Positions 1 to 64,000 of a stretch of DNA of 64,000 nt are shown here, in pieces (positions within the stretch are counted from its first letter, which is position 1; every line of letters starts with the position of its first letter). The stretch comes from Commensalibacter oyaizuii (GTDB lineage: Bacteria > Pseudomonadota > Alphaproteobacteria > Acetobacterales > Acetobacteraceae). Both the position numbers and the translations under genes were made by a program. The stretch lies in the NCBI RefSeq assembly GCF_029953265.1, contig NZ_JASBAO010000001.1:1-64000 (forward strand), in the 5' to 3' direction. The notes under the pieces are model-generated. The model was not told the DNA's origin and ran no database searches. It worked only from the letters and a program-made list of their open reading frames with translations.

Positions 1-700
1 TCGATCTGGATATTTTATTGTAAATTTGAGCGTTACCAATAAATAGTAGTGATTTTTTTTACTAATAAAATCAACGGATATTTTTTTACCTAGAAAAGAA
101 AGATATTCTATTTTTATAAATAATTGAATGCCTTAAGTAAGTGTATTTAACATAAATATGCTGGTGTGGATTGTTTTCCCAAATCAAAACAATCCTAAAT
201 AAAATTGCTTTTGCCATCTATTTCCTTAAAATTTGAAAATTATTGGGCTTTAGGGTGGTTTTTGGTTATATCGCACAATCACTCATAGGTGGGGGTGGAT
301 GATACTAACTCAGTTTTTAGATAGAATATTTCAAGATATCCGTATATAATTAATATTCATAGAGACAGTGTGAATATTTCAGGAAAATATAATCTTACAC
401 CCTCAGTATTTTAAAAGAATGTAGACATGTTGAACGGATGGCGCGTTTATAAAAAGAGAAATATTACTTTTTATTAGGGTTCAATTCCAAGTTTTTGTAG
501 TGATATAAAAGATGATCTTTTTATTGTAGGTTTTGCATTATACAAAAAGTTGAATTGTATAGTTAAGATATCCTGATCATACTAATCCCTAGGTGGATAT
601 AAGACATTATCGTTTGGGCGAAACAATTTAATAGGTTGGGTCACAGATTAGAAAGATATCCAATTTATTAAACTATAGGTAATCGTCAAAGGGGAACAGG
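1..700. other. Gene-free AT-rich leader region
   Basis: I see no credible coding frame here on either strand. A 9-bp inverted repeat (169-177 with 186-194, loop 178-185) is present but has no T-run, so it is not a convincing terminator. The last part must hold the promoter of the amidase gene at 701, but I cannot pick a clear -35/-10 pair. Confidence 0.5.
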
Positions 701-1615
701 ATGAATATTGGTAGTACACATGCAATCACTGGGAAATTTGAAGTCGAGGCTTTAAGTGTTGTCGCAATACAAATTCCCCCCATCAGTTCTCAAACGATGG
801 ATGATGTTCATAAAAATATAGATCAGCTTATTGCATGGATGGACAGAGCATCAGCAGGATTTCCAGGGTTTGATTTGTTTGTTAGTCCTGAATGTGCCTT
901 AAACGGTTTTGGTCCAGCATGGCCGCAAACATGTGTTGATTTGAATGGGCCAGAAATTCAAAGACTTAAAGATAAGTGCAAAGAGTTAAAAGTTTTCGGT
1001 GTTTTTAATCCCTTGGTTAAAATGGTAGAGGGAAATAAAGCCTGTAATACAGCAATTATTATCAATGATCAGGGGGAAATTATCCTGACTTATGTTAAAA
1101 CCAATCCTTGGATCCCAGGGGAAGGGACGTATCCAGGATGGTATTGTCCTGTGGTTGATGGACCAAAAGGGTCACGATTGGCAGTGATTATTTGTGCTGA
1201 TGGGGATTACCCAGAAATATGGCGAGAGGCGGCTGTAAATGGGGCCAATATTATCATTCGGGTATCGCATTATATGGCACCTTGGGATAATGCTTGGGAA
1301 ATTACCAATAAAGCAGGCGCATATTGTAATCAAACTTATGTAGTTGGTGCGAATTCCGTAGGGGTGGATGAGGCGTATTCCTATTTCGGGCGCAGTATGA
1401 TTTTGAATCCCGATGGAACCATTATTTGCGAGGCTCCTTTGGGACAGCCATGGATGATCAAGGCTGATTTATATCCTCAGATTATCGATAAAATACGAGA
1501 AGAGGGGGTTACGAATAATTTCTTATGGACTTACAAACATCGTGGTGCGGCTCATCCCGATCTTGCAGGAGAAGGGGCAGATACTCGTATATATAAGGCA
1601 TATTACCAAAAATAA
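701..1615 (+). CDS. Formamidase / aliphatic-amidase-like nitrilase-superfamily amidohydrolase
   Basis: This is a cytoplasmic carbon-nitrogen hydrolase of 304 residues, predicted to release ammonia from formamide or a short aliphatic amide. The catalytic triad is visible: Glu64 in SPECALNGF, Lys133 in YVKTNPW and Cys165 in IICADGDYPEIWR. The CADGDYPE signature resembles AmiF/AmiE formamidases and amidases more than nitrilases. Length is near that family (about 330-345) with a shorter N-terminus. The start has a strong Shine-Dalgarno (aagggga, just upstream). A small ORF follows after 27 nt, probably co-transcribed. The exact substrate cannot be read from sequence; formamide is the best guess. 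Confidence 0.8.
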   Translation: MNIGSTHAITGKFEVEALSVVAIQIPPISSQTMDDVHKNIDQLIAWMDRASAGFPGFDLFVSPECALNGFGPAWPQTCVDLNGPEIQRLKDKCKELKVFGVFNPLVKMVEGNKACNTAIIINDQGEIILTYVKTNPWIPGEGTYPGWYCPVVDGPKGSRLAVIICADGDYPEIWREAAVNGANIIIRVSHYMAPWDNAWEITNKAGAYCNQTYVVGANSVGVDEAYSYFGRSMILNPDGTIICEAPLGQPWMIKADLYPQIIDKIREEGVTNNFLWTYKHRGAAHPDLAGEGADTRIYKAYYQK

Positions 1616-1642
1616 AGCACGTGTTTATGAATGGAGATTAAA

Positions 1643-1885
1643 ATGGAAAAATTATTTGCTGCAACCCAGCATTATGTAATGATTGCTTTGCGAAATAATA
1701 ATATTGTTTTTCCAACAACCAAACAAGCCATATTGGACAAGGCAGGAAATGAATCCATTCGCGTAAACTGGGATCATTACGTGTCTTTGTCAACATATTG
1801 TCAGGATGTGAAATTGGATTATTATAAAACTAAAGCTGCGTTTTTTAATGCAATATTGGGCGCAAATACGTCTTATAAGTTTTAA
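1643..1885 (+). CDS. Small protein, probable partner of the upstream amidase
   Basis: This 80-residue soluble protein is not recognised as a known family. I chose the ATG at 1643 because ggag at 1633-1636 sits at good ribosome-binding distance; an in-frame ATG at 1631 would add four residues but has poor spacing. It has no signal peptide or membrane segment. The C-terminal half is rich in Tyr and Lys with helical character. The short gap to the amidase and the bidirectional terminator directly downstream (1907-1942) suggest a two-gene operon, so a role linked to amide use is possible but unproven. Confidence 0.6.
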   Translation: MEKLFAATQHYVMIALRNNNIVFPTTKQAILDKAGNESIRVNWDHYVSLSTYCQDVKLDYYKTKAAFFNAILGANTSYKF

Positions 1886-1906
1886 ATCAAATGATTATTA
1901 TTTTTA

Positions 1907-1942
1907 TTTTACAGATATGATGAAATTTTCATATCTGTAAAA
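1907..1942. terminator. Bidirectional terminator between amidase operon and metY
   Basis: A perfect 14-bp inverted repeat (1907-1920 with 1929-1942) has an 8-nt loop and T/A-rich flanks on both sides. It lies between convergent genes and can serve both strands. Confidence 0.8.
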
Positions 1943-1952
1943 TTATTTTTGT

Positions 1953-3233
1953 TTATGAAGCTGTTAAAGCTTGTTCCAAATCATTAATAATATCATCAAC
2001 GTGTTCAATACCAATCGACAGTCGAACAACATCAGGACCAGCACCTGCAGCAATTTTTTGTGCATCATTTAATTGACGATGCGTAGTAGAAGCTGGATGG
2101 ATAACCAAAGAACGTGTGTCGCCGATATTGGCCAATAAAGAAAATAGTTTTAATTGGGATACAAATCGGACGCAGGCTTCGTATCCGCCTTTAATGCCAA
2201 AAGTGAATACAGAACCAGCTCCTTTAGGTGAGTATTTTTGATATAAAGCGTGGTAAGGGCTGCTTTTTAATCCTGGGTATGAAACCCAAGAAATTTTAGG
2301 ATGATTTTCTAAATAAGAGGCAACTTTTTGGGCATTGTCGCAATGACGCTGCATTCTTAGAGGGAGGGTCTCTGAGCCTGTTAATAGTAAAAATGCATTA
2401 AAAGGTGAAATGGTTGGGCCAAAATCTCGCATCCCTAATATTCGTGCTGCAAGGGCAAAGGCAGCATTGCCAAAGGTGTCGCTTGCGATAAGCCCCGCAT
2501 AATCTGGACGGGGTTTAGTAATTTTTGGGTATTTTTTTGATTCTTCCCAATTAAAATTTCCTCCATCAACAAGAATACCCCCCATCGAATTACCATGCCC
2601 GCCAATAAATTTCGTTAAAGAATGGACAACAATATTGGCGCCAAATTCGAATGGGCGAACTAAATAAGGGGTTGCCATCGTATTATCAACAATTAATGGG
2701 ATTTTATGGTCTTGGGCTATTTTTGCTATTTTTTCAATATCGACAATGATCCCGCCTGGATTGGCAAAACTTTCGATAAAAATAGCACGTGTGCGTTCAT
2801 CAATGGCATTTTCGAAAGTAGAGATATCGTCAACGTCCGCAAACCGAACGTGCCAATCAAAAGATTTAAAGGAATGAGCAAATTGATTAATTGATCCACC
2901 ATATAGCTGTTTTGCCGCGATGAAATTATCCCCAGGTTCCATCAAAGTATGAAAAACCAAGAATTCAGCAGCATGACCAGAGGCGGTTGCTAAGGCAGCA
3001 CTGCCGCCTTCTAATGCTGCGATACGGTTTTCTAATACGGTTTGAGTTGGGTTGGTAATACGGCTATAGATATTGCCAGCATCTTTTAATGCAAAGCGAT
3101 TGGCAGCTTGATCAACATCATCAAAAACATAGGCGGTGGTTTGGTAAATTGGTGTAGCACGTGCACCCGTTGTTGGATCTGGGGATGCACCTGCATGAAC
3201 AGATAAGGTTTCAAATGCTGTTTTACGATCCAT
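1953..3233 (-). CDS. metY: O-acetylhomoserine sulfhydrylase (MetY)
   Basis: This is a PLP-dependent Cys/Met-metabolism enzyme of 426 residues, the typical MetY length. It makes homocysteine from O-acetylhomoserine and sulfide, or methionine with methanethiol. The opening (ETLSVHAGA-PDPTTGARATPIYQTTAYVF) is characteristic of the family, and the PLP lysine lies in VVHSLTKFIGGHGNS. The start is preceded by aaaggagcc. I see no SAM-II-type riboswitch in the ~100 nt upstream. It is monocistronic, convergent with the amidase operon. O-succinylhomoserine sulfhydrylase is the alternative, but the length and the insertion around residues 230-250 favour MetY. Confidence 0.92.
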   Translation of the reverse strand: MDRKTAFETLSVHAGASPDPTTGARATPIYQTTAYVFDDVDQAANRFALKDAGNIYSRITNPTQTVLENRIAALEGGSAALATASGHAAEFLVFHTLMEPGDNFIAAKQLYGGSINQFAHSFKSFDWHVRFADVDDISTFENAIDERTRAIFIESFANPGGIIVDIEKIAKIAQDHKIPLIVDNTMATPYLVRPFEFGANIVVHSLTKFIGGHGNSMGGILVDGGNFNWEESKKYPKITKPRPDYAGLIASDTFGNAAFALAARILGMRDFGPTISPFNAFLLLTGSETLPLRMQRHCDNAQKVASYLENHPKISWVSYPGLKSSPYHALYQKYSPKGAGSVFTFGIKGGYEACVRFVSQLKLFSLLANIGDTRSLVIHPASTTHRQLNDAQKIAAGAGPDVVRLSIGIEHVDDIINDLEQALTAS

Positions 3234-3340
3234 TATAAGGCTCCTTTGTGGTATATGTTGTTAATAAACATATGTATATGTGTTGATTATAAAGCTGTTA
3301 TTTATATACAGGCGGTATTTTTATAAGATTGAAAAATAAT

Positions 3341-3949
3341 CTATGGTATATTTTGTTTTTTATTGTTTAATAAATCATATTGTTTTGGAAAAGTATTTTG
3401 GAAATATTCGATTGCCTTGTCCGATAATTTATCATCTTCAAACGCCCATGATACTAAATATTCCTTTAAGGAGTCAGAAAGTTCGAGTGAAAGTGGATAT
3501 AAATGATGAATTTCCAATGATTTGTTCTCTGCATTGGGGATATGTTGGGCAGCTCTATATTTTAAAGGATATTCTATCCATTTAGAATGTTCACCGATAC
3601 ATTGGATAATATTGGTATTATCCAGCAAGCTATTGGTAATTAAAGAGTTAGTAAGGTAGTTTTGAAAATACAAATTCATAAACAGATTTTTATGTTTTTG
3701 GCTGGTAAAATCAGTAAATATGTATAAAAAATCGGAAGGTTTTTTTATTAAAAAGATGCAAATATATTCAATGAAATAGTCGCAGCAAGTACTAAAAGCA
3801 TTTTCGTTTTGGATAGAAGAGCATTGAGTCACTGCTAGATTTAATATTGAAGATATTTTGCGTTCACAGCACCATAGCTCGTCAATTGCAGATGGATTAC
3901 GAAATGCACTGTGAATTAGACTTTGCATATAATTTTCTTGGGATTTCAT
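3341..3949 (-). CDS. Hypothetical protein, 202 aa
   Basis: Family not recognised. It is a soluble protein of about 202 residues, predicted mostly helical and aromatic-rich, with six or more Cys residues clustered in the first third (CC at 27-28 and 55-56). There is no signal peptide. Two in-frame ATGs (3949 and 3931) are possible starts; the first has a weak aaagaaag upstream. It stands alone between metY and the divergent nuclease gene, and the AT-rich composition suggests a lineage-restricted gene. Confidence 0.55.
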   Translation of the reverse strand: MKSQENYMQSLIHSAFRNPSAIDELWCCERKISSILNLAVTQCSSIQNENAFSTCCDYFIEYICIFLIKKPSDFLYIFTDFTSQKHKNLFMNLYFQNYLTNSLITNSLLDNTNIIQCIGEHSKWIEYPLKYRAAQHIPNAENKSLEIHHLYPLSLELSDSLKEYLVSWAFEDDKLSDKAIEYFQNTFPKQYDLLNNKKQNIP

Positions 3950-4088
3950 AGGTAAATGCTTTCTTTCAAAAGAGATAAAAAAATCTGATAAGATACGATA
4001 TAGGTGACAAATCTTCTTGTTAATGTTTTAAAAAATGGCGTAATTGGTTTTAAATTATTATTGCTTTTGAGTAAAAAAGAAAAAATTT

Positions 4089-4879
<791 letters not shown>

Positions 4880-4966
4880 GGATCGCTTTAACAGGGGATA
4901 GTTACTATCAGAATTATTATCCATATAGGGTAAAAGTTTTCTGAATATAAATTATAGGTTTCTTGT

Positions 4967-5569
4967 ATGACACTGTTAGGCATTTTTCTTTTGCAGCTAT
5001 TTGCCTTGGCAACTCCAGGGCCTGATTCTTTGCTGGTGCTAAGAACGGCCTTGGCAAAGCATAAAAATGCGGCATTTAAAGCTTCATTAGGGATCAGTCT
5101 TGGGGCATTTATTTGGGTAATATTGTCTTTGTTAGGGTTACATGTATTATTTCAGTATTACCCTTTTTTAAACAAAGTCGTTTTATTTTGTGGTGCATGC
5201 TATTTGCTGTATTTGGCATATCAGTTATATCATTTAAATACAGATCATAAATTAGAGGATAAAAGAAACCTCAAATCTTCTGATTTATTAAATGGATTAC
5301 TTTGTAATCTATCAAATCCCAAAGCAATCATTTATTTTGCCAGTATTTTTTCGATGCTATCGTTTGAAGGGGGGATCGTTGCTTACGGTAAAATTATTTT
5401 GTTAATTGTTGGGGAAACGTTATTATGGTTTTTGGGAATAAGTATCGTTTTTTCACACCCAGCTATGAAGCGTGTATATCAATCCTATGCACGGAAGATA
5501 GATGTTGCAGCGGCGGGAATATTTGTGCTGTTTGCGTGTTTAATGTTTGTTAAATTTTTTCTGATATAA
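4967..5569 (+). CDS. LysE/RhtB-family amino-acid exporter
   Basis: This is an inner-membrane efflux protein of 200 residues with about six hydrophobic segments. The family hallmark ATPGPD follows the first segment (residues 14-19), and the NPKA motif is in the middle (LCNLSNPKAIIYF). Members export basic amino acids, homoserine/threonine or similar metabolites; the substrate here cannot be told. The upstream 117-nt gap contains the AATA microsatellite. It is apparently a single gene. Confidence 0.85.
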   Translation: MTLLGIFLLQLFALATPGPDSLLVLRTALAKHKNAAFKASLGISLGAFIWVILSLLGLHVLFQYYPFLNKVVLFCGACYLLYLAYQLYHLNTDHKLEDKRNLKSSDLLNGLLCNLSNPKAIIYFASIFSMLSFEGGIVAYGKIILLIVGETLLWFLGISIVFSHPAMKRVYQSYARKIDVAAAGIFVLFACLMFVKFFLI

Positions 5570-5657
5570 TAAATTTCATAAATTTGAATATAGTGTTTGG
5601 TGTATTCGTTTTAAGGTGATTAACTGAAATATTATTTTTGAATTTAAGGATAGATTT

Positions 5658-6764
5658 ATGTTGCAAGTTATTCAATCACCATCCAAATATATTCAAGGTC
5701 CAAATGCACTTAAAGAAATTGGCAAATACGGACAATTATTAGCCAAAAGTTACCTAGTTATTGCCGATGATGTTGTTATGAAAATCACAGGTGCTGTTAT
5801 TGAAGACAGTTTGAAACAGGCAAACATTCAAGGTCATTTTGAACGTTTTGGTGGCGAGTGTTCAAAAAAAGAAATTCAGCGTTTAGGGGATGTATTAAAA
5901 TCCAATCACTGCCAAGGTGTCATCGGGGTCGGTGGGGGTAAAGCTTTGGATACGGCTAAGGCCATTGCTTATTACAACAAAGTACCCGTGTTAATTGTAC
6001 CAACGATTGCTTCTAATGATGCGCCAACAAGTGCATTGTCCGTGATTTATACTGAACAAGGCGCATTTGAAGAATATTTAATGTATCCAACCAATCCAGA
6101 TATGGTTTTTATGGATACGGTGATTATTGCCAAAGCCCCTGTAAGATTATTTGTTGCGGGTATGGGGGATGCCCTCTCTACATATTTTGAAGGTCGGGCT
6201 TGTTTAGAGGCGCGTGCAACAACAATGGCAGGGGGACAATCCACATTAGCCGCGATGCACTTAGCACGCTTGTGTTATGAAACTTTGTTAGAAGAAGGAT
6301 ACAAAGCCAAGTTAGCTGTTGAAATTGGGGTTGCAACCCCTGCCGTTGATCGTATTGTCGAAGCAAATACTTACTTAAGTGGGATCGGTTTTGAGAGCTC
6401 TGGCTTGGCAGGGGCACATGCAATTCATAATGGCTTTACGATTTTAGAGGAATGTCATCACATGTATCATGGTGAAAAGGTGGCATTTGGAACATTATCA
6501 CAACTTGTACTGGAAAATGCCGCCACTGAAGAAATTGAAACAGTTTTAGGGTTTTGTGAACAGGTTGGGTTGCCCATTACCTTGGCACAAATAGGGGTAC
6601 AGGATGATGATCGTTTACAAGAAAAAATTATGGCTGTTGCCAAAGCCAGTTGTGCAGAGGGCGAAACCATTCATAATATGCCTTTTAAAGTAACGCCAGA
6701 TAAAGTTTATGCAGCAATCCTAACAGCCAATCAATTGGGAAAAGCATGGCTAGAACAGAAATAA
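5658..6764 (+). CDS. gldA: Glycerol dehydrogenase
   Basis: This NAD+-dependent, zinc-containing iron-type alcohol dehydrogenase oxidises glycerol to dihydroxyacetone in the cytoplasm. It has 368 residues, the normal GldA length. The NAD-binding glycine motif is GVGGGKALDTAKA (residues 90-102). The zinc ligands of the family align with Asp171 (GMGDALST), His254 (GAHAIHNG) and His271 (YHGEKVAFG). The start has aagga about 8 nt upstream. It ends at a strong terminator. The product is the substrate of the DhaK-DhaL kinase at 16830-18482, so together they form a DHA route of glycerol use. Confidence 0.93.
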   Translation: MLQVIQSPSKYIQGPNALKEIGKYGQLLAKSYLVIADDVVMKITGAVIEDSLKQANIQGHFERFGGECSKKEIQRLGDVLKSNHCQGVIGVGGGKALDTAKAIAYYNKVPVLIVPTIASNDAPTSALSVIYTEQGAFEEYLMYPTNPDMVFMDTVIIAKAPVRLFVAGMGDALSTYFEGRACLEARATTMAGGQSTLAAMHLARLCYETLLEEGYKAKLAVEIGVATPAVDRIVEANTYLSGIGFESSGLAGAHAIHNGFTILEECHHMYHGEKVAFGTLSQLVLENAATEEIETVLGFCEQVGLPITLAQIGVQDDDRLQEKIMAVAKASCAEGETIHNMPFKVTPDKVYAAILTANQLGKAWLEQK

Positions 6765-6788
6765 ACGAATTATCATACAGATAATTTT

Positions 6789-6824
6789 ATGCACAAAGAT
6801 ATTTTGTCTTTGTGCATTTTTTTT
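6789..6824 (+). terminator. Rho-independent terminator of gldA
   Basis: An 11-bp perfect stem (6789-6799 with 6807-6817) and a 7-nt loop are followed directly by seven T residues. This is a textbook intrinsic terminator 25 nt after the gldA stop. Confidence 0.9.
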
Positions 6825-6876
6825 AAATAGTGTGGTATCAGGATGTTTGAAAAAAACTGATTAAATAGAGTTTGAT

Positions 6877-8082
6877 ATGACGTATGATTCTGTATGGCCA
6901 TTATTGGTTATTTTAGGGGTAATGATTATAGGACTAAGTTTTCCTATTTTTAATAATATTATCTTGATTAAAGATAACCATGAACAGCGTGTGAATACTA
7001 TTGATGGATTACGGGGATATCTTGCTTTCTTTATTGTTTTTTTCCATGCAACGGTTTGGTATAATCTTATTACTGTTCATGAATTTAAAGCCGCATCTGG
7101 CAGTGCTTGCGAGGCATTAGGAACCACTGGGTTATGTATCTTTTTTATGGTTTCAGCTTATTTATTTTGGACAAGATGGCTTAATCATCGTGGGAAAATA
7201 AATATTCCTGCCTTTTATATAAAACGCTTTTTTAGAATAGCCCCTGTTTACTATTTATGTTTTGTGGTCGTTGTGATCGTAGCGATGTCAAAAACTAATT
7301 GGCATTTGGCCGTTCCTGCTTATGTATTTATCCAGCAAGTAATGGGTTGGCTTATTTTTGGATTGTTTACTTTTCCAACAATTAATGGCTATCCATTAAC
7401 GTTGTTATTGCTCTTGGGGGTGGTGTGGACAATTCCCTATGAGTGGATGCTTTATTTAGCCCTGCCTATTATTGGGGTGTTTACTAAAAATCTGCGTTTG
7501 TCTTTAATCTTTGCTGCAACCATATGTACGTTAACGATATTTGCTCAATTTTATTGGAGAATTCATCTTTTTGCGGAAAATGATATGGTGCCTTTTATTG
7601 CTTACGCTATGGGTATTTTAATTGCGACTTTGAAAAAATCAACATGGCAACCGTTTATAAATAACTTTTATGGTTCCATCGTCATGGTTTTGTGTATTCT
7701 TGGTGTTGTTATCTTTTATCGTCAATATCCTGAATTATTAATGTTGGTTTTCGCAGGTATCTTTTTTTATTGTGTTGTATCTGGTTGTTCTTTGTTTGGT
7801 CTTTTGACTTTAAAAGCATCGCAACGAATGGGAATGGTCAGTTATAGTATTTATCTATGCCAAGGTATTATCTTTTATTTTGTTTATTCGTTCGATTTCG
7901 TAAAACAGCTGGTTATGCGCTCTATTTGGCATTATTGGGGGGTGTTGTTTTGTGAAAGTATTTTATTACTGGGGTTGGCTTGTCTTTTATTTCGCTTGGT
8001 TGAAAAGCCAGGCATGGATATTGGACACCAATTGGCCTTTCGTTTTGAAAAAAAAATTGCCAATAAAATGGTCGAACGATGA
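6877..8082 (+). CDS. Acyltransferase-3 family membrane protein (first of a tandem pair)
   Basis: This is an integral membrane O-acyltransferase of 401 residues with about ten predicted membrane helices (OafA/ExoZ type). Visible family features are the N-terminal motif TIDGLRGYLAFFIVFFHA with its conserved His, the RRFFRIAPVYY-like segment (IKRFFRIAPVYYL) and a late SYSIYLCQG motif. Such enzymes acetylate or succinylate surface glycans such as O-antigen, cellulose or exopolysaccharide. It overlaps the next gene by ATGA (8079-8082), so the two are translationally coupled. The two proteins are clear paralogues. Confidence 0.85.
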   Translation: MTYDSVWPLLVILGVMIIGLSFPIFNNIILIKDNHEQRVNTIDGLRGYLAFFIVFFHATVWYNLITVHEFKAASGSACEALGTTGLCIFFMVSAYLFWTRWLNHRGKINIPAFYIKRFFRIAPVYYLCFVVVVIVAMSKTNWHLAVPAYVFIQQVMGWLIFGLFTFPTINGYPLTLLLLLGVVWTIPYEWMLYLALPIIGVFTKNLRLSLIFAATICTLTIFAQFYWRIHLFAENDMVPFIAYAMGILIATLKKSTWQPFINNFYGSIVMVLCILGVVIFYRQYPELLMLVFAGIFFYCVVSGCSLFGLLTLKASQRMGMVSYSIYLCQGIIFYFVYSFDFVKQLVMRSIWHYWGVLFCESILLLGLACLLFRLVEKPGMDIGHQLAFRFEKKIANKMVER

Positions 8083-9263
8083 ATATAACTTACTCAACGC
8101 TTTGGCCATCCGCTTTGATTATGGCAATTTTATTAACGATATTAACCTTGCCTGTTTTTAAGGGATTATACGATTCAGACGATACTAGAAATAGAGTACA
8201 TACAATTGACGGGTTAAGAGGTTTTTTGGCTTTTGGCGTGGTATTTTCTCATGGTCAATGTTTTTATAATATTACTGCCATTGGTCAATGCACGAGTAAT
8301 AGTGCTTTTTATAGTCTACTTGGAACAATCGCTGTACGGTTGTTTTTTATGATTACCGCTTATTTATTTTGGTCGCAACTTTTGTATCGTCAAGGACAGA
8401 TGCAATGGCAATCTTTTTATATAAAGCGTTTTTTTCGGATTGCTCCCGTATATTGGTTTATGTGTTTATGCGTGTTTTTAATTGTAATGATTGAAACACA
8501 ATGGACATTACGGGTTTCATTCTTTGAATTTTGCAAACAAATTGGTGCTTGGTTGGCGTTGGGGATTTTATCCTTGCCTGATATAAATACGCGTCTTTAC
8601 ACAGGGATGTTGGTGGTAATGGTAACATGGACTTTGCGCTATGAATGGTTGTTTTATGTTTTACTGCCTTGTATTTCTTTTTTTGCTGTTCATAAAAAAC
8701 GTGCACTTTGGTTTATTAGCGCGGGATTATGGGGGGTGTTTATAGGGTCTTGGTTTGTTGACCCCCACAGTATCACCAGTCAGTTTTTTTCAGTATTGTT
8801 TATGTTTTTGGTAGGTATGTTATGCGCAACCTTACAGTATTACCAAATGATTAATCTTAAATGGCATAATTGGGTTAAGTCTGTTCTTATTATTACTGCG
8901 ATCATGATTATATGTGCTGGGGATCTATATGATAAAATGTACATATTAAACAGTATTTTAGGTTTTATTTTCTATTTAATCATCTCTGGGTGTTCTTTGT
9001 TTGGGGTCTTAACTTTGAAATCATCGCAGAAAATGGGTGAGGTCAGCTATGGTATCTATTTGTTGCAAGGGATTATCTTCAATATCGTTTATAGCCAGCA
9101 GGTTGTGAAACAATACGTTATACAAGGACCGTGGCATTTTTGGTATGTAATGATGGGGATATGTGTTGGTTTGCTGTTACTTGCAATTATTGTGCATGTC
9201 ATTTTGGAAAAACCAGCGATTAGAATAGGGCAATATTTATCTTTAAAAATTAAGAATTATTAA
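8079..9263 (+). CDS. Acyltransferase-3 family membrane protein (second of a tandem pair)
   Basis: This 394-residue paralogue of the preceding gene has the same landmarks: VHTIDGLRGFLAFGVVFSHG, IKRFFRIAPVYWF and VSYGIYLLQG. The start codon overlaps the stop of the upstream gene (ATGA). Its stop overlaps by four nucleotides, tail to tail, the stop of the minus-strand gene at 9260, an unusually compact arrangement. The pair probably arose by tandem duplication and may modify related sites of one surface glycan; no glycan gene is adjacent to confirm this. Confidence 0.85.
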   Translation: MNITYSTLWPSALIMAILLTILTLPVFKGLYDSDDTRNRVHTIDGLRGFLAFGVVFSHGQCFYNITAIGQCTSNSAFYSLLGTIAVRLFFMITAYLFWSQLLYRQGQMQWQSFYIKRFFRIAPVYWFMCLCVFLIVMIETQWTLRVSFFEFCKQIGAWLALGILSLPDINTRLYTGMLVVMVTWTLRYEWLFYVLLPCISFFAVHKKRALWFISAGLWGVFIGSWFVDPHSITSQFFSVLFMFLVGMLCATLQYYQMINLKWHNWVKSVLIITAIMIICAGDLYDKMYILNSILGFIFYLIISGCSLFGVLTLKSSQKMGEVSYGIYLLQGIIFNIVYSQQVVKQYVIQGPWHFWYVMMGICVGLLLLAIIVHVILEKPAIRIGQYLSLKIKNY

Positions 9264-9712
9264 GGTTTTTCTTGCTCTTTTGATTGAGATAACTCTTTTT
9301 GCTTTAGGCTTTTAATACAGTTACTAATCAGGAAATCGATACTTTTTAAATATTTTTTCCCTTTGATAGGATCTGTTCGCAGAATGTGGGGTTTATTATA
9401 GGTGTCTTTCAAAACGAAAGCACTATAACCAGAATCATCTATTTTTCCCTTTTGTGGCCATTCATTTAACATAAATGGATATTGCCGTTTAGGATCCATA
9501 ATAACGGTTGCCATACATTCATGATTTAATTCGACAGAAAAGATACGTTTTCCATCAATCGTAACTTTGCTGGGCATGGTTTGTTGTATTGTTTGAACAG
9601 CGGCTTCGTAAGGAGAAGGCTTTTGTTTTGTATCCAAAGCATAAGATGAGTTGTATGTAAAGATACTGCTGATAAAGGCAAAAGATAAAAATAGAGGTTT
9701 CATTACGGGCAT
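9260..9712 (-). CDS. Small secreted protein, unknown function
   Basis: This is a 150-residue predicted periplasmic or secreted protein. Starting at the in-frame Met codon at 9703 gives a clean signal peptide (MKPLFLSFAFISS..., cleavage likely after SSYA); the upstream ATG at 9712 adds three residues. The mature part has two Cys (in NHECMA and SNCIKS) that may form a disulfide, and a Lys/Gln/Glu-rich tail. The family is not recognised. It lies in a same-strand run with two further small secreted proteins (9757-10194 and 10213-10725), probably one operon. Confidence 0.65.
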   Translation of the reverse strand: MPVMKPLFLSFAFISSIFTYNSSYALDTKQKPSPYEAAVQTIQQTMPSKVTIDGKRIFSVELNHECMATVIMDPKRQYPFMLNEWPQKGKIDDSGYSAFVLKDTYNKPHILRTDPIKGKKYLKSIDFLISNCIKSLKQKELSQSKEQEKP

Positions 9713-9756
9713 CTTCTCAAAATTTGATCTGTAAATAGATAATGACTTGAGGGGTT

Positions 9757-10194
9757 TTAGGGTTGAACGTCTAAAGGGATTTTGTTCAACGTAGCGTTAT
9801 TGGTAAAACTACATTCTTTAGGTCGGTATTGTTCACATGCGCTGCTTTCTGTTGGATTTGTTAGCGTCTGATTAACTTGGTCAAATGATACCTTGCATTG
9901 TTTATAGGTAATAATAAGTTTATTTTTTTTAAGAGCAAAAGGATCAATATACCCTGTTATTTCTGCAGTGCAGGTTGGTGATCGAAAAGAAACCATGCCA
10001 TAGGCAGGATAGTATGGCATATAAGCAACAATCTGGTAATTATGTTCGCTTTTATGTTCGTAGGCAACCATATTGATGTTAGTTTGTAGTTGTTGCGGTT
10101 CCTGAACGTTTGTGGAGATATCCTCGCCATAGGTAAGGGATGGGGATAAAATGATCCCTATTATGGCGACAAAAGAGGAATAATTTAATTTCAT
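9757..10194 (-). CDS. Small secreted four-cysteine protein (paralogue A)
   Basis: This 145-residue protein has an N-terminal signal peptide ending near SLTYGE. The C-terminal half has four Cys in the order SPTC ... QCKV ... SACE ... ECSF, shared with the next gene upstream (170 aa), so the two are paralogues and probably form two disulfides in the periplasm or outside. The family is not recognised and no catalytic motif is seen. It lies 18 nt downstream of its paralogue and 44 nt upstream of the third secreted protein. Confidence 0.7.
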   Translation of the reverse strand: MKLNYSSFVAIIGIILSPSLTYGEDISTNVQEPQQLQTNINMVAYEHKSEHNYQIVAYMPYYPAYGMVSFRSPTCTAEITGYIDPFALKKNKLIITYKQCKVSFDQVNQTLTNPTESSACEQYRPKECSFTNNATLNKIPLDVQP

Positions 10195-10212
10195 GATAGA
10201 ATTATCTTTGAT

Positions 10213-10725
10213 TTATTTAGGATAAATACGACGTAACGGGGTAATAGAAGAAAAACTACAAAAATCGCCATGCCATGCATTGCAGGCAAGAGTTTCTTTA
10301 TCGATACTTAGTTGATGATCTTTGATTTTATGTAAAGTTATTTTACAATGAGGGTCTTCTTTAGACGTAAATTCTATTTCTGAAGGTTTTTTCGGGTTTA
10401 TGATTGTCGTACCGTGGGAATTAGCCTGACATGTTGGAGAGTCATAAGCAATCAAGGCACTGCCATTGCGGTCAGGATATAATGCCAAGACATAATTTTT
10501 TTTATTCTCGCCATGTCCTTCATAAATTTCAAACTGAGGAGAGGGTAACGTCGACGTAGAGGAGGATGGTGATTTTTTAACCTCTGAATGATTATGTTTT
10601 TGAGCAGGTTTATGATGGGACGGTGTAGTGGTTTTGGAATGGGAATGATCATTAGCCAAGCTTTGTTGATGACTAAATACCCATAGGCATAAAGATACCA
10701 AGCAAAAGAATAATGGGTTAATCAA
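10213..10725 (-). CDS. Small secreted His-rich four-cysteine protein (paralogue B)
   Basis: This 170-residue protein has a signal peptide ending around HQQSLA. A His/Ser/Lys/Thr-rich linker follows (residues about 25-60, with roughly ten His), reminiscent of metal-binding tails. The C-terminal domain matches the neighbouring gene: SPTC, HCKI, LACN and FCSF carry the four conserved Cys. No known family was recognised. The His-rich linker is specific to this copy and might bind zinc, copper or nickel, which is inference only. Confidence 0.7.
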   Translation of the reverse strand: MINPLFFCLVSLCLWVFSHQQSLANDHSHSKTTTPSHHKPAQKHNHSEVKKSPSSSTSTLPSPQFEIYEGHGENKKNYVLALYPDRNGSALIAYDSPTCQANSHGTTIINPKKPSEIEFTSKEDPHCKITLHKIKDHQLSIDKETLACNAWHGDFCSFSSITPLRRIYPK

Positions 10726-10960
10726 TTGTTATCTCCGGCCTTCTTTAGATCAACGAGAGGTTTATTTGGGTCATTTTAAGAAAAAAAGGGCCAAAGGATC
10801 AAGGATTTTAGGTAAAATTTTAATAATAATTCACAAGATAAAATTTTAATCATTTATTTTCAGTCGGTTATTAATTTTTAATATAATATAAATTATTGTA
10901 ACTTTGATGTGTAAAGGAGAAGATTTGTTTCTATCAATCTGCCCCTTTAGTATAATTATT

Positions 10961-12109
10961 TTAGTACAAGGTTGAAAAGATCTTTTGTATTTCTAAGGTG
11001 GAGTGGATATTATTTGCCAATAAAATCTGTAATAATATACGAGATTTTTGCGGATTTAAGTCCTCTGAAACGACAAAATTGTTTTGGTCATCATTGATTT
11101 CCACATTACGATTTACAAAGCCACTGGCCACACGGGTTGACCTAACGATAATAATTCCTCTTTTGGCAGCATTTTGTAAAGATCTTAATGCATCTGTGGA
11201 TGTATTTCCATCCCCTACACCAGCCAATATAATTCCCTTTACCCCTCTTTTAAGGGCATCTTCTATTAAAGCAGCATCCATTTGGACATGAGAGTAAATA
11301 ATATCTACTCTTGGGAAAGGAGCTTTGACAGGTAGTTTGAATGAGGCTTGATTGTGGGCTAGAGGGGCACTATAAAAGCGAATATGTTCACTGTTAACGA
11401 TTCCAATAGGGCCAGCATTAGGAGCTTGGAAAGCTTCTAAGTTAGTGGTGTTCATTTTTTGAACAGACCGTGCAGCAAAAATCGTATCATTCATAACGAC
11501 CATAACAGGACGATTTTTTGCAAGTGGACTAGCTGCAACCTTGACGGCATCAATTAAATTGGCAGCACCATCAGCACTGGCATAACCAGCGGGGCGCATG
11601 GCACCAACCAAAATGACGGGTTTCTGGTGGGATACAACTTCGTTAAGGAAGAAGGCAGTTTCTTCCATTGTGTCGGTACCATGAGTGATGACTATACCAT
11701 TGATTGAAGGATCGTTCTCGGCTTGTTTAATACGTTGTGCAAGTTTCAGTAGGATTGCATCTGACATATCTTGTGAACCAATTTGAGAAATAGTTTCAAC
11801 CTTGATATGTGCTTCGTTTTTCAGTGCAGGTACAGAATTAATTAATGCTTCACCTTTGGTTTGACCAGCATGGTATCCTAATTCTTTGTCGTTATTTGCT
11901 TGACCAGCTATGGTTCCACCTGTAGTTAAAACCAATATATTAGCTTGCTCTTTGCTTTGATGTGACATCGGTGATTGATCTGTTGAATGTTGAGACGTTG
12001 CAGATAAAACGGAGGAAGAAAACAAGGTAAGACAAGCAAAGCCCACCAAATTTATAAATGTTATCTTTTTTATATGATGCATGATTATATGATTCTGTAA
12101 TGAGTACAT
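10961..12109 (-). CDS. ansB: Periplasmic type II L-asparaginase
   Basis: This enzyme hydrolyses asparagine (and often glutamine) to aspartate and ammonia. Both active-site motifs are present: TTGGTIAG with nucleophile Thr63 and HGTDT with Thr144-Asp145. A hydrophobic N-terminus (residues about 16-36, cleavage after VLSA) marks it as exported, as for type II enzymes. The N-terminus is ambiguous: the in-frame Met at 12082 gives a shorter, more typical signal peptide, and neither start has a clear ribosome binding site. A linker of about 20 Ser/Gln/His-rich residues precedes the catalytic domain. It is a single gene. Confidence 0.9.
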   Translation of the reverse strand: MYSLQNHIIMHHIKKITFINLVGFACLTLFSSSVLSATSQHSTDQSPMSHQSKEQANILVLTTGGTIAGQANNDKELGYHAGQTKGEALINSVPALKNEAHIKVETISQIGSQDMSDAILLKLAQRIKQAENDPSINGIVITHGTDTMEETAFFLNEVVSHQKPVILVGAMRPAGYASADGAANLIDAVKVAASPLAKNRPVMVVMNDTIFAARSVQKMNTTNLEAFQAPNAGPIGIVNSEHIRFYSAPLAHNQASFKLPVKAPFPRVDIIYSHVQMDAALIEDALKRGVKGIILAGVGDGNTSTDALRSLQNAAKRGIIIVRSTRVASGFVNRNVEINDDQNNFVVSEDLNPQKSRILLQILLANNIHSTLEIQKIFSTLY

Positions 12110-12249
12110 AGCCGTAATATTGAAAAAAAAAAAGAATTTTGTAAAGCTATGCTATTTGATTCTTTGTAATCTATTTTGGGTTTGATTATATATTACAGTA
12201 ATAAATATTGGGTTTAGGCTTATAATCTGGTTTGATTTGGGTGATTTTG

Positions 12250-14028
12250 ATGGTGTTTGGGTGGTTTAAAAACAGTGGCAAGAATCTATTTGCTAAGAAC
12301 TGTTTTCAGCAGCGTTTAGTAATCCTGCCTGTTTTACAAAGTGGTCATCAAATTGATTTTATATATAAAGCAGGACAGTCAGCTGTTACGTATTGTGTTG
12401 ATTTGAAATTTCTTTTATCTCCTGGTGAAGAAATCAAGCAGGTTCATTACGATAGTGGTGATCATACCTTGATATTGGATGACTTTGTTGTTGATAAAAA
12501 TAAATTTATCGTCACGGTCTCAGGCGGATATGATCATTGTAAATCAACCATATTGTTTAAGATAGATACAAATCTTGAAATACAACATTCTTTCACTGTT
12601 TTGGTAAAGACAACCAGCATTCAACTGAAAAAAGATGACGATATTTCTGAGAAACGGTTATGTCGTCTGTGGGTGTTGGATCGTAATCCCGATCAACAAT
12701 ACCGCCAAGAAGGGGGGGATATTTGGATTGAGGGAGATATGATTTTAAACCAACATAATCACTATTTGTGGGAATATCGTGTCATTGATGGAAAACCAAT
12801 CTGGATGCCTTTATTTGTCATGAATGGTGTGATTGAACCTATGGTTACTTCTGACGAGGATGAAAAATCTGTTGGGGAAAGGTTGATTTTAAATAAGCTT
12901 CATTCTGATCAGGGCAAGATTAAATCGAATGCAAAAGGTGATCTAACGATTGAAGGTGAAGTTAGAGCAAATTCTCTATACACAAAGGCAATGGTTGCAG
13001 GTTATCCTTTGGGTGAGGGGATGTTATTTACTACTAATGGTATGATGGCTGGACACAGCCTTTATATTGGTTCCCCAGAGGCCAAACCAAAACATATTTA
13101 TATTGGGGTGCAAGGGGTGGTATCAACCAAACTTGTGTCTACAGATTATCTGCAATTAGCTGTTTTATCAGTGCGTGAATTACCAACGAATGTTAAGCAA
13201 GGGGCTGTGGTCTTATGTAATGATTATATAGGATTCTCTGGTGAAATCGTTTTATTATTCACTGCTAAGGATAACCCGCAATCACCATCAGATTGGAAAG
13301 TATTATCTAGCCCCGATGGGATGGCAAGGGTTCCTCAGCGTCCCTTACCACAAAGACCTAATTTGTATCCGATTTCTTTTAATCCCAGAATTGTTTCTAA
13401 TAAACAATCACGTGATAATATCGTTGATATTAAACCTGTTTTAGTTTCCAAGCATATTGATAATCAGGGAGAAGAAGTAGAAACAAAAGACGTTAAATTA
13501 GAGCCTCCTGACATATTTACACGCCTGCAGTTCGATCGACTGTCAATTCCTGTTTCTGAGGATCAAAAAGCCATTTGGAAACGGTTATCAATTCGTAATC
13601 AACGCCAGCAATTAATGGGTAAAGGGCAGGATTATTGGCATATAGAAAATCATTTTTGGCAGGCACCAACGGATGGATTGTTGCATATTCAAGGATATAT
13701 CATTTTCAACGAGGAAGAGCTGAAGCCTTCTGATCCAATTGATTACCATTCTGGTGATATATTATTATTAAATTTTGCCTGTAATCAACAAGATAAATCA
13801 GAAGTCTATCCTACGACCCAGATGGAATTTCCACTAGTCCCTTACATAAATGATGTTACACATAAGGTCTGTGCTAATCAAAGATTATCCTTCTCAACGG
13901 TTTATCCTGTTGAGGAGGAGGATAAAATTACATTTGATATCGCTTATTTACATCAACGCGCCCCTTATGGAAAAGCGCCTAAGGAATTATCCGTTAAGAA
14001 GATTGTGATTGAATTATTTATTTCTTAA
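12250..14028 (+). CDS. Large orphan protein, possibly phage-tail-derived
   Basis: This is about 592 residues from the ATG at 12250; an in-frame TTG at 12232 would add six. There is no signal peptide or membrane segment. The first ~100 residues (AGQSAVTYCVDLKFLLSPGE and following beta-rich sequence) resemble the small bacteriophage fibre-tail adaptor/BACON-like domain found next to tail-fibre genes. The central part (about 160-330) has short beta strands like fibre or peptidoglycan-binding tail proteins, and the C-terminus has a Trp/Asp-rich beta domain. No other phage gene is nearby. The homology is tentative; it may be a domesticated tail component. Confidence 0.6.
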   Translation: MVFGWFKNSGKNLFAKNCFQQRLVILPVLQSGHQIDFIYKAGQSAVTYCVDLKFLLSPGEEIKQVHYDSGDHTLILDDFVVDKNKFIVTVSGGYDHCKSTILFKIDTNLEIQHSFTVLVKTTSIQLKKDDDISEKRLCRLWVLDRNPDQQYRQEGGDIWIEGDMILNQHNHYLWEYRVIDGKPIWMPLFVMNGVIEPMVTSDEDEKSVGERLILNKLHSDQGKIKSNAKGDLTIEGEVRANSLYTKAMVAGYPLGEGMLFTTNGMMAGHSLYIGSPEAKPKHIYIGVQGVVSTKLVSTDYLQLAVLSVRELPTNVKQGAVVLCNDYIGFSGEIVLLFTAKDNPQSPSDWKVLSSPDGMARVPQRPLPQRPNLYPISFNPRIVSNKQSRDNIVDIKPVLVSKHIDNQGEEVETKDVKLEPPDIFTRLQFDRLSIPVSEDQKAIWKRLSIRNQRQQLMGKGQDYWHIENHFWQAPTDGLLHIQGYIIFNEEELKPSDPIDYHSGDILLLNFACNQQDKSEVYPTTQMEFPLVPYINDVTHKVCANQRLSFSTVYPVEEEDKITFDIAYLHQRAPYGKAPKELSVKKIVIELFIS

Positions 14029-14049
14029 TTATTTTTAAGGCTTATATAC

Positions 14050-14808
14050 CTATCTTGATTTTTCATTATCGGAATACGCCAGAAATGGGGAGGACAAGAA
14101 GACGTCCATTTCAGGATAAAAATGTTCCATGGAAATATCAATACCTGTTTCATCCAACGTGGCAATAATGTTGCCATAAAATTGCAGGTTATATTTGTCA
14201 ATAGGTAAGTGGTTTAGTAATTTTTGAGCCCCTTGCGTTGAAAGTGTATAACAGCATAATCCAGCATACATGGTGGTTCTGACAAATGTTGGGGTAATGG
14301 ACTGTTCTAAATATGCATTTTGATTGATTCTGTCGCCATAAGCACCAATTTGATGATAGAGTTGTATCTCATTGGAATTGCCTAAATTAAGCAAATAGGA
14401 AATGAGTGTAGCAGGCAATCCCTTGGCTGTGTGCAACCGAATAGGCCAGTCCAGATTATATCCCCATGCGATTAAATCAAATGACTTTTGTTCTGCTAAA
14501 ATCTGTTTAGAACTTGTGATATAGTCTTTATGAATTGTTACATCATCTTCCATGATTGTGATGCCATGGTCGCTGTTGGCGGCGATCTTCCATAACTCTA
14601 CATGGGATTTTAAAATTCCAAGTGCGCGCGCATTGTAGGTATTACGATCGGTAATTAATCCATCCAATACCATTTGTCGGCGGGGGAGTATCTTGCCATT
14701 ATACCCATTAAAAAATTGAGTATGATCTAAAAGAAAATGATTTCTTTTTTTAAATAATTCTAAACGTTCTTGATGATCTTGTAGATTAATGACGTAAATG
14801 GGAAACAT
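14050..14808 (-). CDS. Glycosyltransferase family 25 (LPS-type)
   Basis: This 252-residue GT25 enzyme opens with the family signature PIYVINLQDHQERLE and has the acidic metal/nucleotide motif in ITIMEDDVTI, preceded by ARALGILKSHVELWK as in LpsA/LgtB-type galactosyltransferases. It is predicted cytoplasmic and would add a hexose to lipooligosaccharide or another surface glycan. It is a solitary gene between the orphan at 12250 and ecotin, not in a recognisable LPS locus. Acceptor and sugar are unknown. Confidence 0.85.
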   Translation of the reverse strand: MFPIYVINLQDHQERLELFKKRNHFLLDHTQFFNGYNGKILPRRQMVLDGLITDRNTYNARALGILKSHVELWKIAANSDHGITIMEDDVTIHKDYITSSKQILAEQKSFDLIAWGYNLDWPIRLHTAKGLPATLISYLLNLGNSNEIQLYHQIGAYGDRINQNAYLEQSITPTFVRTTMYAGLCCYTLSTQGAQKLLNHLPIDKYNLQFYGNIIATLDETGIDISMEHFYPEMDVFLSSPFLAYSDNEKSR

Positions 14809-14950
14809 TTAGTTCTCATAAAGGGTTATATATTAGAATTGCGACATTTAAAATTATTGAGAGTATTCATAACGAACTTAAGGGAAATTGGAAATATTTT
14901 TTTTCCATTTCAGTGATAAATATAGAAATAAAATTTAGATTTAAAAGAGA

Positions 14951-14980
14951 ATTTAAGACGATTTTTTTTTCGTCTTAAAT
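14951..14980 (-). terminator. Hairpin downstream of ecotin gene
   Basis: An 11-bp stem (14951-14961 with 14970-14980) with an 8-nt loop lies 25 nt past the ecotin stop. The downstream tract on the minus strand is pyrimidine-rich but not a pure T-run, so it is a plausible rather than certain terminator. Confidence 0.55.
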
Positions 14981-15005
14981 AAATTACGATTTCAAAAGTT
15001 AGAAA

Positions 15006-15512
15006 TTATTTCTCAGTCCCTTGTTGCAGGGGATTTGCAGACCATACTCGATACGACATTGTTATATCTTTGGGCACATAAACAACAATTGGTAATTTGC
15101 TGTTGTATCTAATGAAACCCATGCGGGTTTGAACAGGGATTAATTTTGACTGCATTGTCGAACCAGGACAAGCCATGCGTGTAGATGCTGCTGGTCCGAT
15201 AGATGACAAAACGTAATACTCATATCCCCACCCTGTTAAAGGTTTGGTCTCCATAGTGCCAGAAACCATAAAGCGATTACAATCTACCTGCATACTTTTT
15301 TGGGGAACAAGTTCTATTTTATAGTTATCCTCGTCGTGCAAAACGGGTAAATCTATTACAACCCTTTTATACCCTTGTTCGGGCTTTGGCCAGATGGAAA
15401 GAGGATCCTTTTTTGAAGCAGAATATGCATTAAAGGCAATAAACATTGTTGTAAAAAGGAAAGCACCACACGCAGTAATAATACGAAGGAGATGATTTTT
15501 TTGTAAGAGCAT
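15006..15512 (-). CDS. eco: Ecotin, periplasmic serine-protease inhibitor
   Basis: This 168-residue protein is an exported dimeric inhibitor of trypsin-fold proteases. It matches Escherichia coli ecotin along its length: VDCNRFMVSG, GWGYEYYVL, RMACPG, RYNSKLPIVVYVP and YRVW are all present, with the family disulfide cysteines at 78 and 115. The primary reactive site is STRMACP, giving Arg112 at P1 where E. coli has Met. I chose the ATG at 15512, which has aaggaaat at good spacing and gives a standard signal peptide ending near AYSA; an upstream ATG at 15539 lacks this. The inhibitor probably guards the cell against host-gut or neighbour proteases. Confidence 0.93.
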   Translation of the reverse strand: MLLQKNHLLRIITACGAFLFTTMFIAFNAYSASKKDPLSIWPKPEQGYKRVVIDLPVLHDEDNYKIELVPQKSMQVDCNRFMVSGTMETKPLTGWGYEYYVLSSIGPAASTRMACPGSTMQSKLIPVQTRMGFIRYNSKLPIVVYVPKDITMSYRVWSANPLQQGTEK

Positions 15513-15693
15513 TTTATTTCCTTGAAAATGATGAAACACTGAAATACCTTATGAAGTGATTTTTTATGATTGGAGTAACTACCACGATATAAAAATATCT
15601 GCGTGGTCTTACCCTTCAATCTAAAGAATAGAATAGGAAAAGATAATATTCGTATCTTTTTCAAAATAGAATGAGTTCAAGATTTGGGTCGCG

Positions 15694-16344
15694 ATGAAAC
15701 TATATATATACGAACATTGTCCTTTTTGTGTTATGGCAAAAATGATATTTGTTTTAAAAAATTATCCAGTCGAGCTGATTTATTTGTTATATGATGATGT
15801 GCAAACGCCAATGCAGATGGTTGGCCGCAAGCTTTTACCGATTTTAGGATATAATTCCAATTCATTTATGCCAGAAAGTCAAGATATTATAAAGTATATT
15901 GACCATAAGGTGGATCATCCACGCGTAATCTCTCCTGTTGATTCTGCAATTTCACAATGGGTGAACAATTTACAGCGATTTATTTATCGATTGACATATC
16001 CCCGCTGGATTAAGGCACCTTTTCCAGAATTTGCAACAGATAGTGCCAAAAAATATTTTTTGCAAACCAAGGATCCATCTGGCAAAGGATTTGTTTCTGA
16101 TTTGGCTGATCCTGCGTTATTACAACGCGCTCAAAAAGCTGTGGATATATTGGATGATCTTTTAGTTATTTATCCTTTGCTAGATTATAAAAGGGATTTG
16201 TCTATAAGTGATTTTACACTGTTTGCTCAATTACATTCTTTATCCATTGTTAAGGGACTTACTTATGGCCCTCACGTTGAAGAGTGGAGAAGGCATGCAT
16301 CGGAAATATGTTCGATAGAATTGCATGACGAATTAGCAAACTAA
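15694..16344 (+). CDS. grxB: Glutaredoxin 2
   Basis: This 216-residue glutathione-dependent disulfide oxidoreductase is of the GST-like Grx2 type: an N-terminal thioredoxin-fold domain (residues 1-75) plus a C-terminal all-helical domain. The redox site is CPFC at 9-12 (CPYC in E. coli). The TVP-like cis-Pro segment is replaced by KLLPIL, and the MPESQDIIKYID glutathione-binding stretch is conserved. Cytoplasmic. It is divergently arranged with the ecotin gene, the two starts being about 180 nt apart. Confidence 0.92.
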   Translation: MKLYIYEHCPFCVMAKMIFVLKNYPVELIYLLYDDVQTPMQMVGRKLLPILGYNSNSFMPESQDIIKYIDHKVDHPRVISPVDSAISQWVNNLQRFIYRLTYPRWIKAPFPEFATDSAKKYFLQTKDPSGKGFVSDLADPALLQRAQKAVDILDDLLVIYPLLDYKRDLSISDFTLFAQLHSLSIVKGLTYGPHVEEWRRHASEICSIELHDELAN

Positions 16345-16508
16345 CTTTTTATTCCATTTATTAATAAAAGATAAAACGTTTATTGATGAATGAAACGATT
16401 AGTTTTTTTGAATGAAGCAGTTGCTTAGATAGTTTTGTCAAACTTGGTAAAACTATCTGTAATATGTAAGGCCGTGCAAAATTTTTGCTACATTTAATAA
16501 GTCTAGCT

Positions 16509-16718
16509 ATGAATTTTTTAAAGTTCTTCTTCTTAACAACTCTACGGACTTTATTTTCTATATGTGCAACTATCGTTGTTATTTTTTTATTAATTTTAGG
16601 CACATTATTATTATATCATTTATTAAAATCAGGCTTTTCTTTTGATATTTTTGCAGAGTTCGTCTTCATATTTAGCTTAATGATTTATTTGCTTTATGTA
16701 GCATTTATAGATTATTAA
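16509..16718 (+). CDS. Possible small two-helix membrane protein
   Basis: The frame from ATG 16509 encodes 69 residues with two strongly hydrophobic segments (about 5-33 and 44-66). An in-frame upstream start at 16485 adds eight residues. No good ribosome binding site precedes either. AT-rich DNA easily encodes such Phe/Leu/Ile runs by chance, so this is a weak call with no known family. Confidence 0.3.
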   Translation: MNFLKFFFLTTLRTLFSICATIVVIFLLILGTLLLYHLLKSGFSFDIFAEFVFIFSLMIYLLYVAFIDY

Positions 16719-16756
16719 GATTAATACGCCCGAGGAATGATAGGGTATTTTAAAAA

Positions 16757-16785
16757 AACCACGCTACAGTAACTGTAGCGTGGTT
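16757..16785 (-). terminator. Terminator of the dihydroxyacetone kinase gene
   Basis: A 13-bp perfect stem (16757-16769 with 16773-16785) and 3-nt loop is followed, on the minus strand, by a T-run. It lies 45 nt past the kinase stop. Confidence 0.85.
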
Positions 16786-16829
16786 CGTATTTAAGATTTA
16801 GTTAATATACAAAGTTGTTATGGTAAAAA

Positions 16830-18482
16830 TTAAGAACATTTCTGCAACAATGCTGCGAAAACGCGTGCAACGGCAACTGCCCCAGGATCGGCATTACCAA
16901 CCAAACTGTCGCTGTTAAGATAGGAGGAACGACCAGCATTTGCTTTGGCAGATTTTGCGGTGTTCTTAGCCCCTTCATCAGCAGCTTGCATTGCGGATTG
17001 CAAACTACCACTTTGTTTAAATGCTTCTAGGGCGGGTTGCAGGGCATCGATCATTGTTCTATCACCCAGATCAGCACCCCCATAATGTTTCATTTGCTTA
17101 AGACCAAATAATAATCCTTCAGCCAAGTTTTGTCCTTCACCCAATTTTTGACCTGTTGCGGTAAAGAAGATGGACATTAGTACGCCACTTGATCCCCCCA
17201 TTACTACAGCCAAACGCTCGCCTATAACTAGACATAGTTTTGATAAATCAGCCAAAGGCAAATCTTTTGCCTTTAATAAAGCTGCAATTCCCCGTGCACC
17301 AGCGGCAAAGGTGGCCCCTGTATCTCCATCGCCTACTTTGGCATCCAAATCATTTAATTCATCTTCAAGATCACTTAAGGTTTGAGTGACAACGTCAACG
17401 ACTTTATCAACGACTGCATCATCTGAAGGGGTATATTGAACTTTTGTTTCGACTGTTTTTACAGAAGCAATGGTCATCTTTTCAGGTTTTACAGGCGAGA
17501 TCCAACTTGATGCTTCGGTTGGTGCGATGAGTGCTTGTTCAATTTTATCATCCAAAACCAAAGTGCTTAAAGAAAAGCCTTTCATATCCAATGCAGTTAC
17601 GACCAGTGCTGGCCCAACAATCCATGAAATATGTGGGGCGAGTGCGCTATGATTCAGTTCTTTAGCTAAGATGGACATTTCAGTCACAGAAACACCACCT
17701 AGATTATTGATCATTACAGCAATTTTTGACTGCGCTGGAACATGGTCTTTTAACTTTGATACCATTAAATCAATAACTTCACGACTATTTTGGGTATTCA
17801 CTGTCGTTGCACCAGGTTCACCATGAATACCCAAACCTAATTCGATAGAACCTTCTGGAATACGCTTTGAATCGGCTTGTGCTTGGGGCAGGTGACACCC
17901 AGACATTGCAACACCCAAACTACAAACATGTTGATTTGCATGATCCACAAATTTCTTTACTTCAGCTAATGATAAACCTGATTCGGCAGCGTAACCTGCC
18001 ATTTTATGTACGAAAACCGTGCCTGCAATTCCACGGGGTTGTTTATTATCAGGTAAAGAAATATCATCTTTTACAAAAACAATTTCTACCTTATATCCTA
18101 ATTGCTTTGCTTTTTCTGCGGCTAAACCAAAATTTAAACGATCCCCTGTGTAATTTTTGATAATTAATAAGCACCCAGCTTCACCCGTTACGGCAGTAAT
18201 AGCGGTTAAAACTGCATCCACACTGGGAGAGGCGAATAAATCGCCACAGACGGCTGCTGTTAGCATTCCCTTACCAACAAAACCAATGTGGGTGGGTTCA
18301 TGACCCGCCCCTCCACCAGAAACAACAGCAACCTTTTTTTTATCCCAATCTTTACGTATAACAATGCGCATAGATGGATCGGTATCTAGTTTTGCGAGAT
18401 TATGATGAGGTGCAGTTATTAAAGTGCCCTCTATTGCATCATTCACTAAGGTCGTACGATCATTAAAAAAGAAGTTTGACAT
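16830..18482 (-). CDS. dhaK: Dihydroxyacetone (glycerone) kinase, DhaK-DhaL fusion
   Basis: This ATP-dependent kinase of 550 residues phosphorylates dihydroxyacetone to DHAP. The DhaK domain (1-330) carries VVSGGGAGHEPTHIGFVGKG and the substrate-binding His in GLGIHGEPG. The DhaL domain (about 350-550) has the nucleotide/Mg motif LNDLDAKVGDGDTGATFA and the MGGSSGVL loop. Fusion of both domains marks the single-chain ATP-type enzyme (Citrobacter/yeast style), not the PTS-dependent DhaKLM. The ribosome site is agggtgg. Paired functionally with gldA at 5658-6764, although they are 10 kb apart. Confidence 0.93.
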   Translation of the reverse strand: MSNFFFNDRTTLVNDAIEGTLITAPHHNLAKLDTDPSMRIVIRKDWDKKKVAVVSGGGAGHEPTHIGFVGKGMLTAAVCGDLFASPSVDAVLTAITAVTGEAGCLLIIKNYTGDRLNFGLAAEKAKQLGYKVEIVFVKDDISLPDNKQPRGIAGTVFVHKMAGYAAESGLSLAEVKKFVDHANQHVCSLGVAMSGCHLPQAQADSKRIPEGSIELGLGIHGEPGATTVNTQNSREVIDLMVSKLKDHVPAQSKIAVMINNLGGVSVTEMSILAKELNHSALAPHISWIVGPALVVTALDMKGFSLSTLVLDDKIEQALIAPTEASSWISPVKPEKMTIASVKTVETKVQYTPSDDAVVDKVVDVVTQTLSDLEDELNDLDAKVGDGDTGATFAAGARGIAALLKAKDLPLADLSKLCLVIGERLAVVMGGSSGVLMSIFFTATGQKLGEGQNLAEGLLFGLKQMKHYGGADLGDRTMIDALQPALEAFKQSGSLQSAMQAADEGAKNTAKSAKANAGRSSYLNSDSLVGNADPGAVAVARVFAALLQKCS

Positions 18483-18813
18483 AATCCACCCTTAAACTTA
18501 AAATTTTTTTTAAAATTATTAATAATTATGGTTACAGTATGCACCTAGCAAAGTAATTATGACAAGCTTTAAACGAAAAATTATTTAATCTTCACAGCCG
18601 CATATTTTTATATTAGATTTATTCTTTTGATATATAAAGGAAATGAGGAATAGTTAGAAATAAAAAGATGTATTTATAATTAATTTTTTATGAGACGTTT
18701 GAAAATTACCAGTAAATACTATTTCATTTCGAATAAATCTAATTTTTTTAAAACTGTTGAAATAAGAGGGCAGGAACAAACCTGCCTTTGAAGAATATTT
18801 ATTTGCTTTTAAG
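18483..18813. other. AT-rich intergenic region with one hairpin
   Basis: No coding frame is supported in these 331 nt. It holds the promoter region of the dihydroxyacetone kinase gene and, near the other end, the hairpin at 18766-18789. Confidence 0.5.
18766..18789 (-). terminator. Probable terminator of map
   Basis: A GC stem (core ggcagg 18769-18774 with cctgcc 18781-18786, extended by wobble pairs) and 6-nt loop lies 25 nt beyond the map stop; the following minus-strand sequence is moderately T-rich. Confidence 0.6.
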
Positions 18814-19611
18814 CTATTTTTCCAAATTATAAGGGGGTTTGTGCATACCTGTTGGTGAATAAGTAAATACCTCGCACCCATCCTCGGTGACACCCATCAT
18901 ATGTTCAAATTGAGCACTTAAGGAACGATCACGGGTAACGGCGGTCCATTCATCATCCAAAATCTTGACCTCTGCTTTACCTGCATTTAACATCGGCTCT
19001 ATGGTGAAAACCATTCCTGGTTTTAATTCTAAACCATGACCTCTTTTCCCGTAATGTAACACATTGGGTTCTTGGTGAAATACGCGTCCTATACCGTGAC
19101 CGCAAAAGTCTCTAACCACAGAAAAGCGCTGGCCTTCTGCGTATTCTTGAATGACGTGGCCAATATCTCCTAGGGTATTCCCTGGTTTAACCTCTTTAAT
19201 TGCCAGCATCAAACTTTCATATGTAGTGTCAATCAAACGTTGTGCAAGGCGGGATGCCTGACCAACAATATACATGCGACTACTGTCCCCATACCAACCA
19301 TCCAAAATAGGGGTCACGTCAATATTTAAAATATCCCCATTCATCAAGCGGCGGTCGCCTGGTATACCGTGACAAACAACATGGTTAATTGAAATACAAC
19401 AGGACTTGGGAAAACCCCTATAATTTAAAGGTGCTGGGATGGCACCATGTTTAATCGTATAGTCATGAATGATTGTATTTAGCTCTTCTGTTGTTACGCC
19501 TTCTTTTACATAAGGAGTAATCATATCCAAAGTTTCGGCAGCTAAACGACCAGCAGCCCTTAACCCGACAAAGTCCTCTTGGGTATAAAACATCATGCGT
19601 CGGTCAGCCAT
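18814..19611 (-). CDS. map: Type I methionine aminopeptidase
   Basis: This enzyme removes the initiator Met from nascent proteins in the cytosol. Its 265 residues match type Ia enzymes. The dinuclear metal ligands fall in the family motifs: Asp in NIDVTPILDGWYGDSSR (two Asp), His in GHGIGRVFHQEPNV, and Glu in IEPML and near the C-terminus in SAQFEHMM. The start has ggag at ideal spacing. It is a single essential housekeeping gene. Confidence 0.95.
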   Translation of the reverse strand: MADRRMMFYTQEDFVGLRAAGRLAAETLDMITPYVKEGVTTEELNTIIHDYTIKHGAIPAPLNYRGFPKSCCISINHVVCHGIPGDRRLMNGDILNIDVTPILDGWYGDSSRMYIVGQASRLAQRLIDTTYESLMLAIKEVKPGNTLGDIGHVIQEYAEGQRFSVVRDFCGHGIGRVFHQEPNVLHYGKRGHGLELKPGMVFTIEPMLNAGKAEVKILDDEWTAVTRDRSLSAQFEHMMGVTEDGCEVFTYSPTGMHKPPYNLEK

Positions 19612-19723
19612 CTATATCTCCACTGTATTTACAAAATTAATAAAATCTAGCTCAATAGTGCCCATATTGATTTAAGATGACAAGTTAATTTTTATAAATT
19701 AAAGTAGAGATAGGATCGCAGTT

Positions 19724-20839
19724 TTATTTAGCTTTTCTTTTTGTGGTTGCCTTCTTATGGGTGGTTAAGCTGGCTTTATGTACGGTGGCTTTCTTTTTTT
19801 TAGAATGAGAGGCAGCTTGCGCGACTTCAACTGTTTTCCCTTTAGAGGAACGGGTAGCTCTGGCCAAGATTACTTTGGAACGTTTATGATTGTTCTTTTT
19901 ACTGCTTCTCGCCAGGATAATAGGGCGATTGGCTGGGGAAACTCCGCTTTTTACAAAACCATCGTCTAAAGCATTCATCATAATTGTGTTGCGTTGACCG
20001 TTACTAGATGCCCCTAAGACGGCACCAATTAAACGGACATTTCCCTGTACCGCCGAACCAACCAAATTGTGTCCTGCAGCTGCAGTATACCCTGTTTTAA
20101 GTCCATCTGCCCCAGCATATGATTTCAACAATGGATCATGATTGGGGATATTACGTCCTCGAAAATTAAAAGAAGGGGTACGGAAAAAAGGATAATATTC
20201 AGGAAAATCCAAGATTAAACGGCGTGCCAAAGTGGCCATATCTCGTGCAGTGGTGACTTGGTCAGGGTCGGGCAGTCCTGATGCATTTTGAAACGTTGTA
20301 CGGCTCATTCCTAAGTATCGCGCTTGCTGGGTCATCATTTGGGCAAAGCGAGCTTCATCTCCGCCTCCTATGAATTCACCCAGTGCGCAAGCGGCATCAT
20401 TTGCGGATTTTGTAACCAGTCCCAGTACTGCTTCTCGAATTGTTACGGATGATCCTGCCCTTAATCCCAGTTTTGAAGGTTCCATTGATGCAGCATGAAT
20501 GGATACAGGGATACGCTGATTAAGGGAGATAGCATTTGCTCTTAACGCACGAAACGTCATGTATAACGTCATCATTTTTGTTAGGCTGGCTGGATACCGT
20601 TTTAAATCGGCATCATCTTCTGAAACAACGCGGCCGTTAATATCCGTAACGATAGTACTAACACGTCCGACATATTGTGCATTTGCTATAGGGGATATAA
20701 CAATAGCCGAAAACCATGTGACAAGAGCAGCGAGTCCAACGAGGGCATTGTTTCTCTTTAACATAAATAAGAGGCATAATTGTAAAAGCTGTTTATGCAA
20801 TCCGAATTTTGCGCCTCCCTTTACTCTATGAACTATCAC
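19724..20839 (-). CDS. D-alanyl-D-alanine carboxypeptidase (PBP5/6-like, S11 family)
   Basis: This penicillin-binding protein trims pentapeptide stems in peptidoglycan. The three catalytic motifs are SLTK (ASLTKMMT), SAN (SANDAACALGE) and KTG (LKTGYTAAAGHN). After the catalytic domain there is a basic tail of about 70 residues rich in Lys, Ser and Ala, in place of the usual C-terminal beta domain and amphipathic anchor. The start is uncertain: GTG at 20839 has a ggggga ribosome site but gives a long N-region; ATG at 20764 gives a neat signal peptide (MLKRNNALVGLAALV..., cleavage after IANA) but no ribosome site. Confidence 0.88.
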   Translation of the reverse strand: MIVHRVKGGAKFGLHKQLLQLCLLFMLKRNNALVGLAALVTWFSAIVISPIANAQYVGRVSTIVTDINGRVVSEDDADLKRYPASLTKMMTLYMTFRALRANAISLNQRIPVSIHAASMEPSKLGLRAGSSVTIREAVLGLVTKSANDAACALGEFIGGGDEARFAQMMTQQARYLGMSRTTFQNASGLPDPDQVTTARDMATLARRLILDFPEYYPFFRTPSFNFRGRNIPNHDPLLKSYAGADGLKTGYTAAAGHNLVGSAVQGNVRLIGAVLGASSNGQRNTIMMNALDDGFVKSGVSPANRPIILARSSKKNNHKRSKVILARATRSSKGKTVEVAQAASHSKKKKATVHKASLTTHKKATTKRKAK

Positions 20840-21247
20840 CTTATTCCCCCGTGTTTATATCATTGATTATATGCTCTTTTTTGCTATTTATACAGTAAAT
20901 TGGTTTTTTTTATGAAAACGGTATGTAATCATTTTTGGAAAACTATAAAGTACAAATCAGCAATTTACCCATCGAAACTATCGGCAATTACAATATCACC
21001 TTCATAACGTATCTTCAACATCAGAATTACTAAAAAGCAATAAAATCAAAGATGATACCTTACGTTCTTCAAGTATAATCTGATCTATTTACAATTAGAA
21101 ATAAAATTTAATTTGTAATGAATTTATTAATAGAGAATGAATGATACATGAAAAAGTGGGAGGGCATTAAATGCTTTTATTTCTTGTCAAAATACAGTAA
21201 GAGCCTTAAACATCTATGTGTAACCCAGTAACATTATCAGTTTGCCA
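20840..21247. other. Divergent intergenic region
   Basis: About 400 nt of AT-rich sequence lie between the D,D-carboxypeptidase (minus) and clpS (plus). It must contain both promoters, but no clear consensus pair or structured RNA could be identified by eye. Confidence 0.4.
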
Positions 21248-21592
21248 ATGACATTTTGCACTTTAAATAATACATCACATTTGGACAAACATTGCCAAAT
21301 TCTTAATAGCCCTGATACAGTTACCTTACAGCAGGTTAAAAAGCCCCCTATGTATAAAGTCATTATGCTTAATGACGATTATACCCCAATGGATTTTGTT
21401 GTGCATATCTTAGAAACGATTTTTCAAAAATCAACCGAGGATGCAATTACCATTATGTTTGAAATCCACCAAAAAGGGATCGGTATTTGTGGCATCTTTA
21501 CCTATGAAATTGCCGAAACAAAGATTAATCATGTACTACAATTGGCCAAACACCACCAATATCCATTGCAATGCACTCTTGAAAAAGAATAA
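21248..21592 (+). CDS. clpS: ATP-dependent Clp protease adaptor ClpS
   Basis: This 114-residue adaptor delivers N-degron substrates to ClpAP. The core domain (about residues 32-114) has the family segment [24 protein letters not shown], with the NDD-TPM residues of the N-end-rule pocket and the following VHQKG-like IHQKGIG. The first ~30 residues are a non-conserved extension. ATG at 21248 lacks a clear ribosome site; TTG at 21242 is an alternative. clpA follows 150 nt downstream, a conserved pairing. Confidence 0.9.
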
Positions 21593-21742
21593 CCTTTCAT
21601 TATTTAAGGATTATATCTTTAAGTATGAAAGATCGTATAAAGTTACCTTGAAAGAAAAATACTGATTGTAAAATAATTTGCTTGCAATAAAATAATATTA
21701 AAAAATAATGTCTGGTCATTATAGTACGAAAGGTACTAATCT

Positions 21743-24052
21743 GTGTTATCCAATAATTTAGAGCATTCATTACGCCGCGCTTTTGAATTAGCTGGGAAAT
21801 ATCATCATGAATATGTAACCCTTGAACATCTATTATATGGATTAACCGAAGATCCAGACGCTATAACAGTATTTGAAGCATGTCACGTTGATATCCAAAA
21901 ACTGAGAAACGAAATTCAATATTTCATACAAAATGATTTATCGATTTTGGTCAATCGTGCTGATGTTACCCCAAAACCTACAACGGCATTTCAGCGAGTT
22001 ATTCAACGTGCAACCATTCATGTCCAATCCAGTGGCCATCAAGAAGTTAATGCAACAAACATTTTAATTGCTCTTTTTGCTGAACATGAAAGCCATGCGG
22101 TATATTTTTTAAAGAATCAAAATTTAACAAAACTAGACGCTTTAAATTTCATCGCACACAAAATTACCAAAATACCTTCTGCTTCTTCTCATTATTCTTT
22201 AGATAGTTCAGAAGAATTAGAAGATTTGTTCGATGAGCACAGGGATCATCAAGGTGGTGAAGAAAATCCATTACAGCAATATTGTGTCAATTTGAATGAA
22301 AAAGCAGCAAATGGGTTAATCGATCCTCTTATTGGACGTGATCAAGAAATAGAACGCACGATTCAAATACTATGCAGACGTACCAAAAATAATCCTTTAT
22401 TGGTTGGTGATCCTGGTGTTGGTAAAACTGCTATTATTGAGGGATTAGCCATTAAGATCGTTGAAAAAACTATTCCTGCAATCTTACAAAATAGTACAAT
22501 CTATGCCCTAGATATGGGTGATTTGATGGCTGGGACCCGGTATAGGGGTGATTTTGAAGAACGGCTAAAAGCTATTATCGCTGCGTTACAAAGTGAAGAG
22601 CAAGCAATTCTATTTATTGATGAAATTCACACAATAGTTGGGGCAGGGTCAACTTCTAACGGTTCCCTAGATGCTTCTAATTTATTAAAACCTGCCTTGG
22701 CAGATGGAAGTCTTCGTTGTATTGGATCTACAACTTACAAAGAATATCGCCAACATATTGAAAAAGATAATGCTTTGGTCAGGCGTTTTCAAAAAATTGA
22801 TGTAACAGAACCTACACCTCAAGAGACAATTCAAATTATTTTAGGGCTTAAAGAATATTATGAAAGTCATCATAATGTTTTATACTCAAAAGAGGCCATT
22901 GAAACTGCAGTTAACTTATCGGTAAAATTTATTCATGATCGTAAGTTGCCAGATAAAGCTCTGGATATTATCGATGAAGTTGGGGCAACACAAGCGATGC
23001 TTCCTGAAGATCAAAAGAAGAAAAATGTTACCGTACATGATATAGAAAAAACTGTCGCAAAATTAGCGAGAATACCTGAAAAAACAATCTCTTCTAATGA
23101 TAAAAAAACATTGAAACAGATCGAAAGTCGTCTGAAAAAGGTGATTTATGGTCAAGATCAAGCTATCGATATTTTGACATCAGCGATAAAAATGTCTAGG
23201 GCTGGACTGCGTCCCTCGCAAAAGCCAATTGGCAGCTATTTATTTTGTGGTTCAACAGGGGTTGGAAAAACAGAAGTTGCACGCCAATTGTCAACTGTCT
23301 TGGGGATCAAGCTTATTCGATTTGATATGTCAGAATACATGGAAAAACATTCAGTTTCACGTTTGATTGGTGCACCACCTGGTTATGTTGGTTTTGATCA
23401 AGGTGGTCTATTAACAGATTTTATTGATCAGCATCCTCATTGTGTACTTTTATTAGACGAAATTGAGAAAGCACATCCTGATATATATAATATTTTGCTG
23501 CAAGTCATGGATCATGGCGTTTTAACAGATCATAATGGCAAAACTATTAACTTTAGGAACGTTATTTTAATCATGACCACTAATGCAGGTGCCGCAGAAA
23601 TGGTATCTCCAGCTATTGGTTTTGGTCGTGGATATTCTGATATTGACAATAATGAAGCAATTAAGGAAAAGTTCTCTCCTGAATTCCGTAACCGTTTAGA
23701 TGCTATTGTCCCATTTGCTCCACTATCTAAAGTAACGATCATCAAAGTTGTCGATAAATTTCTTGTAGAATTACAAAATCAATTACAAGAACAAAAGGTC
23801 TTATTGACTTTGTCGACAAGTGCAAAAAATTGGCTACGAGATCACGGTTACGATCCTGTTTATGGTGCTAGACCATTAAGCAGAATTATTCAGGATTATA
23901 TCAGTAAGCCATTAGCTGATGAAATTTTATTTGGATGTTTGACTGCAGGCGGAGAAGTGCATATTCAAACAGATAATAATCAGTTAAAATTCGAATATAA
24001 AAAAGCAAAACCTAAAAAAACAAAGAGAAAAACTTTAATTTCTCAGCCATAG
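21743..24052 (+). CDS. clpA: ATP-dependent Clp protease ATP-binding subunit ClpA
   Basis: This Hsp100 unfoldase of 769 residues works with ClpP and the adaptor ClpS. An N-terminal Clp repeat domain (1-145) is followed by two AAA+ modules. Walker A1 is GDPGVGKTA and Walker A2 is GSTGVGKTE, with Walker B motifs LFIDEIHT and LLLDEIEKAH. The sensor/arginine region VYGARPLSRII is at the C-terminus, which ends in a basic tail. The start is GTG at 21743 with gaaagg about 12 nt upstream. It lacks the ClpB middle domain, supporting ClpA. Confidence 0.95.
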   Translation: MLSNNLEHSLRRAFELAGKYHHEYVTLEHLLYGLTEDPDAITVFEACHVDIQKLRNEIQYFIQNDLSILVNRADVTPKPTTAFQRVIQRATIHVQSSGHQEVNATNILIALFAEHESHAVYFLKNQNLTKLDALNFIAHKITKIPSASSHYSLDSSEELEDLFDEHRDHQGGEENPLQQYCVNLNEKAANGLIDPLIGRDQEIERTIQILCRRTKNNPLLVGDPGVGKTAIIEGLAIKIVEKTIPAILQNSTIYALDMGDLMAGTRYRGDFEERLKAIIAALQSEEQAILFIDEIHTIVGAGSTSNGSLDASNLLKPALADGSLRCIGSTTYKEYRQHIEKDNALVRRFQKIDVTEPTPQETIQIILGLKEYYESHHNVLYSKEAIETAVNLSVKFIHDRKLPDKALDIIDEVGATQAMLPEDQKKKNVTVHDIEKTVAKLARIPEKTISSNDKKTLKQIESRLKKVIYGQDQAIDILTSAIKMSRAGLRPSQKPIGSYLFCGSTGVGKTEVARQLSTVLGIKLIRFDMSEYMEKHSVSRLIGAPPGYVGFDQGGLLTDFIDQHPHCVLLLDEIEKAHPDIYNILLQVMDHGVLTDHNGKTINFRNVILIMTTNAGAAEMVSPAIGFGRGYSDIDNNEAIKEKFSPEFRNRLDAIVPFAPLSKVTIIKVVDKFLVELQNQLQEQKVLLTLSTSAKNWLRDHGYDPVYGARPLSRIIQDYISKPLADEILFGCLTAGGEVHIQTDNNQLKFEYKKAKPKKTKRKTLISQP

Positions 24053-24085
24053 AGAAACAATTTCTATTTGTTTATTAAGGTTTTG

Positions 24086-24118
24086 GTCATTAGTCATTAG
24101 TCATTAGTCATTAGTCAT
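24086..24118. repeat. Heptanucleotide tandem repeat
   Basis: The 7-mer TAGTCAT occurs four times in perfect tandem (24091-24118), preceded by a partial copy (gtcat, 24086-24090). It lies between the convergent clpA and DUF3465-like genes and overlaps the last codons and stop of the latter. Read on the minus strand every unit contains TAA and TGA, giving stops in successive frames. Confidence 0.9.
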
Positions 24119-24575
24119 ATTTGATCCCATTGATGAGGACATATCCAGGATATGGCCATTTGTGGCTTGTCCCTTTATGTGTCCAGTCAATACCTTGTCG
24201 TCTTGGGTTGTCATAATAGTATCTTCCTACAACTTCTGCATAATCACCTTTTTTAACCCAAGGCCAGGCAGGTGTATGCATTACGTCTAGATTGCTAACA
24301 ACGCGTATGGTAATTCCTGATCCAACATTGACATAAAAATAACCATGCTCACCACTGCGTGTTCTACGTTGTTCTGAATAAGCAATAACGGTTCCGCAAA
24401 TGTGAACAGGTACGTCTTCTTTCTTATATTGATTAATAGAATTTTCAAATTCACGCTGAGCTTTCAAAAAACCTTGATTATCGCACTGATTAAGAGGACT
24501 TTTACCAAAAGCTACAGAAGAAAGACTTATTGAATATAAAAAAACAGCACTGTATAAAAACTGATGAAGACGCAC
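24111..24575 (-). CDS. DUF3465-like exported OB-fold protein
   Basis: This 154-residue protein has a signal peptide ending near VAFG. The mature part follows the DUF3465 pattern: CGTVIAYSEQRRTRSGEHGYF, then ITIRVVSNLDV, a KKGDYAEVVGRYYYD strand, IDWTHKG and a final GYVLINGIKYD. Function of this family is unknown; the OB-like fold suggests nucleic-acid or oligosaccharide binding. It starts with GTG (24575), preceded by aggga. The stop lies in the heptamer repeat. Domain naming is from memory of the motif. Confidence 0.75.
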   Translation of the reverse strand: MRLHQFLYSAVFLYSISLSSVAFGKSPLNQCDNQGFLKAQREFENSINQYKKEDVPVHICGTVIAYSEQRRTRSGEHGYFYVNVGSGITIRVVSNLDVMHTPAWPWVKKGDYAEVVGRYYYDNPRRQGIDWTHKGTSHKWPYPGYVLINGIKYD

Positions 24576-24614
24576 TTAATTTTTCCCTATTTTCGTTTGT
24601 AATTTTTAAAAACT

Positions 24615-25625
24615 CTAATTTTTCTTATCTTTTTTTTTCTTTGGCTCTTTATCAAGATTCTTCTCGTTAGATGCCTTAGATATATCTTCTTTTTTATTTT
24701 TCTTAGCGTTCTTTTCTTGCTCTAAATCAGAAGGCTTTTCGCCTAATATTTCTTTTAACTCCGACAAAGATGATATTATCTCTGGATTAGGCTGTGGGGC
24801 TGCCATATCAAATTTTTCTAATTCTCCAATCAATACTTCGACGACGACTAAACGCGCATACCACTTATTATCAGCAGGTACAATGATCCAAGGTGTATTT
24901 TCTGTAGCTGTTTGGGCAATTGCTTCTTGATATGCTGCTTGATATTGTTCCCAAAACTGACGTTCCTTGGGGTCATTAGGGGAAAATTTCCATTGTTTTT
25001 CTCGCTCGTCTAGTCTTGATAAGAGTCGTTGCCGTTGTTCCTCTTTAGAAATATTTAAAAATATCTTAACTAAGCCAATTCCTTGACGTCGTAAGTAAAT
25101 TTCAAAATTATGGATATCTTGATATCGATGTTTCCAAAAATCACTATCGTTTAATACCCAAGTTGGTAAATTCTGTTTTTCTAAAAGGGTGGGGTGAACT
25201 TTTGCAACTAAAACTTCTTCGTAATGACTGCGATTAAAAATACCAATTTTTCCCCGTGCAGGCACTGCCATATGAATGCGCCATAAATAATCGCGGGCTA
25301 ATTCAACAGGTCCAGGTTGCTTAAAGGACGCAACGGAGATCCCTTGTGGGTTAATACCAGACGTTACATGCTTGATAGTACCATCTTTTCCCGATGTATC
25401 CATCCCCTGCAATGCAACGATTAGTGCATTTTTGGCGTTTGCATATAAAAGCTCTTGCAATTCACTTAACCGTTTAACACGTTTTTTTAATATTTTTTTA
25501 GCTTCTTTTTTGGTTAAGGATAATCCCCCAGTATCGGAAGGATTATAGTCGGTTAATAGAAATTTTTGCCCATTTGTAACACGGTATTTGGTTCTAAGTA
25601 ATTCTTGCATCGATTTTTTGTCCAT
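24615..25625 (-). CDS. Polyphosphate kinase 2 family protein
   Basis: This enzyme transfers phosphate between polyphosphate and nucleotides (class I/III PPK2 type, AMP/ADP acceptor). The Walker A-like motif is GMDTSGKDG (residues 74-82) and the conserved lid/active-site segment is FNRSHYEEVLVAKVHP (130-145). The core ends near residue 270. A Lys/Glu-rich tail of some 60 residues follows, ending in a run of charged residues, longer than usual for the family and possibly a polyphosphate- or RNA-binding tail. The ribosome site is aggga. The PiT phosphate transporter lies 3 kb away. Confidence 0.9.
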   Translation of the reverse strand: MDKKSMQELLRTKYRVTNGQKFLLTDYNPSDTGGLSLTKKEAKKILKKRVKRLSELQELLYANAKNALIVALQGMDTSGKDGTIKHVTSGINPQGISVASFKQPGPVELARDYLWRIHMAVPARGKIGIFNRSHYEEVLVAKVHPTLLEKQNLPTWVLNDSDFWKHRYQDIHNFEIYLRRQGIGLVKIFLNISKEEQRQRLLSRLDEREKQWKFSPNDPKERQFWEQYQAAYQEAIAQTATENTPWIIVPADNKWYARLVVVEVLIGELEKFDMAAPQPNPEIISSLSELKEILGEKPSDLEQEKNAKKNKKEDISKASNEKNLDKEPKKKKDKKN

Positions 25626-25650
25626 TGTAGTTCCCTATTATTTATAAATA

Positions 25651-26409
25651 TTATTCTTTTCTAGATACTGACAGACCACCAGGCGCTTGACATACAGGCA
25701 TCATTTCAATGCGGTTAATGTTGACGTGAGGAGGTAATCCTACGACCCAACTGACAGTTTCAGCGATGTCTTGTGCAGTTAAAGGGGTTGTTCCTGCATA
25801 AACATTCTTTGCTTTTTGATGGTCGTTTAATCTGACATTGCTAAATTCTGTTCCCCCACACAGCCCTGGTTCAATATTTGTAATGCGAATAGGTGTGCCC
25901 AGTAAATCTGTCTTTAAATTCAGCATGAACTGTGCAACAAAAGCTTTCGTTGCACCATACACATTTCCGCCAGAATAAGGATAAGTGCCTGCAATACTTC
26001 CCAAAGAGATGATATGCCCCCTTTTTCTTTCCAGCATTCCACCAATTATATGTTGTGTCAAATGAATTAAGCCCGTAACGTTTGTTTGTATCATTTGATC
26101 CCAATGATCCAAGGAAATCTGGGGAACAGGTTCTATCCCTAGTGCTAGCCCTGCATTGTTGATTAAAATATCAATAGATTGAAAAGAAGCGGGTAACTGA
26201 TCAATAATGGATTTAATGTGGGATACATTTCTAATATCCAGCTCTAAGGGGTAAATTTGTTTTGGATATTGCTGTGCTAATTGATCTAATTTTTCTTTTC
26301 TACGGGCAGCAGCAATAACATGATATCCATCATGAACCATACGATGGGTAATAGCCTGCCCAAATCCTGCAGAAGCTCCTGTTACAAATGCTATTCCTTT
26401 ACAGTTCAT
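25651..26409 (-). CDS. ydfG: NADP-dependent 3-hydroxy acid dehydrogenase YdfG (SDR)
   Basis: This 252-residue short-chain dehydrogenase oxidises L-allo-threonine, serine and 3-hydroxypropionate-type acids. It tracks E. coli YdfG throughout: TGASAGFGQAI (cofactor loop), INNAGLALG, the catalytic YxxxK in NVYGATKAFVAQF, IEPGLCGGTEFSNVR and HVNINRIEMMPV. The ribosome site aaggag is well placed. It sits 25 nt upstream of the PPK2 gene on the same strand, so the two may share a transcript without an obvious metabolic link. Confidence 0.9.
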   Translation of the reverse strand: MNCKGIAFVTGASAGFGQAITHRMVHDGYHVIAAARRKEKLDQLAQQYPKQIYPLELDIRNVSHIKSIIDQLPASFQSIDILINNAGLALGIEPVPQISLDHWDQMIQTNVTGLIHLTQHIIGGMLERKRGHIISLGSIAGTYPYSGGNVYGATKAFVAQFMLNLKTDLLGTPIRITNIEPGLCGGTEFSNVRLNDHQKAKNVYAGTTPLTAQDIAETVSWVVGLPPHVNINRIEMMPVCQAPGGLSVSRKE

Positions 26410-26591
26410 AAGTATTCTCCTTTTTAATAAAGATTATATTTTATTATCTTTATAAAGTGTCAGTTCAGACAATAAATAAAAAGTGACTTTCGTCATTCAC
26501 TATACGTTATGCAATTTATATGCTTTAAAAATGAAACTTTTTCCCATAGAATATTGTTAAAATAGTTTTATTCTCTTATTAAGAAGATGCA

Positions 26592-27173
26592 ATGGCTTTA
26601 CAATTTTCTGATTTAACAGATGGTTTTGCTGGTCAGCTTTTAATTGCCAGTCCCTTTATTACTTCACCCTTATTTGCACAAACTGTGATTTTTCTTTGTG
26701 CACATTCCTATCAAGAAGGAGCAATGGGTATTATTATAAATCGACATTTAACCAAGCCCACTCCTGAAGAATTGCTACAACAGTTAGGTATATCGCCTTT
26801 CCCACAGAATGCACATTTCTCTATTAGTGCAGGGGGACCTGTAGAAAATGCACATGGATTGGTTCTGCATTCAGCAGATTGGGATACGAATGGATGTATT
26901 GCTGTGACTGACACTGTAAAATTAAATGCCAGTCTTGATATTCTACGTGATTTATCGTCGGGGCAGGGACCAAAACAGGCTTTGCTGGCTTTGGGGCACG
27001 CAAATTGGGCACCAGGTCAATTAGAGGAAGAAATCAAAAATAATATATGGCATTTGGCACCTTCCAATGAATCGATACTATTTGATTCTCACTTTACAAA
27101 AAAATGGCGTACTGCCTTACAATCAATTCATATTGACCCAAGTAAATTATCTTACTTGTCTGGCCAATCTTAA
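26592..27173 (+). CDS. algH: YqgE/AlgH family protein
   Basis: This 193-residue cytoplasmic protein belongs to UPF0301. Typical features are the start DGFAGQLLIASPFI, GAMGIIINRHL, the SAGGPVE segment and the LALGHANWAPGQLEEEI motif near residue 140. The family was linked to alginate regulation in Pseudomonas, but its biochemical role is unknown. It ends in a bidirectional terminator shared with pyrD. Confidence 0.92.
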   Translation: MALQFSDLTDGFAGQLLIASPFITSPLFAQTVIFLCAHSYQEGAMGIIINRHLTKPTPEELLQQLGISPFPQNAHFSISAGGPVENAHGLVLHSADWDTNGCIAVTDTVKLNASLDILRDLSSGQGPKQALLALGHANWAPGQLEEEIKNNIWHLAPSNESILFDSHFTKKWRTALQSIHIDPSKLSYLSGQS

Positions 27174-27176
27174 AAT

Positions 27177-27206
27177 AAGGCAGCTTAATTTATAATAAGC
27201 TGCCTT
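27177..27206. terminator. Bidirectional terminator between algH and pyrD
   Basis: An 11-bp perfect stem (27177-27187 with 27196-27206) with 8-nt loop is followed by a T-rich tract on the plus strand; it lies between two convergent stops. Confidence 0.85.
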
Positions 27207-27218
27207 CAAATTTTTTCT

Positions 27219-28337
27219 TTATGACGCTGTATTTTTTAAATCTGCGACATTATGAATGTTATTTTTGTCTAAGATTTCTACAATTTCACGCTTAATGCGA
27301 TGAATTAGGGGGGGGCCTTCATAGGCAAAGGCAGAATATAACTGGGTAAAATCTGCACCATGCATGATTTTCTCAATTACGTCAGCACCCGTTTCAATTC
27401 CTCCACAACCAATTAGTGTCAGTCGTCCCTTTGTCAAACGTGCAACACGTGCCAACATTTCAGTACTTTTTTGTCGTATTGGCCGCCCGGAAAGTCCACC
27501 AGGTTCATATCGGAATGCCCCTTTAAGATAATCTGGCCGGCTGATGGTTGTATTGGTCAAAATTAACCCTGATACATTGGTATTAATAACGGTTTCAACG
27601 ATAGCTTCAACTTCAGCATCTGATAAATCGGGGGCCAATTTTACCAAAAGAGGAGGATGATTGGGATGTTGTTCTTGGATTGCTTGTAAAATTCCTGACA
27701 ATCGGTCAGGATGTTGCAAGTCACGTAGACCTGGAGTATTTGGCGATGATAGATTTAAAACGATGTAATCTGCATATTGACCGATTAACCCAACCTGCAT
27801 GGGATAATCTGTTTCTGGATTAGCCCCAATTTTATTAATACCAATGTTAACTCCAACAGGAATATAAGCTTTTGTTTTAAAGGGTCCTTTGGAATTACGG
27901 ATTTTTTCCAATCGGGCTGCCATACGATAGATACCATCATTATTAAATCCCATTCGATTAATGACTGCACCATCTTCGGTTAATCGAAAAAGCCTTGGTT
28001 TAGGGTTGCCACTTTGTGGTTTTGGGGTGACTGTTCCTACTTCGACACCACCAAATCCTATTCTTGCCAAAGGAACAACCGCTGCGGCGTTTTTATCAAA
28101 TCCAGCTGCAATACCAACTGGATTAGGAAAAGATAATCCCATCGCTTTGACTTTCAGGGCGGGGGAATCCTGCCAAGGTCTCCTGCCTCCACATAATCCC
28201 ATGGACAAGCTTTTAATAGCAAGGTTATGGCCAAATTCTGGATTGAAATTTCTTAGCCCACTCATGATTATAGGAAAGCAAGATGCCATCGCACCTTGTT
28301 CAGCCTCGAATAGTATATCATTGAGCTTTAGCTTCAT
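27219..28337 (-). CDS. pyrD: Dihydroorotate dehydrogenase, class 2 (quinone-linked)
   Basis: This is the fourth step of pyrimidine synthesis, oxidising dihydroorotate with FMN and passing electrons to membrane quinone. Its 372 residues and N-terminal helical extension (1-60) mark class 2. Motifs: GIAAGFDKNA (FMN), VGTVTPKPQSGNPKPRLFRL, and NLSSPNTPGLRDLQ with the catalytic Ser near residue 198. The C-terminal FMN phosphate loop is LIGCGGIETGADV. It is a single gene, convergent with algH. Confidence 0.95.
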   Translation of the reverse strand: MKLKLNDILFEAEQGAMASCFPIIMSGLRNFNPEFGHNLAIKSLSMGLCGGRRPWQDSPALKVKAMGLSFPNPVGIAAGFDKNAAAVVPLARIGFGGVEVGTVTPKPQSGNPKPRLFRLTEDGAVINRMGFNNDGIYRMAARLEKIRNSKGPFKTKAYIPVGVNIGINKIGANPETDYPMQVGLIGQYADYIVLNLSSPNTPGLRDLQHPDRLSGILQAIQEQHPNHPPLLVKLAPDLSDAEVEAIVETVINTNVSGLILTNTTISRPDYLKGAFRYEPGGLSGRPIRQKSTEMLARVARLTKGRLTLIGCGGIETGADVIEKIMHGADFTQLYSAFAYEGPPLIHRIKREIVEILDKNNIHNVADLKNTAS

Positions 28338-28493
28338 CGTAGATTTCCAGTTAAAATATAGAATGAAATAAATAAAACAAACATCTAGATTTAAAATCTC
28401 GCTGTCTCACGTAATATCATACTATATTTCAAAATTGAATGGCAGAGTAGAATATTAAACTGTGCATATGATGCTGATACTGTTGAGCTGCAT

Positions 28494-30044
28494 TTAAAAG
28501 AGTTTAAGAAATATCCAAAACAAGGCTCCAGATAACATAATCGACATTGGCAAAGTTAATACCCAAGCCATGCCCATATTACGCAGTGTGCGCCATTGTA
28601 TTCCATGACCACATCCAACGGATGAGCCCGCAATGGCAGAAGTAACAACATGTGTTGTGCTAACTGGCATATGGAACTGATTGCCCATTTGAATCATTGT
28701 CATAGCAACTGTTTCTGCAACGGCACCTTGACCATATGTAAGCTCTGTTTTACCGATTTTTTTGCCTACAGTAACCACAATTCGCTTCCAACCCACCATG
28801 GTTCCCAATCCCAAAGCAATAGCAACCACTACCTTAACCCAAGGGGGAATAAACTGAATTGCAGTAACAATATCTTTTTCAAAATCATTAATAATGGTTT
28901 CTTGTTCTTTAGGTAAAGTTTCTATATGGGAAAAGTGAACAAGATTTTGGTCTAGTAAGTACAAATTATTTCTAAGATTTGTCTGATATTCGACGGGGAC
29001 TTCTTTAAATGTTGTTTTGTTGTGCACGTCAGTTTGAATGGTTTTCAACATTGTGCGCATTGCTGGAATAGTTTCTGGCAAAATTAGATTATGCTGTATG
29101 GTCTTGGTTAAAATCTTACGACTTTCTTCAACTGAAGGCATGGGATTATTATTGTGTTGAACCAATATTTGATCAACAATGAATGCTTTTTGGGTAAAGT
29201 CTTCAACTTGTTTGGGGGATACAGCACTGTTTAGGGCATAAGCGGTTGGAACCGTTCCAATTAGAATAAGCATAATTAGTCCCATTCCTTTTTGTCCGTC
29301 ATTTGAACCATGACTAAAACTAACCCCAGTGCAAGTTAAAATTAATAATAAACGCATCGGCCAAGGTGGAGGCTTTCCGTTTGGAGATTGATAGAAAGCT
29401 GGGATTGGTACTAATATTCTAAACAAATACATACCTAATAATGCGATGACAAATCCGGCTAATGGGCTAAAAACTAGTGATTTAAAGACCTGTAACGCTT
29501 GCCCCCAATCGACCCCACTCGCAGTGTTATTGCCCATTAGTAATTGATTCATCAGACCGACCCCCAAGATGGAACCGATTAAGGTGTGGGAGGAAGAATT
29601 CGGAATACCAAAAAACCAAGTCAGCAAATTCCAGATCACAGCGGCCAATAATAGTGCAAAGATCATGGAAAAACCGGCCTCGCTACCTACCCTTAAAACC
29701 AACTCAATGGGCAATAAGGAAATGATGGTATAAGCCACAGCCCCACTGGACAGTAAAACACCAATAAAATTCCAAATACCAGACCAGACCACCGCAACTA
29801 CAGGGGGCAGCGAATTACTGTAAATAACAGTAGCAACCGCATTGGCTGTATCATGAAACCCATTGACGAATTCAAAGCCTAGGGCAATGATTAATGCCAA
29901 TCCTAATAGTATAAATGCTATAAGAGAAGAATTATGAGAGGATAAAATATCCTCTCTTACGTGCATAATTGTATATAAAATAGCACAAAGCAAAACTGAT
30001 AAAAAAGCAATCGTATTTAAACGCGAGCTAGTACGTGGGGTCAT
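28494..30044 (-). CDS. pitA: PiT-family inorganic phosphate transporter
   Basis: This 516-residue inner-membrane low-affinity phosphate (metal-phosphate) transporter has the duplicated PiT signature near each end: GFEFVNGFHDTANAVATVIYS (about residues 56-76) and the C-terminal half GQGAVAETVAMTMIQMG / FHMPVSTTHVVTSAIAGSSVG. About ten membrane segments surround a soluble loop of about 130 residues (280-410), typical of proteobacterial PitA. It is monocistronic, with no Pho-box recognised. The gene symbol is by family, not proven orthology. Confidence 0.9.
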   Translation of the reverse strand: MTPRTSSRLNTIAFLSVLLCAILYTIMHVREDILSSHNSSLIAFILLGLALIIALGFEFVNGFHDTANAVATVIYSNSLPPVVAVVWSGIWNFIGVLLSSGAVAYTIISLLPIELVLRVGSEAGFSMIFALLLAAVIWNLLTWFFGIPNSSSHTLIGSILGVGLMNQLLMGNNTASGVDWGQALQVFKSLVFSPLAGFVIALLGMYLFRILVPIPAFYQSPNGKPPPWPMRLLLILTCTGVSFSHGSNDGQKGMGLIMLILIGTVPTAYALNSAVSPKQVEDFTQKAFIVDQILVQHNNNPMPSVEESRKILTKTIQHNLILPETIPAMRTMLKTIQTDVHNKTTFKEVPVEYQTNLRNNLYLLDQNLVHFSHIETLPKEQETIINDFEKDIVTAIQFIPPWVKVVVAIALGLGTMVGWKRIVVTVGKKIGKTELTYGQGAVAETVAMTMIQMGNQFHMPVSTTHVVTSAIAGSSVGCGHGIQWRTLRNMGMAWVLTLPMSIMLSGALFWIFLKLF

Positions 30045-30547
30045 ATTTCAGGCTTTTTTTGAATAAACACACTGTCGTTTTTATAGTTTATCATATTGGT
30101 AACTCTAAATAAATTTACAAAAACGAAACGAAAAATAAGGGTAAATACGAAAAAAATTATTTCATAATAACAACGAACCCTTAATTCAGGACTTTATAAC
30201 TCCATATTTATATCTTATTTCAAACATTACCAATCAATAATATTACTCATTTTCGGGGACGACTTTACAAAAGAACAGCCATCATCACAAGAGGAGAGTC
30301 AGCATAAAAAGTAAAATATCTATAGAAAATTAGAAAGCGTTATAAAATAATGACAGTCTTGTTCTTTTTTGCCTTAAAACTGTCTGTTTTACATGTTTAA
30401 ATACATTATTTGTTTCATTTTATTGCGCAGTTGTCTCAAATTTTAAACATTGAATTATCTTTTCATTCAAAAAAAGATAAGATAAGAAGTAAACACATTT
30501 TAAAATTTGTATAAATTCTTATTTCTCCAGGATTGTAATAAATTATT
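30045..30547. other. Gene-free intergenic region, about 500 nt
   Basis: The region lies between divergent pit and cysG. It is very AT-rich with no supported coding frame. It should hold both promoters; no sigma-70 pair, riboswitch or structured RNA could be picked with confidence. Confidence 0.45.
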
Positions 30548-31945
30548 ATGGATGCGACTTCTTCTCCCTCTTACTTTCCTATTGCTATGCGTATTGATGG
30601 GGCTCGTCTTATTATTGTGGGTGGGGGACAGATTGCCGCACGTAAAATACGTCTGCTTTTGGATAAAAACGCTAATATAGAAGTCTTTGCTAATCATTTG
30701 TGCAGCGAAATACAACGTATGGAGCAAAATAAACAGATTCAATTCTGTGGCCAGATTAAGGATGAACATCATTTTAAAAATCACATCTTAGGTGCACGTC
30801 TTGTTTTTGTAGCAACAGATGATCAAAATTATAATGCACAAATTGCCTTGTGGGCACAACAAGTCGATATTGCCGTTTGTGCTGTTGATAATCCCAGTGT
30901 TTCAAGTTTCATTACCCCAGCGATTATTGATCGAAACCCTGTTCAAATTGCCATATCAACAGGTGGGACTGCGCCAGTACTTAGCAGACGGATCAGAGAG
31001 ATTATCGAACCCGTTATTCATCAGAGCACTGGAAAATTGGCTCAATTTATGGGCAAATATCGCCAGTGGGTAAAAGAACATCATCCTTTAACTGAACACC
31101 GTCAACGATTATGGGAACGCTTTTTAGACGGGCGTGGCCCAAATTTGATCGAACAAAATCAAGAAGATCAAGCCAAAGATTATCTACAAGGTTTATTGCA
31201 GCAAACCCCTACAATTCATGGTGAAGTATGGCTGGTGGGAGCTGGTCCTGGTGATCCTGATTTGTTGACGTTAAAAGCACTTCATTGCTTACAAAATGCA
31301 GATGTTATTTTATATGACAATCTACTATCCAAAGAGACATTAAAACGTATTCGTCGGGATGCTGCTCTAATTTACGTTGGAAAACAAAGTAAAAAACATA
31401 CGTTACCACAAGACGAAATCAACGCTTTATTAATTAAACACGCTAAAAATGGAAAACGTGTCCTGCGTTTAAAAGGGGGGGATCCTTTGATTTTTGGTCG
31501 TGGGGGAGAGGAAGCCGAGGCATTAGTACAGTCAGGCGTTCCGTTTCAAATTGTTCCTGGTATATCAGCAGCAAATGGTTGTGCAGCGTATAGTGGTATT
31601 CCACTTACACATCGTGACTGTGCTCAATCTTGTTTGATTTTAACAGGCCATACACAATTTGAAGGCAAGATGGATCTGCCCTGGGAAAGTATTGTTAATC
31701 CTCATCAAACCACAGTCATTTATATGGGATTAAGTAACCTATCGTTTTTATGCCAACAGCTTATTCAACATGGTCTGCCTCCTTCTTGGCCAGCAGCAAC
31801 AATTGAAAAGGGAACTTTACCTGATCAACGTGTTATTATTGGAACAATTGAGACATTGCCAGGATTGGTTAAACAATCAAATTTGAAAAGTCCAGTTCTA
31901 ACCATCATTGGTAAAGTTGTTCAACATCGTGTAACTTCTATTTAA
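30548..31945 (+). CDS. cysG: Multifunctional siroheme synthase CysG
   Basis: This trifunctional enzyme of 465 residues makes siroheme from uroporphyrinogen III. The N-terminal domain (1-215) is the NAD-dependent precorrin-2 dehydrogenase/ferrochelatase, with IIVGGGQIAARKI and ATDDQNYN. The C-terminal domain (about 220-465) is the SAM-dependent uroporphyrinogen III methyltransferase, with VWLVGAGPGDPDLLT, LKGGDPLIFGRGGEE and VPGISAANG. Siroheme serves sulfite or nitrite reductase, implying assimilatory sulfate reduction elsewhere, consistent with MetY using sulfide. The ribosome site is weak (cagga, 15 nt away). Confidence 0.95.
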   Translation: MDATSSPSYFPIAMRIDGARLIIVGGGQIAARKIRLLLDKNANIEVFANHLCSEIQRMEQNKQIQFCGQIKDEHHFKNHILGARLVFVATDDQNYNAQIALWAQQVDIAVCAVDNPSVSSFITPAIIDRNPVQIAISTGGTAPVLSRRIREIIEPVIHQSTGKLAQFMGKYRQWVKEHHPLTEHRQRLWERFLDGRGPNLIEQNQEDQAKDYLQGLLQQTPTIHGEVWLVGAGPGDPDLLTLKALHCLQNADVILYDNLLSKETLKRIRRDAALIYVGKQSKKHTLPQDEINALLIKHAKNGKRVLRLKGGDPLIFGRGGEEAEALVQSGVPFQIVPGISAANGCAAYSGIPLTHRDCAQSCLILTGHTQFEGKMDLPWESIVNPHQTTVIYMGLSNLSFLCQQLIQHGLPPSWPAATIEKGTLPDQRVIIGTIETLPGLVKQSNLKSPVLTIIGKVVQHRVTSI

Positions 31946-32077
31946 AAAGGTGATGACACGGGATAAAAAACGCGGTTTATCTATTCATATCTAAGTTTAT
32001 TAATGAATAACAAAGCCGAGTGTACAATCATCATCCTTTAAATTATTAAATAATCAAAATCTTTACAAGGAACAGTC

Positions 32078-33904
32078 GTGAGAATAAATTCTTTAGCAAT
32101 TAAAAAAAGTTTTTTAGGATCGTCTTTTGGTTTTTTATTACTAGCCAGTAGCTGTTTTTCAGTCTCTGCATACGCACAAGCAGGTAATGGCGTCGATCCA
32201 TTAGCTTTTGGAGGTGCATCGGTAGACCACATTCCAACCCAGCCAGTGGCAGCGTATAACGGAATGGTTGTTTCTGCCAGCGATTTGGCAGCGAAGGTCG
32301 GAGCGCAAGTGTTGAAAGACGGTGGGAATGCTGTCGATGCTGCAGTCGCTGTGGCGTATGCTATGGCGGTTACTTATCCTGCTGCGGGAAATATTGGTGG
32401 TGGGGGATTTTTAACCCTTCGTTTACCTAATGGAGAGGCATATTTTGTTGATTTTAGGGAAAAAGCCCCTCATATGGCAACAGCAAATATGTTTCTTGAT
32501 AAACAAGGAAAAGTTATTCCCAATGCATCTATTTTAGGATGGAAATCAGTAGGGGTCCCTGGTACGGTGGCTGGTATGGAACTGATCCGTGAACGATGGG
32601 GGACGAAATCTCGTGTGGATTTAATGAATCCAGCCATTAAATTAGCTAAGGATGGGTATGTTTTAACCAAAGAAGATATTGCCTTGTTGTCAACATCAAC
32701 CTCTGATTTTGCCAAAGACCCAGATGCAGCACAAATTTTCTTAAAACCAGATGGCACACCCTGGCAAGTGGGGGATGTTTTCCGCCAAACAGATTTGGCA
32801 AAAACATTGGCGTTAATTGCCAAAAAAGGTAACAGTGCCTTTTATAAAGGTAAAATTGCAAAGCAAATTGTTGCCGCTAGTGTTAAAAATGGTGGTATCT
32901 TAACCATGCAGGATTTTGCAGCCTATCAACCAAGGGTAATGAAACCTTTAACTTGTTCTTATCGTGGGTATAAAATTGATACAGCACCGCCTCCCAGTGG
33001 TGGTGGGGTTGCACTTTGTGAAATTTTAAATATTACCTCTGGTTATGATATGCATAAATTGGGATTGCATAGTTTACCTTCTGTACAAAGACAGGTTGAG
33101 GCAATGCGCAGAGCATATTCAGATCGTAGAGATCTAGGGGATCCAGCTTTTGTTAAAAACGATATAGAACGTTTTTTAAGTGCACAATATGCGGCTGATA
33201 TTCGTAAAAACTTGAACTTTAAGCACGCTGTAAATTCTGCACAACTGGTTCCTGGGCAAGTGGCATTGGCCCCTACGCCGAAAATGGGGGTTCAGGCATC
33301 GCATGAGAAGAACGAAACGACCCATTTTTCTATTATCGATAAAAATGGTATGGCAATATCGATGACCTATACCCTAAACGGTTGGTTCGGTGCACGAGTC
33401 GTCGCTGGCCAAACAGGTATTGTAATGAATGACGAAATGGACGATTTTTCAACGGCTCCTGGTCAACCAAATATGTATGGGATTGTTGGCAGTAAAGCAA
33501 ATGCAATTGCCCCTGGTAAGACGCCGCTTTCCTCAATGACTCCAACGATTATCTCTAAAGATAATCAACCTTTTATGGTGATTGGCAGTCCTGGTGGATC
33601 TCGTATCCCAACGATCATATTATCTGTTGTGACGGGGGTGATTGATTATGATTTAAATATCCAACAAGCAATTAATTTGCCACGTTTTCATCAACAATGG
33701 GAACCTGTGCCTGTGCAACTGGAATCTAATGCTTTAAGTCCGCAAGTGCGTGAGGGACTAAAGAAAAAAGGATATCCGTTGGATATGTATTCCACATGGG
33801 GTATTGCCGAGGGGATTCACGTTGGTAAAGATAAAGACGGTAAACGTGTTTATTATGGGGGTGTTGATTACCGTCATGCTGGCGGTGCTGCTGTTGGAGA
33901 ATAA
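32078..33904 (+). CDS. ggt: Gamma-glutamyltransferase
   Basis: This periplasmic Ntn-hydrolase of 608 residues cleaves the gamma-glutamyl bond of glutathione, glutamine and related compounds. A signal peptide (residues 1-32, cleavage near AYAQA) is followed by the large subunit; self-cleavage is expected before Thr414 in NETTHFSIIDKNG, producing the small subunit. Substrate-site motifs AGNIGGGGFLTLR, VDFREKAP and the PLSSMTPT and GSPGGSRI loops are present. The start is GTG with aagga in front. In gut bacteria this enzyme supplies Glu and ammonia. Confidence 0.95.
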   Translation: MRINSLAIKKSFLGSSFGFLLLASSCFSVSAYAQAGNGVDPLAFGGASVDHIPTQPVAAYNGMVVSASDLAAKVGAQVLKDGGNAVDAAVAVAYAMAVTYPAAGNIGGGGFLTLRLPNGEAYFVDFREKAPHMATANMFLDKQGKVIPNASILGWKSVGVPGTVAGMELIRERWGTKSRVDLMNPAIKLAKDGYVLTKEDIALLSTSTSDFAKDPDAAQIFLKPDGTPWQVGDVFRQTDLAKTLALIAKKGNSAFYKGKIAKQIVAASVKNGGILTMQDFAAYQPRVMKPLTCSYRGYKIDTAPPPSGGGVALCEILNITSGYDMHKLGLHSLPSVQRQVEAMRRAYSDRRDLGDPAFVKNDIERFLSAQYAADIRKNLNFKHAVNSAQLVPGQVALAPTPKMGVQASHEKNETTHFSIIDKNGMAISMTYTLNGWFGARVVAGQTGIVMNDEMDDFSTAPGQPNMYGIVGSKANAIAPGKTPLSSMTPTIISKDNQPFMVIGSPGGSRIPTIILSVVTGVIDYDLNIQQAINLPRFHQQWEPVPVQLESNALSPQVREGLKKKGYPLDMYSTWGIAEGIHVGKDKDGKRVYYGGVDYRHAGGAAVGE

Positions 33905-33929
33905 TTTTAAAGAAAATTGAAAAAAATGC

Positions 33930-33959
33930 TTGTCATCCTGCCCCCTTTTTGTGTTAGAA
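33930..33959 (+). promoter_or_regulatory. Predicted sigma-70 promoter of the SRP RNA
   Basis: TTGTCA (33930-33935) and TTAGAA (33954-33959) are 18 nt apart. Transcription would start about 6 nt further, matching the 5' end of the SRP RNA terminal stem at 33965. Confidence 0.6.
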
Positions 33960-33964
33960 GGGGG

Positions 33965-34062
33965 GTGGAAAGTCACGAGTGGACGGACACCTTGCGAACT
34001 CGGTCAGGTCCGGAAGGAAGCAGCCATTGCGAGTATCGTTCGGGTCATTTGTGGCTTTCCAC
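33965..34062 (+). ncRNA. ffs: Small signal recognition particle RNA (4.5S type)
   Basis: The universally conserved apical domain (gtcaggtccggaaggaagca, at 34004-34023) is present. The ends pair as a long terminal stem: gtggaaag-cac at 33965-33976 with gtggctttccac at 34051-34062. The length of about 98 nt fits alphaproteobacterial SRP RNA, which binds Ffh and targets membrane proteins. The order ffs-dnaX-ybaB-recR is conserved in proteobacteria. Exact ends are set from the stem. Confidence 0.95.
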
Positions 34063-34153
34063 AATTATTACCTTTATGGTAAGGATTAAGGATAACAGGT
34101 ATTTATAATTTGATATTATCTGACCTCATCTTTTAATTTCCTGGAATTGCTTT

Positions 34154-36094
34154 ATGATGGATATTCCGGACGAACATCTTCCTCATCCTGAAACAACAAT
34201 GGGTGGTTTTTTTGATAATTTACCCGCAGCGACACCACCGACTGTTGATAAATCATATCGTGTTTTAGCCCGTAAATATCGACCTCAGAATTTTGATGAT
34301 CTAATTGGTCAAGAGGCTATGGTTCGCACATTGCGAAATGCATTTGCGATGGGACGTGTAGCACATGCATTCATGTTAACAGGGGTAAGAGGGGTTGGTA
34401 AAACCACAACTGCACGAATTATTGCACGCGCATTTAACTGTGTCGGCGTAGATGGAACAGGACAGGCAACGGCCGATCCTTGCGGGGTATGCCCAAATTG
34501 TAAAGCCATTTTAGCAGATCGTCACCCTGATGTACTGGAAATTGATGCAGCTTCGCATACTGGGGTGGATGATGTTCGGGAAATTATCGAAGGATCACGG
34601 TTTCGCCCCCTTCAGGCGCGTATGAAAGTTTATATTATTGACGAGGTGCATATGCTATCTCGCAATGCATTTAATGCGCTATTAAAAACTTTGGAGGAAC
34701 CACCCGAGCAAGTTACTTTTATTTTCGCAACAACAGAAATCCGCAAAGTTCCCGTAACCGTATTATCACGATGTCAACGATTTGATCTGCGCAGGGTTCC
34801 TCAGGAGCGATTAAAAGATCATTTCATAAAAATTGCTCAAAACGAGCATGTTTTAATCGCAGATGAAGCCGTTAATTTAATTGCCAGAGCTGCGGACGGA
34901 TCAGTCAGGGATGGGTTATCTTTGCTAGATCAGGCGATTGCGCAAGGTGACGGTCAAGATCATAATAAGCCCATTGAATCATCTGTTGTTTCTGAAATGT
35001 TGGGTTTTGCTGACCGTACATTGGTTTATGATTTGTTCGAAGCGATAATGTCAGGGAAACCTGATCAAGTATTAGCCCTGACAGAACAAGCTTATGCAGG
35101 TGGTGCAGATCTAGGCGTGTTATTGGCGGATTTATTGGAATTGGTGCACTTGCTTTCACGCATGAAATCTATTCCCTCTTTGGAAAATAGCAGCGAGCTG
35201 TCTGAATTGGAGCGTGTGCGCGGTGGCAAAATGGCGCGTCAATTGTCTGTTCCTGTATTGGGGCGTGCGTGGCAAATGTTGTTAAAAGGAACACAAGAGG
35301 TTGAAATAGCGCCTAATCGTCGGGCTGCGGCTGAGATGGTGCTTATTCGGTTATGTTACGTTTCTGATCTTCCCTCGCCAAATGATTTAATCAAACAACT
35401 TACAGAAAATCCTGAATCCCCTCCAACTGGAAGAGGAGGCGTTTCTTCTGCTTCAAAACCTTCTGGTTCAATGTCTCATTCAACAACATCTGTGCCCTAT
35501 GGCGGTGGGGAACGTCATTTATATGCCGTGGGTCAAAGTGATAATATTTCGTCAGTTGCATCTGCTCAACAAGAATCATTATCAGCTTATGCGGTTGCAG
35601 AAACGCAGCAGCCAGTCCCATTGAAAAGGGAAAATTTATGGCATAGTTGGCGTGAAGTAGTTGTGTTTGTTAAGGAACAACAGGCCCGACTATTGCACGC
35701 GCATTTACGTAATTCAGTGCATTTGGTAAAATTCGCCCCCCCAACAATTGAGATTAGGATTGATAATAATGCACCAAATACAATTGCTCAGCAATTAACC
35801 AAATTACTGAATGAACATTCCAGCGAGCGTTGGACGATTGTCTTATCTAAACATCAAGGGGAACCAACCTTGATGGAACAGGAATCCCTGCAAGCTTTGG
35901 CGGATATGAAACAAGTAGAACAAGATCCGTTTATTCAGGAAATTATGAAAATTTTCCCTGGGGCAAAGTTGGGTAAGCTTGTCAATCCGCAGTTGGATGA
36001 GTATGGTTTATTTCCAGAAGATGTCCCATCTGTAGAGGGTGAGGAGGATTATTTATATAATGAAGATGATATTCCCTCTTACCTTAATGATTAA
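34154..36094 (+). CDS. dnaX: DNA polymerase III subunits gamma and tau
   Basis: This clamp-loader ATPase has 646 residues. The AAA+ domain shows Walker A GVRGVGKTTTAR, a four-Cys zinc module (Cys in FNCVG and CGVCPNCKA), Walker B in YIIDEVHML and the SRC motif (LSRCQRFDLRRV). The Pro/Ser-rich hinge and the tau C-terminal domain (about 500-646) follow. No slippery A-rich frameshift signal for gamma was recognised. Start at one of two adjacent ATGs (34154 or 34157). Confidence 0.95.
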   Translation: MMDIPDEHLPHPETTMGGFFDNLPAATPPTVDKSYRVLARKYRPQNFDDLIGQEAMVRTLRNAFAMGRVAHAFMLTGVRGVGKTTTARIIARAFNCVGVDGTGQATADPCGVCPNCKAILADRHPDVLEIDAASHTGVDDVREIIEGSRFRPLQARMKVYIIDEVHMLSRNAFNALLKTLEEPPEQVTFIFATTEIRKVPVTVLSRCQRFDLRRVPQERLKDHFIKIAQNEHVLIADEAVNLIARAADGSVRDGLSLLDQAIAQGDGQDHNKPIESSVVSEMLGFADRTLVYDLFEAIMSGKPDQVLALTEQAYAGGADLGVLLADLLELVHLLSRMKSIPSLENSSELSELERVRGGKMARQLSVPVLGRAWQMLLKGTQEVEIAPNRRAAAEMVLIRLCYVSDLPSPNDLIKQLTENPESPPTGRGGVSSASKPSGSMSHSTTSVPYGGGERHLYAVGQSDNISSVASAQQESLSAYAVAETQQPVPLKRENLWHSWREVVVFVKEQQARLLHAHLRNSVHLVKFAPPTIEIRIDNNAPNTIAQQLTKLLNEHSSERWTIVLSKHQGEPTLMEQESLQALADMKQVEQDPFIQEIMKIFPGAKLGKLVNPQLDEYGLFPEDVPSVEGEEDYLYNEDDIPSYLND

Positions 36095-36125
36095 CCTATG
36101 TTGTAGAAATGGAAACTGATTAATA

Positions 36126-36449
36126 ATGAAAAATTTTGCTAATCTTATGAAGCAAGCCTCTCAAATGCAAAGTAAAATGAATGAGATGCAAGAAAAATTG
36201 GCTGCTATCACTGTTGAAGGTTCTTCTGGTGCAGGAATGGTTACCGTTGTTTTGGCAGGCAAAGGGGATATGAAATCCATTAAAATTGATCCTAAACTGG
36301 CAGATCCCAATGAAATGGAAATGTTACAGGACTTGATTGTTGCTGCTTATTCAGAAGCCCGTCGTCATTTGGACGAAAAAACCAAAGAAGAAATGGAAAA
36401 GGTAACAGGCGGGTTAAATCTTCCTGAAGGTATGAAATTACCTTTTTAA
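36126..36449 (+). CDS. ybaB: YbaB/EbfC nucleoid-associated protein
   Basis: This 107-residue DNA-binding protein of the YbaB family has an N-terminal coiled helix ([22 protein letters not shown]) and the family motif [20 protein letters not shown]. It lies between dnaX (31 nt upstream) and recR in the conserved order. It is a dimeric tweezer-like nucleoid protein, role not fully known. Confidence 0.95.
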
Positions 36450-36526
36450 TTGAAAATAGCCTTGAATGTTCATAAGTGGATTTTTATCTTAAGTTATTAT
36501 GAACATTGGAGAAAAGGATATGGACA

Positions 36527-37120
36527 TTGGGTGGCCCTGAAATAGAACGCTTAATTGCATTGTTAAGTAAACTTCCTGGACTTGGCCCCCGTTCCGCACG
36601 TCGGGCAACCTTGGCTTTATTAAAACAACCTCAATCAAAAATGTTGCCCTTGGCCAAAGCATTAGAGCAAGCAGCCGAGCATGTAAAAGTATGTTCATCT
36701 TGTGGAAATTTGGATAGTAATGATCCGTGCGTTATTTGTACGAATCCCCATCGACATCAAGATCAGATTTGTGTTGTCGAAACTGTTGGGGATTTGTGGG
36801 CTTTAGAAAAAACAGGAATATTTAAAGGACAATATCAAGTTTTGGGTGGGGCGTTATCGCCATTGTCAGGTATTGGTCCAGAAGACTTAAATTTAACCCC
36901 TTTGTTAGACCGGCTGCAACGTCAAGAAGTTACGGAAATTATTCTTGCGCTTGGGGCTACGGTGGACGGGGTAACAACGATGCATTGGTTATACGATCAA
37001 TTACTACCATGGAATGTTAAGATTACCCGTGTCAGTCAGGGAATTCCTATGGGCGGGTCTTTAGAAGTCTTGGATGAAGGAACCTTGACAGCAGCATTAA
37101 CAACCAGACGATCTGTATAG
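36527..37120 (+). CDS. recR: Recombination mediator RecR
   Basis: This is a ring-forming RecFOR partner that loads RecA at gaps. From the TTG at 36527 it has 197 residues and begins with GGPEIERLIALLSKLPGLGPRSARRA, the usual RecR start with its helix-hairpin-helix. A zinc finger follows (CSSCGNLDSNDPCVIC) and then a Toprim domain (VVETVGDLWALE). The TTG is preceded by aagga at 8-nt spacing; a longer in-frame TTG at 36506 is less like the family. An out-of-frame ATG at 36520 is a decoy. Confidence 0.92.
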   Translation: MGGPEIERLIALLSKLPGLGPRSARRATLALLKQPQSKMLPLAKALEQAAEHVKVCSSCGNLDSNDPCVICTNPHRHQDQICVVETVGDLWALEKTGIFKGQYQVLGGALSPLSGIGPEDLNLTPLLDRLQRQEVTEIILALGATVDGVTTMHWLYDQLLPWNVKITRVSQGIPMGGSLEVLDEGTLTAALTTRRSV

Positions 37121-37135
37121 AATTTAGTGTATTTA

Positions 37136-38239
37136 TTATAAATTTTTAGTACGTTCATTCAAAATGAATGAAGATTTTTCATGTTTGAATATTTTTGAAA
37201 CGGATAGGTTTTTATTTATATATTGTCCGAAAGCGATGCATCTTTTTTCAATAAGATACCATGAAATTAAACCAAATCCCGTTGCGATCAACATTGTTGT
37301 TACTTGATTAAATAAAATTCCATATTTAGCAAAATGAATAATCATGATTTGTTGAATGGGAAAAGACCATAAATAAATACCATACGAAACATCAGCAGAG
37401 GGTTTTAAATGAATACATAATTTTGTACTAGAGCTGTAAAGAATAAACGTAAAGATACATAAATAGAAAAAATAAAAGTTATACGAAGAATTCCTAAATA
37501 AAAAATAGAGTAAAGTTGTAGCAACAACTAAAGAGAGATTGATTTTGATAAAGTCTTTATAAACGGACAATAAGCACCCAAAAGCAAAACAAGGGGCCAA
37601 TAAGGTGCTGTGATGATCCTTGTCAGCGAAACAAGTGATGAGTAAATGATTATCAAAGATAGGATCTAAAATGATAATCACAAAAACAACAAGGCAGAGA
37701 GGTTTATATCTAAATATACCTATTAGAAATAAGGTCGCCAAAACAATATAGCAGCTTGCTTCTATAGGAAGGGTCCAAAGCGATCCATTAACAACGGTAT
37801 AAGCATTACTTTGAAAAACCCCAGGTAAAAAAAATTCGCTTTGCAAAAATATGTTTTTAAAAAAATAAACATAGGTTAATTGGGTCGTAAAATAACGATG
37901 TAACGAAAATGTACTGACTACAGGTCCGATGATAAATGTGGTAGCAACCAGCACTGTTAATAACGCAGGAAGAATTCTAAAAATTCTGGATATAACAAAA
38001 GCAATAACGTTTCTTTTTGTCAGCAAACTGTTTGTAACAACCAGCCCACTAAGGAAAAAAAAGATCTTAACCGCCAATCCTCCTATATCTTCAAAAGAAA
38101 GTAAGGTGAAGAGAGGATCCTGTTTTCCAGCGATTGGTAATAATGGATAAGTATGAGCATAAATAACCATTAATGCTGCTAGCAATCTGAATATATCCAG
38201 ATTATTATTTTCTTTGTGTAAAAGATTTTTAAGGAGCAT
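37136..38239 (-). CDS. Acyltransferase-3 family membrane protein
   Basis: This 367-residue O-acyltransferase has about ten membrane segments. Landmarks are NLDIFRLLAALMVIYAHTYPL (conserved His), VISRIFRILPALLTV and the late motif DVSYGIYLWSFPIQQ. It is a different subgroup from the tandem pair at 6877-9263. It is low-GC, solitary and convergent with recR, which suggests an acquired surface-glycan-modifying gene. Confidence 0.82.
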   Translation of the reverse strand: MLLKNLLHKENNNLDIFRLLAALMVIYAHTYPLLPIAGKQDPLFTLLSFEDIGGLAVKIFFFLSGLVVTNSLLTKRNVIAFVISRIFRILPALLTVLVATTFIIGPVVSTFSLHRYFTTQLTYVYFFKNIFLQSEFFLPGVFQSNAYTVVNGSLWTLPIEASCYIVLATLFLIGIFRYKPLCLVVFVIIILDPIFDNHLLITCFADKDHHSTLLAPCFAFGCLLSVYKDFIKINLSLVVATTLLYFLFRNSSYNFYFFYLCIFTFILYSSSTKLCIHLKPSADVSYGIYLWSFPIQQIMIIHFAKYGILFNQVTTMLIATGFGLISWYLIEKRCIAFGQYINKNLSVSKIFKHEKSSFILNERTKNL

Positions 38240-38373
38240 TATTAGAATTCTTGCTAGTTTTATTTCAAAACGAAAATCATATTAATTAAAACTGATATTT
38301 ATTAATATGATTAATAGTTTATTAAAACAAGTAAATAATACGATATTTTAACAACATTAATAAGGATAATTGG

Positions 38374-39180
38374 ATGGATAATAATGCCCTGTTGATTGAT
38401 TATTTTCCGCTGTCTTCAACTATGCCAAAAGTTGCTTTTATTACTGGGGCAACCATTCGTTTGGGGCGTGAGATCGCATTGACGTTGGCCAAGGTTGGAT
38501 TTGACATTGCCATTCATGCACGGACTCATACCGCACAGGCTGATCAAACTTTAAAAGACATTCAAGCCTTGGGGCGCAAAGCTGTTCTTATAACGGCTGA
38601 GTTGTCTAATCCTGATGAAGTTAATGGTTTGATAGAACAGGCTTCTCGACAGTTGGGGGTTGTTGGTGTTTTGGTAAATAATGCCAGTATTTTCGATCGC
38701 GACGAATGGGATACGGTGACCTTAGAATCATGGCAACGTCATCAGACCCCCAATTTGTGGGCGCCTTTTCAATTGATTCAAGATTTTGCCAAAGCATTAC
38801 CCCAAGGGAAAGAAGGGTGCGTTATTAATATGTTGGATCAGCGTGTTTGGTCGTTAACCCCTCATTTTGTAAGCTATACCGTCTCTAAATCTGCATTGTG
38901 GACATTAACGCAAACAATGGCATTGGCATTGGCTTCCAAGTCTATTCGGGTCAATGCTGTTGGACCTGGTCCAGCCATGGCCCATAAACGTCAAACTGAT
39001 GAACAATTCGATCGTCAGTGTAAAACTGTGCCTTTGGGGCAAGGAACCTCTTCACAAGAGGTGGCAAGGGCGGTATTAGGGTTGCTTTGTTTGCCATCAG
39101 TTACTGGTCAGATGTTGGCGTTGGATGGCGGACAGCATTTACAATGGTCCCCTGCGGTGGGGGCATATACAGATGAATAG
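38374..39180 (+). CDS. SDR oxidoreductase, pteridine-reductase-like (FolM type)
   Basis: This is a short-chain dehydrogenase of 268 residues. The cofactor motif TGATIRLGRE follows the TGxxxRxG form typical of pteridine reductases and FolM, with NNASIFDRD, catalytic YTVSK and a C-terminal GGQHL. It lies 12 nt upstream of folB, so a role in reducing dihydro-monapterin or dihydrofolate is the best inference. The first 16 residues precede the Rossmann start (second Met at 38422), but aagga at correct spacing supports 38374. Confidence 0.75.
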   Translation: MDNNALLIDYFPLSSTMPKVAFITGATIRLGREIALTLAKVGFDIAIHARTHTAQADQTLKDIQALGRKAVLITAELSNPDEVNGLIEQASRQLGVVGVLVNNASIFDRDEWDTVTLESWQRHQTPNLWAPFQLIQDFAKALPQGKEGCVINMLDQRVWSLTPHFVSYTVSKSALWTLTQTMALALASKSIRVNAVGPGPAMAHKRQTDEQFDRQCKTVPLGQGTSSQEVARAVLGLLCLPSVTGQMLALDGGQHLQWSPAVGAYTDE

Positions 39181-39192
39181 TATGAGCAAAAA

Positions 39193-39594
39193 ATGACTTT
39201 TTTTCCTGCATGGTCAAATCAACCTTCGTTAAGGCGTATTTTTATTCGCGATCTTGTTTTATTGGCACGTATTGGTGTGTATTCTTTTGAACAGGAAAAA
39301 GATCAACGCCTGCAAATTAATATTTCTGTGGGTGTTATTGAAGAAAAGGGAATCGGGATTGACGATTTAACCCGCACAGTTTCCTATGAAGATATTGTTA
39401 ACCAGGTTAAGACCATTGTTCAAACCAATCATTTTCAATTGGTGGAAACGTTAGCTGAAACAATAGTTGAAGCAATTTTGGCCGACAAACGAATTTATGT
39501 CGTAAGAATAATGTTAGAAAAATTGGATATTATTCAAGAGGCTAAAGGGGTAGGGGTTGAAATAGAACGTTGGAATGACGAGGTTATCCACTAA
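39193..39594 (+). CDS. folB: Dihydroneopterin aldolase
   Basis: This 133-residue folate-pathway enzyme converts dihydroneopterin to 6-hydroxymethyl-dihydropterin. It opens with the family pattern IFIRDLVLLARIGVYSFEQEKDQRLQ, then the YEDIV and VETLAETI motifs with the catalytic-site Glu and, near the C-terminus, LEKLDIIQEAKGVGVEI with the conserved Lys. It sits in an operon between the pteridine-reductase-like SDR and fetA (5 nt). Confidence 0.9.
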   Translation: MTFFPAWSNQPSLRRIFIRDLVLLARIGVYSFEQEKDQRLQINISVGVIEEKGIGIDDLTRTVSYEDIVNQVKTIVQTNHFQLVETLAETIVEAILADKRIYVVRIMLEKLDIIQEAKGVGVEIERWNDEVIH

Positions 39595-39599
39595 GTCTG

Positions 39600-40220
39600 A
39601 TGGGAAATATAGAAGGTAAATCCTCAACCTTATCTATACAAGGTCTTTGTAATTTCCAGCAAGGACCTTATTTTTTTGAAGTTAGAAAAGGTGACTGTGT
39701 TGTTATTACTGGGGAATCAGGGGTTGGTAAATCTATTTTATTACGAATGATCGCTGATCTTATCCCTAATAACGGTGAAGTGTATTTAAATACCATCGCA
39801 CGTAGCTCTATTTCACCCACAATGTGGCGTAAAAAAGTAACATATATTGCTTCTGAATCTGGGTGGTGGGCAAAACATGTCAAGGATCACGTGCGTGATC
39901 TGACGTTGGTACAATCACTATTAAATAAATTGAATCTTAAAGACACTTTGCTAGATGCTGAAATTCAGCATCTTTCTACAGGGGAAAGACAACGCATGGC
40001 TTTGCTGCGAGCCTTGTCGTCAGAGGTTGAATTTTTATTGTTGGATGAGGTAACGTCCGCACTGGACCCAGATTCCGTTTTGTTGGTTGAACAGCTTATT
40101 CAAGAGTTACAAAAACAAGGAAAAGGTATTTTGCTGGTTTCACATAATATGGAACAAGTAAGGCGTTTGGCAACTCGTCATTATCATTTAACGAAAGAGA
40201 CTCTTAAGATCGTACTCTAA
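39600..40220 (+). CDS. fetA: ABC transporter ATP-binding protein, FetA-like
   Basis: This 206-residue ATPase has Walker A GESGVGKSIL (around residue 38), signature LSTGERQRMAL, Walker B FLLLDEVTSALD and the switch His in LVSHN. The downstream gene is a FetB/YbbM permease, so the pair corresponds to the iron-exporting FetAB system that aids oxidative-stress resistance in E. coli. It is only 5 nt after folB, suggesting transcription with the folate genes. Confidence 0.85.
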   Translation: MGNIEGKSSTLSIQGLCNFQQGPYFFEVRKGDCVVITGESGVGKSILLRMIADLIPNNGEVYLNTIARSSISPTMWRKKVTYIASESGWWAKHVKDHVRDLTLVQSLLNKLNLKDTLLDAEIQHLSTGERQRMALLRALSSEVEFLLLDEVTSALDPDSVLLVEQLIQELQKQGKGILLVSHNMEQVRRLATRHYHLTKETLKIVL

Positions 40221-40317
40221 ATCCATTTTACGAATATCTATATTCGTCACGGTTATATTGGGAGTAAAAAGACGGTATTAAGAGTTTTTTTAAAATTTTG
40301 CTATATTTACGGTCAAG

Positions 40318-41115
40318 ATGCATAGTTATATATCACTTAGTTTTGTTGATTTATCGATCGCTGCCCTTTTATTATTAGTCATTACATCCTTGTCTATGGT
40401 TCTATCCATAGGTATTGGTCGTATGGTATTGATTGCTGCGACACGTTTGGTATTGCAATTATTGTTGGTTGGGTTTGTTTTACTAAAAATATTTGCCTTG
40501 CATTCTATTTGGTTCAGTTTGCTTATTATTGCTTTGATGATGGTTGCTGCCAGTCGGGAAATTATTGCGCGGTTGGAACCTGGATTTCAATGGCATTGGT
40601 CCTTGGGAATTAGCGGTAGTGTCACAGGGATCGTTACGATATCAATAAGTTTATTAGCTTTGAACACGGCATTACGTCCTGATCCTTGGTATGAAGCAAA
40701 ATACTTAATTCCGTTAACCGGTATGATTTTGGGGAATGTTATGAGTTCTGCTTCCTTGTCTTTGAAGGGGTTACTGGATGCCATTCAAAGGGATCGGCTG
40801 GTTATTGAATCTCGTTTGGCTATGGGGCATTCGCGTAAAATGGTTTTCACGCCATTTGTTCGTCATGCGGTGACTATGGGAATCATGCCATTGATCAATC
40901 AAATGTCAGCAGCAGGAATTATTACTCTGCCTGGTACGATGTCTGGGCAAATTTTGGCAGGGATAAATCCACTTGAGGCGGCGAAGTATCAAATTTTGTT
41001 ATTATTACTTATATCTGGTGCTGGAATATTGGCTGCTATCGGAGTTTCATTTTTGGCAGTTTTACGCCTTACTGATCATCGAGAACGGTTGCGGCTAGAT
41101 CGACTATCAGCGTAA
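40318..41115 (+). CDS. fetB: ABC transporter permease, FetB (UPF0014)
   Basis: This 265-residue inner-membrane permease has six or seven membrane helices. The UPF0014 family landmarks are VLQLLLVGFVLLKIF, MMVAASREI, LTGMILGNVMSSASLSL and the loop LPGTMSGQILAGINPLEAAKYQ. It partners FetA 97 nt upstream for iron (or other metal) export. A short 7-bp inverted repeat lies in the gap. Confidence 0.9.
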   Translation: MHSYISLSFVDLSIAALLLLVITSLSMVLSIGIGRMVLIAATRLVLQLLLVGFVLLKIFALHSIWFSLLIIALMMVAASREIIARLEPGFQWHWSLGISGSVTGIVTISISLLALNTALRPDPWYEAKYLIPLTGMILGNVMSSASLSLKGLLDAIQRDRLVIESRLAMGHSRKMVFTPFVRHAVTMGIMPLINQMSAAGIITLPGTMSGQILAGINPLEAAKYQILLLLLISGAGILAAIGVSFLAVLRLTDHRERLRLDRLSA

Positions 41116-41300
41116 TAATGGTTAATATTGTTAATAATTAATTAATTTATTTAAGGAATTAATAATAAATTTGTGTTATTATTGATATAATATTTATATT
41201 TATTAAAATATATTGAAGTATATGCGAAACAATATATTTTATTATTGTTGTCTATCCTTTAAGAGTCTAAATATTTTTAAACTCTTTTTTTGAGGGGATA

Positions 41301-42158
41301 ATGTTAGTTTCTACAAAAACATATAAGACGGAATATAATATTATCTATATTATACGAACAATGAACGAGGAGATAACAAAAAAAGTTATTTGTTATGATG
41401 TTCAAATTGTAGATTCAAAAAATATTCAGCTCTTAAACACTGAAATAAAACCTCAGATTACAGGCGATATTTTAGATAAAAATGAATTTCATTATGTAAT
41501 CGATAAATTAATTCCCGGTGGGACTTATATCGTTACGCCTGAAGCAAAAGGTATTATATTTCTTGATGCCAATATCCAGAATTTGACTAGCAACACGTTT
41601 TATATCTCTGGATATCTAACGTTATTTATTGCAGGACCTACATTTGGTTCAGCAACGTTAGATATCGACGGCGGATATGTTGCGTTAATGAGTACAAATA
41701 TTGTCGACGCTGATGGTAAAAACAGAATCAATATCGATCGTGGTGGTTATTTATTAATGGGATATAACCAGAAACGTTTGCTTAAAAATATGGAAATTAA
41801 TTTCGGTAAGGGACGTGGCACTGTTGTAATTAATTGTGGTGGTAAAGCAGACGATCTTTCCTCTTTAGAGATCAATCATTATAACCCCAATCTACACGTT
41901 ATAGGATTGCAGAATATTATATCCGAAGTGTCGAAATATGCCATTTCTGGAGGTCGATTTACCAAGAAAATTACTTTATTAGATGAACAAAATCGCATCA
42001 TTTTTCGTTATCGTGTAAAGCTTGCCGAACGGGCATATTTAAAATCAGGTGTTTATGACATAGAAAATGATGGTCCTCTATATGTTATGTATTATAAAGG
42101 ACACCTACAGATTGGTAGACATTATCTGCCACACTCAACGATGGCAACTACATATTAA
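41301..42158 (+). CDS. Hypothetical beta-rich protein, 285 aa
   Basis: Not recognised as a known family. The central part (about 80-200) alternates short hydrophobic strands with Gly/Asn/Asp turns (for example ATLDIDGGYVALMST, NIDRGGYLLMG), a pattern seen in right-handed beta-helix or adhesin passenger segments. There is no signal peptide. A strong gaggggata ribosome site supports the ATG at 41301. It is a single gene ending at a bidirectional terminator. It may be a lineage-specific surface or autotransporter-like protein, but nothing in the sequence proves export. Confidence 0.55.
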   Translation: MLVSTKTYKTEYNIIYIIRTMNEEITKKVICYDVQIVDSKNIQLLNTEIKPQITGDILDKNEFHYVIDKLIPGGTYIVTPEAKGIIFLDANIQNLTSNTFYISGYLTLFIAGPTFGSATLDIDGGYVALMSTNIVDADGKNRINIDRGGYLLMGYNQKRLLKNMEINFGKGRGTVVINCGGKADDLSSLEINHYNPNLHVIGLQNIISEVSKYAISGGRFTKKITLLDEQNRIIFRYRVKLAERAYLKSGVYDIENDGPLYVMYYKGHLQIGRHYLPHSTMATTY

Positions 42159-42176
42159 TTCATGATGAGTATCGAC

Positions 42177-42209
42177 AAAAGGCTTAAACAGTAACATGTT
42201 AAGCCTTTT
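42177..42209. terminator. Bidirectional terminator
   Basis: An 11-bp perfect stem (42177-42187 with 42199-42209) ends in A/T runs on both sides. It separates the beta-rich ORF from the convergent FYDLN-acid gene. Confidence 0.85.
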
Positions 42210-42222
42210 GATGACGAAATGG

Positions 42223-42546
42223 TTAAGAGTCTCCGTCTCCATCATCGTCTTTGATGACTTCAATTTCAGATCCAATTGCGTCCACATCGTCTTCTAGGTC
42301 AGATGTGTCTTCAATTACGTCATCAACATCGGTGTCATCCGTATCCAAATCATCTGTATCGATTGAATGATCTAATTCTTTATTTTTGTTAATGTGTTCG
42401 TCCTCTTCAGGTGGACGACCACGAGGCAGTTCTATGGGTTGCTCAGTATTACATTTAGGACATACTGGTGGCATTTTGTTTAGATCATAAAAACGGGTTC
42501 CACAGGAGCAACATACCCGTTTAATACCCAACTCTACTTTAACCAT
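42223..42546 (-). CDS. FYDLN acid domain protein (TIGR02300-like)
   Basis: This 107-residue protein is typical of alphaproteobacteria. A zinc-ribbon-like N-terminus carries two CxxC pairs (CCSC and CPKC) around the name-giving GTRFYDLNK; the C-terminal half is extremely acidic, with long Asp/Glu runs. Function unknown; zinc binding is inferred from the Cys pairs. It is a single gene, divergent from aroA. Confidence 0.92.
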   Translation of the reverse strand: MVKVELGIKRVCCSCGTRFYDLNKMPPVCPKCNTEQPIELPRGRPPEEDEHINKNKELDHSIDTDDLDTDDTDVDDVIEDTSDLEDDVDAIGSEIEVIKDDDGDGDS

Positions 42547-42710
42547 TGATTAATCCCGTTTCTAACCAAAAAAATTATGTAAAAAGGCCGAATGCCAGTT
42601 TATTATCATTCTGTCAAACTTTAAAATGACATTTTTAATATTTCTGCTAAGAGTTTTATGACCCTTAGTTCGTTATTTGACAATGATTTTTTTATTGAGA
42701 AAGTAAAGAT

Positions 42711-44054
42711 ATGACAAATTCTTCTTCTGTCCAACCTTTAACGGTTTCGTTTTTTCGATCAGTATTAAAGGGGAAAATAAGCGTTCCAGGGGATAAATCA
42801 ATCAGTCATCGTGCATTAATGTTTTCCGCATTAGCCATTGGGGAAAGCCATATTACAGGCTTATTGGAAGGGGAAGACGTTATGCAAACTGCTCAGGCGA
42901 TGCAGGCGATGGGGGCCAACCCAAAACGTATTGCACCTGGGGAATGGCGTGTTATTGGTCAAGGGATTGGCCAATTAAAGGAACCTCAAGATGTATTGAA
43001 TATGGGAAATTCTGGTACATCAGCACGATTATTAAGTGGCATTTTATCGAGTCACGGTTTTTTTAGTGTAATGACAGGGGATGGTAGTCTGCGTAAAAGA
43101 CCAATGGCACGTGTTACAACACCATTATCAGAAACAGGGGCCAAATTCTTGACCCGTGAAGGGGGACGCTTACCTATGGCGATTGTTGGAACAGCCAAGG
43201 CACACCCTGTTGGATACCGATTGCCTGTTGCGTCTGCGCAAGTAAAATCTGCTATTTTATTGGCTGGATTAAATGCAGACGGTATCACCTGGGTCGAAGA
43301 GCCCGTAGCAACGCGTGATCATACTGAAAACATGCTGCGTCATTTTGGGGTGGATGTAAGGATAGAAGATTTGGTCGATGGTGGAAAAAAGATTAGTTTA
43401 AAAGGCCCAGTGACCTTAAAAGCACGCAACATTCGCGTTCCCGGTGATCCTTCGTCTGCAACTTTTATGTTGGTTGCTGCTGCAATGATTTCAGGGTCAG
43501 AAATTTGTATAGAAGGGGTTGGATTAAATCCATTGAGAACAGGTGCCTTTGAAGTATTAAAGTGGATGGGGGCTGATCTTTGCATTGAGAACGAACATGT
43601 AGAAGGTGGAGAACCGATAGGAGACCTAGTTATAAAGGGTAGTAACTTAAAAGGTGTAGATGTTCCTGCTGATTGTGCACCATCAATGATTGATGAATAT
43701 CCTATTCTTTCTGTTGCGGCGGCTTATGCCGATGGAGTTACACGTTTCAGAGGTCTAGAAGAGTTGCGTGTAAAAGAAAGCGATCGTTTTACCAGTATCG
43801 TTGACATGTTGCGGGGCAATGGAGTTCAGGTTGATATTGATGGTGACGATTTAATAATTACTGGAACTAGGGGAAATATTCCTGGGGGTGGTGTTGTTGC
43901 AACGCATATGGATCATCGGTTAGCTATGAGTGCCTCTATTTTGGGACTGGTTGCCCAAAAAGGGATCAAAGTGGATGACATACGTTTCATAAGAACCAGT
44001 TTCCCTAACTACTTTCCTTTAATGAATCAATTGGGGGCAAAGTTCGACGTATGA
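42711..44054 (+). CDS. aroA: EPSP synthase (class II type)
   Basis: This is the shikimate-pathway enzyme joining shikimate-3-phosphate and PEP, with 447 residues. GDKSISHRALM, TGLLEGEDVMQTAQAMQAMGA and the late ELRVKESDR follow class II (Agrobacterium CP4-like) enzymes. In the PEP loop the residue equal to CP4 Ala100 is Gly102 (MGNSGTSAR), the common form. It overlaps cmk by ATGA (44051-44054), giving the operon aroA-cmk, with rpsA following. Confidence 0.94.
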   Translation: MTNSSSVQPLTVSFFRSVLKGKISVPGDKSISHRALMFSALAIGESHITGLLEGEDVMQTAQAMQAMGANPKRIAPGEWRVIGQGIGQLKEPQDVLNMGNSGTSARLLSGILSSHGFFSVMTGDGSLRKRPMARVTTPLSETGAKFLTREGGRLPMAIVGTAKAHPVGYRLPVASAQVKSAILLAGLNADGITWVEEPVATRDHTENMLRHFGVDVRIEDLVDGGKKISLKGPVTLKARNIRVPGDPSSATFMLVAAAMISGSEICIEGVGLNPLRTGAFEVLKWMGADLCIENEHVEGGEPIGDLVIKGSNLKGVDVPADCAPSMIDEYPILSVAAAYADGVTRFRGLEELRVKESDRFTSIVDMLRGNGVQVDIDGDDLIITGTRGNIPGGGVVATHMDHRLAMSASILGLVAQKGIKVDDIRFIRTSFPNYFPLMNQLGAKFDV

Positions 44055-44683
44055 GTAAACAATTAATTATTGCCATTGATGGTCCATCAGGGGTTGGAAA
44101 GGGTACACTGGCAAAAGCATTGTCAAAGAAGTTACATCTTCCTTATCTGGATACAGGATTATTATATCGTGCGGTCGGTCGTAAAATGTTGGATATGGGA
44201 TTATCACCTGATGATGAGGAATTGGTTAGGCAAGCGCAAAATCTTACCGAAGCAGATTGGAATCGAAATGATTTGCGCGTATCAGAAGTCGACAAAGCCG
44301 CAAGTTTAGTTGCAGCACGTCCAAAAATTCGTGCAGCTTTATTAGATATGCAGCGTCATTTTGCCACGACACAAGGGGTTGTCATGGATGGTCGGGATAT
44401 TGGCACGGTGATTTTGCCCAACGCAGATGTTAAGTTATTTATTACAGCATCCACTTATGTGCGTGCTAAACGACGTTGGTTACAATATACAAATGATGTT
44501 GACGCAATTGATAAAGACGAACAAATTAAACAGGTCGAAAAAGAGCTGGAGGCTAGGGATTTAGCGGACTCTTCGCGTGCTGTTGCACCGTTGCGACCTG
44601 CAGAAGATGCTAAAATTATTAATACGGATCACTTATCTGCTGATGCAGTTTTGCAAGAGGCTTTACGTTTGATTGGTGTGTGA
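44051..44683 (+). CDS. cmk: Cytidylate kinase
   Basis: This 210-residue enzyme phosphorylates CMP and dCMP with ATP. The P-loop is DGPSGVGKGTLAK; LDTGLLYRAVG (substrate binding) and DGRDIGTVI follow. It is translationally coupled to aroA by a 4-nt overlap. The order aroA-cmk-rpsA is conserved in alphaproteobacteria. Confidence 0.95.
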   Translation: MSKQLIIAIDGPSGVGKGTLAKALSKKLHLPYLDTGLLYRAVGRKMLDMGLSPDDEELVRQAQNLTEADWNRNDLRVSEVDKAASLVAARPKIRAALLDMQRHFATTQGVVMDGRDIGTVILPNADVKLFITASTYVRAKRRWLQYTNDVDAIDKDEQIKQVEKELEARDLADSSRAVAPLRPAEDAKIINTDHLSADAVLQEALRLIGV

Positions 44684-44760
44684 TTTTTGACATAAGAATT
44701 TAAAAATCATTACAAATTTTAAAAGATATAGTTTTTTTATTGGAGTGGCTGAATAATTCA

Positions 44761-44789
44761 TTGAATTGTTAATATAATTCTTATATAAT
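44761..44789 (+). promoter_or_regulatory. Predicted rpsA promoter
   Basis: TTGAAT (44761-44766) and a perfect TATAAT (44784-44789) are separated by 17 nt. The start would fall near 44796, giving rpsA its own leader of about 170 nt separate from aroA-cmk. Confidence 0.55.
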
Positions 44790-44965
44790 TGCGCCTGAAT
44801 ATTTTAAAGAATTAGAATATTTTTGTTATAATCGTTTTCTAAAAGAATTTAGAAAAAAGTCGTATTTTTATTTTTTTTGAAATGTAAATAAAAACGCGCA
44901 AATTAAAGTCTGTACAATTTAGGCGTTTTGCCTTAAAAATTTGTGACTAGGATTACAGGAAACAC

Positions 44966-46693
44966 ATGGCTGCAGCCACCATACAAAATTCTCAAGACCA
45001 TTTTAACGGTGAAGATTTCGCAACACTTCTTGACGAAAGTTTAGGTCAAGATATCGGGTTCGAAGGGTCTGTTGTAACAGGTAAAATTGTTCGTTTAACG
45101 GATGATTATGCTATTGTTGATGTCGGTTTAAAAAGTGAAGGTCGCGTCCCTTTAAAAGAGTTCGCACCTATGGGCAGTAAAGCTGACGTTAAGCCTGGCG
45201 ATATGGTAGAGCTTTATATTGAGCGCTATGAAGATCGCGATGGATCTATTTTGCTTTCACGTGAAAAGGCACGTCGTGAAGAAGCATGGTCAGCGCTTGA
45301 AAAAGCTTTTGAAAGCAATCAACGCATCAATGGAACTATTTTTGGGCGCGTTAAAGGTGGATTTACCGTTGATTTAGGTGGGGCAATGGCGTTCTTGCCA
45401 GGTTCACAGGTTGATATTCGTCCTGTTCGTGATATCAATCCAATGATCGGTGTTGCGCAGCCTTTCCAAATCTTAAAGATGGATCGTGCTCGTGGTAACA
45501 TTGTTGTATCCCGTCGAGCAGTTCTTGAAGAAACTCGTGCCGAACAGCGTAGTGAGCTGATCCAAGGATTGAAAGAAGGCATGATTCTGGATGGTGTTGT
45601 TAAAAACATTACAGATTACGGTGCATTCGTCGATCTAGGTGGCGTTGACGGTTTGTTGCATGTTACTGATATTGCCTGGAAACGTGTCAATCATCCTTCT
45701 GAAGCTTTACAAATTGGTCAACCCGTTCGAGTCCAAGTTATCCGCTTTAATCCAGATACGCATCGTATTTCTTTGGGGATGAAGCAATTAGAGGCCGATC
45801 CTTGGGAAAATGTTGCTGCTAAATACCCTTCAGGTGCGCGTTTTACTGGTCGTGTAACCAATATCACAGATTACGGTGCTTTTGTTGAGTTGGAAGCTGG
45901 TGTTGAAGGATTGGTTCATATTTCTGAAATGTCTTGGACCAAGAAAAATGTTCACCCTGGCAAAATCGTTTCAACATCTCAAGAAGTTGACGTTGTTGTG
46001 TTAGATGTTGACAGCTCAAAACGCCGTATTTCATTAGGCTTGAAACAGGTTCAACCTAATCCTTGGGAACAATTTGCAGAAACACACAAAGTGGGTTCTG
46101 AAATTGAAGGTGAAATCCGTAATATCACAGAGTTTGGTCTATTTGTTGGTCTTTCTGCAGATATTGACGGTATGGTCCATATGTCTGATTTGTCATGGGA
46201 TGAAGCTGGCGAAGCAGCGATGGCAAATTACAAAAAAGGCGATGTGGTTAAAGCTAAGGTCCTTGATGTTGATGTTGAAAAAGAACGTATTTCATTGGGG
46301 ATTAAGCAACTACAAGAAGATCCAGCAGCAGACGTTTTATCTAAAGTAAATAAAGGCAGTATTGTTACTTGTATTGTTACAGGTATTCAGCAAAACGGTG
46401 TTGATGTTAGTGTAGATGACGTTCTAACTGGTTTTATCCGTCGTACGGAATTATCACGCGACAAAGCTGACCAACGTCCAGAACGCTTTTCTGTTGGTGA
46501 ACGCGTTGATGCGAAAGTGGTTTCTGTTGATCGTGCAGCGCGCCGTTTATCTTTGACTATTAAAGGTCGTGAAGTTGAAGAAGATAAGCAAGCAATTTCT
46601 GATTACGGTTCATCTGATAGTGGGGCATCTTTAGGTGATATCCTAGGTGCTGCTATTCGACGTAGAAACGAAAACGACACAGATATAGAGTAA
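44966..46693 (+). CDS. rpsA: 30S ribosomal protein S1
   Basis: This 575-residue mRNA-binding ribosomal protein consists of six successive S1 OB-fold domains from about residue 33 to 550, with the repeated motif ITDYGAFVDLGGVDGLLHVTD and relatives (for example TEFGLFVGLSADIDGMVHMSD). The last repeats are degenerate, as usual. Translation starts at ATG 44966 after a weak acagga site, in keeping with the S1-autoregulated leader known in other bacteria. A clear terminator follows. Confidence 0.96.
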   Translation: MAAATIQNSQDHFNGEDFATLLDESLGQDIGFEGSVVTGKIVRLTDDYAIVDVGLKSEGRVPLKEFAPMGSKADVKPGDMVELYIERYEDRDGSILLSREKARREEAWSALEKAFESNQRINGTIFGRVKGGFTVDLGGAMAFLPGSQVDIRPVRDINPMIGVAQPFQILKMDRARGNIVVSRRAVLEETRAEQRSELIQGLKEGMILDGVVKNITDYGAFVDLGGVDGLLHVTDIAWKRVNHPSEALQIGQPVRVQVIRFNPDTHRISLGMKQLEADPWENVAAKYPSGARFTGRVTNITDYGAFVELEAGVEGLVHISEMSWTKKNVHPGKIVSTSQEVDVVVLDVDSSKRRISLGLKQVQPNPWEQFAETHKVGSEIEGEIRNITEFGLFVGLSADIDGMVHMSDLSWDEAGEAAMANYKKGDVVKAKVLDVDVEKERISLGIKQLQEDPAADVLSKVNKGSIVTCIVTGIQQNGVDVSVDDVLTGFIRRTELSRDKADQRPERFSVGERVDAKVVSVDRAARRLSLTIKGREVEEDKQAISDYGSSDSGASLGDILGAAIRRRNENDTDIE

Positions 46694-46713
46694 TATTACT
46701 TTTAGATTATAAG

Positions 46714-46750
46714 AAGCCAGACATTGTATACACATTGTCTGGTTTTTTTT
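46714..46750 (+). terminator. Terminator of rpsA
   Basis: A 10-bp stem (46714-46723 with 46736-46745, one G-U) and 12-nt loop is followed by a run of T residues, 21 nt after the rpsA stop. Confidence 0.88.
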
Positions 46751-46905
46751 TGCAATAAATTTATTGATTATTTGGTTAGTTTATACCATAAAAAAGACAA
46801 ATACTTATTTGATCTTTCAAAGATTATTTTCTTATTAAAATACCTTCGGTTCGTAACTTAGATTAAGATACGTTTCAAACTTTAATTGAGCGACAAGATT
46901 ACATC

Positions 46906-49900
46906 ATGGCAGTTATTTATAATACAAACTATACTCATAATTCCAACTCTTATTTAACCCTCGCTGTGGGACGGGCTGCAAAAGAGCTATGGGGAGATGA
47001 GAACGTTATTGTTGCGGATAATATGAATCTATTATCGGTAGCAGCAACCTATGAACATGAAGTATTGATTTGTATTGATGGTCAAAGAACCGATTTTGAA
47101 TTAATGAAACGGTTACGCCCATGTTTCAAAACGATGATTTTTTGGGCATTTGAAGATCCATTCATGCTGGATTTTAACATCAATGTAACTGCTAATTTTG
47201 ATTATGTTTTTACAAATGATCCAAGTTGCGTTGATTCATATCAAGTTGAAGCATATTATCTGCCACTAGCTGGAAGTCAGTCTATTCATTATCGTGATGT
47301 TAAAAATACAGAAAATTTAGATTACGATATCTTTTTCGCAGGTACGATGTGGCCAAATCGCGTTGGGGTTTTAAGGCGTTTAATATTGGCGTTTCCAGAT
47401 GCGCGTTTTAAGTTAGTATGTCCTGGCAATGATTATCTACCACCATTGCCTAACGATTTAGTAGAACGTGTTCTGCCTAGACCTGTTAGCATTGAATCTT
47501 TTATAGATTTTGCTAATGCTAGTCAGGTAACATTAACCATGTTTCGTAATTACGCCAGTCATGGTGATGTAGGGCAGGCAACGGCGCCTGGACCAAGATT
47601 ATATGAATTAGGATTGTCTGGTACGGCGCAAGTTGTTGAATTGCCGTCAGAAATGGATGAAAAATATCTTAAAGAGTTGGAAGGTGTGTCAATCGCTCAT
47701 AATACAGAGGAAGTGATTGAAAATATTGCAAAGATTTTAAATACGAAGGGATTACGTAAAAAGCTTGCAACAGCAACACAACGTGCAGTGTTGGACAGGC
47801 ATTTGTACAAAAATCGTTTGCAACAAATAGCAGATATTACACAAGCTGATTTTAAGAAAAAAACAGAGAAGGCTATTGCTCAAATACCGTCTCAGCGTCA
47901 GGGAAAATTGCGGGTTTTATTCGTAACTCATTCCACAGTGCATGAGCATGTATGGGGTGGGATTGAAGTTTATCAACAAATTTTATCGACAACCATGGTA
48001 AAAGACGTTGAGTTCTTTTATTGGTTGCGTAGGCGTGGTGCATGTTATTTAACAGATGCTAATGGCAAGGAAATTGAACGTTTCGATATGCCAGATGTGG
48101 GATGGCTTGACTCAATGAACGATGCGGGTGAAGAAACTGCATTTTCAAGTGTGTTGAATCAATATGGTTTTGACATTGCGCATATCCAACATTTAGGACA
48201 TCATACTTTATCATTACCAATAATTGCTAAAGCTTGTGGTGTTGGGGTTGTATTTTCCTTTCATGACTTTTTAGCTGTATGTTCGCATTACAATTTGTTG
48301 AATTATGAACAACGTTATTGTCATATTGATAAATATGATGTTGGTGCTTGTGATATTTGTTTAAAAATTTCAGAAAAATTAGAGTTTGGTGTACAGCAGA
48401 CCCGTCGCTCTTTTGTTTCTAAATTAATGAAATATGTGGATGTCTGTCTATATGGCACCCAGCATTCTTATGATTTATCGCATAAAATTTACCCATTATT
48501 AAAGCATAAGAAAAATTACATTTTGGGAATTCCTTCTCCTGATACAACCATTCCTTTAAAACAGAAAGAGTATGAACCTTTAAACGGTAGAAAATTAAAA
48601 ATTGCCACTGTTGGTAATTTTATTCGTTCTAAGGGTGCAGATACCATTTTGTCAATTATCCAGTCAGCTAATGCTGATTTATATGAATTTCATATATTTG
48701 GGTATATGCAACCCGATTATGAAAATGTTTTAAAAGAAATGGATCGTAACAACGTGATATTGCACGGAGCATATGGCTTAGGAGAGGTAGCAGCATTGCA
48801 AGTTGCTGATGTTGCCTTGATATTATCCATATGGCCTGAGACTTATTGTATTTCATTATCAGAAGCATGGCAAAATGGATTGATCCCGATCGTGACAGAT
48901 GTTGGTGCATTGGGGGATCGTGTTCAAGATGGGATCAACGGATTTAAAGTGGAAATTGGTTCTGTAAATACGGTTATTAACCGTTTGGAATTAATCCGTT
49001 CCGATGAAAAACTGCGCGAACAGATCATGGGTAATATTACACCTGATTTATGGGTTGATGCTCCTGATTATGCAAAAGAGTTATTGGCTATTTACAAAGA
49101 TAACGCCCCTCATGATCGGCTTGGCGTCAGTAACTTAAAATGGGATATTGGTCGTCTTCACTATTTACCCCATTCATCGTGGAAAGAGCAGGCACCACCA
49201 AGACATATTTTTGATCCACCAACAGGAAATAGTTTAAATATTGAACTTCCACAGGTTGTTGATGATTGGGCCGTGGTCCAAGGGGCAAACTATTACCTTG
49301 ATGATATTTGTTATCACATCTTAAACGTTGATGATGAAAAGAAATTTAAAGGTGCAGATGAGTTTCATATTCGGGGATGGTTTATTTTCCCTGAAATGTC
49401 AAATGCTGGTACATTATATACGGTTTTGATTCATCAAGACAGTGATTTAACCATCTTTTTAGAATGTCAAAGAGAAAATCGCGCGGACGTTGCTTCAAGT
49501 TTTGCGAATGCTCCAATTCGTAATGGCTTTTCTGGTGTTTCTGCATTGAGGGGTAAATGGTGTGAAGGTCGCTTTAGAATTGGATTGATCAATATTGTTA
49601 ATGGTTCGGCAGCATTTCAATTAACAACCAACGAAATTGATGTTGAAGGCGGGAAAATTACTAAAATTCACAATATATTCCATGAAAATCAAATGATTTT
49701 AGATGATTTTAAACGGATCATTGAAAAAGATGGGATGATGCGTGGAGTTAAGCTGAATGAGTTTATTGAGAAGAATATTCATGAGCAGAGATTTGGTGAA
49801 TTAGAATATTGTATCGAATATTTGACTGGTTTTATACAAGACGATGAAATCGAAGATACAGTTGAATATGATAAAAGTGTCTTAAAAATTTCGGGATGGG

Positions 49901-50262
49901 CTTTTAATCGAACAAATTCAATGGCAGGGCGTATGTATATTGCTTTTGCTAATGAAAGTACGGGACATTGTTTTGTTGTCGGTACATCACGATTTATGCG
50001 CCATGAAACTGCTTCTATCTTTCAGGGGGCTCCTTTAAACAATGGTTTTGTAGTTGAATTGAACTTAAATCAAGGATGCTATTCCGTGGTAAATGGTCAA
50101 TATCACATGTATTTGGTTAATATTGTTCATAATGAATATAAAATTGCACAGACGAACATTGTTGTGAATATTAAAAATAATCAAGTAGAAGAAATTACAG
50201 ATGCAGTATTAACAGACGAAGTTATTAAAAAATGTCATCAGTTGATAGCAAGTAAATTTTAA
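46906..50262 (+). CDS. Multidomain glycosyltransferase: CgeB-like + GT4 + duplicated C-terminal domain
   Basis: This is a 1,118-residue cytoplasmic protein. Domain 1 (1-330) is CgeB/DUF3880-like: IFWAFEDPF, a YLPLAG segment and GPRLYELGLSGTAQVVE. Domain 2 (333-720) is a GT4 glycosyltransferase: VWGGIEVYQQ near the start, IATVGNFIRSKGADT, and the ExxE-type SLSEAWQNGLIPIVTDVGA. Domains 3 and 4 (about 790-915 and 985-1100) are beta-rich copies of each other, sharing IRGWFIF/ISGWAFN, APIRNGF/APLNNGF and LINIVNG/LVNIVHN. Domain 1 is paralogous to the separate gene at 55677. It probably builds a glycan on a protein or lipid, with targets unknown. First gene of a glycosyltransferase cluster. Confidence 0.85.
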   Translation: MAVIYNTNYTHNSNSYLTLAVGRAAKELWGDENVIVADNMNLLSVAATYEHEVLICIDGQRTDFELMKRLRPCFKTMIFWAFEDPFMLDFNINVTANFDYVFTNDPSCVDSYQVEAYYLPLAGSQSIHYRDVKNTENLDYDIFFAGTMWPNRVGVLRRLILAFPDARFKLVCPGNDYLPPLPNDLVERVLPRPVSIESFIDFANASQVTLTMFRNYASHGDVGQATAPGPRLYELGLSGTAQVVELPSEMDEKYLKELEGVSIAHNTEEVIENIAKILNTKGLRKKLATATQRAVLDRHLYKNRLQQIADITQADFKKKTEKAIAQIPSQRQGKLRVLFVTHSTVHEHVWGGIEVYQQILSTTMVKDVEFFYWLRRRGACYLTDANGKEIERFDMPDVGWLDSMNDAGEETAFSSVLNQYGFDIAHIQHLGHHTLSLPIIAKACGVGVVFSFHDFLAVCSHYNLLNYEQRYCHIDKYDVGACDICLKISEKLEFGVQQTRRSFVSKLMKYVDVCLYGTQHSYDLSHKIYPLLKHKKNYILGIPSPDTTIPLKQKEYEPLNGRKLKIATVGNFIRSKGADTILSIIQSANADLYEFHIFGYMQPDYENVLKEMDRNNVILHGAYGLGEVAALQVADVALILSIWPETYCISLSEAWQNGLIPIVTDVGALGDRVQDGINGFKVEIGSVNTVINRLELIRSDEKLREQIMGNITPDLWVDAPDYAKELLAIYKDNAPHDRLGVSNLKWDIGRLHYLPHSSWKEQAPPRHIFDPPTGNSLNIELPQVVDDWAVVQGANYYLDDICYHILNVDDEKKFKGADEFHIRGWFIFPEMSNAGTLYTVLIHQDSDLTIFLECQRENRADVASSFANAPIRNGFSGVSALRGKWCEGRFRIGLINIVNGSAAFQLTTNEIDVEGGKITKIHNIFHENQMILDDFKRIIEKDGMMRGVKLNEFIEKNIHEQRFGELEYCIEYLTGFIQDDEIEDTVEYDKSVLKISGWAFNRTNSMAGRMYIAFANESTGHCFVVGTSRFMRHETASIFQGAPLNNGFVVELNLNQGCYSVVNGQYHMYLVNIVHNEYKIAQTNIVVNIKNNQVEEITDAVLTDEVIKKCHQLIASKF

Positions 50263-50296
50263 ATATTGATTAATTTTATTTTACATTAATACAGAT

Positions 50297-50332
50297 TAAT
50301 ATTCTGGTATGGTTAACTATACCAGAATATTA
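50297..50332 (+). terminator. Perfect hairpin between the two giant glycosyltransferase genes
   Basis: A perfect 14-bp inverted repeat (50297-50310 with 50319-50332) with 8-nt loop lies 35 nt after the upstream stop. There is no T-run, so it may act as attenuator, mRNA-stability element or weak terminator. It covers the first possible ATG (50309) of the next gene, which argues for a later start. Confidence 0.6.
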
Positions 50333-50359
50333 ATATTCGTAATGAAATTGAGTAGTATA

Positions 50360-53300
50360 ATGCCAGATAAAAAAAAATCTCTTCCAAAATGGATTGAGTT
50401 TGACGAGCAGTGGTATCGATCTCGATATGTAGCCATTATTCCGATGATTGAAGATGTCTATGGTGGGGATATTTATAATTTTTATCAAAATAGAGGATGT
50501 AAAATTGGTCACTCTCCAAATATGTATTTTGATGAGAAGTGGTATTTACTAACTTATCCCAATGTCGCACAATTGGTTAAGGAAGGTGATTTTAAATCAG
50601 GTTTTGATCATTATTGCCAAGAAGGCTATAAAAATAATTCTCCTCATTGGTTATTTTCAGAAAAATTATATTGTGACAGATACGCTGAACGTAATGAACG
50701 TTTTGCCAGTTATAAAAATGGGTACGATCATTACTTATATGAGGGAGACTATTACCTCTATTCAGGAAGCCCTTTTTTTAATCCGAATTTGTATCTGTCA
50801 CAACAAAATAATTTTGAAGAAGCTTTGGAAGAGGGGGCTTTTCATTCCTACCTGAAAGAACTTCTACAGGGGAAAGCACCTTTATGGGTCAGTTGGTATT
50901 TTGATGAGAAATGGTATTTAGAAACATATCCTCAAGTTAAGTCTTTGATCAAGCAGAGACTTTATTTAAATGGATTACATCATTACTTAGCAAATGATAC
51001 CCCTACCGCATTTTCACCCCTCGCTGGTTTTTCAGAGGAATTTTATAATACCTCTTATACTGATGTCGCCTCTGCAGTTAATGCCAATAGTGATTTTTTA
51101 AATGGTTATTATCACTTTATCCTTCATGGATATAAAGAAGGACGACAACCCAATAGTCAGTTTGACATTGGTGCTTATGCACTACAAGACGAAGTAAAAA
51201 AGGCAATTGAAAGTGGTTTGTATCAGGATGCTTTTGAATACTGGTCAGCTATTCAGCACACCGATCTAGTCCAAAAATACGAATCTTATATGCGTAAAGA
51301 CGCTGGTGATACAGAGTCTGTCGAGGATGTTACGTCAGCTGCCACTGTATTAATAAATGAAGAAAATGTTAAAGAAAGAGAGGTTATTAAAAACGAGGGC
51401 ACAGATTTAGTTGATTCAAAGGAGATTTTACAATCTGAAGATTTACAAAGGGAACAAACTATCCAGTCAGCAGATAGTAAGGTAGAAAGCAAAGATGAGC
51501 AGGCTGACCTAAATGGAGATATTATTGTAGATGAGGAAGATGATCGTAGCCTATACGTTCCCAATGATCCCACCATAAATGATGTTGAATTTACTAGATC
51601 AAAAGTTGAGTTATTAAAGGATAGACCCTTATCAGTTAAAGATGACCATTTTATTGATACTCAAGATGATCAAAATATAGAAGAAGACCAAATTAACGAA
51701 CAAAAAGAAACAACGGTATCGTTAACTCCTTGGAAAATTTTCGATGAAGACTGGTATATTCGTAAATATACTGATGTAACATCAAAAATGAAGGCATTAG
51801 AGCTTGATAGTGTCGAGGAATATTATTTTTCTTTTGGTTGTCATGAAGGGCATTCGCCAAATCCTTTTTTTGATGAAAAATGGTACTTAAATACTTATCC
51901 TGATGTAAAGTTATTGGTTGAAAAGCATCAGTATAAATCAGGTTTTGATCACTATTGTAAACAAGGTTATAGAGACTATTCGCCACATTGGTTGTTCTCT
52001 GAAAGCTTCTATAAAAAGAAATACTCTAGCTTGACAGACGAGGTTTTATTTCAGCATGGTTTTGTTAATGGATATGACCATTATCTGAGAGCTGGTGACC
52101 TTGAAGGATTGAGTGGTAGCTTATTCTTTGATCCAAATTTTTTTATTGGACATTATTCAGGTCCCATATCACAAGGTGTCGGTTCATATAGTTATTATCT
52201 AAAACATATAGATGCTATTGATCCTTTAACTCAAACTTCTTGGTATTTTAATCCTCAATGGTATGTGCAACAATATTCTGATGTAAAAGAAGAGGTCCAG
52301 GCAAAGAAATTTGTTAATCCATTACATCATTACTTGACGAATGAACGACCATTTGAATACGCACCATCAATGTGGTTTGACGAAAATTTCTATGCTGCAG
52401 AGTATCACGACGCATTAAAGCATGAACGATTGTCAGAAACTTATAGAAATGGATATGATCATTTCATTCATGAAGGTATTGAATTACTGTGGATGCCATC
52501 TCCATTTGTTGATTTAGCTGCGTATTCATTACGTAAGGAAGTTCAACAGGATATTAAAACTGGTCTATATCCCAATTCGTATGTTCATTGGTTAGCACAT
52601 CACCAAGATGCTGATCATATAGACGAGGTAATATCGCAAGAAAAACAAGAATATGTCATTGTAGACGATATTCCTGAAGATACGTACCATTGTCAAGGGG
52701 CAATTTGGGCGCAGTTTGACGAGGATTGGTACGTTCGTCGGTATCCAGATACAAACGAGAAAATGGAAATTTGTGGCCTAGAAGACGTTCAGCAATATTA
52801 TGAGCAAGTAGGTGCATTTTTGGGTCACTCACCAAATGCTTATTTTGATGAAACTTGGTATGTTCAATTTTACACAGATGTACAAAAGGCAATTAAAAGA
52901 GGAGCTTTTAAAACAGGTTTTGAGCATTACTGTAAAGTAGGATACAAAAAACATCGCCCCCATTGGTTATTTTCTGAACAATATTATTTACAGCAAAATC
53001 CAAATTTTGCTTATGAAATTAAATCTTCTGATACGTTTATTAATGCTTATGATCATTACTTAAAAAAAGGCGATGCGTTACGACGTTCTGGATCTTTGTA
53101 TTTTGATCCTTTAGTCTATGAACGCGTTTGCTATGGTCAGGGGAAAGTTGAGAAAACTTTTTTTCCATATAGGAATTATTTACTTAATATTACAGATGCA
53201 GATCGTGATGCCGAAATATCACTTTATTTTGACCCTGCTTGGTACATTGCAGAATACCCAGAAGTAATGGGATTAATCAAGCAGGGTGACGTTGTTTGTG

Positions 53301-55660
53301 CTTTGCATCACTATTTGACAAATGATTCTCCGACTTTGTTTAATCCTTCGCCTTGGTTTTCAGAACGTTTTTATGTAAAGGCTAATCCTGACCTAGCAGA
53401 GGCGATATCAGATAGTATTGATGCAACATTTCGCAATGGATATCAGCATTTTTTGCTGCATGGTTGTTTTGAATGTAGACAACCTCATGCTGATATTGAC
53501 TTAAAGACTTATTTCTTATCTGGGCATGTGCGTGAAGATATTGAAAATAGATTGTATCGTGATGCCTTTGCTCACTGGGTTTTTAATAAAAGATTAGAGC
53601 AATGGTTAGAAAAACAACCAGAAGATTCTCATTATCGTTTAAGTGATAAGACAATTCAATCGCGGGAGTATTTTCGTAAAAAAGCACGATATATGCTGCC
53701 AACGGTTGCACATCAAAAGCTTGATTTTTCATACGAAGGTAAACCTGAGATCAGTGTAATTATGTTATTACGTAATCAGTTGCCTGTCAGTTTGACAGCG
53801 CTTGCATCATTACGTGCTAATTATGCTGGAAAAATCCAATTATTGATAGGTGATAATCACTCGTCCGACGATACACGTTATATTCAAAATTCATTAATCG
53901 GCGCGCAGATTTTACGCTTCGCGTATAATATTGGGTATGGTAAAGCCTGTAATTATTTGCTTGAACATGTTCAAGCACCTATTACAATCTTTTTAAACAA
54001 TGATATTTATCTATATCCCAAAGCTATTGAAACGTTGTGTCAGTACTTATTATCGGCTGCTGATATTGGTGCTGTGGGGGGGAAAATTATTCATCCCGAT
54101 GGAAATTTACAAGAGGCAGGATCGATCATATGGCGTGACGGTACAACGACAGGGTATATGAGGGGTGATGATCCTTTACGTCCAGAGGCAAATTTTGTTA
54201 GAAGTGTTGATTATTGTTCTACAGCCATGATGGCCGTAAAAACTATTTTATTACAACAACTAAAGGGTTTTTCACCAGTCTATTATCCTGCTTATTTTGA
54301 GGATACTGATTTATGTGTGCGCATTCTTAAAGCTGGATATCGGGTTATTTATCATCCTGATGCTGTTGTTGAACATATGGAATATGCCTCTAGTGATCCT
54401 ATTGTATCCAGTGGGCTTATTCGTCGTAATCATCAGAAATTTGTCAAGGAACATAGTGATTTTTTACGGTTTCAACATCCTCGTCACTCTGATAATATTA
54501 TTATTGCGCGTGAACGTGTCGATAGGGAAAAACGAATTTTATTCATTGAAGATCGTGTGCCTTTAAAACGGTTGGGGTCGGGGTACGTTCGATCAAATGA
54601 TATCGTGCATCAAATGGCCAAGTTAGGATATAAGGTTACAGTTTATCCGATTAATTCTTATTATGCACATTTGTATCAGATTTATTCAGATTTGCCTGAA
54701 ACGGTCGAGGTTCTTTTCGATCGTACAATAGACGACATAAGAGCATTCTTTTTAGAACGTGCAGGGTATTACGATATCGTTTGGATTGGCCGTACTCATA
54801 ATCTTCACCGTATCCTTCCAATGATGGGAGAGGCAAATCGCTATTTACCACAAGATTGTCTGGTATTGGATACTGAAGTTATCGCAGCCCCAAGAACACA
54901 ATTAAGGGCAAATATTTTAGGGTTGGAGATGAATGAAACGTTAGAGGATGCCCTAACTGTGGAATTATCGTGTGCGCGTCATTGTCAAACAATCATCACC
55001 GTCAATAAAATTGATCAAGAATATGCCAAACAAGCTGGGTTTGATAATGTCAATATACTGGGGCACATGATGTCTGTAAGGGCTACACCTAAAAATTGGG
55101 GTGAACGAAATGGGTTATTATTTGTCGGTGCATTGCACGATGATTTATCGCCTAATTTTGATAGTTTGCAATGGTTTATGAGTGCCGTTCTACCTATATT
55201 AGTTGAAAAAATGGAAGAAGCATTTTTCATAACTATTGCGGGTTATGTTCATCCCTCTGTAGATATGTCCGTTTTTGCGAAATATCCTCAGGTGAAATTA
55301 TTAGGACCTGTGGAAGATCTAACCCATCTTTATAATGATCATCGCGTATATATTGCCCCCACTCGTTTTGCAGGGGGGATTCCGTACAAACTTCACGAGG
55401 CGGCATCATTTGGGATACCGATTGTTGCAGCTGAATTGTTGGTTAATCAATTGGGATGGAAAGATGATCAGGATATTTTAGCAGGTTCAATTGATAATCC
55501 AGAATTTTTTGCATCACAAATCATTCGCCTTTATCAAGAGCAAAAGTTATGGGATAAGATTCGCAGTCATGCGTTGTCCCGTATTGAAAAAGAATGTAAT
55601 GAACATCAATTCAGAACAAATCTTCAAAATATTTTAACAAACGTTACTTCTCATAAATAG
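50360..55660 (+). CDS. Giant repeat-bearing glycosyltransferase (3 super-repeats + GT2 + GT4-like)
   Basis: This protein has about 1,766 residues from the ATG at 50360; in-frame ATGs at 50342 and 50309 exist, the latter inside a hairpin. Three homologous blocks (50390-51250, 51731-52602, 52706-53583), each near 290 residues, contain six to seven units of the type FDE-WY...YPDV...GF-HY...G. Blocks 1 and 2 are separated by an acidic, low-complexity linker (about 51260-51720). A GT2 domain follows (53745-54470; PEISVIMLLRNQ, GDNHSSDDT, metal motif LNNDIYL), then a GT4-like domain (54530-55640; RILFIEDRVP...GPVEDL...PTRFAGGIPYKLHEAASFGIPIVAA). Similar FD-WYL-YPDV repeats occur in large alphaproteobacterial glycosyltransferases; their role is unknown, perhaps acceptor binding. 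Confidence 0.85.
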   Translation: MPDKKKSLPKWIEFDEQWYRSRYVAIIPMIEDVYGGDIYNFYQNRGCKIGHSPNMYFDEKWYLLTYPNVAQLVKEGDFKSGFDHYCQEGYKNNSPHWLFSEKLYCDRYAERNERFASYKNGYDHYLYEGDYYLYSGSPFFNPNLYLSQQNNFEEALEEGAFHSYLKELLQGKAPLWVSWYFDEKWYLETYPQVKSLIKQRLYLNGLHHYLANDTPTAFSPLAGFSEEFYNTSYTDVASAVNANSDFLNGYYHFILHGYKEGRQPNSQFDIGAYALQDEVKKAIESGLYQDAFEYWSAIQHTDLVQKYESYMRKDAGDTESVEDVTSAATVLINEENVKEREVIKNEGTDLVDSKEILQSEDLQREQTIQSADSKVESKDEQADLNGDIIVDEEDDRSLYVPNDPTINDVEFTRSKVELLKDRPLSVKDDHFIDTQDDQNIEEDQINEQKETTVSLTPWKIFDEDWYIRKYTDVTSKMKALELDSVEEYYFSFGCHEGHSPNPFFDEKWYLNTYPDVKLLVEKHQYKSGFDHYCKQGYRDYSPHWLFSESFYKKKYSSLTDEVLFQHGFVNGYDHYLRAGDLEGLSGSLFFDPNFFIGHYSGPISQGVGSYSYYLKHIDAIDPLTQTSWYFNPQWYVQQYSDVKEEVQAKKFVNPLHHYLTNERPFEYAPSMWFDENFYAAEYHDALKHERLSETYRNGYDHFIHEGIELLWMPSPFVDLAAYSLRKEVQQDIKTGLYPNSYVHWLAHHQDADHIDEVISQEKQEYVIVDDIPEDTYHCQGAIWAQFDEDWYVRRYPDTNEKMEICGLEDVQQYYEQVGAFLGHSPNAYFDETWYVQFYTDVQKAIKRGAFKTGFEHYCKVGYKKHRPHWLFSEQYYLQQNPNFAYEIKSSDTFINAYDHYLKKGDALRRSGSLYFDPLVYERVCYGQGKVEKTFFPYRNYLLNITDADRDAEISLYFDPAWYIAEYPEVMGLIKQGDVVCALHHYLTNDSPTLFNPSPWFSERFYVKANPDLAEAISDSIDATFRNGYQHFLLHGCFECRQPHADIDLKTYFLSGHVREDIENRLYRDAFAHWVFNKRLEQWLEKQPEDSHYRLSDKTIQSREYFRKKARYMLPTVAHQKLDFSYEGKPEISVIMLLRNQLPVSLTALASLRANYAGKIQLLIGDNHSSDDTRYIQNSLIGAQILRFAYNIGYGKACNYLLEHVQAPITIFLNNDIYLYPKAIETLCQYLLSAADIGAVGGKIIHPDGNLQEAGSIIWRDGTTTGYMRGDDPLRPEANFVRSVDYCSTAMMAVKTILLQQLKGFSPVYYPAYFEDTDLCVRILKAGYRVIYHPDAVVEHMEYASSDPIVSSGLIRRNHQKFVKEHSDFLRFQHPRHSDNIIIARERVDREKRILFIEDRVPLKRLGSGYVRSNDIVHQMAKLGYKVTVYPINSYYAHLYQIYSDLPETVEVLFDRTIDDIRAFFLERAGYYDIVWIGRTHNLHRILPMMGEANRYLPQDCLVLDTEVIAAPRTQLRANILGLEMNETLEDALTVELSCARHCQTIITVNKIDQEYAKQAGFDNVNILGHMMSVRATPKNWGERNGLLFVGALHDDLSPNFDSLQWFMSAVLPILVEKMEEAFFITIAGYVHPSVDMSVFAKYPQVKLLGPVEDLTHLYNDHRVYIAPTRFAGGIPYKLHEAASFGIPIVAAELLVNQLGWKDDQDILAGSIDNPEFFASQIIRLYQEQKLWDKIRSHALSRIEKECNEHQFRTNLQNILTNVTSHK

Positions 55661-55676
55661 TAAATAGGCAAATTAA

Positions 55677-56771
55677 ATGGCAGTCAGAGCAAGAAAGAAA
55701 AAAGAAACAAAAACAACGAGTGATAATGTTGTTTCAAAAGAAAGCGTAGTTAGTAGTGATGTTCCCCGTCCAGCCACTAGCAAAACCGCAATCGTCAAGC
55801 CTATTAGTGGTAAAGTAATGGTTTGCAGTGGTGGGCGTTATGAATCCCAAGCAAATGCACAAATTCGTGAAGCTATCATGTCTGGCTGGGAAAGCGTTTT
55901 TGGAGAAGGAAATGTAATTTCAACCAACATCGCTGGTGCAGCCGCCGCAATTGAATATATTAAACCAAAAATTGTATTTTCAATTGGGTCGTATTTACCT
56001 GAAAGTACGTATTTTGGAGAGGTTTGTCAAAAGGCCAAGAATATTGGTGCCATTACTATTTTTTGGGCAACCGAAGATCCATACGAGCAAGATGCAAATT
56101 ATCGTATTATAGATGATTTTGATGTTGTGTTTTCTTGTGATCGTTGGGGAACCAATTTTTACGATCATCCGCACGCTTATTTCTTGCCCTTGGCTGCGTG
56201 TGAAAAACTGCATTATCGTCCACTAGACGAGACATTGGAAAAAAATATTGATGTTATGTTCTGTGGTGTGGCATTTGGCAGTCGTAAAGATGTTATGCGC
56301 AGTATAAGACCAGCGTTGTCTGATTTGAATATTAGAATTGTGGGGCCAGGATGGGGAGAGTTCGGAATTGGTTTTTCTGATGCTCGTATTGAAAAAGATC
56401 AGTTAATTGAGCTTTACCAGCGTTCAAAGATTGTATTGAATCTAGGGCGCAGTTTACATTTTGAAAATAAACGTTTTGTGGTTATGCCTTCTAATCCAGG
56501 TCCTAGAACATTTGAGGCAGCGGCAGCAGGGGCTATGCAATTATTTCATGAAGATAACTATGCTATTCATGATTTCTACGAGCGTGATGAGCTTCCTGTT
56601 TTTTCAACACGTTATGATTTTCAAAAATTGTTGGATAAATATCTAAATGATCCTGAACTGATCTTGCAAACGGCTAAGAAGGCACAAGCACGTACATTAA
56701 AAGATCATACCTACAGCAAACGTATCGAAACTGTCATTAGTATTTTACAAAGGGACGGTTTTTTGAAGTAA
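55677..56771 (+). CDS. CgeB-family glycosyltransferase
   Basis: This 364-residue protein starts with a basic, Ser/Thr-rich tail (1-45), then a CgeB/DUF3880-type GT-B fold: VMVCSGGRYESQANAQ, IFWATEDPYEQDANY, YFLPLAACEKLHYRP, DVMFCGVAFGSRKDVM and NPGPRTFEAAAAGAMQLF. It is a paralogue of domain 1 in the protein at 46906-50262 (IFWA-EDP, LPLA, HYR shared). It lies 16 nt downstream of the giant glycosyltransferase in the same operon and ends at a terminator. The sugar and acceptor are unknown. Confidence 0.85.
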   Translation: MAVRARKKKETKTTSDNVVSKESVVSSDVPRPATSKTAIVKPISGKVMVCSGGRYESQANAQIREAIMSGWESVFGEGNVISTNIAGAAAAIEYIKPKIVFSIGSYLPESTYFGEVCQKAKNIGAITIFWATEDPYEQDANYRIIDDFDVVFSCDRWGTNFYDHPHAYFLPLAACEKLHYRPLDETLEKNIDVMFCGVAFGSRKDVMRSIRPALSDLNIRIVGPGWGEFGIGFSDARIEKDQLIELYQRSKIVLNLGRSLHFENKRFVVMPSNPGPRTFEAAAAGAMQLFHEDNYAIHDFYERDELPVFSTRYDFQKLLDKYLNDPELILQTAKKAQARTLKDHTYSKRIETVISILQRDGFLK

Positions 56772-56796
56772 TTCCAAATTTGTATATGACATGAGA

Positions 56797-56827
56797 AGGG
56801 TGTGCTTGATAAAAGCACGCCTTTTTT
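56797..56827 (+). terminator. Terminator of the glycosyltransferase operon
   Basis: An 11-bp stem with two G-U pairs (56797-56807 with 56813-56823), 5-nt loop and a T-run, 25 nt after the CgeB gene. Confidence 0.85.
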
Positions 56828-56922
56828 GATTCTTAAAAATAACCTCACGAAAAATTGAATTGATTAGGAGAATCAGCTAAAATCGGTTAAAGATGCCGCA
56901 TCAAGGAATAGGATGTGATTCG

Positions 56923-57699
56923 ATGTTGACTGATTCTATTGTAAACGTTAAAGACCCAAACCAGCATATTACAGAGTATTTAAATTCTTTTATTTATGCT
57001 TCAGATTGTCCAAATTATGCCGTTTTAGTAACTGGTAAATGCGGGTATGATAAAAGTCATTATATCGATCATTTTATCAATAATTTTTGCACTGAGAAAA
57101 CAATACTGCAAACTCCCATAATGAAGAATTGTACGCGGTTGGCATCCTTGCAAGCGATGGCCTCAATCAGCCATATTGTACCAGCACAAGAATATATGGG
57201 TCAGGTAGTTAAAGACTCTCAAAAAAGATTTATTAAAATAAACTTAAGTGGATTGAAGTGTATTGCAGAATTAAAAGATGCTATATTTTCACAGCAGTTT
57301 CCTGCATTTAACTCAAAAATTAGCAAAACAGTTTCTTCTTTTTTCAGAAAGATTTCTGATCGGGTAAAAAATTATCTTTCTTTATTTCAGATACCGTTTT
57401 CTGCGTTGCAAAAGAAAGATCCTTTTTATTTGGCATCCCATGTTGAGACAATCTTTATATTTGACAATATTGATAAAGCAAATATTCCTTTGAAAGATCT
57501 TATTGAATATATTAATAATTTTATTACAAAGGAAAAGAAAAAAGTTATTTTAGTTGCTGATGAGCAAGAATTATTAAAAAAAGAAAATGCGAAATTTCAT
57601 GATTTTTTCAGAGATGACAGCAGCTATGATGCTATAATATATACAATATTTAAAGAAAATCGGATAAAAAAGACTTTGGAGGTTCAATCTTATAGCTAA
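56923..57699 (+). CDS. Small KAP-like P-loop protein with altered Walker A
   Basis: This is a 258-residue protein. I chose ATG 56923 because agga lies 9 nt before it; ATG 56893 has no usable site. The order of elements recalls KAP/STAND NTPases: a P-loop in VLVTGKCGYDKSHYI (residues 38-45, where the usual Gly before Lys is Asp43), a helical middle (about 110-165), a Walker B-like IFIFDNID with Asp181 and Asp184, and a following strand VILVADEQEL. It is much shorter than normal KAP proteins and has no membrane insert. It may be inactive as an ATPase. Single gene next to the glycosyltransferase operon; a defence or membrane-glycan role is speculation. Confidence 0.6.
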   Translation: MLTDSIVNVKDPNQHITEYLNSFIYASDCPNYAVLVTGKCGYDKSHYIDHFINNFCTEKTILQTPIMKNCTRLASLQAMASISHIVPAQEYMGQVVKDSQKRFIKINLSGLKCIAELKDAIFSQQFPAFNSKISKTVSSFFRKISDRVKNYLSLFQIPFSALQKKDPFYLASHVETIFIFDNIDKANIPLKDLIEYINNFITKEKKKVILVADEQELLKKENAKFHDFFRDDSSYDAIIYTIFKENRIKKTLEVQSYS

Positions 57700-57855
57700 T
57701 GTCTCTTTAAATTAATTGAAGTGTCTTTTTCTAAGTTGTAAATTCCTTATAAAGGGATAAAGCAAATATCTATGAGACAATTCTAGTCTGCTTCTATTCA
57801 CAGCAAATGAATTATAATATACAATGGCTTCACATCATATAGTAGTGAGGTATCT

Positions 57856-58239
57856 ATGTTATTTAATCATGTCACCGTTGGTACAAACGATTTGGAAAAG
57901 GCTAAGCGTTTTTATGATGCTACGTTTACAGTTGTTGACGCAGTGCGTATTGAGACTGATTTGACAGATCGCATTTTATATAAAAAAGACAATCAAATGT
58001 TTGCGGCAATTAAACCCATTGATGGTAATAAAGCCACTTATGCTAATGGGGGTACAATTGGCTTTTCTATGTCATCTGTTGAGCAGGTTAATAAATGGTA
58101 CCAAGCTGGTATTGAAAATGGTGGAGAGGCTATCGAGGCACCACCTGGAATTCGCGATGGTCAAGGTCCTAAGAAATATTTAGCTTATCTACGGGATCCT
58201 GATGGCAATAAGTTATGTGCATTTTATTTGGTTAAGTAA
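57856..58239 (+). CDS. VOC (glyoxalase/bleomycin-resistance) family protein
   Basis: This 127-residue vicinal-oxygen-chelate protein has two beta-alpha-beta-beta-beta halves: LFNHVTVGTNDLEKAKRFYDATF at the start (metal His5) and YLRDPDGNKLCAFYLVK at the end. Members include small glyoxalase-like enzymes and dioxygenases; substrate not predictable. Gagg precedes the start. It ends at a strong bidirectional terminator. Confidence 0.85.
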   Translation: MLFNHVTVGTNDLEKAKRFYDATFTVVDAVRIETDLTDRILYKKDNQMFAAIKPIDGNKATYANGGTIGFSMSSVEQVNKWYQAGIENGGEAIEAPPGIRDGQGPKKYLAYLRDPDGNKLCAFYLVK

Positions 58240-58254
58240 TAATATCTTATAAGT

Positions 58255-58289
58255 AAAAAGCGTTACACCATTAAAATGTAACGCTTTTT
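58255..58289. terminator. Bidirectional terminator
   Basis: A perfect 13-bp stem (58255-58267 with 58277-58289) with A/T runs at both ends lies between the VOC gene and the convergent double-glycine-leader gene. Confidence 0.9.
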
Positions 58290-58301
58290 GTATTCAGTTA
58301 A

Positions 58302-58607
58302 TTAAGCAAAAATGCTTTGAAAACCATTAACCAAATCAGTAACAGAACCAACAATACCTTTACCGATATTGGTCAAGCTATTGCTGACGCCAGTAACAAG
58401 ATTTACTGGAACGTCTAATAATGCGCCAATGCCATTACCAAGATTTCCCAAAGAGGTTGATAATGCTGTGCTGCTGGTGCCACCGCTAACTAAGCTGAAA
58501 AGTTTGTCGCCGATAGAACCAATGGTTGATCCAACGGTTTGGCCAATGCTTGCAAAGCTAAAACCACCAGCAACGAATTGAACTTCTACTGTAGATATTT
58601 CACGCAT
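58302..58607 (-). CDS. Putative bacteriocin/microcin-like peptide with double-glycine leader
   Basis: This 101-residue peptide begins MREISTVEVQFVAGG, a near-classic class II bacteriocin leader (compare MRxLxxxEVxxVSGG) with cleavage expected after Gly15. The predicted 86-residue mature part has no Cys, is rich in Gly, Ser, Leu and Val, and shows amphipathic repeats such as IGQTVGSTIGSIG and LGNLGNGIGALL, as expected for a pore-forming two-component or microcin-V-like peptide. An excellent ggag ribosome site lies 8 nt before the ATG. No immunity gene or peptidase-containing ABC exporter is visible nearby. An alternative is another GG-exported structural peptide. Confidence 0.65.
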   Translation of the reverse strand: MREISTVEVQFVAGGFSFASIGQTVGSTIGSIGDKLFSLVSGGTSSTALSTSLGNLGNGIGALLDVPVNLVTGVSNSLTNIGKGIVGSVTDLVNGFQSIFA

Positions 58608-58636
58608 TTTTAATTCTCCAATTAAGTTAATTTTTG

Positions 58637-58657
58637 ATCATGATAATTTATCATGAT
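58637..58657. repeat. Palindromic element upstream of the bacteriocin-like gene
   Basis: A 9-bp perfect inverted repeat (58637-58645 with 58649-58657, 3-nt spacer) lies 30 nt upstream of the peptide start and 90 nt past the GT8-like gene. No T-run follows on the minus strand, so it may be an operator as well as a weak terminator. Confidence 0.5.
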
Positions 58658-58746
58658 ATTGCTTATATTACGTAAACGATACAAAAAATCAATCCCCATA
58701 TAATAATTAAAGTAATTTTAGAAGAATTTTGTGAAAATTATTTACT

Positions 58747-59832
58747 TTATACAATCATGGTTGATATTTTACTTATATTGTGTTGTGAACTACTTGTAAT
58801 TCGTGCATTCAGTTGTGAAAAGTAATCTTGCATAGTTAATAATTTATTTTCTAATGTTGCCCCCAGAAAATGAACTAGTCCCAGACGATCGTTAATATCA
58901 GGTGTTTGTGTTGTATTTTCTGGTATGCGATATAATCGCAGATATTGAGCAAGATAATGAATTTCGACTTTTTTATATTTGTATAGAATATAATTTGCAA
59001 AACGTTGATCATAGGATACAAGCTTATCTTTTTGCTTTTGTATGTAACCATACGCTGATTGTAAAATCATTTTAAAAAAAGGCGCAGCAAGTTGAAAATT
59101 TTTATAAAATAAAGCGCCGCTAGAAAATCCTCTTTCGTCAGGGTTAAAAGGTACATGATCGGCCTGCATTAATCGCCAACCATACCAATGCCCCTCAGAA
59201 TTTGGCGACCCTTCGCCAATCACTCCCTCTTTGCATGCGTGAATATAAGGACTGTCAATAAGTTGAATAAATAAGGAATCTAAAGGACCATCACAAAGAA
59301 AATCCACATCAAGATATAATATGGGTTGAGCTTGTTGTAACAAGGGGCAAGCATCTATTCGGTAACGTGCTGTATACCAATCCAAAGGTTTATCTGCAGG
59401 CATTATGTCAATAATATGAAGTTTTCCCCCAAGATTGAAAGGGGCAAGTTTTGATATTAAGTTTTCTTTTGTTTCCAATCCTGTGAAAATAATGATGTCA
59501 TGTTGCCATTTGCCAAATTGAATCAACGAATTCACGGCTAATTGAACATATTGCAAAATTGCTTCGTTTCCGAAAGCACAAAAATAAATAGCAGGTTTAT
59601 ATCGTTTTAAAATAGCAACTTGCCAATCATGATGAATTAAATAAAACTCAGATATATTTTGAATATTATCGTCTGGACAAGATTTATAAATTGCTTCGTC
59701 ATCAGTTGTAATGTTGCCAATTGTCCAAATTCCGTTTTCGTCACGTTTTGGTTGAACCAATTGGTTAGGTCCCAATAGAACCCATGAAGTGTTGAGAATT
59801 TCATTAAACCACTCCTGTTGATGTGATGTCAT
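58747..59832 (-). CDS. GT8-like glycosyltransferase
   Basis: This is a 361-residue protein. I chose the ATG at 59832, which has an ideal agga site; the frame stays open further upstream to 59946 but without support. A nucleotide-sugar (GT-A) fold is suggested by IYFCAFGNEAILQYVQLAVNSL, HDIIIFTG and the metal-binding DxD in LYLDVDFLCDGPLD, followed by GFSSGALFYKN. It resembles GT8/glycogenin-like transferases. It lies just upstream, on the same strand, of the bacteriocin-like peptide gene (140 nt), with which it may or may not be functionally linked. The acceptor is unknown. Confidence 0.7.
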   Translation of the reverse strand: MTSHQQEWFNEILNTSWVLLGPNQLVQPKRDENGIWTIGNITTDDEAIYKSCPDDNIQNISEFYLIHHDWQVAILKRYKPAIYFCAFGNEAILQYVQLAVNSLIQFGKWQHDIIIFTGLETKENLISKLAPFNLGGKLHIIDIMPADKPLDWYTARYRIDACPLLQQAQPILYLDVDFLCDGPLDSLFIQLIDSPYIHACKEGVIGEGSPNSEGHWYGWRLMQADHVPFNPDERGFSSGALFYKNFQLAAPFFKMILQSAYGYIQKQKDKLVSYDQRFANYILYKYKKVEIHYLAQYLRLYRIPENTTQTPDINDRLGLVHFLGATLENKLLTMQDYFSQLNARITSSSQHNISKISTMIV

Positions 59833-59887
59833 GATGTTATCCTTGCAAATAATAAGAAATAAAAGAAGTTGTTTACTATGATTGATT

Positions 59888-60177
59888 TTACCATGCTGTT
59901 GCTGATATGGCTTGCAGTAGGTGAATAAAGTCCCACCCACCTGCACGGGCCGCAGTTATCGTCAGACAATCTTGCTGCTCTTGACCTGGACAATTTGCAC
60001 CAGTCATATTTGGTTTCATATTTAAATCAAATAACTTAAAATGTCTGGTATGGTCAGTCCGACAAAAGCAATATCTGCTCCACTGTCAGAATATCCACCT
60101 GGTTTTTTATCTTTACGTAACCCATCAATGATGGGTGGTGGCAGTGCTTGGTATAATATTGCAATCTTTTGAGTCAT
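59888..60177 (-). pseudogene. Decayed gene, possibly ATP-grasp type, with internal deletion
   Basis: Two conserved-looking fragments lie on the minus strand in different frames. The first (ATG 60177 to about 60070) reads MTQKIAILYQALPPPIIDG and continues with KPGGYSDSGADIAF, which resembles the N-terminus of an ATP-grasp-like protein. The second (60019 to stop 59888, 43 codons) reads like a C-terminus, with MTGANCPGQEQQDCLTITAA then GWDFIHLLQAI. The middle (several hundred residues in a normal gene) is missing. It is probably a remnant of a once complete gene upstream of the GT8-like gene. The family call is from memory of similar N-termini and is tentative. Confidence 0.5.
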
Positions 60178-60308
60178 TACAGACATCCACGACCAGAAAA
60201 CGATTATTATCAAGTGTATGAAATAATCTTGAAGGATTCTATAAAATAAAGCCATTCAAAGGGTGATAAATTATGAATGGCTTTATTTTAGTTGAATAGA
60301 GTGGATAA

Positions 60309-63056
60309 TTAAGGTGTTGGGGTTGCTGGCCCTTTGATAATTTCTGCCAGATCCTTTGGTCTTACGTAAGTTTGAAAGGCCTTTTGAACCTCTGCAGCGC
60401 TGGCTTTATAATAATTTTTTGCCGCAATATGTGCGGAATTTAAAGGTAATCCCAAATCAGTATACGTTAAATATTGCCCTGCAATTCCATCAACGCTGGC
60501 TTGTTGTAATGGGATACTGCGCAGTAACGATGCCTTGGCCAGTTGTAGTTCATTGTCGGTAACAGGACTTGTTTGCATAGCAGTGAGGTCTTTTAGTGCG
60601 GCTTTTCTTGCTAAAGATACTTTATCAGGATCAGCACCAAATGTAATACTATAAGATCCACGCGTGCGTGACCATCCAAAATCGCTGTTTACATTATAGA
60701 CATACCCCGTTTTGACACGAAGATCTTTGTAAAATCTTCCTGCAAATCCACCGCTTAAAACTTCATTTCCAAGGTTTAACAAGTAATGGTCTGGGTGATG
60801 GACATCAAGATTAATGCTTTCAACCAAAGCAACACTGTTTTGCACCGCGGTTTTATCTGGAACATGAACAAAAGAGGATTTGCTATCTGGGCGTGTTGGC
60901 ATATCTAAATTGGGTTTGGGGCCTATGTTTTCCCAATTTCCAAAGTATTTTTCCACACTGGCTTTGGCTTGTTCAGGGGTAATATTGCCAGCAATGACGA
61001 TGGTTGTTAAATCAGGACGAAAAGATTTTTTATAAAAGTCATTTAGATCTTGCAACGTCAATTTTTTAACCAAAGCAGGATCAGGTTGACGCAAACTTGG
61101 GTCGTTGGGTGGGTTGATTGCCTTAGCAATGGCTCTATTAAAGTGATAGCCTGGGGATTGATACAGTCCAATTAAAGATTGGGCGGCTTGTTGTTTAACA
61201 ATATCAAAGAATTTTTGCTCGAATGCTGGGTTTAACTCGTTATCAGCTAGTAATTGCATAGCTCGATCAAAATCTGGGGTTAAAACAGCTAATGAAAAAT
61301 CGCTGCCTGCACTGATATCAGCTGCGATATCATCAACAGCTTTTCTAAATGCTAAGCGATCCAATGTTTTGGTACCATATTTAAACATATCATTTGTAAT
61401 ACCAGCAATCCCTTCTTTGCCTTTGCCTTCTTGCAAGCTGGGATTTTGACGAATTTGCCCAAAGACACTGATCGTATTACTGACATTTAGGGGTTGAACA
61501 ATCAAGCGTATACCATTGCTTAACACCATTTCAGAAGGTTTTGGGGCTTCTTTAGGAATGTTTAGTTTGTTAAGGGCTTGTTGTGCCCAATCTGGCAGTT
61601 GGACAGGTTTTTCAGGAACCGAAGCAAAAGATTCCGCGCCACCATATCCTTTGTTTGAAATAGGCTTGCCAGAATCTTCAGGGGTCAAAATTGCTGTGAT
61701 TGCTTCATCAGGATTTAAAATTTCTTTGGCCAAAGCATTTACCTGTTCAGGGGTTACTGCTTGATATGCTGCCGCCATTTCGTTGGGATCATTTAATCCC
61801 TGGAATGCCAAAGCTGTCGACCAAGAGCTAGCCAACCCTGTAATGGAGTTGGCAGAAAATGCAAGTTGAGCAATTTCTTTGCGCTTTGCTGCTTCTACTA
61901 ATTCTGGTGAAACCCCTTTTTCACGAATAGTTTGCAAGATTTGATTAACTTCATTTAAAATTGGTTTGTAATCTTGTCCCTTAGGAAAGGCAGCAATCGC
62001 TACACCAAAACCAACTTCACCTTTGGGAACATATTCAAAATCAGCCATCAAAGCCTTGCCTTGGGGAACTAAACCATATAATGCCCCACGTTGGCTGGAA
62101 ATAACATCGCTTAAGATATCAGCAACAGCAAAATTCTTGGATTTTTCGCCTGGCATCCGCCACGCAATGGTAACCAAACTGGTTGGAAAATCCGTTGGAT
62201 AGGTTAAGGTTTTGGCTTTGATTGGTTTTAGGGTAAAGGATTCAAGTTCAGGAATGGTTTTTTTGGGGATAGATCCGAAGTCTTTTTCAACCTGTTCTAC
62301 TGCTTTATTTGGATCAATATCCCCCGTGATCACTAATATTGCATTATTAGGCGCATAATAGGTTTCATAAAATTTACGCAGCAATGAGACCGTTGTTTTA
62401 TCAAAAGAGGGGCGGGTTCCCAATGCATCATGTTCATATGGCGTGCCATCAAACATTAATTTTTGAAGTTCAGAAACATATTTATAAATTGGATTGGATA
62501 AATCACGCGATACTTCTTGTTCGATTGCGCCCCGTTCTTTGTCCCAATCAGCAGCATTCAGGCTTAACCCACCCATACGCAGTGCTTCGATTTTCAAAAT
62601 AACATTTAAATCTTCAGCGGGGGCAGTGTAGTAATATTGGGTTACATTTTCCGTTGTAAAGGCGTTATAACTGCCCCCTAATTGTGCCCCAATGACGGCT
62701 AATTGATCTTTATCCAGTCCTTGACTGCCGCGAAACATCATATGTTCTAAGGCATGTGCAGTGCCAGGAAATCCCTTTGGGGCTTGGTTAGACCCTACTA
62801 AATAGCTGATCTGCGCCGTCACCACTGGGGCAAGGGAGTCTTTAATAATAACGACACGTAGTCCATTATTTAGAGTTTTACGTAAGATATCTTGTTTAGC
62901 AATTATTGAGGAATCAGGATGAGATGAATTTTTTACAGTGAGCGACGTTGCCGTTTGTTGAGCCATTGCATGAGGGGGAAAGGAGATAGCACTCATCAAT
63001 GGGGTCGATGCCAGTAAAGCAAGGCCAAATGCTGTTGGGCCAAGTGTAAATTTCAT
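60309..63056 (-). CDS. M16 family zinc metallopeptidase (pitrilysin-like, two-domain)
   Basis: This 915-residue periplasmic peptidase has a signal peptide ending near HAMAQ. The N-terminal M16 unit carries the inverted zinc motif HxxEH in AHALEHMMFRG, and the distal Glu in ERGAIEQEVSRDL about 75 residues later. A second M16 unit (about 500-900) lacks the motif, as usual for the inactive half of fused pitrilysin/PqqL-type proteins. It probably degrades peptides in the periplasm. It is a single gene, downstream of and on the same strand as bacterioferritin. Confidence 0.92.
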   Translation of the reverse strand: MKFTLGPTAFGLALLASTPLMSAISFPPHAMAQQTATSLTVKNSSHPDSSIIAKQDILRKTLNNGLRVVIIKDSLAPVVTAQISYLVGSNQAPKGFPGTAHALEHMMFRGSQGLDKDQLAVIGAQLGGSYNAFTTENVTQYYYTAPAEDLNVILKIEALRMGGLSLNAADWDKERGAIEQEVSRDLSNPIYKYVSELQKLMFDGTPYEHDALGTRPSFDKTTVSLLRKFYETYYAPNNAILVITGDIDPNKAVEQVEKDFGSIPKKTIPELESFTLKPIKAKTLTYPTDFPTSLVTIAWRMPGEKSKNFAVADILSDVISSQRGALYGLVPQGKALMADFEYVPKGEVGFGVAIAAFPKGQDYKPILNEVNQILQTIREKGVSPELVEAAKRKEIAQLAFSANSITGLASSWSTALAFQGLNDPNEMAAAYQAVTPEQVNALAKEILNPDEAITAILTPEDSGKPISNKGYGGAESFASVPEKPVQLPDWAQQALNKLNIPKEAPKPSEMVLSNGIRLIVQPLNVSNTISVFGQIRQNPSLQEGKGKEGIAGITNDMFKYGTKTLDRLAFRKAVDDIAADISAGSDFSLAVLTPDFDRAMQLLADNELNPAFEQKFFDIVKQQAAQSLIGLYQSPGYHFNRAIAKAINPPNDPSLRQPDPALVKKLTLQDLNDFYKKSFRPDLTTIVIAGNITPEQAKASVEKYFGNWENIGPKPNLDMPTRPDSKSSFVHVPDKTAVQNSVALVESINLDVHHPDHYLLNLGNEVLSGGFAGRFYKDLRVKTGYVYNVNSDFGWSRTRGSYSITFGADPDKVSLARKAALKDLTAMQTSPVTDNELQLAKASLLRSIPLQQASVDGIAGQYLTYTDLGLPLNSAHIAAKNYYKASAAEVQKAFQTYVRPKDLAEIIKGPATPTP

Positions 63057-63474
63057 CGTTTATTTATTCCTGTTTATTTGAAAAATATGTAGTGCTACGT
63101 TATTAGAAAAATTGGATTTAGTAAAATTTATATCGATAGGAATAATCTTTATTCTTCTAAATAATTCAAGTTTTTTAGAACAGAGTTGTGGCAAGAGATA
63201 CTACAAACGAGGATTTTTTACGGTTGAAATAACGTAGTATAGATAATGTGCTTACGTGTGATGTTCTTTAGGTAAAACATGGGTCTTGTTGTCTGTGATT
63301 GTTACTTAGAATATTCTTCAAATAATAGGTGTTAAATAACAGGAAAAAGTTGCACAGAGTGATCCAAGAATGCTTGTATTTTTCAATATAATACTACAAT
63401 TACAGTGAATAGATTTGGATGCATCGAAGGTATAAAGGAATAAGAATTATCATATTCTTATTCCTTAAATTATT
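63057..63474. other. Intergenic region between bfr and M16 peptidase
   Basis: About 420 nt of AT-rich DNA with no supported ORF. It contains the hairpin at 63435-63466 and presumably the promoter of the M16 gene, which could not be pinned down. Confidence 0.5.
63435..63466 (-). terminator. Terminator of bfr
   Basis: A 13-bp perfect stem (63435-63447 with 63454-63466) with 6-nt loop lies 9 nt past the bacterioferritin stop. The downstream T content on the minus strand is modest. Confidence 0.75.
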
Positions 63475-63957
63475 TTACGCTTCTGCAGAATGATCAGAAT
63501 TAAGAGCAATATAATTCTCAATACCAGTACGGCTGATCAAGTCAAATTGTGTTTCAATAAAGTCGATATGATCTTCTTCGGCATCTAAAATGCTTAGAAA
63601 TAAATCACGGCTAACAAAATCACGAACAGATTCACAATAAGCAATGGCTTCGCGTAAATCTTTGGTAGCTTTTTCTTCCATCGCGAGATCTGATTTCAAC
63701 ATTTCTTCGACAGTTTCGCCAATTTGAATGGTGTTTAAGCGTTGCATGTTTGGCAGACCACCAAGCATTAAAATGCGTTCAATAATTTTATCAGCATGAC
63801 GCATTTCTTCGATGGATTCTTCATATTCTTTTTTACCTAATTTTGTAACACCCCAGTGGTTTAGTGTACGAGAATGAAGAAAATATTGATTGATCGCCGT
63901 AAGTTCATTGGTCAATTGAATATTTAAATGTTCGATAACTTTTTTATCTTTAATCAT
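63475..63957 (-). CDS. bfr: Bacterioferritin
   Basis: This 160-residue iron-storage subunit forms a 24-mer. The ferroxidase ligands Glu18, Glu51, His54, Glu94, Glu127 and His130 are all present, and Met52 (EEMRHADK) is the inter-subunit heme ligand, making it a heme-type Bfr. The start has an agga site. It stands alone, with no adjacent bfd ferredoxin in the window. It complements the FetAB exporter in iron homeostasis. Confidence 0.95.
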   Translation of the reverse strand: MIKDKKVIEHLNIQLTNELTAINQYFLHSRTLNHWGVTKLGKKEYEESIEEMRHADKIIERILMLGGLPNMQRLNTIQIGETVEEMLKSDLAMEEKATKDLREAIAYCESVRDFVSRDLFLSILDAEEDHIDFIETQFDLISRTGIENYIALNSDHSAEA

Positions 63958-64000
63958 CGTGAAATCCTAAGTTGTTATGTGAATTTTTGTTTCTTGAAAC

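Follow-up and report, generated by a model that had tools for sequence, protein, structure and literature searches.

Three copies of a helical repeat domain ahead of GT2 and GT4 domains in a giant glycosyltransferase of Commensalibacter

The window analysed here, i.e., the whole stretch of 64,000 nucleotides from Commensalibacter oyaizuii (G+C 37.1%, in a genome of 2.41 Mb), contains an ORF, P1, in which one domain occurs three times ahead of two glycosyltransferase domains. This domain, hereafter the block, is an array of six and a half units; it is a fixed helical domain of Acetobacteraceae, normally present once per chain, so that the novelty of P1 lies in the copy number of the block and not in the array itself. 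The triplicate form is confined to the genus Commensalibacter in the sample studied, and it has been retained there.

Results

Architecture of P1 and of its locus

The layout of P1 and of the genes around it is given in Table 1. The limits of the blocks obtained by HMM (residues 24-317, 471-766 and 795-1095) are near the coordinates of an earlier reading made from the letters alone (the sequence-only reading), and the fusion of the blocks to GT2 and GT4-like domains, proposed in that reading, is confirmed by Pfam scan (PF00535, 5.5e-12; PF13692, 4.6e-15). The true start of P1 is probably an internal ATG near 50342 or 50360, since the nine genus orthologues match from query residue 8-17 (own sequence aside).

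Table 1. Features of P1 and of the surrounding locus (positions in the window)
Feature	Position	Strand	Remarks
aroA	42711-44054		syntenic anchor, with cmk and rpsA
cmk	44051-44683		syntenic anchor, with aroA and rpsA
rpsA (ribosomal protein S1)	44966-46693	+	six S1 stretches; syntenic anchor of the locus
P2, conserved upstream partner	46906-50262	+	two GT-B-type glycosyltransferase regions (Pfam); C-terminal region without Pfam match
P1, giant bimodular glycosyltransferase ORF	50309-55660	+	1783 aa; B1-linker-B2-linker-B3-GT2-GT4
Block B1	50378-51259	+	units u1 50399, u2 50528, u3 50654, u4 50777, u5 50900, u6 51029, then half unit
B1-B2 linker	51260-51724	+	Asp+Glu 28% in the window copy
Block B2	51719-52606	+	units u1 51740, u2 51869, u3 51995, u4 52127, u5 52247, u6 52376, then half unit
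B2-B3 linker	52607-52696	+	25-32 aa across nine genus sequences
Block B3, GT-proximal	52691-53593	+	units u1 52715, u2 52844, u3 52970, u4 53102, u5 53228, u6 53357, then half unit
GT2 (GT-A) domain	53729-54508	+	NND motif at residue 1230, EDTD at 1331
GT4 (GT-B) domain	54509-55657	+	Pfam and structure match
P4, conserved downstream partner	55677-56771	+	Glyco_trans_1_2 glycosyltransferase

Towards its C-terminus P2 contains two stretches that are similar to each other and have a GWxF-like motif; on inspection by eye they look like the N-terminal parts of the block proteins of genome G021 (L044, L129). At 56893-57699 the window encodes a KAP-like P-loop protein of 268 residues; a similar protein in genome G006 has 795 residues, thus the window copy may be shortened.

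The blocks are copies of a whole array

The blocks of P1 (about 295 residues each) align end to end with pairwise identities of 39-42%. Identical columns amount to 114 of 295 for B1-B2 (local score 603, against a maximum of 81 for 300 shuffles), 124 of 297 for B1-B3 (618 against 71) and 115 of 292 for B2-B3 (634 against 73). Units taken at equal positions of different blocks have a mean score of 90.1 (n=18), compared with 31.3 for units at unequal positions of different blocks (n=90) and 31.3 for pairs within a block (n=45). Unit 4 is weakly kept between blocks (scores 15, 31 and 35), and the best pair of unequal position scored 90. The block alignments, the unit scores and the trees described below bear out the sequence-only reading on three points: (i) the blocks align along their full length; (ii) the order of units is common to all blocks, unit 4 being weak; (iii) duplication acted on the whole array and not on single units.

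Distribution of the block

A profile built from 37 blocks detects the block at E<=1e-25 in 144 of the 299 Acetobacteraceae genomes sampled, i.e., in 50 of 102 genera. The single-block enzymes have about 1000 residues, and 20 further proteins of 967-1190 aa contain one block each. Among the matches listed, all block ORFs outside the genus have at most 1279 aa; the one read in genome G071 has one block.

No ORF with two full-length blocks was found outside the genus among the matches listed and the 28 genomes re-searched; the family-wide search scored up to seven candidates per genome at E<=1e-25, with about 150 matches listed, and may therefore have overlooked a second block that has diverged. 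In the re-search all candidates of the 28 genomes (sets of 22 and 7, with G306 in both; G003 and G005 belong to the genus) were scored at 1e-10, and genomes whose second match was absent from the family-wide list were included. Adjacent but separate block genes occur in G069 (contig 43) and G279 (contig 144). The earlier view that a triplicate array is unusual is upheld, with three copies in all nine genus genomes and in no ORF of the outside sample. As for the idea of an array triplicated within one gene, the three copies are real; the array was not assembled in P1, being a family-wide domain that is normally single.

In a sample of the class (385 genomes) the block is carried by 15 genomes at E<=1e-15; in the 11 of them outside Acetobacteraceae it is partial or low-scoring, and full-length strong matches are restricted to Acetobacteraceae. 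The unit of about 42 residues has a wider range (22 of 299 phylum genomes at E<=1e-4, including three of the window's genus), being present in other proteins of Alphaproteobacteria and of a few further members of the phylum; this supports the sequence-only reading, which placed single repeats in large alphaproteobacterial glycosyltransferases. A contig search with the whole P1 protein returned a single relative.

Free-standing forms were also seen. P0006 is a stand-alone protein of 172 residues made of two units and a Lys-rich tail (L040:3003-3521; in the window genome, contig 1 near 1473502); its gene adjoins a folD-like gene (named by eye), and short unit-bearing ORFs of similar size are found in other genomes of the genus and of the family. 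Genome G021 has at its rpsA locus a block-only protein of 472 residues (L129:6701-8116), which has a single block and lacks any glycosyltransferase domain recognised by Pfam; its P1, P2 and P4 genes are located elsewhere in the genome (L044).

Age and place of the triplication

Three blocks are found in one ORF (1668-1791 aa) in nine of nine genus genomes, seven of them from the family-wide search and two (G003 and G005) from the re-search. Trees were calculated with eight of these nine genomes and three selections of rows: 37 rows (without L039, L051 and L056, which duplicate L004, L008 and L022, without matches below 150 bits and without G008), 54 rows (without L121, which is the same record as L033, Limobrevibacterium gyesilva, and without L049 and L046, long-branched or partial) and 43 rows (12 distant rows omitted, L129 added). 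In all three, the copies of B1, of B2 and of B3 fall into separate and strongly supported clades. Since these position-specific clades run across genomes, the triplication predates the radiation of the genus.

B1 and B2 are sisters in one of the three trees, that of 43 rows (support 96/93); the 37- and 54-row trees resolve no order among B1, B2 and B3. The 24 genus blocks form a single group with moderate support (80/84, 43-row tree); in the 54-row tree the long-branched block of G021 fell among them. There were probably two duplication steps, in which the ancestor of B1 and B2 would have split from B3, and B1 later from B2. B3 is the positional equivalent of the single block of other genera.

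The order rpsA-P2-P1-P4 is kept in the window and in the other eight genus genomes. Of the 23 loci read outside the genus, 8 (L041, L043, L045, L050, L133, L134, L135 and L136) show this order too, with a single-block enzyme as P1, L135 and L136 keeping it with broken genes; in the other 15 loci, several of which lie on short contigs, rpsA, P2 and P4 were not all found beside the enzyme. Because this order is common to the genus and to single-block loci, the triplication, as judged from gene order, happened in place, at the locus of the single-block orthologues.

Some copies of the locus look damaged. In G156 (L136) P2 is split into five ORFs and P1 into two, and the locus looks decayed; in G110 (L135) P1 consists of two ORFs meeting near the GT2/GT4 border. 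In G005 (L140) the best P2 match covers 616 residues, as against about 1115-1120 in the other genus loci, and P2 may be interrupted.

Retention and divergence of the copies

All three blocks are retained under constraint. A set of 13 single blocks has 54 nearly invariant columns in common; of the 432 cells that these define for each block position in eight genus genomes, B1 keeps 406, B2 393 and B3 405 (91-94%). Between members of the genus, pairwise identities average 0.51 for B1, 0.57 for B2 and 0.60 for B3, compared with 0.77 for GT2 and 0.69 for GT4. The dN/dS values (Nei-Gojobori), which are rough in the more distant pairs with high synonymous distances, are 0.04-0.28 for blocks (four pairs), 0.44-0.83 for the B1-B2 linker (computable in three pairs) and 0.14-1.30 for the B2-B3 linker (three pairs). 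Among the nine genus sequences the B1-B2 linker is 58-175 aa long and has a mean pairwise identity of 0.19.

At the level of residues the copies have diverged little in kind, since 8 of the 72 columns conserved in all three block classes differ between classes. Fixed residues specific to one class number 16 in B3 (of which five fall within the final 25 residues, on the GT2 side) and 6 each in B1 and B2. The aromatic content of blocks is 19-21%, vs. 10% for the GT domains, and their net charge is negative (-12 to -15).

Structure prediction and database searches

The AlphaFold model of one block is confident (pLDDT 94.8, pTM 0.89) and nearly all helical, each unit comprising about three short helices. 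The model of B3+GT2+GT4 has a pLDDT of 90.2 and a pTM of 0.82; the latter value suggests that B3 is packed in a defined arrangement with GT2 and GT4.

Foldseek gave no match of the block model to PDB at E<=10 and 13 matches to BFVD, none of them at or below 0.001; VIA-align gave no alignment for it. The best BFVD matches (E 0.09-0.2, non-significant) are giant-virus FkbM and glycosyltransferase proteins, possibly with related units. For the long model, the matches listed by VIA-align concern the GT4 part only, i.e., GT-B enzymes such as sucrose-phosphate synthase 6kih_A (Z 31.2, rmsd 3.3, 352 aligned). Foldseek matches of this model include GalNAc-T2 structures, which are GT-A enzymes, and 8qoy (Cps3D), a long but loose match (735 columns, TMq 0.26, rmsd 16.2) that does not demonstrate a resemblance of the block to a TPR domain.

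A known repeat family was rejected: the best matches in Pfam (0.0093) and NCBIfam (0.0059) concern one member each and are chance-like. In PHROGs, phrog_36254 (function not assigned) matches 3 of 37 blocks at 4e-05 and phrog_3496 one block at 7.1e-04. The PDB sequence search gave no match of the block at E<=10 and four chance-like matches of the unit (0.9 or worse). In the open-access literature searched, titles and opening parts of abstracts contain no account of this domain or of its triplication, and the literal string FDxxWYL has 0 occurrences in the papers listed. As modelled, the block is a widespread domain predicted with confidence, which has no convincing Pfam or NCBIfam model and no solved relative in the libraries searched; that neither block nor unit convincingly matches a Pfam, NCBIfam or PDB family leaves the sequence-only reading standing on this point.

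Discussion

Comparison with known enzymes

The closest group is that of the single-block GT2-GT4 enzymes of Acetobacteraceae (e.g., L041, L043 and L045), orthologous to P1 by locus. Like them, P1 combines the block with a GT2 and then a GT4 domain in a single chain, and with part of them (8 of the 23 outside loci) it shares the rpsA-P2-P1-P4 locus; it differs by three blocks instead of one, and for this reason P1 is a variant of the group.

The best analogy for the block is the N-terminal TPR domain of Cps3D and Cps7D, the TagF-like capsule polymerases of Actinobacillus pleuropneumoniae. According to the portion of the published account consulted (PMC11666461): (i) these proteins of about 1140-1280 aa have an N-terminal TPR domain and then two GT modules, the length of the repeat domain differing between Cps3D and Cps7D; (ii) the TPR domain supports processive elongation, and active TPR truncations of the system give shorter and less disperse products; (iii) the longer TPR of monomeric Cps7D occupies the place of parts of the TPRs of two protomers in dimeric Cps3D. 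P1 likewise has an N-terminal helical repeat domain before two glycosyltransferase-type modules in one chain. However, the repeats are TPRs in Cps3D/Cps7D and units of about 42 residues with some three short helices in P1, whose Pfam scans contain no TPR family and whose block has no Foldseek match in PDB at E<=10; both modules are GT-B in TagF-like polymerases, whereas P1 has a GT-A and a GT-B module (one Pfam GT2 and one GT4); finally, the domain is triplicated in P1.

Two other systems are more distant. Bcs3 of Haemophilus influenzae b is described, in the part of the source consulted (PMC10299916), as a multi-domain polymerase with a non-catalytic polymer-binding domain; this domain is SH3b-like, unlike the helical repeat of P1. 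The rulers WbdD and WbbB also tie a non-catalytic extended domain to glycan assembly, with a coiled coil between termination and polymerase modules according to the sections consulted (PMC11231755). The layout of P1 differs, since in the models of the block and of B3+GT2+GT4 the blocks consist of arrayed short helices and precede the two catalytic domains. What is known is an accessory repeat domain on a multi-domain glycosyltransferase; what is new is the triplication of a domain not described in Pfam and NCBIfam as searched.

Possible role of the blocks

By analogy with Cps3D and Cps7D, the block may hold the acceptor or the growing glycan, extra copies raising avidity, processivity or chain retention; this is the reading we favour, with a confidence that stays short of even. 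We infer that P1 would be a cytosolic two-domain glycosyltransferase (GT-A and GT-B) for a cell-surface glycan, its N-terminal helical repeat domain helping to keep the acceptor or the elongating chain close to the active sites. Ancestrally the enzyme would have had one block, in the B3 position, packed in a defined way with the GT domains; two copies would have been added ahead of it in the genus and then kept, acting as additional tethered grips, with a higher avidity leading to more processivity or chain retention.

The confident helical models, the aromatic content of the blocks relative to the GT domains, the invariant cells kept by each copy, the low dN/dS of blocks relative to the linker, and the grouping of rpsA, P2, P1 and P4 in the genus and in 8 of 23 outside loci are consistent with this role, and few class-specific changes are expected if one binding surface is used repeatedly. 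Against it, the aromatics may form the hydrophobic core of the repeat, the blocks carry a net negative charge, the fold searches (PDB, BFVD and VIA-align) connect the block with no known glycan-binding domain, the ten neighbouring window genes scanned include no polysaccharide polymerase or export system, and in most outside loci (several contigs being short) P2 and P4 could not be located beside the enzyme. A bolder version is held with low confidence: the block would be the founder of an undescribed helical repeat fold binding glycan or nascent polymer, its triplication in cis in one genus of insect-gut symbionts giving a multivalent, more processive (or covalently oligomerised) enzyme, with an independent copy in trans, the block-only protein, in another genus.

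The main rival, to which a minor share of the probability is given, is a protein scaffold, in which the blocks dock partners (P2, P4 or the two-unit P0006) and three blocks recruit several of them. TPR-like solenoids commonly bind proteins; the gene order of the locus, constant in the genus and recurrent outside it, and the existence of free-standing unit proteins (P0006 and the block-only protein of G021) would fit such a role. However, P2 and P4 also adjoin single-block enzymes, thus the number of partners does not explain three blocks. Moreover, the blocks show little class-specific fixed change, and G087 has neither P2 nor P4 in the 19 kb read around its enzyme.

A covalent oligomer is rather unlikely. 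Single-block enzymes would self-associate through the block, and the copies in cis would replace the blocks of neighbouring subunits; the difference between the TPRs of Cps7D and Cps3D, as given in the portion of the account consulted (PMC11666461), suggests such a covalent substitute for oligomerisation in P1. The short B2-B3 linker, the longer tether of B1 and the excess of class-specific fixed residues in B3, partly in its last 25 residues, are in line with it.

Neutral expansion, i.e., extra copies kept without function, appears improbable. B1 is indeed the fastest-evolving block and the locus looks decayed in the small-genome species G156; nevertheless, the three copies are intact in nine of nine genomes, and the invariant cells kept in the eight examined and the dN/dS of blocks argue against it. 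Very improbable is a rigid molecular ruler (the sequence-only reading had considered a ruler-like solenoid), in which an array of 18 units would set glycan length by its physical length: block number is constant in the genus, but the B1-B2 linker is acidic, variable in length and barely conserved, and known O-antigen rulers are, in the sections of the source consulted, coiled coils placed between the modules for polymerisation and termination (PMC11231755). Flagellin glycosylation is hardly credible: many block-carrying relatives also have flagellin, but Flagellin_N (PF00669) has no match in the nine genus genomes or in G016, G021, G061, G062 and G077, which also carry the block. For the genus this reading is taken to be refuted, barring a flagellin not covered by PF00669.

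Significance

At a known locus, the copy number of a whole accessory domain has risen from one to three, and the new state is fixed across a genus. The single-block orthologues are ready controls, so that the tuning of a glycosyltransferase by accessory repeat domains becomes directly testable. P1 probably helps to build surface sugars, and this lasting change of copy number may affect the way in which the product is held by the enzyme.
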